Shown one piece after another: positions 1 through 34,461 of a stretch of DNA of 34,461 nucleotides. A program made the position numbers and the translations under genes. The notes beneath the pieces were generated by a model. The model had not been told where the DNA came from. It searched no databases and saw nothing but the letters and a program-made list of their open reading frames with translations. The stretch lies in contig CALZJE010000036.1 in the NCBI GenBank assembly GCA_945787715.1, forward strand, positions 1 to 34,461, given 5' to 3'. The stretch comes from an uncultured Ectothiorhodospiraceae bacterium (GTDB taxonomy: Bacteria > Pseudomonadota > Gammaproteobacteria > S012-40). Each line of letters starts with the position of its first letter. The first letter of the stretch is position 1.

Positions 1-897
1 GGTCCACCCTCCGAGAAACCTACAATTTCAGGCCGGTCTCTTTTTGTGGATTGGGATAATGGTGTAAACAATGTCGCCTTGCATAACCACAAAGTACGTG
101 AAGCCATTGAAGCAGCCGACATTAATATTGATATATTAGGACTCGATGCCAGCATAATGGGAACGATTGAAGCTTTGTATGAGTTTTCTTCGCTTGCCGA
201 TATACTTATCTCTTCGCAAGAGGTCGGAGAAGCCTCAGGCTGGGATTACGAGTACATTTTATCTCGGCTTTCAAATAATTCATCAATGTCTGAAGAGGAA
301 TTTGCAAAGTTAGTGGTGGAGAGTTATGAAAATTACTTTGAGACTCGTATTTATCCGGAAAAATCCAACACTTTTGATCAACGATACACAATTGCTGCAC
401 ACCGAAGTGTAAATATTGAGCCTATAGTGAATGAGCTAGATAATATTGCACTTAATTTGCTTGCCGGAATGTCTGATGATTTATTGCAGGATTCATTGTT
501 AGAGGAACTGGATCAAGCACGACAAAATGTACAGGAAATTGACAAGTATAATCAGTTTGACGTTTATATCGACGTTGCTGATTTTGCCCAGTTGCTCTCT
601 TATGATACAGACTTACCACAACTTGTCAGTAGTGCAACAATTGCTGATTACCATGGCAAAGGTCGCCCGAATGCAAATAGTATTTCAGTCGTATTTTTCA
701 ATCCTCCTGATGCATGGGCATATAATACCTGCGATCCTCACTATAAAAACTGGGATGAACTCTCGGTATCAGGTAATAAAGGAAAGTTTATCAATAATAC
801 ATCGTGGGATGAGATGCTAGCGCAATATTATAGTCTTGTTATTCCCTCTTACAATGAAATCGGTGAAAATCATGTCTGTAATACTCTATTTGAATGA
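1..897 (+). CDS. Clostripain-family (peptidase C11) protein, 3' part; catalytic Cys replaced by Ser
   Basis: The reading frame is open from the first base of the window, so the 5' end lies outside and only the last 298 residues are seen. A GTG at 46 is probably internal. The region GLDASIMG (residues 49-56 of the visible part), then ADILISSQEVG and SGWDYEYIL, follows the block around the nucleophile in clostripain-like C11 cysteine peptidases. There the usual motif is DACxMG, followed by a SEE-type segment and GWPY. The nucleophile position here is Ser (codon AGC, 151-153), one base from TGC. The C-terminal part (SISVVFFNPP, then NNTSWDEMLAQYY) fits the family's GLSIYFP-like and xxTxWxxxLxxY regions. 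The paired catalytic His would lie just upstream of the window. The family assignment is by remembered motif. The protein may be an inactive homologue or a serine variant. Confidence 0.75.
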   Translation, partial: GPPSEKPTISGRSLFVDWDNGVNNVALHNHKVREAIEAADINIDILGLDASIMGTIEALYEFSSLADILISSQEVGEASGWDYEYILSRLSNNSSMSEEEFAKLVVESYENYFETRIYPEKSNTFDQRYTIAAHRSVNIEPIVNELDNIALNLLAGMSDDLLQDSLLEELDQARQNVQEIDKYNQFDVYIDVADFAQLLSYDTDLPQLVSSATIADYHGKGRPNANSISVVFFNPPDAWAYNTCDPHYKNWDELSVSGNKGKFINNTSWDEMLAQYYSLVIPSYNEIGENHVCNTLFE

Positions 898-910
898 AAT
901 TGAATGAAAT
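891..910 (+). repeat. 10-bp perfect tandem duplication at the end of the C11 gene
   Basis: TGAATGAAAT occurs twice back to back. The first copy contains the stop codon of the C11 peptidase-like gene (TGA at 895-897), and the second lies just outside it. It looks like a simple slippage duplication; no function is evident. Confidence 0.7.
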
Positions 911-955
911 CCACACAAAAATCCTAAGCCGATTTGCATTGCTTACCACTAAAAA

Positions 956-1348
956 ATGCTAACCAACAGTCCTCTTTTTCAACCAAAATATTATCTCAGC
1001 GGCGCCATGGTAATTGGTGCAATGCAGGTGATTGATGCTTTAGCGGCAATAAATAATTTTCAGGGTAGTATAGCCGTCGCATTCTCCCTAGCGGAATTAT
1101 GCTGGTTCTTTATAAGTCTATTTATCCTGTTTGTATTTTATCAGAAAAAATATAAATTACTGGTACCGGGCCTATATTGTTTTTTTTACATTAGCAGTTA
1201 TTTATATGCCAGTTATTTATTAGCATTAGAACCCTCGAATGTTGGATTGGTATTACCGGTATGGTATCTCTATGCAGCAGGTTTTTTTGGTGTGATTTAT
1301 TGCTCATCTGCCTGGTATGGATATCGACAACTACTGATGAATAAGTAG
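956..1348 (+). CDS. Small four-helix membrane protein of unknown function
   Basis: This 130-residue protein is dominated by four hydrophobic segments, at roughly residues 13-33, 39-62, 67-90 and 96-121, separated by short polar loops with few charges (for example YQKKYK between helices 2 and 3). It has no cleavable-looking signal peptide and no catalytic motif that I recognise. The ATG at 956 has no convincing ribosome binding site, so a different start is possible. The stop codon is one base before the greB start, so the two are probably cotranscribed and translation of greB may depend on this gene. I do not recognise the family. Confidence 0.6.
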   Translation: MLTNSPLFQPKYYLSGAMVIGAMQVIDALAAINNFQGSIAVAFSLAELCWFFISLFILFVFYQKKYKLLVPGLYCFFYISSYLYASYLLALEPSNVGLVLPVWYLYAAGFFGVIYCSSAWYGYRQLLMNK

Positions 1349-1349
1349 C

Positions 1350-1850
1350 ATGTCTCGCTATCGCCCCCCTCAAAAGCCCTCATCCCCCTACATTACGCCA
1401 GAAGGTGCAATAGCCTTGCGTAAAGAGTTGCAGTATTTGTGGATGGAGAAACGTCCAGCTATCACCCAAACTGTTTCAGAAGCGGCTGCGCAAGGGGATC
1501 GTTCTGAAAACGCGGAATATATTTACGGAAAAAAACAGCTACGGGAAATTGATCGACGTGTTCGTTTCCTGCGAAAGCGATTGGATGTATTACAGGTTGT
1601 GGAACATTTGCCAAATGATCTATCGAAAATCTACTTTGGGGCATGGGTAACCTTAGAAAACGAAGATGGCAAGGAGTCAATCTATCGAATTGTCGGTGCT
1701 GATGAGTTTGATGCAAAACCAGAATATATTAGTATGGATTCACCTCTCGCAAAAGCGATGTTGGGGAAAAATGTCGATGATGAAGTGATTGTTGAAACAC
1801 CTACTGGTGCAAAAATATGGTTTGTTGTAGAAATTAACTATAAAGTTTAA
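1350..1850 (+). CDS. greB: Transcription elongation factor GreB
   Basis: This 166-residue protein matches GreB in length and layout. It has an N-terminal antiparallel coiled coil (about 15-85) and a C-terminal FKBP-like domain (about 90-166) with SPLAKAMLGK near residue 130. The coiled-coil tip carries GDRSENAEY with Asp50 and Glu53, the acidic pair that Gre factors insert into the RNA polymerase secondary channel to hold Mg2+ and stimulate cleavage of backtracked RNA. The basic N terminus (MSRYRPP) is also GreB-like rather than GreA-like. It follows the small membrane protein by one base with no clear ribosome binding site, which suggests coupled translation. No intrinsic terminator is obvious after it. 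Confidence 0.93.
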   Translation: MSRYRPPQKPSSPYITPEGAIALRKELQYLWMEKRPAITQTVSEAAAQGDRSENAEYIYGKKQLREIDRRVRFLRKRLDVLQVVEHLPNDLSKIYFGAWVTLENEDGKESIYRIVGADEFDAKPEYISMDSPLAKAMLGKNVDDEVIVETPTGAKIWFVVEINYKV

Positions 1851-2011
1851 TGTGAAGAAATAATGCTCGCTATCTGTTCAATTTAAGATCGTGTGTTATT
1901 ACTTCTGCGCCATTATTGTTCAACTTTTACGCCTTTTATTGGGTGGTTTAGAAGCTTTTTAAAATTTAAGCTTGACTAAATGTTTCGTAAATATTGTATT
2001 CACTTGTAAAA

Positions 2012-2062
2012 AAATGCATGCTTATTATCTATTTCCAGGATGGAAATCGATTGCATGCATTT
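2012..2062. repeat. Nested inverted repeat (10-bp outer arms, 7-bp inner arms)
   Basis: The outer arms AAATGCATGC (2012-2021) and GCATGCATTT (2053-2062) are perfect reverse complements. Inside them ATTTCCA (2031-2037) and TGGAAAT (2041-2047) form a second perfect stem with a GGA loop. As RNA this would be one two-part hairpin; as DNA the arms could be protein-binding half-sites. No T-tract follows, so an ordinary intrinsic terminator is unlikely. Confidence 0.75.
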
Positions 2063-2127
2063 ATCACGAAATTGAAATGAAATGGAGGTCAATCAAAAAC
2101 AAATAGTGCACTTGTCTATTTCGTGAT
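2063..2127. repeat. Second inverted repeat directly abutting the first
   Basis: ATCACGAAAT (2063-2072) and ATTTCGTGAT (2118-2127) are perfect 10-bp reverse complements. The 45-base interval holds a weaker inner pair, AAATAG and CTATTT. The left arm begins at the base after the preceding hairpin ends, so the two structures form one 116-bp block. Confidence 0.7.
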
Positions 2128-2220
2128 CATTTAATCTATGGATGGGGCGATACAAGTAACAGGGCAAACTTAGTTATTTATCAAGTGATTTTAACGTTGA
2201 TAAACTTTTTTCCTCTCTTT

Positions 2221-2260
2221 ATTCCTGGGCGGTAATCCAGCAATGGATTTTACCCGGAAT
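2221..2260. repeat. Imperfect hairpin upstream of the TPR gene
   Basis: ATTCC/GGAAT, GGG/CCC and AATCCA/TGGATT pair in order across a GCAA loop, leaving small bulges. It lies about 65 bp before the ATG at 2326 and could be an operator or leader structure. The evidence is the fold alone. Confidence 0.4.
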
Positions 2261-2325
2261 CTGCCTTTCTCAACCTTTCCATGGCGGTCTGTATTCCAGT
2301 TGCTTGATCACTTTATAGAAAAAGA

Positions 2326-3654
2326 ATGCCATATCACAATACTCACAAGCCTATTCATAGCCAGTTCGCTCATCTAAGTACTATTTGGTCTAGTTTTATT
2401 GCAGACGAAAACGCTAAGTTAATGCGCTGGAGTGTAGATGATGATGAAGCAGATTTAATATCTTTGTTTTTTGATATACAGAACGAACGTTCTGATGAGT
2501 CTTCCGGGCTATTTATCCAGTTTACTGACGCCTTTGAATCGCTGGATGATTATGCTTATGTTCTACGCAGTCATCTTATTCATGAATACATTCATAATAG
2601 TTCGGCATATGTGAAAAATGAATTAGTAAAGCAATGGAGTTATCCCGCAATTTCTGAAGCTCAGACATCTTTAGACGCTTTGATAGATACCTGTATATCT
2701 TTTAAATCATTTAATAGTGATGTTTTTCGCTATCTGGTGTTGGTGATATCGCCCAGCGAAATTTATGATATTAAACAGTGGCAGTTGTGGATTGCTAATA
2801 TTTTAAGTCGGAAACTTCCCAATTATATCAAACTTGCTCTTATTGAAAATAAAGCCCAACCTTATACAGATAAGCTCTTATCTCATTTTAAGGGAACCAT
2901 ATTTTCTGTTGCGCCAAACTTGGATGTGCGCAGTGCCTTACGTGATATGGCTGATGAGGAAGGTCGTCGCGAACCAGAAAAAGAGTTCAAGCAGTTAATC
3001 CATGCGCTTTGTAGTGCAACCACTAAAAGTGACATAAAGAAAGTTAACCAACTGACTACTGATCTATTGAGAATAGCCCATAAACACCATTGGCTAGAGA
3101 TGGAAGTGAACGTTTTCTTGAATGTTGGTACTGGTTTTTTCAAGGCGAATAATGCCAAGATGGCCATTCATAATTACAAAAAAGCGCAATATGCGGCGTC
3201 CCAGGCTTTGGCAGCAGGGCACCCGTCTGGTAGAAAACTTTTTATTCAGACGAGAATTTCAATAGCAAGGGTGTTATGTGAATTAGGTAGTTTTGATAAA
3301 GCGGTGAAGATATATCGTTCGACAGCTTCACTCTGCGGTAGTATTAGTGATCATGCTAAAGCAATAGAATGCTGGTGGAATGTGGCGCAATGTTATGAGA
3401 ATACTAAAGACTTTGATACTGCATGGGAGTTCTATTTAGTTGCACTAAAGCATGGAGAGCTATCAACACAGAGTGTTGAGCGTGATAAAATTTTAGTTAC
3501 CGTTGGGCTTGCCATGTTTCGATTAGCAATTACCCATTTAAAAGGTAAACAAGATAGTGGAAAAGTTGAGCGCCTGATGATTTTATTACTTGGGAATAAC
3601 TGGCGTAAACATGAGAGTTTTGTAAAATTAGATTTGAGCGATTCAATGAACTAA
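2326..3654 (+). CDS. TPR-repeat protein of unknown function
   Basis: This 442-residue, apparently soluble protein has no signal peptide or membrane segment. The C-terminal half contains helix-turn-helix pairs with tetratricopeptide spacing at about 258-292 (VFLNVGTGFFKANNAKMAIHNYKKA), 308-341 (ARVLCELGSFDKAVKIYRST) and 346-380 (WNVAQCYENTKDFDTAWEFY). TPR units normally mediate protein-protein binding. The N-terminal 250 residues are helical-looking and rich in acidic residues and Trp (WSVDDDEADLISLFFD) and match nothing I recognise. A GNAT acetyltransferase gene begins 7 bases after the stop, so the two are probably one transcription unit. The upstream gap is hairpin-rich. A scaffold or chaperone role is possible but unproven. 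Confidence 0.7.
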   Translation: MPYHNTHKPIHSQFAHLSTIWSSFIADENAKLMRWSVDDDEADLISLFFDIQNERSDESSGLFIQFTDAFESLDDYAYVLRSHLIHEYIHNSSAYVKNELVKQWSYPAISEAQTSLDALIDTCISFKSFNSDVFRYLVLVISPSEIYDIKQWQLWIANILSRKLPNYIKLALIENKAQPYTDKLLSHFKGTIFSVAPNLDVRSALRDMADEEGRREPEKEFKQLIHALCSATTKSDIKKVNQLTTDLLRIAHKHHWLEMEVNVFLNVGTGFFKANNAKMAIHNYKKAQYAASQALAAGHPSGRKLFIQTRISIARVLCELGSFDKAVKIYRSTASLCGSISDHAKAIECWWNVAQCYENTKDFDTAWEFYLVALKHGELSTQSVERDKILVTVGLAMFRLAITHLKGKQDSGKVERLMILLLGNNWRKHESFVKLDLSDSMN

Positions 3655-3661
3655 CCATTTT

Positions 3662-4117
3662 ATGGACATTGTAAATTTAACCACTGTACCAAATGTCACT
3701 ATTGTGTTAGCCAAATGGCACCATGAAGAATGGTCGTATCTCAATCCTTCACTTAGTATGGCTCAACGGGTAAAAAAAATGGAGATCTACCTCACTGAGG
3801 ATTTTATTCCATCTACCTATGTGGCAACGGATACTGAAGTGCTCGGTTCTGCGGCAATTGTTGAATCTGATATGGATACCTATAAACATTTCACGCCTTG
3901 GTTGGCGAGTGTTTATGTGAATCCCGCAAAACGTGGCCAAGGTATCGGTTCGAAACTTGTTAAACATGTAATGTGTGAGGCAAAAAGAAATGGAGTAAAA
4001 AAGCTTTATCTTTTTACACCTAATCAAGTGAAGTTTTATGAAAAACTCGGCTGGGAGTTAATGTTCATAGAGACTTATCATGATCATGAAGTGCATGTGA
4101 TGTGCGTTTTACTCTGA
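3662..4117 (+). CDS. GNAT-family N-acetyltransferase
   Basis: This 151-residue protein shows the GNAT fold signature. SVYVNPAKRGQGIGSKLV (about 83-100) is the beta4-alpha3 motif A, in which R91-G-Q-G-I-G96 binds the pyrophosphate of acetyl-CoA. It is followed by KLYLFTP and FYEKLGWELM (motif B), where Tyr is often the general acid. The substrate cannot be told from sequence. The gene starts 7 bases after the TPR gene with no clear ribosome binding site, suggesting coupling. Its 3' end converges on the hpnD stop with only 27 bases between and no visible terminator. Confidence 0.85.
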   Translation: MDIVNLTTVPNVTIVLAKWHHEEWSYLNPSLSMAQRVKKMEIYLTEDFIPSTYVATDTEVLGSAAIVESDMDTYKHFTPWLASVYVNPAKRGQGIGSKLVKHVMCEAKRNGVKKLYLFTPNQVKFYEKLGWELMFIETYHDHEVHVMCVLL

Positions 4118-4144
4118 ACACGTCAATTCGGCAATGACAACCTC

Positions 4145-5017
4145 TTAGGCCATTTTTTTCAAACTATTCTGGGAAAAACGTTTCTTTTCTCTTCTGGCGG
4201 TTTTCCAGGCAATCCAGAGTTTTCGTAAGGGTGTTAGTTTTACGCGATGTTCTAGCACACGGAAGCCATCATTCTCGATCTCATTTAATGTCGCTTGATA
4301 TATATCAGACATGATGATGCCGCTTCGTTGACTGTAACGATCTTCGTCTGGGAGATATTCAAATGCTTTTTTATAGTGCTCCATTGCTTTTTGTTTTTGG
4401 TATTTTAAGAGTGCAACAATTTTGTCAGGTGTTTCCTGTTTCTGAAGATCTTCATATGTCACACTGAATTTATCGAGATCTTCTTTGGGCAGGTAAACTC
4501 TTCCTCGCATTGCATCTTCATAAACATCACGGATAATATTGGTCATTTGAAAAGCCATGCCTAGCTCATGGGCATATTTCAACGTTTTACGATTTTCGTA
4601 GCCGAATATTTCAACCGAGAGCAAACCAACAACGCTAGCAACACGGTAACAATAGAGTGTAAGTTCGGTTTGTGTTTGGTAGGCGTTACAATCAAGATCC
4701 ATAGCCATACCATCGATAATCTCGTAGAAATATTCTTCAGCGAGATTGAAAGTTTTAATGTGTGCTTGCAGTGCTTTCGCGACAGGGTGCGATGCGGTGC
4801 CATGAAAAATGTTTTTCACCTCTTTTCGCCACCAATCGAGCTTGGTTCGGGCTACGTTTTCATCGGCGATTTCATCGACAATATCATCAACCTCACGACA
4901 AAAAGCATAGAGCGCAATGATGGCATCTCGCTGTTTTTCGGGGAGGAAGCGAAAGCTGTAGTAGAAGCTTGAGCCGCTTTTGGCTGCCTTGTTCTGGCAA
5001 TATTCTTGAGGGGTCAT
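4145..5017 (-). CDS. hpnD: Presqualene diphosphate synthase-like protein (squalene/phytoene synthase family)
   Basis: This 290-residue protein has both aspartate-rich motifs of head-to-head prenyl synthases: D44-D-I-V-D48 in AFCREVDDIVDE, and N160-I-I-R-D164-V-Y-E-D168 followed by RGRVYLP. These bind the Mg2+-diphosphates of two farnesyl diphosphates. Length and the MTPQEYCQNKAAKSGSSFYY start are typical of HpnD, which makes presqualene diphosphate in the bacterial HpnCDE route to squalene. A phytoene or dehydrosqualene synthase cannot be excluded. No hpnC, hpnE, crt or squalene-hopene cyclase gene is in the window, so the partners, if any, are elsewhere. It lies 191 bases downstream of rmuC on the same strand. 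A near-palindrome and a possible promoter of its own separate the two. Confidence 0.8.
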   Translation of the reverse strand: MTPQEYCQNKAAKSGSSFYYSFRFLPEKQRDAIIALYAFCREVDDIVDEIADENVARTKLDWWRKEVKNIFHGTASHPVAKALQAHIKTFNLAEEYFYEIIDGMAMDLDCNAYQTQTELTLYCYRVASVVGLLSVEIFGYENRKTLKYAHELGMAFQMTNIIRDVYEDAMRGRVYLPKEDLDKFSVTYEDLQKQETPDKIVALLKYQKQKAMEHYKKAFEYLPDEDRYSQRSGIIMSDIYQATLNEIENDGFRVLEHRVKLTPLRKLWIAWKTARREKKRFSQNSLKKMA

Positions 5018-5045
5018 GTTTTCATCTTTAAATGTTTAGGTATCC

Positions 5046-5074
5046 ATTATAGCGATTAATTCACCCGGAGAGTT
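5046..5074 (-). promoter_or_regulatory. Possible hpnD promoter (-10 box)
   Basis: On the minus strand a perfect TATAAT lies at 5051-5046, about 28 bases before the hpnD ATG. The -35 position (about 5069-5074) falls inside the outer arm of the near-palindrome and is a poor match, so only the -10 element is well supported. Confidence 0.45.
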
Positions 5075-5225
5075 CATGAATATAATGAGTTTATCGCGAA
5101 GTAATTTGCTTTTACAAATGATTTTCTGAATAAGTACCGGACTGGTGTGTCCGGTCGATTGAAGAAAGTTATTTGTAAAAGCAAAGGGCAAGCGAGAAAA
5201 CATAATATTCATGAATTCTCCGGGT
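5063..5225. repeat. 163-bp near-palindrome overlapping the 3' end of rmuC
   Basis: Three paired blocks nest in register. The outer arms 5064-5087 and 5201-5224 match at 22 of 24 positions. The middle arms 5105-5119 and 5171-5185 are a perfect 15-bp inverted repeat, extended by eight more pairs (two of them G-U in RNA) to 5127/5163. The inner arms ACCGGAC (5136-5142) and GTCCGGT (5149-5155) close a 6-base loop. Between the outer and middle arms 5090-5097 also pairs with 5192-5199 with one mismatch. The right outer arm encodes the last codons and stop of rmuC, and the left arm abuts the hpnD -10 box. Size and shape resemble palindromic MITE/REP-type elements. A giant terminator or attenuator is the alternative. 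Confidence 0.85.
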
Positions 5226-6498
5226 TTAATTCAGACTCAAGTTGTCGAGTGCTTTTTTCAACCGGCGAAATTTCACTGAGCTCTTTTTTGGATGAGATAC
5301 CCAATTCTTTAAACTTTTTGGCGCTTGGGAGGATTCTGGCGCTGAACGAAGCAACAGATTTATTGTAATAATTCACGCTTTGTTCAAGGCTTTTCCCCGT
5401 TTTGGACAAACTCTCGGTAAATGTCGCTAGTCGTGAATATAATTCCTCACCTAGTTGACGAATTAGTTCTGCGTTTTCTGTCAGATTTTCCTGTCGCCAG
5501 CCATATGCCACCGCACGTAACAAAGCAACAAAGCTACTAGGCGTTGCGAGTATGATTTTATTCTGCAATGCGTTTTCTAGCAGTTGTCGATCAAGATCCA
5601 TAGCAGCCGTCAGAAATTGATCACCGGGAATAAATAGTACGACAAAATCGGGTGAGTGGTTAAATTGTTGCCAATAGGTTTTGCTCGCTAATTCTCGAAT
5701 TCGTTGTCTTACATGTTTTAAATGCCGATCGAGTGCTTGCTGTTTTTCTGCATCTGAATTTGCTTCAACAGCATCAAGATAGGCATCTAGTGGTGTTTTA
5801 CAATCAATGATTATCTCTCTTCCAGCAGGCATTCGAATAATCATATCTGGGCGAAGGCGATTTCCCTCGTCGGTTTCGACAGTGAGTTGTTCGATAAAGT
5901 CACAATGTTCAACCATGCCTGCGAGTTCAACCAAGCGCTTAAGTGTTAGCTCTCCCCATTGTCCGCGAACTTCAGGGCGGCGAAATGCTTGTACCAGATG
6001 TCGAGTTTCAGCATGCAGCTCTTTTTGCGTCATCGACATGCTTTCAAGATGTTTATTCAAGGAGCCATATGACTGTTTACGCTCATTTTCCATGAGTTGA
6101 ATCTGATTTTGTGTTTTATCTAATGTATCCCGTATGGGTTTAATCAACGCATCAAATGATTGTTCTTTTTTTTCCAGTTCGCCTTTGGCTTGAGTATGAA
6201 ATTGCGCAAGACTTTCTTTGGCAAGTTGCAAAAATGATTCACTATTATTTTTGAATACCTGAGACGAGAGATTTTGAATGCTCTCTTTTAATTGATATTG
6301 TTGTTGTTTCTGTGTGGCGACAATCAACTCTCGGTGAGTTTTTTCATTCTCCAATAACATTTCTAAGCGAGTGTTTTCTAGAATTGATTCTCGCGTTCTT
6401 TTTTGGTCGCGGAGTTTAGCGATTAAATAACCGATCATTAGCCCAGCAAGAAAAAGCGTGCTGGCAATTGAGATTAATATAGGTAATGAGAGTGTCAC
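5209..6498 (-). CDS. rmuC: DNA recombination protein RmuC
   Basis: This 429-residue protein has the RmuC layout. An N-terminal membrane anchor (about 4-27, ILISIASTLFLAGLMIGYL) is followed by a long Gln/Glu/Lys-rich coiled coil (about 28-170) and then the RmuC nuclease-like domain. That domain contains RRPEVRGQWGELTLKRLVELAGM (from about 173), RPD (216-218) and IDCK (231-234), consistent with a PD-(D/E)xK core. RmuC proteins limit inversions at short inverted repeats in E. coli by an unclear mechanism. The GTG start overlaps the mupP stop as GTGA, implying translational coupling. The final codons and stop lie inside a large near-palindrome, so the C-terminal PENS may derive from that element. 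Confidence 0.92.
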   Translation of the reverse strand: MTLSLPILISIASTLFLAGLMIGYLIAKLRDQKRTRESILENTRLEMLLENEKTHRELIVATQKQQQYQLKESIQNLSSQVFKNNSESFLQLAKESLAQFHTQAKGELEKKEQSFDALIKPIRDTLDKTQNQIQLMENERKQSYGSLNKHLESMSMTQKELHAETRHLVQAFRRPEVRGQWGELTLKRLVELAGMVEHCDFIEQLTVETDEGNRLRPDMIIRMPAGREIIIDCKTPLDAYLDAVEANSDAEKQQALDRHLKHVRQRIRELASKTYWQQFNHSPDFVVLFIPGDQFLTAAMDLDRQLLENALQNKIILATPSSFVALLRAVAYGWRQENLTENAELIRQLGEELYSRLATFTESLSKTGKSLEQSVNYYNKSVASFSARILPSAKKFKELGISSKKELSEISPVEKSTRQLESELNPENS

Positions 6499-7148
6499 GG
6501 TAAGAGGATCGATAATATTTCAGCTGGATGATTAATATAATAGTCAGCTGCCCATTCTTCAGGCACATCTTGTTCTTGGATATACCCAAATAGCGCGGCA
6601 ATGGTTTTCATGCCAGCAGCTTTTCCAGCTTCAATATCACGTTCTGCATCTCCGACATAGAGGCATTGGCGTGGTTCAAGTTGGGCCTGTTTGCACCCGA
6701 AAAAAAGTGGCTCAGGGTGAGGTTTGCTGTGTGCTGTTGTATCTCCGCTAACAATACAGGCTGCTCGATGGCTGAGATTTAAGGCATCCATTAAAGGATT
6801 AGTGAGCCATCCGGGTTTATTGGTAACAACGCCCCAAACAAGATTGTGAGTTTCAATCGTGGAGAGAAGCTCATCCATTCCTGGAAATAACGTTGTATGC
6901 ATTGCAATATTTTCCAGGTAAACATTGAGCAAATGCTGCCGAATAGTTTCATAAAACTCATCATCCGGGCCTATACCAAAGCCAAGCTCGATTAAAGCTC
7001 GACCGCCGTGAGAAACGACAGGGCGGATCTTCTGAAACGGTAACTCTGCCTTGCTGTAATATTTCAGTGTTTCATTGAGTGCATGTGCAAGGTCTGGCGC
7101 TGTGTCTGCAAGCGTACCATCAAGATCGAATAGAACTCCTTTTATCAT
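6495..7148 (-). CDS. mupP: HAD phosphatase, N-acetylmuramic acid 6-phosphate phosphatase MupP (Gph-like)
   Basis: This 217-residue haloacid-dehalogenase family phosphatase has FDLDGTLADT (nucleophile Asp8, acid Asp10), VTNKPG (motif II), SKPHPEP (Lys142) and YVGDAERDIEAG (Asp167, Asp171). By sequence alone it would be called phosphoglycolate phosphatase. The position directly after ubiG and the TRZ/ATZ amidohydrolase gene is that of Pseudomonas mupP, whose product removes phosphate from MurNAc-6-P in the AmgK/MurU peptidoglycan-recycling route. The functional call therefore rests on synteny. The start overlaps the ubiG stop (ATGA) and the stop overlaps the rmuC start (GTGA). Confidence 0.8.
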   Translation of the reverse strand: MIKGVLFDLDGTLADTAPDLAHALNETLKYYSKAELPFQKIRPVVSHGGRALIELGFGIGPDDEFYETIRQHLLNVYLENIAMHTTLFPGMDELLSTIETHNLVWGVVTNKPGWLTNPLMDALNLSHRAACIVSGDTTAHSKPHPEPLFFGCKQAQLEPRQCLYVGDAERDIEAGKAAGMKTIAALFGYIQEQDVPEEWAADYYINHPAEILSILLP

Positions 7149-7855
7149 GATTTGCGCGCATAGATCATGTAGTTGACATCAATATCATCAGTGATTTTGT
7201 AATTTTTGGATATGGGACTGTAGCTCAATCCTTTCATCGATACTATATTCAAATCTGCAGAACGCATCCAATTGGCAAGCTCTGACGGTTTGATAAACTT
7301 TTTATAGTCGTGAGTTCCTGGTGTTAACATTTTGAGAAAATACTCAGCACCTAGGATAGCTTGAATATAAGACTTTGGTTTTCGATTCAAGGTGGAAAAG
7401 AAAATGGCACCACCGGGTTTTAACATTTTTGCGCATGCATTGATAATGGAAGCTGGGTCGGGTACATGTTCCAACATTTCCATGCAAGTGACTACATCGA
7501 ACTTTTCAGGATGCTGTTCTGCATATTCTTCGACACTGATTTGTTGGTAATCTACAGTCAATCCACTCTCAAGAAGATGAAGTTTGGCAATGTCGATGGG
7601 GCCTTTACCCATATCTATTCCACTCACAGTTGCACCAGATTTGGCCATGGATTCTGATAGAATGCCTCCGCCACAACCAACATCGATTACTGTTTTACCG
7701 CTTAAAGAGGCATTTTGATCAATAAACTTTAATCTCAGTGGATTGATTTCGTGGAGAGGTTTAAATTCACTTTCCGGATCCCACCAGCGAAAGGCAACTT
7801 CATCAAATTTTGCGACCTCTTTTGGGTCGACATTTTCTGCTTTAATTTGTGTCAT
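7145..7855 (-). CDS. ubiG: Ubiquinone biosynthesis O-methyltransferase UbiG
   Basis: This 236-residue class I SAM-dependent methyltransferase has motif I VIDVGCGGGILSESMA (about 56-71), the acidic end of beta2 in SGIDMG, and MEMLEHVPDP (post-I/motif II region). The N terminus, with VDPKEVAKFDEVAFRWWDPESEFKPLHEINPLR, is the hallmark of UbiG, which carries out both O-methylations in ubiquinone synthesis at the membrane-associated Ubi complex. It overlaps mtaD upstream and mupP downstream by 4 bases each, so the four genes are almost certainly one mRNA. Confidence 0.95.
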   Translation of the reverse strand: MTQIKAENVDPKEVAKFDEVAFRWWDPESEFKPLHEINPLRLKFIDQNASLSGKTVIDVGCGGGILSESMAKSGATVSGIDMGKGPIDIAKLHLLESGLTVDYQQISVEEYAEQHPEKFDVVTCMEMLEHVPDPASIINACAKMLKPGGAIFFSTLNRKPKSYIQAILGAEYFLKMLTPGTHDYKKFIKPSELANWMRSADLNIVSMKGLSYSPISKNYKITDDIDVNYMIYARKS

Positions 7856-9177
7856 TTTTTATCTGTCTCGCGTAGTTTATTATTCCATTTCTGCGAATTT
7901 TCATTCAACTTTTGCTCATCAAGTGTTGTAAGTTCTCTATTTTTAAGTAGGCATTTCCCATCTATCCACGTGTGAGTGACTTGAGAGCGTGTAGCTGAAT
8001 AGACGATTTGCGAAATAGGATTGTAGAGAGGTTGTGTCTCTAACTGTGAGAGGTCAATTGCAGCAATATCAGCAGCTTTTCCTTTTACTAGTGATCCTGT
8101 GATATCATCAATTTCTAACGCTTTTGCGCCATTGATGGTTGCCATTTCCAGCGCTATGTGAGCGGGCACCGCTGTTGGATTATCTGAAACCGCTTTTGCC
8201 AGTAATGCTGCACTACGCATCTCCCCTAGCATGTCCAAGTCATTATTACTTGCGGCGCCATCTGTTCCAATGCATACATTAATACCCGCTTCTTGTAAGG
8301 TGTGAACCGGGCAAAAGCCACTTGCGAGTTTCATGTTTGATTCCGCGCAATGCACAACGTTTATCTGTTTTTCTGCACATAGCTGAATTTCTTCTTCTGT
8401 TAATTGTGTCATATGTACTGCGACTAAACGTGAAGAGGCAATACCAAGTTCGGATAAGCGAATTAAAGGACTTACTCCTTTTTGCTCAATCGCCTGCTCA
8501 ACTTCAAACTTTGTTTCGTGTACATGCATATGAATGGGAATGTTGAGCTCATCCGCGTAAGCAGCGATTTTTTTTAACGGCTCATCAGAAACAGTATATG
8601 GCGCGTGCGGGGCGAGTGTCGTGGTGATTCTATCTACTGATTTTAATTGTTTATGAATAGTTAATGCCTTATCCAAATATTCATCTGCATTAGCAGCCCA
8701 AACAGTCGGGAAGTCGATGACAATTAGTCCGATGCTCGCTCGATATCCTGCTTCATCAACAGCTTTTGCAGCCTGGTCTGGGAAAAAGTACATATCGTTA
8801 AAACAGGTAACACCGTTTCGCAAAGACTCAGCAATCGCTAGTTGAGTCCCTTCATGCACAAAATCCTCATTTACCCATTTTGCTTCAGCCGGCCATATAT
8901 GATTTTGTAACCAATCCATCAAGGTCAGGTCGTCAGCATATCCACGAAGTAGATTCATGCTTGCATGAGTATGTGCATTGATTAGCCCTGGGATTAATGC
9001 GTGGTTAGGTAAATCAAATGTCTCTGTTGCTGAATATTGTTGACCAGCTTGCTCATTTGGTATTATGTCAATGATTTTATTTTGATCGATAATCACGCTA
9101 TGATTTTCAAAGCAAGTCGCTGTTGGTTCAACAGGTATAACCCATCCGGCATTAATAATCGAATCTACTCTTTGCAT
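7852..9177 (-). CDS. mtaD: 5'-methylthioadenosine/S-adenosylhomocysteine deaminase (TRZ/ATZ amidohydrolase)
   Basis: This 441-residue amidohydrolase has the metal-binding NAHTHASMNLLRGYADDL (His69, His71), HMHVHE (216-221), VVHCAESNMKLASGFCPV and GTDGAASNNDLDML (Asp306). These follow the MtaD/SAH deaminase pattern. The enzyme deaminates methylthioadenosine to methylthioinosine, which in Pseudomonas is split by MtnP to give methylthioribose-1-phosphate, the substrate of MtnA. mtnA lies close by on the other strand, which supports this reading over a generic chlorohydrolase. It is the first gene of the minus-strand operon. AAGG about 12 bases before the ATG is a plausible ribosome binding site. 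Confidence 0.9.
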   Translation of the reverse strand: MQRVDSIINAGWVIPVEPTATCFENHSVIIDQNKIIDIIPNEQAGQQYSATETFDLPNHALIPGLINAHTHASMNLLRGYADDLTLMDWLQNHIWPAEAKWVNEDFVHEGTQLAIAESLRNGVTCFNDMYFFPDQAAKAVDEAGYRASIGLIVIDFPTVWAANADEYLDKALTIHKQLKSVDRITTTLAPHAPYTVSDEPLKKIAAYADELNIPIHMHVHETKFEVEQAIEQKGVSPLIRLSELGIASSRLVAVHMTQLTEEEIQLCAEKQINVVHCAESNMKLASGFCPVHTLQEAGINVCIGTDGAASNNDLDMLGEMRSAALLAKAVSDNPTAVPAHIALEMATINGAKALEIDDITGSLVKGKAADIAAIDLSQLETQPLYNPISQIVYSATRSQVTHTWIDGKCLLKNRELTTLDEQKLNENSQKWNNKLRETDKK

Positions 9178-9541
9178 GTGTAGCGTACACCTTAACTCGT
9201 GAAATTATGATTGGAAGGCCTATTTTGACACGATATATCTGATTTCTCTATGGCAATTGTTATTATTGGGTTAGCTGTTGGTATGTTGCTACAGTGAAGG
9301 AGAAAGAGTGAAGGAGAAAGCAGGGAATCAATAGGAGGATTTTTGCTGCCACTACTCATGTTGATTTTATAGCAGCAAACGCGATTCGCTCCAAATACGC
9401 TGAGTAGGGTTGTTTCTAGGAGATAGAACTATTAAAACGGTGAATAAGCCCCTTATTTACTATTGATTAATGCTCAAATAGCGTTTATTGGTAGAATGTT
9501 TGCTTTGTTGTTTTTATAATTACTATAAAAAAGGAAATTTT
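9178..9541. other. 364-bp divergent intergenic region between mtaD and the roadblock gene
   Basis: This stretch must contain the mtaD promoter (minus) and the promoter of the roadblock gene (plus). A TATAAT at 9515-9520 lies 22 bases before the roadblock ATG, but no good -35 is at the right distance. A 15-codon ATG frame at 9250-9297 would encode a wholly hydrophobic peptide (MAIVIIGLAVGMLLQ). It lacks a ribosome binding site and I do not call it a gene. A 14-bp tandem duplication is listed separately. Confidence 0.5.
9293..9320 (+). repeat. 14-bp perfect tandem duplication
   Basis: AGTGAAGGAGAAAG occurs twice in direct succession (9293-9306 and 9307-9320) in the gap upstream of the roadblock gene. 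The purine-rich unit resembles a ribosome binding site but no gene starts after it. Recent slippage is the likely origin. Confidence 0.75.
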
Positions 9542-9901
9542 ATGGGCAGTAATGGTATTGATCGAATTTTAAATGAATTCATGAAAGTTAAGGGTGTTAC
9601 TGCTGTCGCTTTGGTAGGACGAGATGGAATTGTTATTGAAAGTGTATCAAATACAAATCTTGATATTGACGCATTAGGTGCGATGGTGGCGACAGCTGTT
9701 GGTACTGCTGAAACATTGGGCTCTGAGTTTGGTTTTGGTGGCCTTGAGTCAAAATTGAACGAATATGCCAACGGAAAAATTCTAATGGCAGCTGCTATTG
9801 ATGAGGTTTTGGCCATTTTTACAGATACCACATCCGTTATTGGTAGTGTTCGTTACGCTGTTAAGAAAAATATGCCAGATGTAATTAATGCTTTGCAATA
9901 A
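9542..9901 (+). CDS. Roadblock/LC7-domain protein (MglB-like)
   Basis: This 119-residue protein is a single roadblock/LC7 domain. A first helix (IDRILNEFMKVKG) leads into beta strands VTAVALVGRDGIVIES, a long central helix (DIDALGAMVATAVGTAETLGSEF), then LESKLNEYANGKILMAAAIDEVLAIFTD and a last helix VRYAVKKNMPDVINAL. Roadblock domains dimerise and act as regulators of small Ras-like GTPases (MglB for MglA, for example), but no GTPase gene is in the window. I chose the ATG at 9542 because AAAAAGGAAA ends about 5 bases before it. The frame extends upstream only through an implausible Cys/Tyr-rich stretch. It is followed by a doubtful small ORF and a protoglobin-domain gene on the same strand, which suggests a signalling cassette. 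Confidence 0.88.
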   Translation: MGSNGIDRILNEFMKVKGVTAVALVGRDGIVIESVSNTNLDIDALGAMVATAVGTAETLGSEFGFGGLESKLNEYANGKILMAAAIDEVLAIFTDTTSVIGSVRYAVKKNMPDVINALQ

Positions 9902-9929
9902 CTTCGCCGAGGATTTTAACAGCTGTATA

Positions 9930-10100
9930 ATGAAGTCTAATATTTTGAATGATCTTTTGCATGACTTTACTGAGCGAGATGGTGTTGTTTCTGTTGCTAT
10001 TTTAATGTTGCTTACTGTAGATGATACTTCTGCAAAAAAACTATGCAGCAATGTTAAAAATGATTTATTTCGACTGAGGCTCTGTTTAACTACCGACTAA
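9930..10100 (+). CDS. Doubtful small ORF, possibly a truncated roadblock-like remnant
   Basis: This 56-codon frame lies between the roadblock and protoglobin genes. Its start, ILNDLLHDFTERDGVVSVAIL, resembles the beginning of the roadblock protein upstream (ILNEFMKVKGVTAVALV), but the rest of that domain is missing and the C terminus matches nothing I know. No good ribosome binding site precedes the ATG; GAGG at 9909 is 17 bases away. It may be a decayed second copy, a real small protein, or chance. Frame-restored homologues in relatives would settle this. Confidence 0.3.
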   Translation: MKSNILNDLLHDFTERDGVVSVAILMLLTVDDTSAKKLCSNVKNDLFRLRLCLTTD

Positions 10101-10174
10101 ATTGAACTTCGATTTAATAAATAAGAATACTAATAAGGATGTCATCTTTATATTTGAAATTTGAGGAAAGGTCT

Positions 10175-10762
10175 ATGACAGTAACGCAATCATTTTATAA
10201 TATAATTTCAAGGCTCATTTCTTTTGAAGAGTCAGATTGGCAAATTTTGTCCAAGGAAGCTGATGTAATTAAAACTTGGGCGGCGGATTTCATTCATGTT
10301 TTTTACGATACCTTATATAGTATTGAAGAGACTACGGCTGTTTTTCATGATGGTGAACGAGCGAAACTGGAAGCAACACTTGAACAATGGATTGACGATA
10401 TATTAAGTGGTGATCAGGGTGAAAAATTCTGGAATCACCAACGATATATTGCATTGCTACATATTAAGCGTGGTACTAAAAATTTGTATATGCTTGGTAT
10501 GATGAATAGGTTGCAACAAATGTTTTTGTTAAAAAGTATGGAGAGTTTTGAGCAGGATAAAGCTATTCAAGTATATTCTGCATTCTTGAGGCTTTCAGGA
10601 ATGGTCGCTGGCTTAATTGCTGAGTGTTACGATGAGGTGACCGAAACTAGTACACACGCAGGATTATCTCGAGTAGGTTTGAATGAAGCTTTGGTTTCTC
10701 GTATTAAAGCTATACAGATTGATAAAATGCTGAAAGAGGCTGAAGAGATCACAGCTGCGTAA
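10175..10762 (+). CDS. Stand-alone protoglobin / globin-coupled-sensor domain protein
   Basis: This 195-residue all-helical protein fits the sensor globin found at the N terminus of globin-coupled sensors. FYDTLYSIEETTAVF (43-57), a helix with LEATLEQWIDDILSG (65-79), then RYIALLHIKRGTKNLYMLGMMNRLQ match that pattern. His96 in ALLHIKRG sits where the proximal heme ligand falls, before the G-x-x-x-x-Y segment. Unlike HemAT or GGDEF-linked sensors there is no output domain, only about 50 extra C-terminal residues (ending EEITAA). The ATG at 10175 follows GAGGAAAGG with good spacing. An in-frame ATG at 10139 would add 12 residues but has its purine run too close. Likely function: heme-based O2/NO sensing, passed to a partner protein. 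Confidence 0.75.
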   Translation: MTVTQSFYNIISRLISFEESDWQILSKEADVIKTWAADFIHVFYDTLYSIEETTAVFHDGERAKLEATLEQWIDDILSGDQGEKFWNHQRYIALLHIKRGTKNLYMLGMMNRLQQMFLLKSMESFEQDKAIQVYSAFLRLSGMVAGLIAECYDEVTETSTHAGLSRVGLNEALVSRIKAIQIDKMLKEAEEITAA

Positions 10763-11184
10763 TTATTACGAGTGATCCGCTGGATGATAATTCTACGTTC
10801 ACACTAAATCTAGAGATAGATATTTTGTTGATTAAGCATGTTGAAACGATTGAAAAAAAAACAAAACCAAAATGCAAAGTTTAATTCTGCATATAGAGAT
10901 GAAAGGATTGCGCTTCGAGACTAATTTCATGGGAGTTGAATTAGGATACATAAAGTTAAATCGACTTCATTGACGATTGGCGAGCTAGATTTGCAAATCA
11001 GATTTTGCGGTCAGTTTGAATTCCTGTATTTCGATCAATAAACGATCAAAACATATCTTCTTGTTCAGCTCATGAATCACTGCTCTAATAAGATTTCTCC
11101 TGGTTAAAATAAAGTTTTTTGTGATTGTCCATTCGAAATTCGCTATCATATGGCCTCTTTATTTATTGGAGTTCGAGAAGAGGG
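10763..11184. other. 422-bp intergenic region before mtnA
   Basis: No supported gene. A 28-codon frame at 10838-10924 would give a strongly basic peptide (MLKRLKKKQNQN...) but has no clear ribosome binding site. GATTTGCAAATC at 10988-10999 is a perfect 12-bp palindrome and could be an operator. The mtnA promoter candidate is at 11061-11089. No terminator is recognisable after the protoglobin gene. Confidence 0.5.
11061..11089 (+). promoter_or_regulatory. Candidate sigma70 promoter for mtnA
   Basis: TTGTTC (11061-11066), a 17-base spacer, then TCTAAT (11084-11089). The -10 matches 5 of 6 consensus bases and the -35 only 3 of 6. It would give a leader of roughly 90 bases before the mtnA ATG at 11185. 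Confidence 0.35.
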
Positions 11185-12231
11185 ATGGCGCAAGACAATT
11201 ACGATAAAATTAGACCTGTATGTTGGAAAAATGATCATTTGGAATTATTGGACCAGAGAATCCTTCCCAAAAAACACGAGTTTATTGTATATAATGATTT
11301 AGTTGATGTAGCGGATGCTATCACTGATATGGTAGTTCGTGGCGCGCCTGCCATTGGGATCACTGCAGCTTATGGCGTAGTGCTAGCAGCAAGAGCTCGT
11401 TATGCCGAGGATGGTGATAACTGGAAGGCTAATATAGAAAAAGACCTGAAATATTTAGCTGACTCTCGTCCAACCGCGGTGAACCTGTTTTGGGCAATTG
11501 ATCAGATGAAACAATCTATCGCCCAGGTTTCAGGCGATCCGGTGCCTGTATTGCTCTCGAAAGCTAATCATATTCTCGAAGAAGATATCGCTGCTAATAA
11601 AGCGATGGGTGCCGCTGGTGCAGCCTTAATATCTGATAAGTGTGCTGTGTTAACACACTGTAATGCTGGGGCGCTGGCAACAGGTGGTTATGGAACAGCG
11701 CTAGGGGTTATTCGAAGTGCTTTCGCTCAGGGAAAAATAGAAAATGTTTATGCTGATGAAACGCGACCTTGGATGCAAGGCTCACGATTGACTGCTTGGG
11801 AATTAGCTCATGATGATATTCCTGTTACTCTGCAGTCTGACGGCGTTGCAGCTTACTTGATGCAACAAGGAAAAATAGAGTGGGTTATTGTTGGCTCAGA
11901 TCGCATTGCAAGCAATGGAGATGTGGCAAATAAAATCGGAACTTATGGTTTAGCTGTTCTTGCTAAATTTCACGGTGTTAAATTTATGGTGGCAGCACCA
12001 ACTTCCACAATAGACATGAATATTAGTCAGGGTTCAGATATACCTATTGAGCAGCGTGGGGAAGATGAAGTGCTTGGTTGTGGTGGAAAAAGAATCGCTG
12101 CTGCCGGCGTGAAAGCTTGGAATCCTGCCTTTGACGTAACTCCTGCTGCGTTGGTTGATGCAATTGTCACCGAGAAAGGTGTTGTGCAGAATCCAACGCC
12201 TAAGAAAATGCAGGAGTTGATGACAAATTAA
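11185..12231 (+). CDS. mtnA: Methylthioribose-1-phosphate isomerase
   Basis: This 348-residue protein of the eIF2B-like isomerase family has MVVRGAPAIGITAAYG near the N terminus, THCNAGALATGGYGTALGV with the catalytic Cys159, DETRPWMQGSRLTAWEL, and GSDRIASNGDVANKIGTY with the catalytic Asp239. It converts methylthioribose-1-phosphate to methylthioribulose-1-phosphate in methionine salvage. I chose the ATG at 11185, preceded by GAGAAGAGGG, over an upstream TTG at 11125 that would add 20 unlikely residues. mtaD, which supplies the pathway upstream, is about 2 kb away on the other strand. gyrA follows after 119 bases. Confidence 0.95.
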   Translation: MAQDNYDKIRPVCWKNDHLELLDQRILPKKHEFIVYNDLVDVADAITDMVVRGAPAIGITAAYGVVLAARARYAEDGDNWKANIEKDLKYLADSRPTAVNLFWAIDQMKQSIAQVSGDPVPVLLSKANHILEEDIAANKAMGAAGAALISDKCAVLTHCNAGALATGGYGTALGVIRSAFAQGKIENVYADETRPWMQGSRLTAWELAHDDIPVTLQSDGVAAYLMQQGKIEWVIVGSDRIASNGDVANKIGTYGLAVLAKFHGVKFMVAAPTSTIDMNISQGSDIPIEQRGEDEVLGCGGKRIAAAGVKAWNPAFDVTPAALVDAIVTEKGVVQNPTPKKMQELMTN

Positions 12232-12268
12232 CCCTATCTGTTTCTAATTGCCCGAATGGTGAACACAT

Positions 12269-12296
12269 TTGGTGTAGTCATTCGTTCCGATATGAT
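12269..12296 (+). promoter_or_regulatory. Candidate gyrA promoter
   Basis: TTGGTG (12269-12274), a 16-base spacer, and TATGAT (12291-12296). The -10 is a 5/6 match and the -35 is weak. CGAATG (12253-12258) and CATTCG (12279-12284) form an inverted repeat spanning the -35 region. Confidence 0.35.
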
Positions 12297-12350
12297 ACAA
12301 TTTCACGTTTAAACTGACTTGCTTCAAGCTTTTGGAAATCACTGAAATAT

Positions 12351-15023
12351 ATGGAAACATTCGCCAAAGAAGTACATTCGATAAATATTGAAGACGAGAT
12401 GCGTCAATCTTACATGGCGTATGCCATGAGCGTTATTGTTGGTCGCGCCTTGCCTGATGTTCGTGATGGGTTGAAACCAGTGCATCGTCGCGTGTTATAC
12501 GCCATGAATGAACTCAGTAATGACTGGAATAAGCCGTATAAAAAATCCGCTCGCGTTGTAGGGGATGTTATCGGTAAATATCACCCTCATGGTGATTCCG
12601 CAGTATATGATGCATTGGTACGAATGGCGCAGCCATTTTCTATGCGTTATATGTTAATCGATGGTCAGGGTAACTTCGGTTCAGTTGATGGTGATTCACC
12701 TGCGGCTATGCGTTACACCGAAGTACGCATGAATAAAATTGCCCATGAACTCTTAGCGGATCTAGAGAAAGAAACCGTCGATTTCATTTCTAACTACGAT
12801 GAATCTGAAACTGAGCCTTCAGTTTTTCCTGCCAAAACACCTAATTTATTGGTCAATGGCTCTTCTGGTATTGCAGTAGGTATCGCGACCAATATTCCTC
12901 CTCATAATATGAGTGAAGTTGTCAGCGGTTGTCTGGCGCTAATAGATAATCCTGATATCGATATTGCTGGGTTGATGGAGCATATTCCTGGTCCTGATTT
13001 TCCAACCGCTGGCATGATCAACGGTGCGAAAGGAATTCACGAAGCTTACCGTACAGGGAAAGGCCGAATTTATATTCGATCCCGTTCGCATATTGAAGAA
13101 GAGAAAAACGGTAAAGAAAAAATTGTTGTTACGGAGCTTCCTTATCAGGTTAATAAGGCGCGTCTTTTAGAGAAAATTGCTGAGCTTGTTAAAGATAAAA
13201 AGTTAGAAGGCATTACTGAGCTACGCGATGAGTCTGACAAAGACGGGATTCGTATGGTTATCGAATTACGTCGTGGTGAATCTTCAGACGTTGTATTGAA
13301 TAACCTTTATCAGCAAACTCAAATGCAAAACGTGTTTGGGATAAATCTGGTTGCGCTGTGTGATGAAGAGCCGAAACTGTTAAATCTAAAACAGATTCTT
13401 GAAGCCTTTGTTCGTCACAGACGTGAGGTTGTTACTCGACGAACATTATTCGATTTGCGTAAAGCGCGTGAACGAGCTCATATTCTGGAAGGCTTGGCAG
13501 TTGCGTTAGCGAATATCGATCCAATTATTGCAACAATTAAAGCATCTCCGACATCTGCTGAAGCGAAAGTTGCCTTATTAGCTCAGGCTTGGGAGCCTGG
13601 TATCGTAACTACGATGCTTGGTAGTGCAGGTGCTGATCTTTCTCGTCCTGATGAGCTAGGTGCGGACTTTGGTATAACAGAACAAGGTTACCGCATGTCT
13701 CCTGTGCAAGCGCAGGCAATTTTAGATATGCGCTTAAATCGCTTAACAGGTTTAGAGAAGGAAAAAATTCATGGAGAATTTAAAGAGCTTCTGATTAAGA
13801 TAGAAGATCTGTTAGAAATTCTGATGAAGCCAGAGCGTTTAATGCAGGTTATCCGTGATGAATTACAAGAAATTAAAGATCAGTATGGTGATGAGCGTCG
13901 AACTGAAATTGTTCACACTCAACAAGATCTGTGTTTGGAGGATTTAATTACTGATGAACCAATGGTTGTTACTTTATCACATGAAGGTTATGTGAAATCG
14001 CAACCATTGACGACTTATGATGCTCAGCGTCGCGGTGGTCGTGGTAAATCTTCTACCAATATGAAAGATGAAGACTTTATCGATAAGCTCTTTATCGCTA
14101 ATGCGCATGATACTATGCTTTGCTTTTCAAGCCGTGGAAAACTCTACTGGCTCAAAGTTTATCAGATTCCTCAATCTTCTCGTGTGGCTCGTGGCAAACC
14201 GATTGTCAATCTTTTGCCGTTGGAAAAAGATGAAAAGATAAACACCATCTTACCGATCCGTGAATATGAAGACGATAAGTTTGTTTTCATGGCCACAACA
14301 AATGGTACGGTGAAGAAAACACCGCTTAAAGAGTTCTCTCGACAAAGGGCTAATGGCATTATTGCTATTGACCTACGTGAAGATAATCATCTAGTCAGTG
14401 CTGATATTACTGATGGAACAAAAGATATTATTTTGTTCTCCAGCTTTGGTAAAGCTGCGCGCTTCAACGAAAGTACAGTTCGCTCAATGGGCCGTACTGC
14501 CGCTGGTGTGCGGGGTATTAGATTAGGCGAAGGTCAAGAAGTCATTGCCTTGATTATCGAAGGCGAGGGTATGGTGCTTACCGCAACCGAAAATGGTTAT
14601 GGTAAACGTACTGATATCGCAGAATATCCATCAAAGGGCCGTGGTGGGCAAGGTGTTATCTCTATTCAAACCAGCGAACGTAATGGTGCGGTGGTTGGTG
14701 CTGTGCTGGTTAAGGAAGAAGATGAAATTATGTTGATTAGCACGCAAGGTACGCTGATTCGTACACGTATTAACGAAATTTCAGTCGTTGGTAGAAATAC
14801 TCAAGGTGTTCGATTGATGAATCTGAGTAATGATGAACAATTGATGAGTATCGACCGAATTTGTGAATTAGATGCTCAAGGCGGTAACGATGGTTCAGGT
14901 GATGATGAAGCAGCAGAATCAGTCGAAAGCAACGAAAGCAACGAAAGCAACGAAAGCAACGAAAGCAACGAAAGCAACGAAAGCAACGAAAGCAACGAAA
15001 GCGGCCCCGATACAGAACAGTAA
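12351..15023 (+). CDS. gyrA: DNA gyrase subunit A
   Basis: This 890-residue protein is the breakage-reunion and DNA-wrapping subunit of gyrase. The catalytic tyrosine is Tyr122 in AAMRYTEVR, in the same numbering as E. coli. The quinolone-resistance region reads [13 protein letters not shown] with Ser83 and Asp87, the quinolone-susceptible residues. The C-terminal beta-pinwheel carries the GyrA box QRRGGRGK (about residue 560), needed for DNA wrapping. After the acidic linker the tail is (ESN)8-ES-GPDTEQ, encoded by a tandem 9-bp repeat; most GyrA tails are acidic but not so regular. The gene is preceded by a possible promoter and followed by serC after 31 bases with no terminator. Confidence 0.98.
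14925..15002 (+). repeat. 9-bp tandem repeat in the gyrA 3' end
   Basis: GAAAGCAAC is repeated eight times without any mismatch (14925-14996), followed by a partial GAAAGC. The unit is in frame (Glu-Ser-Asn), so copy-number change would lengthen or shorten the GyrA tail by three residues without a frameshift. Perfect identity at synonymous sites points to recent slippage. Confidence 0.97.
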
Positions 15024-15054
15024 ATACTAGTTTTATTGAATTTAGGAGTGATGA

Positions 15055-16137
15055 ATGTCTCGCGTATTTAATTTTAGTGCAGGGCCTGCAATGGTTCCTG
15101 AGGCTGTTTTAAAACAAGCTCAAGAAGAGATGCTGGATTGGCAAGGCAGCGGAATGTCTGTAATGGAAATGAGTCATCGTGGTAAAGAATTCATGTCTAT
15201 TGCAGAGCAAGCGGAAGCAGATATTCGCTCCATCATGGAAATTCCTAACAACTATAAAGTATTATTCTTGCAAGGTGGTGCCAGTAGTCAGTTTGCAATG
15301 GTGCCGATGAATTTGTTAAAAGACAAAAATACGGCGGACTATATCAATACCGGCGCTTGGTCTAAAAAAGCAATTGCTGAAGCCAAGCGTTATTGTGAAG
15401 TGAATATTGCTGCTACAACAGAAGCGGACAACTTCATGCGCACCCCAGCCGCAAGCGAACTTTCACTTAATAGTGATGCGGCATATGTTCACTATACGCC
15501 AAATGAAACCATTGGAGGTGTTGAGTTCCCCTATGTCCCAGAAACCGGGGATGTGCCATTAGTTGCTGATATGTCTTCAACGATTTTGTCTCGCCCAATT
15601 GATGTTTCAAAATTCGGTGTCATCTACGCGGGTGCGCAGAAGAATATTGGCCCAGCTGGTTTGGCTGTGGTTATTGTACGTGAAGACTTAATTGGCCACG
15701 CCGGAAATAATGTTCCAGCCATGTTTAATTACAAAACACATATGGACAATGATTCCATGTACAACACACCACCAACATATACCTGGTATTTGGCAGGTTT
15801 AGTCTTTCAATGGATTAAAAATAATGGTGGTATCAATAAAATTGCAGAAGTTAATAAACGCAAAGCAGATAAACTGTATGCTGCAATTGATGATTCCAGT
15901 TTCTATGCTAATCCGGTAGAAAAGGAATCTCGTTCCTGGATGAATGTACCTTTTACGCTTGCGAATGCAGATCTTGATGGTGTTTTTCTAGCAGAGGCAA
16001 AAGAACTTGGGCTCACAACATTGAAAGGCCATCGATCAGTTGGCGGAATGCGAGCAAGTATTTATAACGCAATGCCAGAAGCTGGGGTTGATGCGCTTAT
16101 TGAATTCATGGTGCAATTCGAAAAACGTTATGGTTAA
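15055..16137 (+). CDS. serC: Phosphoserine aminotransferase
   Basis: This 360-residue class V aminotransferase begins FNFSAGPAMVPEAVL and has LFLQGGASSQFAMVPMNLL (cofactor phosphate binding), ADMSSTILSRP, and IYAGAQKNIGPAGL with Lys196 as the PLP Schiff-base lysine. It converts 3-phosphohydroxypyruvate to phosphoserine, and the related reaction in pyridoxine synthesis. AGGAGTG directly precedes the ATG. The next gene encodes the dehydrogenase that makes its substrate, so two consecutive steps of serine synthesis are adjacent. Confidence 0.97.
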   Translation: MSRVFNFSAGPAMVPEAVLKQAQEEMLDWQGSGMSVMEMSHRGKEFMSIAEQAEADIRSIMEIPNNYKVLFLQGGASSQFAMVPMNLLKDKNTADYINTGAWSKKAIAEAKRYCEVNIAATTEADNFMRTPAASELSLNSDAAYVHYTPNETIGGVEFPYVPETGDVPLVADMSSTILSRPIDVSKFGVIYAGAQKNIGPAGLAVVIVREDLIGHAGNNVPAMFNYKTHMDNDSMYNTPPTYTWYLAGLVFQWIKNNGGINKIAEVNKRKADKLYAAIDDSSFYANPVEKESRSWMNVPFTLANADLDGVFLAEAKELGLTTLKGHRSVGGMRASIYNAMPEAGVDALIEFMVQFEKRYG

Positions 16138-16235
16138 TGCAGTTTTTTGTTGGCGAAAAATTTCATTGTGTTGGTATTGTAAATATGAACGTCGGTATAG
16201 TAAAAACCTGAGATTGAATTAGGGCAGGGGATAAT

Positions 16236-17399
16236 ATGTATAAAGTATTAACGCTGAATAATATATCTGTAGCCGGTTTAGAGAAGCTTCCGCGTAATAA
16301 TTATGAAGTTGCATCCGAGATTACTCATCCAGATGCAATTCTACTCCGTTCGTTTAAAATGCACGATATGGAAATTCCTGCCTCACTTTTGTGTGTAGGT
16401 CGTGCAGGCGCTGGTGTTAATAATATTCCAATTGAAAAAATGAGCGATAAGGGTGTAGTTGTATTTAATGCGCCAGGCGCAAATGCTAATGCAGTCAAAG
16501 AACTAGTTATCGCCGGTATGCTTTTAGCGTCACGTAACATTTGTCAAGCTTGGAGCTACACTTCAAATCTTGAGGGTGATGATGCGAGCTTAAATAAACT
16601 CGTTGAGCAAGGTAAAAAAGAGTACGCCGGTTTTGAGTTGGCGGGTAAAACTCTGGGTGTTGTAGGCTTAGGTGCCATCGGTCGCTTAGTGGCAAATGCC
16701 GCTGAAGCCTTGGGAATGAATGTCATTGGCTTTGACCCAGGTATTACCGTGCAAGGTGCATGGCAGCTTTCATCATCGGTTCAGCAAGCAAACAGTGTTG
16801 ATGAAATGCTTTCAAAAGTCGATTTTATTACTTTTCATGTTCCATTGATCGACGCAACAAAAAATCTCATTAATGCTGATCGAATTAAAATCATGAAAGA
16901 CAATGTAACGGTGCTTAATTTTGCACGAGGAGGCATTGTCGACGAGCAAGCTGTGTGTTCTGCGATTGAAACGGGTAAAGTTCATGCTTATATTAGTGAC
17001 TTTCCCTCAAATGCGACCAAGAAACTTCCAGGAGTGATTACTTTACCTCACCTGGGTGCTTCTACTGTTGAAGCAGAAGATAATTGCGCAATTATGGTTG
17101 CTGATCAAATAAAAGATTATCTCGAAAGTGGCAATATTCGAAATTCAGTGAATTTTCCTGAAGCAGTAATGCCTAGATCAGGTGGTACGAGAATCACTAT
17201 CGCAAATAAAAATGTGCCCAATATGGTGGGGCAAATTACAACAAAATTGGCAGCTTCCAAATTAAATATTATTGACTTGCTCAACAAGTCACGTGGAGAG
17301 TTTGCCTATACCTTGATTGATGTTGATGGATCAGTTAATGAAGCGTTAGTTGATGAATTAGCGTCCATTGAGGGTGTATTAAGAGTACGTTCAATTTAA
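16236..17399 (+). CDS. D-3-phosphoglycerate dehydrogenase, short SerA type with ACT domain
   Basis: This 387-residue D-2-hydroxyacid dehydrogenase has GRAGAGVNNIP, the NAD-binding LGVVGLGAIGRLVANAA (about 138-156), NFARGGIVDE with catalytic Arg231, and PHLGASTVEAEDN with catalytic His272. A C-terminal ACT domain (about 315-387, NVPNMVGQITTKLA) is a likely serine-sensing module. The residue usually found as the catalytic Glu (in a VFxxEP-like segment) is not obvious here; the segment reads ISDFPSNATKK. Related short PGDHs also have DFP at this position, so this may be a subfamily trait. It starts 98 bases after serC, behind GCAGGGG, and stops 3 bases before pheA. Confidence 0.9.
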   Translation: MYKVLTLNNISVAGLEKLPRNNYEVASEITHPDAILLRSFKMHDMEIPASLLCVGRAGAGVNNIPIEKMSDKGVVVFNAPGANANAVKELVIAGMLLASRNICQAWSYTSNLEGDDASLNKLVEQGKKEYAGFELAGKTLGVVGLGAIGRLVANAAEALGMNVIGFDPGITVQGAWQLSSSVQQANSVDEMLSKVDFITFHVPLIDATKNLINADRIKIMKDNVTVLNFARGGIVDEQAVCSAIETGKVHAYISDFPSNATKKLPGVITLPHLGASTVEAEDNCAIMVADQIKDYLESGNIRNSVNFPEAVMPRSGGTRITIANKNVPNMVGQITTKLAASKLNIIDLLNKSRGEFAYTLIDVDGSVNEALVDELASIEGVLRVRSI

Positions 17400-17402
17400 T
17401 TT

Positions 17403-18485
17403 ATGTCAAAAGATGCTCTATTAAATATTAGAAAGCGCATTGATAAAATCGATGCGCAAATTCAGGCCCTACTTAGTGAGCGTGCGGAGTGTGCGTTCGA
17501 AGTTGCTAAAATAAAAACCGCCGCAGGTGATACTAGTTTCTATCGTCCAGATAGAGAAGCTCAGGTTCTTCAACGCATAAAAGACCGTAATACAAGCCTG
17601 TTGTCTGATGATGAAATGGCTCGATTATTTCGCGAAATCATGTCAGCTTGTCTCGCACTTGAGCAACCATTAAAAGTAGCATTCCTTGGGCCTGATGGTT
17701 CTTACACGCAGTCTGCTGCGTTAAAACAATTTGGTCATTCAGTGATAACCGTTCCTGTTTCTGCAATCGATGAAGTATTTCGTGAGGTAGAGTCTGATAA
17801 CGCTGATTATGGCGTTGTCCCTGTTGAAAATTCAACAGAAGGTATGGTGAATCATAGTATGGACATGTTTATTAATTCGTCCTTGAAAATATGTGGTGAA
17901 GTGCAATTGCGCATACATCATCACTTTCTGTCTAAAGAGAGTGACTTGAAAAATGTTACACGGATCTACTCTCATCAGCAGAGTTTCGCACAATGCCGAG
18001 AATGGCTGAATCTCAATGTGCCATCGGTTGAGCGAATTGTAATTAATAGTAATTCTGAAGCGGCACGTTTGGCATCTGTAGAGAAAGGTGCAGCTGCTAT
18101 CGCTGGAGAAATTGCTGGAGAACTTTATTCTCTGGAATCTTTAGCGAAAAATATTGAAGATCATTCAGATAATACTACTCGATTTTTGGTAATCAGCAAA
18201 TTAATAACAGAAGCGAGCGGCAGCGATAAAACATCTTTATTATTATCCACGCCTAATAAGCCTGGCGCTTTGTACACTTTATTGGAACCTTTGCAACGCA
18301 GTGGAGTGAGCATGACACGTGTTGAGTCTCGTCCTTCCAAACAAGGTGTTTGGGAATATGTGTTTTTTGTTGATGTTGAAGGCCATGTGTCTGACGAAAA
18401 AGTTAAAAAAGCCCTCTCAGAAATTGAAAAAAATGCAGCTATGTATAAAGTTCTTGGCTCCTATCCTCGGGCGGTTATCTCTTAA
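17403..18485 (+). CDS. pheA: Bifunctional chorismate mutase / prephenate dehydratase
   Basis: This 360-residue protein has an AroQ-type chorismate mutase domain (1 to about 90: IRKRIDKIDAQIQALLSERA, FYRPDREAQVL). The prephenate dehydratase domain (about 92-272) has FLGPDGSYTQSAAL, VPVENSTEGMVNHSMD and NTTRFLVI with the catalytic Thr. The C-terminal ACT domain contains NKPGALYTLLEPL and ESRPSK, the GALV/ESRP-type phenylalanine-binding motifs. It makes phenylpyruvate from chorismate and is probably feedback-inhibited by phenylalanine. It follows the PGDH gene by 3 bases, so it is in the same operon. A 97-bp near-palindrome follows the stop. Confidence 0.97.
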   Translation: MSKDALLNIRKRIDKIDAQIQALLSERAECAFEVAKIKTAAGDTSFYRPDREAQVLQRIKDRNTSLLSDDEMARLFREIMSACLALEQPLKVAFLGPDGSYTQSAALKQFGHSVITVPVSAIDEVFREVESDNADYGVVPVENSTEGMVNHSMDMFINSSLKICGEVQLRIHHHFLSKESDLKNVTRIYSHQQSFAQCREWLNLNVPSVERIVINSNSEAARLASVEKGAAAIAGEIAGELYSLESLAKNIEDHSDNTTRFLVISKLITEASGSDKTSLLLSTPNKPGALYTLLEPLQRSGVSMTRVESRPSKQGVWEYVFFVDVEGHVSDEKVKKALSEIEKNAAMYKVLGSYPRAVIS

Positions 18486-18513
18486 TGAATTGTAACTACT
18501 TATCGTATTCATC

Positions 18514-18610
18514 TTTTGCTCCAGAAACGCCTTCATTTCGTACTCAATCGGTCACATATACTTATATGCTCCCTCATTCCGTGCGTAATGAAGACGTTTC
18601 TGAAACAAAA
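18514..18610. repeat. 97-bp near-palindrome between pheA and hisC
   Basis: Arms 18514-18540 and 18584-18610 are reverse complements at 23 of 27 positions. Three of the four mismatches are C/A on the plus strand and therefore G-U pairs in a minus-strand RNA. The interior (18541-18583) continues the symmetry less perfectly and meets around ATATACTTATAT. The short spacing, lack of a T-tract and interior symmetry suggest an interspersed palindromic repeat (REP/BIME-like) more than a terminator. No second copy is seen in this window. Confidence 0.85.
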
Positions 18611-18633
18611 TCTAAACAAGCTGAGCAATTACA

Positions 18634-19752
18634 ATGAATTTTGATGGAATTGTAAGTTTAGCCACTAGTGGTGTGCAAGGGCTGAAAGCCTATGAGGCGG
18701 GCAAGCCAATAGAAGAATTGCAGCGTGAATACGGTGTTACTGACGTTGTAAAATTGGCATCCAACGAAAATCCTTTAGGTTTTAGTCCCAAAGCGAAAGA
18801 AGCGATGGAACACGCGATAAATAGCATTAATCTATATCCTGATGGGAATGCATTCGAACTAAAACAAGCACTATCTGAATACCTGGGAATTGCGCAAAAC
18901 CAAATCACAATAGGCAACGGCTCTAATGACTTATTAGAAATTATTGCTCGTAGCTTCGCTGACCATAGTTCCGATATTATCTATTCTCAGCATGCTTTTG
19001 CTGTTTATTATATTGTAACTCAGGCGTTAGGTGCCAAACATGTAATGACGCCGGCAAAAGAGTGGGGTCATGATTTGACTGCGATGGCTGATGCAATAAC
19101 TGATAAAACCAAAATTATTTTTATCGCGAATCCCAATAATCCAACAGGTACTTATTTGCCGGAAAATGAGATAAAAGCATTTCTCGATACAGTGCCAGAA
19201 AATATTATTGTTGTGCTTGATGAAGCTTATCACGAGTATATTGATAAGTCGGATTATGATTCCGCATTGCAGTGGGTGAACGAATATTCAAATTTAATTG
19301 TTACCAGAACATTTTCTAAAGCCTACGGGTTAGCGGGATTGCGAATTGGTTATAGCGTTTCTCACCCTGCTGTGAGTGATGTGTTAAACAGAATTCGCCA
19401 ACCTTTTAATGCTAATTCATTAGCACTTGCGGCCGCACAGGCATCACTCAATGATGAGCAGTTTATAAAAGACACGGTGGCACTTAATAATTTGGGTATG
19501 AAACAAATGACAGATGCTTTCAAGAGGCTTGGCCTGTCTTATATCCCATCAGTGGGTAATTTTGTTGCTGTGGATGTGAAAAGTAATGGCAGTGAAGTTT
19601 ATGAAGCGTTATTGCATGACGGCGTGATTGTGCGTCCTGTTGGACCTTATCAAATGCCGCATCATCTGCGTGTATCTATAGGCACCGAAGCGCAAAATCA
19701 AAAGTTTATACAAGCGCTTGAAAAAGTATTAACTGCGAAGGGTGTGTTGTGA
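18634..19752 (+). CDS. hisC: Histidinol-phosphate/aromatic aminotransferase, HisC2 type
   Basis: This 372-residue class I/II PLP aminotransferase has KLASNENPLG, IANPNNPTGTYL, VLDEAYHEY and TRTFSKAYGLAGLRIGY, in which Lys229 binds PLP. The HisC family uses histidinol phosphate. The position between pheA and tyrA (Pseudomonas hisC2 context) suggests it mainly or also transaminates aromatic intermediates such as prephenate or phenylpyruvate. It ends in a GTGA overlap with tyrA. The near-palindrome upstream leaves only 23 bases before the ATG. Confidence 0.92.
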   Translation: MNFDGIVSLATSGVQGLKAYEAGKPIEELQREYGVTDVVKLASNENPLGFSPKAKEAMEHAINSINLYPDGNAFELKQALSEYLGIAQNQITIGNGSNDLLEIIARSFADHSSDIIYSQHAFAVYYIVTQALGAKHVMTPAKEWGHDLTAMADAITDKTKIIFIANPNNPTGTYLPENEIKAFLDTVPENIIVVLDEAYHEYIDKSDYDSALQWVNEYSNLIVTRTFSKAYGLAGLRIGYSVSHPAVSDVLNRIRQPFNANSLALAAAQASLNDEQFIKDTVALNNLGMKQMTDAFKRLGLSYIPSVGNFVAVDVKSNGSEVYEALLHDGVIVRPVGPYQMPHHLRVSIGTEAQNQKFIQALEKVLTAKGVL

Positions 19753-20618
19753 GTATTTATTTTGAGAAAGTCACTATTCTAGGTGTAGGATTGATTGGTG
19801 GCTCAATTGCTCAAGCATTAAAAAAAAATAATCTTTGCGGAACGATTACGGGCTGTTCGCGACGAGAAGAAGAATTACAAAAAGGCGTTGAGCTGGGAGT
19901 CATTGATGATTACTGTCTTTCCATGCGCCAAGCGGTGGAAAATGCTGACCTGGTAATCATATCGGTTCCACTGGGGTTGTTTGAAAAAGTCTTTACAGAA
20001 ATAAAAGATGCCATTACAGAAAAAACACTTATTACCGATGTTGGCAGCGCCAAAAGTAGTGTTATCACAGCTGCAAAAAGGGTATTTGGAACGCTGCCTT
20101 CAGGCTTGGTACCTGGGCATCCCATAGCAGGAAATGAAAAAAGTGGCGTAGAGGCGTCTTTTGATACGCTTTTTGAAAATCGGTGCACAATTATCACACC
20201 TACTGAAAATTCCTCGCAATCATCAATTGATGGAATTACCGAGATGTGGGAAAGTATCGGCGCGAGTGTAGTGGTCATGAGTGCAGAACATCATGACCTT
20301 GTACTCGCTGCAACAAGCCATTTGCCTCACGTATTAGCTTTCTCATTAGTCGATACTTTGAGTCAAATGCATGAACATTCTGAAATTTTTCAGTTTGCCG
20401 CAGGTGGCTTTCGTGATTTCACGCGCATTGCTTCTAGTGACCCCGTCATGTGGAGGGATATATGTCTCCACAACAAAGACGCCATTCTAACGGTGCTTAA
20501 AAGTTACGAGAAGCAGTTAAAAACTATTGAAAGTGCAATAAATGATCAAAATTCAACAGAGATTGAAAAGATTTTTTTGCGGGCGAAAAGCGCGCGAGAT
20601 GAGCATGTGGTTTTATAA
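19749..20618 (+). CDS. tyrA: Prephenate/arogenate (cyclohexadienyl) dehydrogenase
   Basis: This 289-residue protein has an N-terminal Rossmann fold with TILGVGLIGGSIAQAL (Gly12, Gly14, Gly17), VISVPLG and LITDVGSAKSSV. HPIAGNEKSGVEAS and the helical C-terminal part with SHLPHVLAF and FRDFTRIASSDPVMW follow. It oxidatively decarboxylates prephenate or arogenate on the tyrosine branch. The GTG start overlaps the hisC stop. In Pseudomonas the equivalent TyrA is fused to AroA; here it ends as a separate protein and a glutaredoxin-like gene lies between the two. Confidence 0.95.
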   Translation: MSIYFEKVTILGVGLIGGSIAQALKKNNLCGTITGCSRREEELQKGVELGVIDDYCLSMRQAVENADLVIISVPLGLFEKVFTEIKDAITEKTLITDVGSAKSSVITAAKRVFGTLPSGLVPGHPIAGNEKSGVEASFDTLFENRCTIITPTENSSQSSIDGITEMWESIGASVVVMSAEHHDLVLAATSHLPHVLAFSLVDTLSQMHEHSEIFQFAAGGFRDFTRIASSDPVMWRDICLHNKDAILTVLKSYEKQLKTIESAINDQNSTEIEKIFLRAKSARDEHVVL

Positions 20619-20633
20619 GAGAGGGTTTGTTTT

Positions 20634-21005
20634 ATGAAATTAGTTCGTTGGGTGTTAGGGCAACTTATTTTAGCTTATGAAAAAATTGCTTCGCCTAAAG
20701 GTGTAGTGCGTGATATGGAAACTCAGGCTTTAGTTGATGAGAAAACAAAAAACTTTACACTTTATCAATTTAGAGCTTGTCCATTTTGTGTAAAGGTTAG
20801 GTTTGCACTGAAAAGGCAAAGCTTAAACATTGAAATTTGTGATGCGAAAAATGATCCTACGCATCGCGAAACTCTTCAGAAAAATGGTGGGCATATAAAA
20901 GTGCCTTGTTTAAGAATTAAATCTGATAGCGGCAATAAAGAAGAATGGTTATATGAATCTGATGAAATCATTCGATATTTGGAACAACATGTCGCGAAAG
21001 TATAA
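20634..21005 (+). CDS. Glutaredoxin/GST-N-like thioredoxin-fold protein
   Basis: This 123-residue protein has an N-terminal amphipathic or hydrophobic helix (MKLVRWVLGQLILAYEKIA). A thioredoxin-fold domain with C49-P-F-C52 in FRACPFCVKVRFAL, the cis-proline segment IKVPCL (Val90-Pro91) and YESDEIIRYLEQ follows. This pattern belongs to glutaredoxin-like proteins with a glutathione-binding loop and a GST-type SD motif, without the GST C-terminal helical domain. A thiol-disulfide or glutathione role is likely; the partner is unknown. GAGGG precedes the ATG. Its place between tyrA and aroA, 15 and 13 bases from each, puts it in the aromatic operon. Confidence 0.82.
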   Translation: MKLVRWVLGQLILAYEKIASPKGVVRDMETQALVDEKTKNFTLYQFRACPFCVKVRFALKRQSLNIEICDAKNDPTHRETLQKNGGHIKVPCLRIKSDSGNKEEWLYESDEIIRYLEQHVAKV

Positions 21006-21018
21006 GAGTTTTTTGTAA

Positions 21019-22335
21019 ATGTCTTCATCTGAATTGATAAATTATATTGTAAAACCCGGTGGTAGCCTCCGGGGCGAAATGATTGTTCCTGGTGATAAAT
21101 CCATCTCCCACCGTAGCATTATGTTTGGGGCTTTAGCTGATGGCATAACTAAAGTAAACGGATTCCTTGAGGGTGACGACAGTTTGGCAACACTCAAAGC
21201 CTTTAAGGACATGAGGGTTGATATTCAAGGTCCTGATAATGGATCAGTGGTAATTCAAGGTGTTGGTATGCATGGTTTGAAAAAACCTGCAAGCAATCTT
21301 GATTTAGGAAACTCCGGCACATCAATGCGTCTAATGGCGGGTTTGTTGAGTGCTCAGTCTTTTGATTCCACTCTGACAGGCGATAAATCTTTGTCCAGTC
21401 GGCCAATGAAACGAGTCACAGATCCATTAGCGACTATGGGCGCAGCAATAAGCACCGATGATGGAAAAGCGCCGCTTTGCATCAAAGGCAATCAAAAGTT
21501 GAAAGCTATTCATTACGATATGCCGATTGCCAGCGCACAAGTGAAGTCATGTCTACTCTTAGCGGGCTTATATTCTGATGGAATCACTAGCGTTACCGAG
21601 CCAGGAGTCACTCGTGATCATACCGAGCGTATGTTGAAGGCTTTTGCTTACCCAGTAAATGTGGATGGCAATTCAGTATCTGTTGAAGGCGGTCATTCAA
21701 TGACAGCCTGTAATCTTGATATCCCAGCAGATATTTCTTCCGCTGCATTTTTTCTCGTTGGAGGGTGTATTGCAGAAAACTCCAATTTATTGCTGAAAAA
21801 TGTGGGCATTAATCCAACTCGTACAGGCGTCATTGATATTTTACGTCTTATGGGTGGGAATATCACTTTAGAAAATGAGCGTATGTTTGGTGGCGAGCCA
21901 GTTGCAGATATTCGAGTACGCAGCAGTCAATTGAAGGGCATAAATATTCCAACGGAGTTAGTGCCTCTTGCAATCGATGAGTTTCCTGTTTTGTTTGTTG
22001 CCGCCTCTTGTGCGGCAGGCCAGACGGTATTAACTGATGCCAAGGAATTAAAAGTTAAAGAAAGCGATCGTATCCAAGCAATGGCTGATGGTTTGGTTAT
22101 TTTAGGTATTGATGCTGTAGCCACAGATGACGGAATCATAATACAAGGTGGTGAAATTCACTCCGGTACGGTTGAGTCTTATGATGATCACCGTATTTCT
22201 ATGGCATTTGCTATCGCAGGATTGCGCGCCAAAGGGGAAATTATTATCAATAACTGCGCCAATGTAGCCACTTCATTTCCAGGTTTTATCGAGTTAGCTT
22301 CGAAAGCCGGGCTTGATATTTCGATAAAGGCATAA
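21019..22335 (+). CDS. aroA: 3-phosphoshikimate 1-carboxyvinyltransferase (EPSP synthase)
   Basis: This 438-residue protein has [10 protein letters not shown] (Lys27, Ser28), [16 protein letters not shown] (from 95), the phosphate-binding [46 protein letters not shown] and [15 protein letters not shown]. The active-site loop reads GNSGTSMRL and the order of motifs looks more like the Bacillus/Agrobacterium (class II) type than the E. coli type with GNAGTAMRPL. It transfers enolpyruvate from PEP to shikimate-3-phosphate. It is not fused to TyrA as in Pseudomonas. cmk follows after one base. Confidence 0.96.
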
Positions 22336-22336
22336 A

Positions 22337-23044
22337 ATGGAAATCAAACCACCAGTTCTTACGATTGATGGCCCGGGAGGATCTGGTAAAGGTACCGTTG
22401 GTCAGCGTTTAGCCTGGAAATTTGGTTGGGAGTTTCTTGATTCTGGTGCGTTATATCGATTAGTCGGTTTATCTGCGACCAATAAGTCCATAGCGTTTGA
22501 TGATGTAGAAGCAATCACAAAACTGGCATTACATTTGGATGCTCAGTTTGCTGTTAGAGAAGGAGTTCATGGTGCGGAAAGTATCACTTTGCTTGAAGAT
22601 CAGGATGTCACTGCAGTTCTCAGAACCGAATCCTGTGCCAGTGCTGCATCTCAAGTAGCTCAGTATCAAATGGTTAGAGATGCTTTATTGGAAAGACAAA
22701 GAGCCTTTCGCGTAGAGCCTGGACTAGTCGCAGATGGACGTGATATGGGCACCACGGTATTCCCTGACGCACAATTAAAAGTTTTTTTAACCGCAAGTGC
22801 CGAAATACGTGCAGAAAGAAGGTTTAAACAGTTGAAAGGCAAGGGCGTTGATGCTAACCTTGCCGCGATTTTGGCCGATATATGCGCACGTGATGAACGC
22901 GACAAAAATCGTAGCGTTTCTCCTCTCATTCCCGCTGATGATGCTATCATTATTGATACTTCCGATTTAAGCGTCGATGACGTAGAACTTCGTGTTTTGA
23001 ACTTAGCCGAGAGCACATTCCAGCAAGAATTAATAGCTGAGTAG
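22337..23044 (+). CDS. cmk: Cytidylate kinase
   Basis: This 235-residue P-loop kinase has LTIDGPGGSGKGTVGQRLA (P-loop at 12-20), FLDSGALYRLVG, VADGRDMGTTVFPDA and a lid region with ARDERDKNRSVSPL. It phosphorylates CMP and dCMP. The start is one base after the aroA stop, and rpsA follows after about 100 bases. The aroA-cmk-rpsA-ihfB order is common across gammaproteobacteria. Confidence 0.96.
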   Translation: MEIKPPVLTIDGPGGSGKGTVGQRLAWKFGWEFLDSGALYRLVGLSATNKSIAFDDVEAITKLALHLDAQFAVREGVHGAESITLLEDQDVTAVLRTESCASAASQVAQYQMVRDALLERQRAFRVEPGLVADGRDMGTTVFPDAQLKVFLTASAEIRAERRFKQLKGKGVDANLAAILADICARDERDKNRSVSPLIPADDAIIIDTSDLSVDDVELRVLNLAESTFQQELIAE

Positions 23045-23081
23045 AATTTTCTGAGTCTATTGTAGATTTTTTATTAACGTA

Positions 23082-23114
23082 AGAAATAGTTTTCGCCATA
23101 ATTTAGCTATTTCT
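23082..23114 (+). promoter_or_regulatory. Hairpin in the rpsA leader
   Basis: AGAAATAG (23082-23089) and CTATTTCT (23107-23114) are perfect 8-bp inverted repeats, 31 bases before the rpsA ATG. E. coli rpsA is autoregulated through hairpins in its leader that S1 binds; this could be the counterpart. The inference is from position and fold only. Confidence 0.4.
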
Positions 23115-23145
23115 GAATAACATTATTTTTAAGGTTGGTTTACCC

Positions 23146-24825
23146 ATGGGTGAAAGTTTCGCAGAACTGTTTGAACAAAGTCTAGCACAGGATAGTTTAA
23201 GACCAGGTGCTATCGTATCAGGCGAAGTAATCGATATCGAAAATGGCTTTGTGACAGTCAATGCAGGTTTAAAATCGGAAGGTATTATTCCGATTGAACA
23301 ATTTTACAACGATCTAGGTGAGCTAGAAGTTAAAATTGGTGATGAGGTTACCGTCGCTCTAGATACGGTAGAAGATGGTTACGGAGAAACACGTTTATCA
23401 CGTGAAAAAGCAAAACGTGCACAATCTTGGATCGATTTGGAAAAAGCTCACGAAGCAAATGAGACTGTTAAAGGTACAATCACTGACAAAGTTAAAGGCG
23501 GCTTTACTGTCGAAATTAACGAAGTTCGTGCATTCCTACCTGGCTCGTTGGTTGATTTGCGTCCAGTTCGTGATACCTCTTACCTGGAAGGTAAAGAGCT
23601 CGAATTTAAAGTTATCAAAATTGATCGTAAACGCAACAACGTTGTTGTTTCCCGCAGAGCGGTTGTTGAACTAGAGAGCTCCAGTGAACGCGAGTCACTT
23701 TTGAGTAACTTGGAAGAAGGTCAAAACGTTAAAGGTATCGTTAAGAACTTAACCGATTACGGTGCTTTCGTAGATTTGGGTGGTGTTGACGGCTTATTAC
23801 ACATTACTGATATGGCTTGGAAGCGTGTTAAACATCCGAGTGAAATTGTAAATGTTGGTGACGAAATCGACGTTAAAGTCCTTAAGTTCGATAAAGAGCG
23901 TAATCGTGTATCTCTCGGTTTGAAACAAACTGGGGAAGATCCATGGATAGAAATTGCTCGTCGATATCCAATTGGCACACGCTTAACTGGAAAAGTCACT
24001 AATATTGCTGATTACGGTTGCTTTGTCGAAATTGAAGAAGGCGTTGAAGGTCTTGTTCACGTTTCTGAAATGGATTGGACAAATAAAAATATTCACCCAA
24101 GTAAAGTAGTGCAGCTAGGTGATGAAGCTGGCGTTATGGTTTTGGATATCGATGAAGAGCGTCGTCGAATTTCCCTCGGTATCAAGCAGTGTGCGACCAA
24201 TCCTTGGGAAGAGTTTGCCGCTACTCATAGTAAAGGCGACAAAATCAGTGGCAAGATTAAATCTATCACTGACTTTGGTATATTTATCGGTCTTGATGGT
24301 GGCATTGATGGACTGGTTCACTTGTCTGATATTTCTTGGAACGAAGAAGACGAAGAGACTATTCGTAAATACAAGAAAGGTGATGAGGTTGAAACTACAA
24401 TTCTTGTTATTGATCCAGAAAGAGAAAGAATTTCACTCGGCATCAAACAGCTTGAGAAAGACCCATTTGCTAACTTCTTATCTGATTTCCCCAAAGGCAG
24501 CATCGTTAAAGGTGTAGTTACTGTGGTTGATGCTAAAGGTGCTACTGTAGATCTTGGTGATGGCGTAGAAGGTACACTTCGCGCGTCAGAAATTTCACGT
24601 GATCGTGTAGAAGATGCACGTAATGCTGTTTCTGTAGGCGATGAAGTGGAAGCCAAGTTTACTGGTGTAGATCGCAAAAATCGTGTCATTACTCTGTCTG
24701 TCAAAGGTAAGGATGCGGATGCTGAAGCTGAGGTGGTTAGTGACTACTCTCGCAGCAAAGGCGGCCCTGCGGCAACTACATTAGGTGATTTGTTAAAAGA
24801 ACAGATGGAAAGTAAGAATTCCTAA
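23146..24825 (+). CDS. rpsA: 30S ribosomal protein S1
   Basis: This 559-residue protein, close to the 557 of E. coli, is built of six S1 (OB-fold) domains at about 20-86, 104-170, 190-258, 275-345, 362-432 and 449-518. The middle ones are clearest, with [26 protein letters not shown] and [24 protein letters not shown]1 binds mRNA leaders and brings them to the 30S subunit. The ATG is preceded by a weak AAGG, which fits the unusual, S1-dependent leader known for this gene. A strong hairpin terminator lies after the stop. Confidence 0.98.
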
Positions 24826-24832
24826 TTTGCCC

Positions 24833-24862
24833 CTTGAGTAAATAAAGCTTGAGTATATAAAG
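24833..24862 (+). repeat. 15-bp tandem duplication after rpsA
   Basis: CTTGAGTAAATAAAG (24833-24847) and CTTGAGTATATAAAG (24848-24862) differ at one base and lie directly before the rpsA terminator stem. Simple duplication; no function evident. Confidence 0.7.
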
Positions 24863-24865
24863 ATA

Positions 24866-24899
24866 GGTACCTGAAAATACTTGTATATTTTCAGGTACC
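24866..24899 (+). terminator. Probable rpsA terminator hairpin
   Basis: A perfect 14-bp stem, GGTACCTGAAAATA (24866-24879) and TATTTTCAGGTACC (24886-24899), closes a 6-base loop 40 bases after the rpsA stop. The following bases (CGTTTATATT) are only moderately T-rich, so termination may be partial or bidirectional. Confidence 0.7.
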
Positions 24900-25057
24900 C
24901 GTTTATATTAATACTAACCATATGATTTAAATGATGCTTTTTAATCATACACTTCTTATTTCTGGCATAGAATTTGTCTCTAAGAAATGTTAATGGTGAA
25001 GATATTTATTAACTGATTCCTATACATCGACTTTTTCAACTATATGGTGGTTGCTCT

Positions 25058-25402
25058 ATGGAGACAGAAAGTACTCAAGAAATTACAGTAACAAAATCAG
25101 AGCTTATGGAAGTATTGTCTCGCAAACAGCCTCAATTGGCCTATAAAGATATTGAGCTTGCAGTGAAGACGATTTTGGAACAAATGACACAATCTTTATC
25201 TACTGGGGATCGAATTGAGATTCGAGGCTTTGGTAGCTTTTCTCTCCACTATCGGCCTCCCCGAATGGGTCGAAATCCTAAAACAGGTGATCCTGTACCA
25301 TTATCTGGAAAGTATGTTCCACACTTTAAGCCTGGTAAAGAGCTTAGAGAACGTGTTAATGCTTCTGTTAATCCCTCAGTTTCAGATAACGAAAAAGGCT
25401 AA
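25058..25402 (+). CDS. ihfB: Integration host factor subunit beta
   Basis: This 114-residue protein of the HU/IHF family has [12 protein letters not shown], then [31 protein letters not shown], whose beta arm bends DNA through the intercalating Pro, and [16 protein letters not shown]. Compared with E. coli IhfB (94 residues) it has about 10 extra N-terminal residues ([10 protein letters not shown]) and a short polar C-terminal tail. The usual start lies at VTKSEL, where the codon is GTA and cannot start, so the extension is real if the ATG at 25058 is used. It follows rpsA after 232 bases. Confidence 0.95.
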
Positions 25403-25509
25403 AACTAAAAGCTTTCTTTAAATCCTAGTAATTAGGTTTGGTGTTCGCGAATGAAATATAGTAAATTACACTCACATATATCTAATTAGTGTCACATTTT
25501 GCTGATAAG

Positions 25510-25543
25510 TCTAGATTTTTTAAGGGGGGGACTTATGTCTAGA
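25510..25543 (+). promoter_or_regulatory. Unusual ribosome-binding region of lapA with a seven-G run
   Basis: The lapA start (ATG 25535) is preceded by TAAGGGGGGG, giving a run of seven G at 25524-25530 as the Shine-Dalgarno. TCTAGA at 25510-25515 and again at 25538-25543 is self-complementary and could pair across the site, placing the ribosome binding site and ATG in a 22-base loop. The G run is a possible slippage site that would alter spacing. Confidence 0.45.
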
Positions 25544-25825
25544 ATTCTAAGTTATCTGTTTTTACTCGCTGTACTAATATTAACACTCACATTCACAGCT
25601 ATTAACGTTCATCCGGTGCAAGTAAACTATTATGTTGGTTCACAGGATGCGCCTTTAGCGTTAGTGCTCAGTGTTACATTTATCGCAGGTGCATTGTTGG
25701 GTGCATTGGTTATGATGCAACCAATTATGAGGTTAAAATTGAAATCTTCTAAGCTTCGACGTGCTATTCGATCCAACGAAAAAGAAATTTCAATCCTACG
25801 TACATTGCCGCTTAAAAATCAGTAA
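25535..25825 (+). CDS. lapA: LapA-like inner-membrane protein
   Basis: This 96-residue protein has two transmembrane segments (about 4-23 and 41-62), separated by the short INVHPVQVNYYVGSQDAPL loop. A basic, coiled-coil-like cytoplasmic tail (KLKSSKLRRAIRSNEKEISILR) follows. This is the LapA (YciS, DUF1049) layout. LapA partners LapB in control of lipopolysaccharide synthesis. The ATG at 25535 follows a very strong purine run; an upstream TTG would break the first helix layout. lapB starts 6 bases after the stop. Confidence 0.88.
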   Translation: MSRILSYLFLLAVLILTLTFTAINVHPVQVNYYVGSQDAPLALVLSVTFIAGALLGALVMMQPIMRLKLKSSKLRRAIRSNEKEISILRTLPLKNQ

Positions 25826-25831
25826 TTAGTA

Positions 25832-26986
25832 GTGGAAGGGCTATTTTGGCTTCTATTACCTGTCGCGGCATACTCAGGATGGTATGCCGCTACTCGATGT
25901 TCCCGTCAAGATAGTATTAACACATTCAATAAATCAAATCTTAACGTTGCCGCAAAGAACTATAGCGAGGCGATAGCTAACCTCATTACTGACCATCCTG
26001 ACAAAGCGGTGGATATTGTTATAGACAAAGTAGAAGTATCTCCAGATACTGTTGAAGTGTATATGGCGTTAGGGAATTTGTTTCGGCGTAATGGCGAAGT
26101 GGGTCGAGCAATTCGATTGCATCAAAATTTAACGGAAAAACATTCCCTATCTCCACAACAACGAGAAAGTGTTCTATATGAGCTAGGACAAGATTATCTA
26201 TCTGCTGGTCTGCTTGATAGAGCAGAGAGAATATTTAAAGACTTAACGACATCCGTGCATTTTAAAAAACTCTCCACTCAAGCATTGGTAGAAGTTTATC
26301 AACAAGAAAAAGATTGGGACTCAGCAATTTTATATAGTGAAAAATATGAAAAATTAACTAAATCGACTCAGAAACATCTCATAAGTCAATTTTATTGCGA
26401 AATGGCAGAAAAAAAGATCAATGAGCGTCAATTTAATGAGGCCAGAGATATTTTGCGTAAAGCTTTGAACATTGATAAGAGTTGTGTTCGAGCGAATCTT
26501 TTGATGGGAGATTATGAATTTAAAGAAAAAGAATATAACGCCGCATTAGCTCATTATAAATCTATTTTAGATTATGATACTGATTTCCTACCTGAAATTA
26601 TGGACAATATGGTTTATTGTTTTCAGTACAGTGAAATTACTAAAACAACAACCCCTATTTTACCCTCAGTTACTGAAGAAAAAGTTGTAAACAATGCTGT
26701 AGTTTCTATGCAAGATCACAGAATGGTGAGCAATAGGGCGCTGAAGTTTATCGAGCAAGAGCTTGATAAAAATGCGTCTGCAAAGTTGCTTGATCAGTAT
26801 TTGTACTTGACGCTTGATGAGCCTGAAGTTTCGAATCGTAGAATATTATCTCGAGTGAAAAATTCAATTAATATGATCAGCAATAATGCTTCATACTACC
26901 GCTGTAAAAAATGTGGATTAACTGCGCATTCTCTTCATTGGCAATGCCCCAGCTGCCATAGCTGGAGCAACATAAAACCTATTTAA
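25832..26986 (+). CDS. lapB: Lipopolysaccharide assembly protein LapB (YciM)
   Basis: This 384-residue protein is anchored by an N-terminal membrane helix (about 3-20, GLFWLLLPVAAYSGWYAA). TPR repeats occupy about 60-300 (for example VYMALGNLFRRNGEVGRAIRLHQ and ANLLMGDYEFKEKEYNAALAHY). A C-terminal rubredoxin-like metal knuckle has Cys358-x-x-Cys361 and Cys372-x-x-Cys375. In E. coli LapB tethers LpxC to FtsH and so limits LPS synthesis. It starts with GTG. lapA is upstream and pyrF follows after 16 bases, as in E. coli. Confidence 0.95.
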   Translation: MEGLFWLLLPVAAYSGWYAATRCSRQDSINTFNKSNLNVAAKNYSEAIANLITDHPDKAVDIVIDKVEVSPDTVEVYMALGNLFRRNGEVGRAIRLHQNLTEKHSLSPQQRESVLYELGQDYLSAGLLDRAERIFKDLTTSVHFKKLSTQALVEVYQQEKDWDSAILYSEKYEKLTKSTQKHLISQFYCEMAEKKINERQFNEARDILRKALNIDKSCVRANLLMGDYEFKEKEYNAALAHYKSILDYDTDFLPEIMDNMVYCFQYSEITKTTTPILPSVTEEKVVNNAVVSMQDHRMVSNRALKFIEQELDKNASAKLLDQYLYLTLDEPEVSNRRILSRVKNSINMISNNASYYRCKKCGLTAHSLHWQCPSCHSWSNIKPI

Positions 26987-27002
26987 AGAAGTACATCAAA
27001 CT

Positions 27003-27704
27003 ATGAACGATCCAAAAGTTATCGTAGCACTCGATTACGATGATCGAATTGCTGTTGAGCGACTATTGTCTAATTTAACTCCAGGGGAATGTCGTGTAAA
27101 AGTTGGTAAAGAGCTGTTTACTCACTTTGGTCCAGACATCATAAAATATATTCAAGACTCTGGGTTTGAAGTTTTTTTAGATTTGAAATTTCATGACATT
27201 CCAGCGACAGTCAGAAAAGCCTGTAAAGCGGCATGTAGTCTCGGTGTATGGATGCTGAATGTGCATGCTTTAGGTGGTAGAGAAATGTTACATGCTGCGC
27301 GAGAGGGAGTTGGAGAAAGCAACCATAAATCTAAATTAATCGCTGTTACAATCTTAACTAGTAGCAATGTGAAAGATATTCATCAGATTGGCCTGCATGG
27401 TGAGCTGTCTGAAAATGTACTTCGATTAGCTTCAATGGTTCACGATGCACAATTAGATGGTGTTGTTTGCTCAGCCCAAGAAGCTAGCATAATTCGCAAA
27501 GTGACCAATGATGAGTTTATTCTAGTTTCCCCGGGTATTCGACCTTCAGGAGTTCAAAATAACGACCAAAAAAGAGTTTTAACACCCAAAGAAGCGCTCG
27601 ACAATGGCGCCAACTATTTAGTTATAGGTCGTCCGATAACTCAAGCAGAAAATCCAAATAGAGTATTACAAGATATAAATAGAGAGCTTGTTAATAGAAT
27701 ATAA
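27003..27704 (+). CDS. pyrF: Orotidine 5'-phosphate decarboxylase
   Basis: This 233-residue TIM-barrel enzyme has VALDYDD (Asp11), the catalytic DLKFHDIPATV (Asp60, Lys62, Asp65), VSPGIRP and YLVIGRPIT (phosphate binding). It makes UMP in pyrimidine synthesis. It is the last gene of the lapA-lapB-pyrF set. The gap to the next gene (142 bases) has an imperfect hairpin around 27761-27785 but no clear terminator. Confidence 0.97.
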   Translation: MNDPKVIVALDYDDRIAVERLLSNLTPGECRVKVGKELFTHFGPDIIKYIQDSGFEVFLDLKFHDIPATVRKACKAACSLGVWMLNVHALGGREMLHAAREGVGESNHKSKLIAVTILTSSNVKDIHQIGLHGELSENVLRLASMVHDAQLDGVVCSAQEASIIRKVTNDEFILVSPGIRPSGVQNNDQKRVLTPKEALDNGANYLVIGRPITQAENPNRVLQDINRELVNRI

Positions 27705-27846
27705 AATACCTAGAACGGTTGAAATTAATACAGCCATAAGTCCAATCCACTATCCTTTAATTATCTCATTGATAACCAATTGAGATGAGCTATTAAATTA
27801 ACTGTTTTTTAATAATCGATAAGCATAAGCAATTAAAGGGGTCACC

Positions 27847-28125
27847 ATGGCACTGCGTATTTTTTCTCTATTTGTTCTATTACTCTCCTCTAGTCTGGTG
27901 TTAGCAGCACCTGTATCTATAAATGATGCTAGTGCGGAGCAAATTACTAATTCATTAAAAGGTATTGGACCAAGTAAAGCTGCAGCAATAATCAAATATA
28001 GATCCGAAAACGGCCCATTTAAAACCGTAGATGAATTAACTGAAATTAAAGGTATTGGACCTAAAACAATCGAAAGGAATCGAGTTGATATTATCATTAA
28101 TCCTGCTAACGATATGAGTTCTTGA
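27847..28125 (+). CDS. ComEA-like helix-hairpin-helix DNA-binding protein
   Basis: This 92-residue protein has a cleavable signal peptide (about 1-20, LFVLLLSSSLVLAAP). Two helix-hairpin-helix motifs (about 29-48 ITNSLKGIGPSKAAAII and 60-78 LTEIKGIGPKTIERNR) follow, with the GIGP turn that contacts the DNA backbone. The pattern is that of small periplasmic ComEA homologues, which bind incoming DNA during uptake. No other competence gene is nearby. GGGG lies 4 bases before the ATG. A strong terminator follows. In pseudomonads a gene of this type borders the O-antigen locus. Confidence 0.87.
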   Translation: MALRIFSLFVLLLSSSLVLAAPVSINDASAEQITNSLKGIGPSKAAAIIKYRSENGPFKTVDELTEIKGIGPKTIERNRVDIIINPANDMSS

Positions 28126-28147
28126 ATAAAAATCATGTCTGCTATAT

Positions 28148-28175
28148 AAAGGGTGGCTTTTGCCACCCTTTTTTT
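28148..28175 (+). terminator. Intrinsic terminator after the ComEA-like gene
   Basis: AAAGGGTGGC (28148-28157) pairs perfectly with GCCACCCTTT (28162-28171) around a TTTT loop and runs into seven T (28169-28175). This is a textbook Rho-independent terminator. It lies before the ATG at 28182, which argues that the next gene does not start upstream of it. Confidence 0.93.
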
Positions 28176-28181
28176 ATATTT

Positions 28182-29702
28182 ATGATTTATTTAATTAAAC
28201 GTATATTTGCTCTTCTGTTATTGTTTTATTCAGTTATCTGTTTTAGCAGTAGTTCCGAAACTCTTCCTGTTAATAAAAATAAATTAGTTTTTTCATTTGA
28301 TCAAATAGAAGTTGTTGAAAATGAAAAAATGGGATTATTAGGTGGTAGCTATCTTTTTCCGATGGGAGCAGGATTTTATACAGGACTTGGTGTGTATGGA
28401 GCCGTTACGGGTGACAGAGGAGGCTTTTTTACCGGTGGTTTACAATTAACTTGGGACAAAGCTTTAACTCAAGAATATTTTTTTAGTGCGCAATTATTTG
28501 GTGGTGGGGGTGGAGGTGGTGCTGCCCCTCAAGGCGGTGGACTGATGTACCGTACTTCAATGGAGATAGGTAAAAATTTCACTAATAATCGTGTTGCCGC
28601 AGGAATCAGTTACATTAACTTTCCCAATGGGGAAATTGAAAGCCACCAATTGACATTTTCTTATTCCAGATATTTTGATAACTTACATTTATCAGGCTAT
28701 CGACCACCATCTGCGGTACTAAACTCTTGGCGAAAAGCTCTTAACAAAGGTTTTTCATCAACTCAACAAACATTTTCTTTACAGTTTCTTAGCTATTATC
28801 CAGATGATGAAAATAAAGGTCGAAGTGGTAAAGCTCTAAAGCAGCGAATGGATATGTTGGGTGTTCGATGGTCACGAAAGCTGAAAAATAATTATTGGTT
28901 TGAATTTGAAACAGCAGGTGCGGTAAGTGGTGGCATTGATGGTTTTGCTCAAGTACTTGGCGGTATTTCCTATCGATTACCCCTACACAAATGGTTTACA
29001 TTTAACTCAGGCAGCTTAGTGGGTGCTGCCGGTGGTGGTGATGTAGATACAGGTGGTGGCGGAATAGTTAGAGCTTACACAGGCATTGATATTCTGCTCA
29101 GTAATCATTGGCAAATAAATAATCAAATTGGGATAAATTGGGCGGTAGATGGAGAGTTTCTTGCTCCCTTTACAAGCATAAATCTAGTATATGCATTTTC
29201 TAGTTTTTATCCAGCGGCACCAGAGCTGGTCCGTTTTAATAATCAAGAAATTTATTGGCGACAATTGAGAATTCGATCAGGCATTCAAACATATTTTTCA
29301 ATGAATCCAGCATCTCGTAAAAGCAATAATGTCGAGCCTGTTAATGTAGATTTAGCAAGCTTAAAACTTGATGCTTATATAAATTCATGGATGTTTCTCT
29401 CTGGTCATGCGTTAGGTGCTGCTACCGGTGGCGCCGGTGGATATGCGGCCGGTTTGGTGGGACCTGGTTTTCAATTTGGTCGTTATGTGAGCGTGGAATT
29501 ACTTTTAGGGGCGGCGGGTGGAGGTGGCTTAGCTGTAGGTGCGGGTAAAATCTTTCAGCCAATGTTGAATCTTGAATTACCTATTAATAAATCCCTAGGG
29601 TTTGAAGTTTCGTTAGGATATATCGAGGCCATTGGTGGTGGTATGTCAGCTCCTGTCTCAAATTTTTCCATTGCATATTATTTCATGCAACCCTATCAAT
29701 AA
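28182..29702 (+). CDS. Glycine-rich, internally repeated exported protein of unknown function
   Basis: This 506-residue protein has a signal peptide (about 1-23, KRIFALLLLFYSVICFS). The mature part is rich in Gly and aromatics, with alternating amphipathic strands such as FTGGLQLTWDKALTQEYFFSAQLFGG. Gly-rich clusters occur at about 107-121 (GGGGGGGAAPQGGG), 280-293 (GAAGGGDVDTGGGG), 411-424, 443-456 (GAAGGGGLAVGAG) and 485-490. Each is followed by strand-like sequence, and three modules end in SYSRYF, NLVYAF and IAYYFM. This points to three diverged repeats of about 100-130 residues and a beta-rich, probably outer-membrane protein. I chose the ATG at 28182; an in-frame TTG at 28122 would run through the terminator. 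No Shine-Dalgarno is clear. A role in polysaccharide export or attachment is inferred from position only. Confidence 0.7.
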   Translation: MIYLIKRIFALLLLFYSVICFSSSSETLPVNKNKLVFSFDQIEVVENEKMGLLGGSYLFPMGAGFYTGLGVYGAVTGDRGGFFTGGLQLTWDKALTQEYFFSAQLFGGGGGGGAAPQGGGLMYRTSMEIGKNFTNNRVAAGISYINFPNGEIESHQLTFSYSRYFDNLHLSGYRPPSAVLNSWRKALNKGFSSTQQTFSLQFLSYYPDDENKGRSGKALKQRMDMLGVRWSRKLKNNYWFEFETAGAVSGGIDGFAQVLGGISYRLPLHKWFTFNSGSLVGAAGGGDVDTGGGGIVRAYTGIDILLSNHWQINNQIGINWAVDGEFLAPFTSINLVYAFSSFYPAAPELVRFNNQEIYWRQLRIRSGIQTYFSMNPASRKSNNVEPVNVDLASLKLDAYINSWMFLSGHALGAATGGAGGYAAGLVGPGFQFGRYVSVELLLGAAGGGGLAVGAGKIFQPMLNLELPINKSLGFEVSLGYIEAIGGGMSAPVSNFSIAYYFMQPYQ

Positions 29703-29796
29703 CTGTAATGAACCAATTATATAGTTCGTTTGTTGTTCAGTTAATAATCTTAGACGTAATCCTTTTTTCTATTTGATAATTATGAATGTTAATCAA

Positions 29797-29805
29797 TGGT
29801 ATAAT
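29797..29805 (+). promoter_or_regulatory. Extended -10 promoter for the polysaccharide export gene
   Basis: TGGTATAAT combines a perfect -10 hexamer (29800-29805) with the TGn extension. It lies 33 bases before the GTG at 29838. The best -35, TTGATA at 29773-29778, is 21 bases upstream and too far, as is tolerable for extended -10 promoters. Confidence 0.6.
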
Positions 29806-29837
29806 TCGCGTTATTTTGTGTTTTGGTTGGAGGGGCT

Positions 29838-32576
29838 GTGAAAAAACTTAATTTTGGGCTTAAGCTGTTTACCATATTCTCAGTGCTTATGTCTCAACCA
29901 TTATTGTCAGCGACTATGAACCCAGCAGAAATTCTGGGTAGATTATCAAGCGATCAACAAGCTGAGTTAATGAAATATGCATCTGGTAGCAATCAAATAA
30001 GAGGAAGTAAACGTCTTGCCGCAACGACCAAAAAACAAGATGAAAATAATCAGGAATTAGAAAAACAACTGAGAACTGATGATACAGAAGATGATTTATC
30101 GAGTGTAAAAGAGCCAATTCTTTTACCTTCAACAAGTATCATTGTATTTTTTGATGAAAAAAGTTTAATTGAGTCTTTAGAGCGTACTTCGCAAGAAGAG
30201 ATATTTACGCCAGATCAACCTCAACAACTCTTTATGCTCAATGAAATGGGGGAGATAAATATCCCCGGATTAGGGAATATTCCCCTTGCTGGTTTGTCAG
30301 AAGAAGAAGCTGCTGCTCGTATTAATCTCCATCCTTTGCTTCAAAGCTACTCAATTAGAGTAATGATATTGCCTTTTCAAAAATATGGTGTTTCAGAACT
30401 GAAGCCTTTCGGGCATGAACTATTTCGACAAGAATTCGACTTGTTGGAGCCGGATACATCAATACCTGTTCCAGATAATTATGTCGTAGGGCCTGGAGAT
30501 CAGGTTCATGTGCAGTTAATCGGAAAATCTAATCAAGAGTATCTGATCGAAATATCAAGAGATAGCACGCTTTCTATTCCTGATATTGGGGTATTTCCTG
30601 TGACAGGCCTGAGCTTCACAGAGCTAAAATCAGATCTGAAAAAAAGAATAAAACATCAATTAATTGGTGTGGATGCGTTTATCACTTTGGGTGCTTTACG
30701 TTCTATTCGTGTTTTTGTTTTGGGCGAAATTAAAAAGCCCGGCGCTTATTCAGTCAGTGGTCTTTCTACAATGACTAATGCGTTAATGCAAGGTCAGGGA
30801 ATTACTGATATTGGTTCGTTGCGAAATGTAGAATTGAAACGTGGAGGTCGTTTAATTCAAACGTTGGATCTCTATGAGCTATTGTTAAAAGGGAACTCTA
30901 AAAATGATGTGCGAATTCTTCCTGGTGATGTCATCCACGTTCCAGCAATAAAAAGCGCCGTATCAGTTAGTGGCGAAATAAGAAGGCCTGCGATTTATGA
31001 GATAAAAAATGAGCAAAAAATTAAGGACATAATAGAGCTTGCTGGTGGTTTGTTACCAACTGCACAGAAATCAAATGTTCAGATTGAGCGAGTTAATGAT
31101 AAAAATCAGAGATTGATAGATGTAGATCTGGGACAAAAAAATGGCTGGGATTTTTCCGTTAAAAATGGTGATATTGTAAAAATATCATCAATACTTGATC
31201 GTCAGGATAATGTCATTCATCTTTCGGGTGAAGTTGTTAGCCCAGGGAAATATCAATGGAGACCAAACCTAAGATTAACTGATGTTATTTCTAATCTGCG
31301 TGAAATAAAAAGTCATGCAGACGCAGAATATATAGTGATTAAACGATATCCTAAGCCGAACCATCAATTGAAAGTGTTGACGGTTAGTCTGCGTAATGCT
31401 TTATTTCAGCCATCAAGTAGCGATAACATCCAGCTGGAGCAAGATGATGAGATATTAGTACTTAGTCTTAACAAAAATAGAACGCTGCAAATCCAAACAA
31501 TTATTGAGCAGTTGAATGCGCAATCAAGTGCTGATGAACCCAGTAAAATTGTTCGTGTAATAGGGCAAGTGCGGGGTCCTGGAAAATACCCACTCAAACA
31601 GGGAATGCGTGTCGCCGATTTGGTGGTTGCTGGTGGACGTCTTTCAGAATCTGCTTATACATTAGATGCCGAATTAACACGTTTTGTTGTTGAGCCGGGA
31701 AAGCCGCGCGACATATTGCACATTATTATTAATTTAAATGAGGCAATGAAAGGAAATAAAGCTTACAACCTAGAGCTAGAACCTTTTGATCTGCTCAATA
31801 TAAAAGAAATTCCTCTTTGGGAAGAAGAGGAGCAAGTTGAATTGGTGGGAGAGCTTAAATTTCCGGGGAAATTTGCCATTCAACGGGGTGAAACACTTCG
31901 ATCATTATTAAATCGAGCGGGTGGGCTAACAAAATTTGCCTATCCTAGTGGCGCTGTTTTTATACGGGAAGATTTAAAAAAACGTGAACAAGAGCGTATG
32001 GATACAATGGCTGCAAACCTTGAAGCAGAGCTTGCCTCTATTAGTCTTGAACGAAGTGGGGATCCAAGTCAAGTGCAAAGTTCCGGTACCGCTCAAAGCT
32101 TATTAACAAAGTTACGGACAACCAAGGCTGCCGGTAGACTTGTTATCGACCTGGAAAAAATTGCTAGTGCAGAAAGTGAAGATTTTTACTCAATAGTGCT
32201 TCGTGGTGGCGACAAACTCTATGTGCCTTCTAAGATGCAGGAAGTTAGCGTCATTGGCCAGGTTTTCCATCCCACTTCTCATTTGTTTCAACCGAATTTA
32301 GACATGGATGATTATGTCGACTTGAGTGGTGGCATGACGCGAAAAGCGGATGATGACAGTGTTTATGTTATTCGAGCAAACGGTGCGGTGCATACTGCAA
32401 CAAATTCATGGCTGGATGATAATCCTGATATTGAGCCTGGCGATACTGTGGTTGTTCCATTAGATGCTGAAAGAATCAGTAATTTAAAATTATGGGGTAG
32501 TGTTTCGCAGATTGTCTATCAACTAGGTTTGTCTGCAGCTGCCTGGAATACAGTGGGATTATTTGGTACAAATTAA
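29838..32576 (+). CDS. Wza/OtnA-type polysaccharide export protein with multiple SLBB domains
   Basis: This 912-residue exported protein has a signal peptide (about 1-25, ending LLSA) without a lipobox Cys, unlike Wza. The polysaccharide-export domain begins around 213 (NYVVGPGDQVHVQLIG). About six SLBB-type repeats follow, starting near 290 (VFVLGEIKKPGAYSV), 375 (VSVSGEIRRPAIYEI), 458 (IHLSGEVVSPGKYQW), 573 (VRVIGQVRGPGKYPL), 667 (VELVGELKFPGKFAI) and 803 (VSVIGQVFHPTSHLF). This long form recalls Vibrio OtnA/WbfF capsule export proteins. It would form the periplasmic/outer-membrane conduit for capsule or exopolysaccharide. GGAGGGG precedes the GTG start with 4-base spacing from its core. 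The Wzz-type gene starts one base after the stop. Confidence 0.9.
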   Translation: MKKLNFGLKLFTIFSVLMSQPLLSATMNPAEILGRLSSDQQAELMKYASGSNQIRGSKRLAATTKKQDENNQELEKQLRTDDTEDDLSSVKEPILLPSTSIIVFFDEKSLIESLERTSQEEIFTPDQPQQLFMLNEMGEINIPGLGNIPLAGLSEEEAAARINLHPLLQSYSIRVMILPFQKYGVSELKPFGHELFRQEFDLLEPDTSIPVPDNYVVGPGDQVHVQLIGKSNQEYLIEISRDSTLSIPDIGVFPVTGLSFTELKSDLKKRIKHQLIGVDAFITLGALRSIRVFVLGEIKKPGAYSVSGLSTMTNALMQGQGITDIGSLRNVELKRGGRLIQTLDLYELLLKGNSKNDVRILPGDVIHVPAIKSAVSVSGEIRRPAIYEIKNEQKIKDIIELAGGLLPTAQKSNVQIERVNDKNQRLIDVDLGQKNGWDFSVKNGDIVKISSILDRQDNVIHLSGEVVSPGKYQWRPNLRLTDVISNLREIKSHADAEYIVIKRYPKPNHQLKVLTVSLRNALFQPSSSDNIQLEQDDEILVLSLNKNRTLQIQTIIEQLNAQSSADEPSKIVRVIGQVRGPGKYPLKQGMRVADLVVAGGRLSESAYTLDAELTRFVVEPGKPRDILHIIINLNEAMKGNKAYNLELEPFDLLNIKEIPLWEEEEQVELVGELKFPGKFAIQRGETLRSLLNRAGGLTKFAYPSGAVFIREDLKKREQERMDTMAANLEAELASISLERSGDPSQVQSSGTAQSLLTKLRTTKAAGRLVIDLEKIASAESEDFYSIVLRGGDKLYVPSKMQEVSVIGQVFHPTSHLFQPNLDMDDYVDLSGGMTRKADDDSVYVIRANGAVHTATNSWLDDNPDIEPGDTVVVPLDAERISNLKLWGSVSQIVYQLGLSAAAWNTVGLFGTN

Positions 32577-32577
32577 A

Positions 32578-33567
32578 ATGAATAATCCACAGAATAGTTA
32601 TAATAAAGATTCAGCAGAAAATGTGAAGTCAAGTAGTCAACAACCCATCTATTACATGCCGGTTTCACAACCTCAAATTGACGAAGATGAGATAAATCTA
32701 CTTGATTACTGGCGCATATTGATGCGTTACAAATGGATGATAGTTTTAATAACACTCTTATCCGGTTCAATTGCTGTTTTTGTCGCAATGAACGCTACTG
32801 AAATATATCGAGCTGAAGTAGTTCTCGCTCCGGCTGGGGAGGATCAAAATTCAGCATCAGCACTTTCCAATCAGTTTGGTGGATTGGCTGCGCTTGCCGG
32901 TGTGAATTTAGGTGGAGGTGGTGGTCAATTACAAGAATCAATTGCAACACTGAAATCTCGAGTTTTTACTGAAGCATTTATCAATGATCTAAACTTAATG
33001 CCAGTTTTGTATGAAAAAATTTGGGATGTTGAGTCTAAAAGATGGTTGGTGGAAGATGAAAAAGAGATTCCTTCTGCTTTGGCCGCTTATAAATTAATAG
33101 ATGGTATGCGTTCTATTACTGATGATAAAAAGACGGGCATGTATGTGCTTGCCTTTGAATGGAGTGATCCTGAGCTTGCAGCGCAATGGGCAAATGTTAC
33201 TGTCGAAAGAATAAATAAACATCAGAAAGAAAAAGCAATTATCGAAGCACAGAATAGTATTAAGTATTTAGAAGATCAGATTGAAGAAACCAGTGCTGTA
33301 GAAATGCGTCAAGCTATATATCGCCTCATTGAAGCACAAACAAAAAATATTATGCTGGCCAGCGTAAGAGATGAATTTGTTTTTCGCGTCATTGATCCTG
33401 CGGTAGTTCCTGAGGAGAGAATAAAACCTAAGAAAAAACTTATGGTAGTTCTTGGGCTGATGGTTGGTTTTATGTTGAGTATATTCCTGGCATTTTTTCT
33501 GGCATTTATTAAAAAGCAGAAAGAGCTGAGTGTGGATGAAAATAATAAGAATCAAATAGAGAGTTAA
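32578..33567 (+). CDS. Wzz-family polysaccharide chain-length/co-polymerase protein
   Basis: This 329-residue protein has the Wzz layout. A polar N-terminal tail with EDEINLLDYWRILMRYKW leads into a first membrane helix (about 54-73). The periplasmic part has a Gly-rich stretch (LAGVNLGGGGGQLQES) and a coiled-coil-like region. The Pro-containing VVPEERIKPKKK precedes the second membrane helix (about 286-312). No C-terminal tyrosine-kinase domain follows, so it is a Wzz/OtnB type rather than a Wzc type. It would set chain length and couple synthesis to the export protein upstream. The ATG at 32578 has no good ribosome binding site and probably depends on translation of the upstream gene, which ends one base before. 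Confidence 0.88.
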   Translation: MNNPQNSYNKDSAENVKSSSQQPIYYMPVSQPQIDEDEINLLDYWRILMRYKWMIVLITLLSGSIAVFVAMNATEIYRAEVVLAPAGEDQNSASALSNQFGGLAALAGVNLGGGGGQLQESIATLKSRVFTEAFINDLNLMPVLYEKIWDVESKRWLVEDEKEIPSALAAYKLIDGMRSITDDKKTGMYVLAFEWSDPELAAQWANVTVERINKHQKEKAIIEAQNSIKYLEDQIEETSAVEMRQAIYRLIEAQTKNIMLASVRDEFVFRVIDPAVVPEERIKPKKKLMVVLGLMVGFMLSIFLAFFLAFIKKQKELSVDENNKNQIES

Positions 33568-33568
33568 G

Positions 33569-34461
33569 ATGACAAATACTATCGTTCCGGTGATTTTGTG
33601 TGGTGGGTCTGGTACAAGATTGTGGCCGCTTTCTCGAGAGCAATATCCCAAACAACTACTTTCTCTGATCAATGAAAAAACACTTCTTCAAGCGACTGTT
33701 AAGCGCATATATCAACAAAATAGTGAAATTGAATTAAAAATTGATTCTCCGGTTATTGTTACTAACGAAAATCATCGATTTTTGGTTGCTGAACAATTAC
33801 GCGAGATAGATCGTGCTGATGCAAAAATTCTCTTAGAACCCTGTGGTAAAAACACGGCTCCTGCGCTTTGTATTGCTGCCAATTATATTGCTGAACAAGA
33901 TCCTGATGCGATCATGTTAGTGATGCCAGCAGATCACATCATTCAGAATGATGCTGCTTTTTTACAAGCTATTGTTGAGGGATTATCTCAACTTGATGAT
34001 AAACGCCTAGGTACATTTGGTATTGTACCGGATGCGCCAGAGACCGGATTTGGTTATATTAAACTTGGTAAAAAAGTCACTGAAAATATTTCAACAATTA
34101 GTCAATTCGTTGAGAAGCCAGACCTGCAAGCTGCGGAGCAGTTTGTAGCGAGTGGTGAATACCTTTGGAATAGTGGAATGTTTTTGTTTTCTGCTCAGGC
34201 CTGGCTAGATGCCATAAAACATTTTCGCAATGATATTTATCAAGCGAGTAATGCCGCTTACAGAGAAAAGACTGTCGATATGGATTTTATTCGAGTCGAT
34301 AAAGCGCAGTTTGAAGCCTGTCCAAGCGAATCTATTGACTATGCCGTGATGGAACATGTAGTGGATGTTGTTGGCGATGAATCAGGATTTTCAGGTACCG
34401 TCGTGTCATTGGATGCTGGTTGGTCTGATATCGGTTCCTGGGAAAGTCTATGGTCAATTTC
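33569..34461 (+). CDS. manC: Mannose-1-phosphate guanylyltransferase (ManC/AlgA type), 5' part
   Basis: The gene runs off the window; 297 full codons are visible with no stop. The N terminus VPVILCGGSGTRLWPLSREQYPKQ is the nucleotidyltransferase signature (GGSGTR at 12-17), followed by ILLEPCGKNTAPAL, VMPADHII, TGFGYI, QFVEKP, YLWNSGMF and WSDIGSW. These are typical of type II bifunctional PMI-GMP enzymes, whose C-terminal isomerase half would lie beyond the window. It makes GDP-mannose from mannose-1-phosphate, a precursor for mannose, fucose or rhamnose sugars in the polysaccharide. The ATG is one base after the Wzz-type stop (TAAGATG). Confidence 0.92.
   Translation, partial: MTNTIVPVILCGGSGTRLWPLSREQYPKQLLSLINEKTLLQATVKRIYQQNSEIELKIDSPVIVTNENHRFLVAEQLREIDRADAKILLEPCGKNTAPALCIAANYIAEQDPDAIMLVMPADHIIQNDAAFLQAIVEGLSQLDDKRLGTFGIVPDAPETGFGYIKLGKKVTENISTISQFVEKPDLQAAEQFVASGEYLWNSGMFLFSAQAWLDAIKHFRNDIYQASNAAYREKTVDMDFIRVDKAQFEACPSESIDYAVMEHVVDVVGDESGFSGTVVSLDAGWSDIGSWESLWSI

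Follow-up and report, generated by a model that had tools for sequence, protein, structure and literature searches.

A bare protoglobin beside a roadblock/LC7 protein: a candidate heme-sensing module of MglA/MglB-type signalling, found in reduced form in a gammaproteobacterial genome

MglB is the GAP for MglA. To our knowledge, few environmental inputs to bacterial Ras-like GTPase modules are known. Among the described systems, Group 3 MglA systems occur in beta- and gammaproteobacteria and are recognised by a DAR sequence in G5, a G4 without lysine, and a neighbouring protein with a receiver-like N-terminus and a winged-helix C-terminus (Wuichet & Sogaard-Andersen 2014, PMC4316618); globins are not mentioned in the main text of that study. 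In the actinobacterial conservons (CvnA-D), a sensor, an MglB-like roadblock (Robl) protein and the CvnD GTPase are encoded together (PMC4316618). A direct coupling of a heme globin to a Roadblock/LC7 domain has been described for HGbRL of Methylacidiphilum infernorum, a globin-roadblock fusion for which it was suggested that movement caused by ligand binding is passed on to the Robl domain. HGbRL was described as confined to a single genus; it shares an operon with a methyltransferase gene, and an MglA-like GTPase gene lies at another site together with a different Robl gene (PMC4476040).

The window, by which we mean the whole 34,461-nucleotide stretch of DNA that was analysed, carries a Robl gene and a protoglobin gene next to each other on the forward strand. 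An earlier note on this DNA had proposed that they form a two-gene cassette leading from a heme sensor to a GTPase regulator, made of a single-domain Robl protein and a protoglobin devoid of any output module. Its descriptions of the two proteins are borne out. The Robl protein, RoblA (9542-9901, 119 aa), is encoded by a frame running from ATG 9542 to a stop at 9901, with GGA preceding the start. It scores 46.5 bits against Robl_LC7 (PF03259; curated cut-off 23, E 3e-12), retains the Robl fold and the DG motif in alignment, and is 50-64% identical to its orthologues in the family; the window's genome has no other Robl match. The protoglobin, PGb (10175-10762, 195 aa), scores 55.2 bits against Protoglobin (PF11563; curated cut-off 25); the genome has three other protoglobin matches. 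Its reading frame opens at 10139, so that an in-frame extension (10139-10174) precedes the gene as we delimit it. The spacing to a Shine-Dalgarno sequence is poor for ATG 10139. Because ATG 10175 has a good Shine-Dalgarno sequence upstream (GAGGAAAGG), and because most homologues start there or within a residue or so, ATG 10175 is probably the start codon and ATG 10139 is probably not used. Comparison with the same-genus genome G001 shows purifying selection on both genes, with pN 0.206 and pS 0.729 for RoblA and pN 0.147 and pS 0.825 for PGb, synonymous sites being near saturation.

PGb consists of a globin and a C-terminal helix only. Its AlphaFold model (pLDDT 86, pTM 0.80) resembles most closely the globin domains of AfGcHK, the T. 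elongatus globin, GsGCS and HemAT (Foldseek TM 0.82-0.88, normalised to the target), and its best sequence match in the PDB is the T. elongatus globin, Tlr1989, on which we found no paper in the open-access literature. His96, numbered as in the earlier note, aligns with the proximal His of the solved sensor globin 2w31, and none of the 25 PGb sequences compared deviates at His96, Phe43-Tyr44 or Trp72; Gly168 and Leu173 in the C-terminal helix are invariant among a diverse set of 10. With a proximal His (H96) and a distal Tyr (Y44) in place, PGb is predicted to bind heme. It thus shares the globin fold, the proximal His and the B10-type Tyr of globin-coupled sensors (AfGcHK, HemAT, BpeGReg, GsGCS), but lacks the output domain that these carry on the same chain; its presumed output is a separate protein, Robl. 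HGbRL, which likewise couples a heme globin to a Roadblock/LC7 domain, differs in being one fused chain and in having a globin of the flavohemoglobin/Vitreoscilla-type group with swapped sites rather than a protoglobin (PMC4476040).

The two genes are found together far beyond the window. Of 25 related bare PGb genes examined, 22 adjoin a Robl gene, in nine gammaproteobacterial families. In the window's family this is so in all seven genomes that carry this PGb. In other families (f10, f37, f64, f66, f75, f77, f84 and f157), drawn from a sample of 369 genomes of the class, it is so for 15 of 18 bare PGb genes. The pairing is therefore not due to chance. The two genes overlap by 4 bp in G012 and G006, and are up to about 0.5 kb apart at loci with a second Robl gene between them. 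Either gene may come first, and in f75 they lie on opposite strands. The distance matrices of PGb and Robl are strongly correlated over the 22 pairs (Mantel r 0.83, 0 of 5000 permutations), a value to which shared ancestry contributes. Outside the class, a phylum-wide search recovered the pair in four of five genomes of f207, which belongs to a second pseudomonadotal class, and in G642 (f13), and a plasmid search recovered it on Thermus plasmids. Bare PGbs with no Robl neighbour include those at L120, L125, L127 and L175 and three tandem PGbs of G662 (L174:6924-9045); in T. brockianus SNM4-1, PGb and a GTPase are kept and no Robl gene is nearby. The search models derive from PGbs with an adjacent Robl gene, and the searches are biased towards such PGbs. 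A scan of genome contigs with a single PGb protein as query gave no matches, and one with an alignment as query gave eight loci, all Robl-adjacent, which are contigs of genomes already in our set and hence not independent evidence.

The earlier note had also proposed to look for an MglA-like GTPase nearby, and in several distant lineages there is one. In G190:C82, G168, G207 and G095 (loci L122, L123, L124 and L126), an operon encodes a TPR protein, a long protein, an MglA-like GTPase and a protein with a weakly Robl-like C-terminus, followed by Robl and PGb in either order. A GTPase is also part of the operon in G642 and in three f207 genomes, at a distance of 0.8-1.3 kb from the pair in the latter, where an ODP-family protein of the beta-lactamase fold is encoded upstream (L177:5458-6207, L178, L179) and extra roadblock-like ORFs lie alongside. 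On Thermus plasmids the genes overlap or nearly touch: T. oshimai pTHEOS01 encodes, in order, an IclR-C-terminal protein, DUF4388, an ATP/GTP-binding protein, roadblock, protoglobin and EAL; the T. thermophilus plasmid encodes DUF4388, a GTPase, Robl and PGb; and T. brockianus GE-1 carries additional PGb-like genes as well as HD-GYP. EAL is present in two of these three operons. In T. oshimai the GTPase, Robl and PGb genes bear the locus tags THEOS_RS12005, THEOS_RS12010 and THEOS_RS12015. Comparison of the T. brockianus plasmids L181 (NZ_CP016313.1, 5376-9707) and L182 (NZ_AP025594.1, 5376-8171) suggests that protoglobin copies recombined, an event that would have deleted the roadblock gene and left the GTPase, one PGb and EAL.

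Across genomes, an MglA-type GTPase is present in all 14 sampled gammaproteobacterial genomes outside the window's family that have a bare PGb, compared with 53 of 352 others (Fisher p 1e-11, which is not corrected for phylogeny and, with genomes from nine families, overstates the independent evidence); in some of them (f75, f77) the GTPase lies outside the pair's locus. The GTPases of the operons have an intact P-loop. Like Group 3 MglA proteins, most of these distant relatives have a DAR-type G5 and a lysine-less G4: VDAR occurs with a lysine-less G4 in L122, L124 and L126, and variants of G5 read VDPR in L123 and VDGR in L057. The resemblance extends to the MglB-like Robl protein and may extend to the long protein adjoining the relatives' GTPase, whose N-terminus matches Response_reg weakly (E 0.11, under the cut-off). 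What sets these loci apart from Group 3 systems is the stand-alone protoglobin as a regular member and, in the window's family, the lack of a detectable GTPase. Conservons, too, encode a sensor, Robl and a GTPase together, but their sensor is a histidine kinase and not a globin. The families of the parts and the GTPase-Robl core are already known, the core matching described MglA/MglB systems. No paper on protoglobin-roadblock operons, or naming both, was found in the open-access literature, and the protoglobin as a regular stand-alone third member may be new. For the gene family as a whole, the reading as a heme sensor acting on a GTPase regulator is well supported.

The window's own family departs from this pattern. 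No MglA-like GTPase was detected in any of its 13 genomes (the window's and 12 others) with a model that also recognises the Thermus GTPase (3e-34) and those of f207. In the window's genome, one match to PF00025 exceeds the cut-off; it is weak (3e-6) and falls in an 892-aa frame, which we take from its length to be translation factor IF-2. The pair in the window therefore cannot be called a GTPase-regulator cassette in the strict sense. Of the proposal in the earlier note, the link between the two genes is upheld by their conserved pairing, their co-variation and the conserved heme-pocket signature; no MglA-like GTPase was detected here.

The two genes, though real and conserved as a pair, are also what is left of something longer. 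Between them, on the same strand, lies a 56-codon ORF (9930-10100), which the earlier note had overlooked. It has no Pfam match, and aligns to the intact second roadblock gene, RoblB, of G001 (L049:1482-1877) with a z of 6.0 (0 of 1000 shuffles equal; tblastn E 0.001). It keeps the first helix/strand and the last helix in frame, and about 75 core codons are missing. At the same site, G001 and G009 encode a complete second roadblock protein, 131 aa long in G001 and 139 aa in G009. We read the ORF, from its alignment, as a decayed RoblB; possibly the gap is instead an assembly error in this draft genome of 227 contigs. A second missing part is an unannotated protein, with helical and alpha/beta parts, which we call the A4 family. 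It is encoded just upstream of Robl in five genomes of the window's family, at two of these sites with no PGb, and was not found in the window's genome. The window thus holds a reduced version, the smallest, of a longer operon. The predicted order of strands and helices in the C-terminal domain of the A4 family resembles a G domain. We do not claim it as a degenerate GTPase, as the model is poor (pLDDT 44), Foldseek returned nothing meaningful with it, and profile comparison with GTPases gave a probability of 0.1%.

The position of the cassette between mtaD and mtnA, which the earlier note had pointed out, proved to be specific to this lineage. In eight genomes of the family both genes were found together; there mtaD and mtnA are divergently oriented and lie about 0.1-0.15 kb apart, with no Robl or PGb match at the locus. 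Among the genomes compared, only the window's has the cassette there. The segment separating the two genes (9178-11184) is AT-rich, with a G+C content of 33-39% compared with 40-45% around it, and the cassette probably moved in as a lineage-specific insertion. Since it is inserted in a spacer that is short in relatives, its neighbours say nothing about its role, and we reject a link to methylthioadenosine metabolism, mtaD and mtnA being split by the cassette in this genome only. Flanking repeats that might mark a transposition are short and weak, PADLOC gave no matches that would indicate membership in a defence system, and Rfam gave none for RNA elements in 9150-11200. The roughly 420 bp between PGb and mtnA (10763-11184) are AT-rich DNA with no recognisable gene.

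We propose, with a probability of roughly 60%, that Robl and PGb form a gas- or redox-sensing module of MglA/MglB-type signalling, whose GTPase was lost in the window's family while the pair was kept. The stand-alone heme PGb would be the input and the Robl homodimer the relay; where a GTPase is present, the Robl dimer would act on it differently once the PGb heme had bound O2, NO or CO or changed its redox state. Sensor and relay in these roles are the most economical reading, by analogy with MglB and HGbRL; on this reading PGb and Robl would be in physical contact, and a signal would run from the one to the other. In five relatives, the A4-family protein encoded before Robl may have become the new partner of Robl. 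In the window's genome, where that protein was not found and RoblB is eroded, the remaining pair would have another target, provided that it is still active at all; its function in this organism is putative. We are more tentative, somewhat short of an even chance, about a wider proposal: that PGb recurs in different phyla as a non-covalent heme-sensor subunit of roadblock/MglA-type G-protein signalling, in some cases linked to c-di-GMP enzymes (Thermus) or found with an ODP-family protein (f207), and that the window's lineage discarded the G protein and rewired the pair to a GTPase-free output. A conserved heme globin beside a roadblock regulator would give uncharacterised MglA-type systems, among them the compact Thermus operons ending in c-di-GMP enzymes, an input that can be tested directly, be it O2, NO, CO or redox state. 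The window's family, with a sensor and a regulator and no detectable GTPase, raises the question of whether a roadblock protein needs a G protein to pass on a signal.

The main rival for the window organism is loss of function: with its GTPase, second Robl gene and upstream partner gone, the pair would have no signalling role and be on its way out. The reduction of RoblB to 56 codons and the lack of both GTPase and A4-family protein fit such a relic, as do a negative search for terminators and promoter matches no more frequent than expected by chance. RoblA and PGb are nevertheless intact, with their invariant residues kept and pN far below pS, and the cassette survived relocation. We regard this outcome as unlikely. 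A little less likely still is that PGb is an enzyme or ligand scavenger, serving NO detoxification or O2 buffering, and that Robl is merely co-regulated and receives no direct signal. Redox enzymatic roles are possible for bare globins, PGb has no output domain, and nitrite-reductase and peroxynitrite-isomerization activities are among those reported for the M. acetivorans protoglobin (PMC4020757). Against this, PGb is paired specifically with a switch-regulator fold across phyla, its closest folds are sensor globins, and its neighbours in Thermus and f207 are signalling proteins (DUF4388, GTPase, EAL, HD-GYP) or an ODP-family protein.

It is improbable, in our view, that the pair in the window still acts on a housekeeping or very divergent GTPase that is not recognisable as MglA-like. 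The retained Robl fold and DG motif and the draft state of the genome would allow it, but no MglA-type GTPase was detected in the 13 family genomes and the single PF00025 match over the cut-off is the presumed IF-2. That the two genes are adjacent by accident, both having been inserted at once between mtaD and mtnA, could be suggested by a location unique to this genome among those compared; this reading is already refuted by the conservation of the pair in differing neighbourhoods, in nine families of one class, in f13 and f207, and in another phylum.

Some minor observations concern related loci and the rest of the window. In f75, two proteins with a C-terminal Robl domain are encoded close to the pair (L081:12618-13724, 368 aa; L112:11498-12412, 304 aa); both have a long N-terminal part, of low complexity in L081. 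At L054:7908-10752 and L055:772-3732, a Robl gene of the same subfamily lies between genes for an A4-family protein and a possible outer-membrane beta-barrel protein, with no protoglobin. One f207 genome (G399) has two tandem copies of the Robl-PGb pair. Finally, the GyrA ORF in the window ends in a run of Ser-Asn-Glu repeats (14900-15020).
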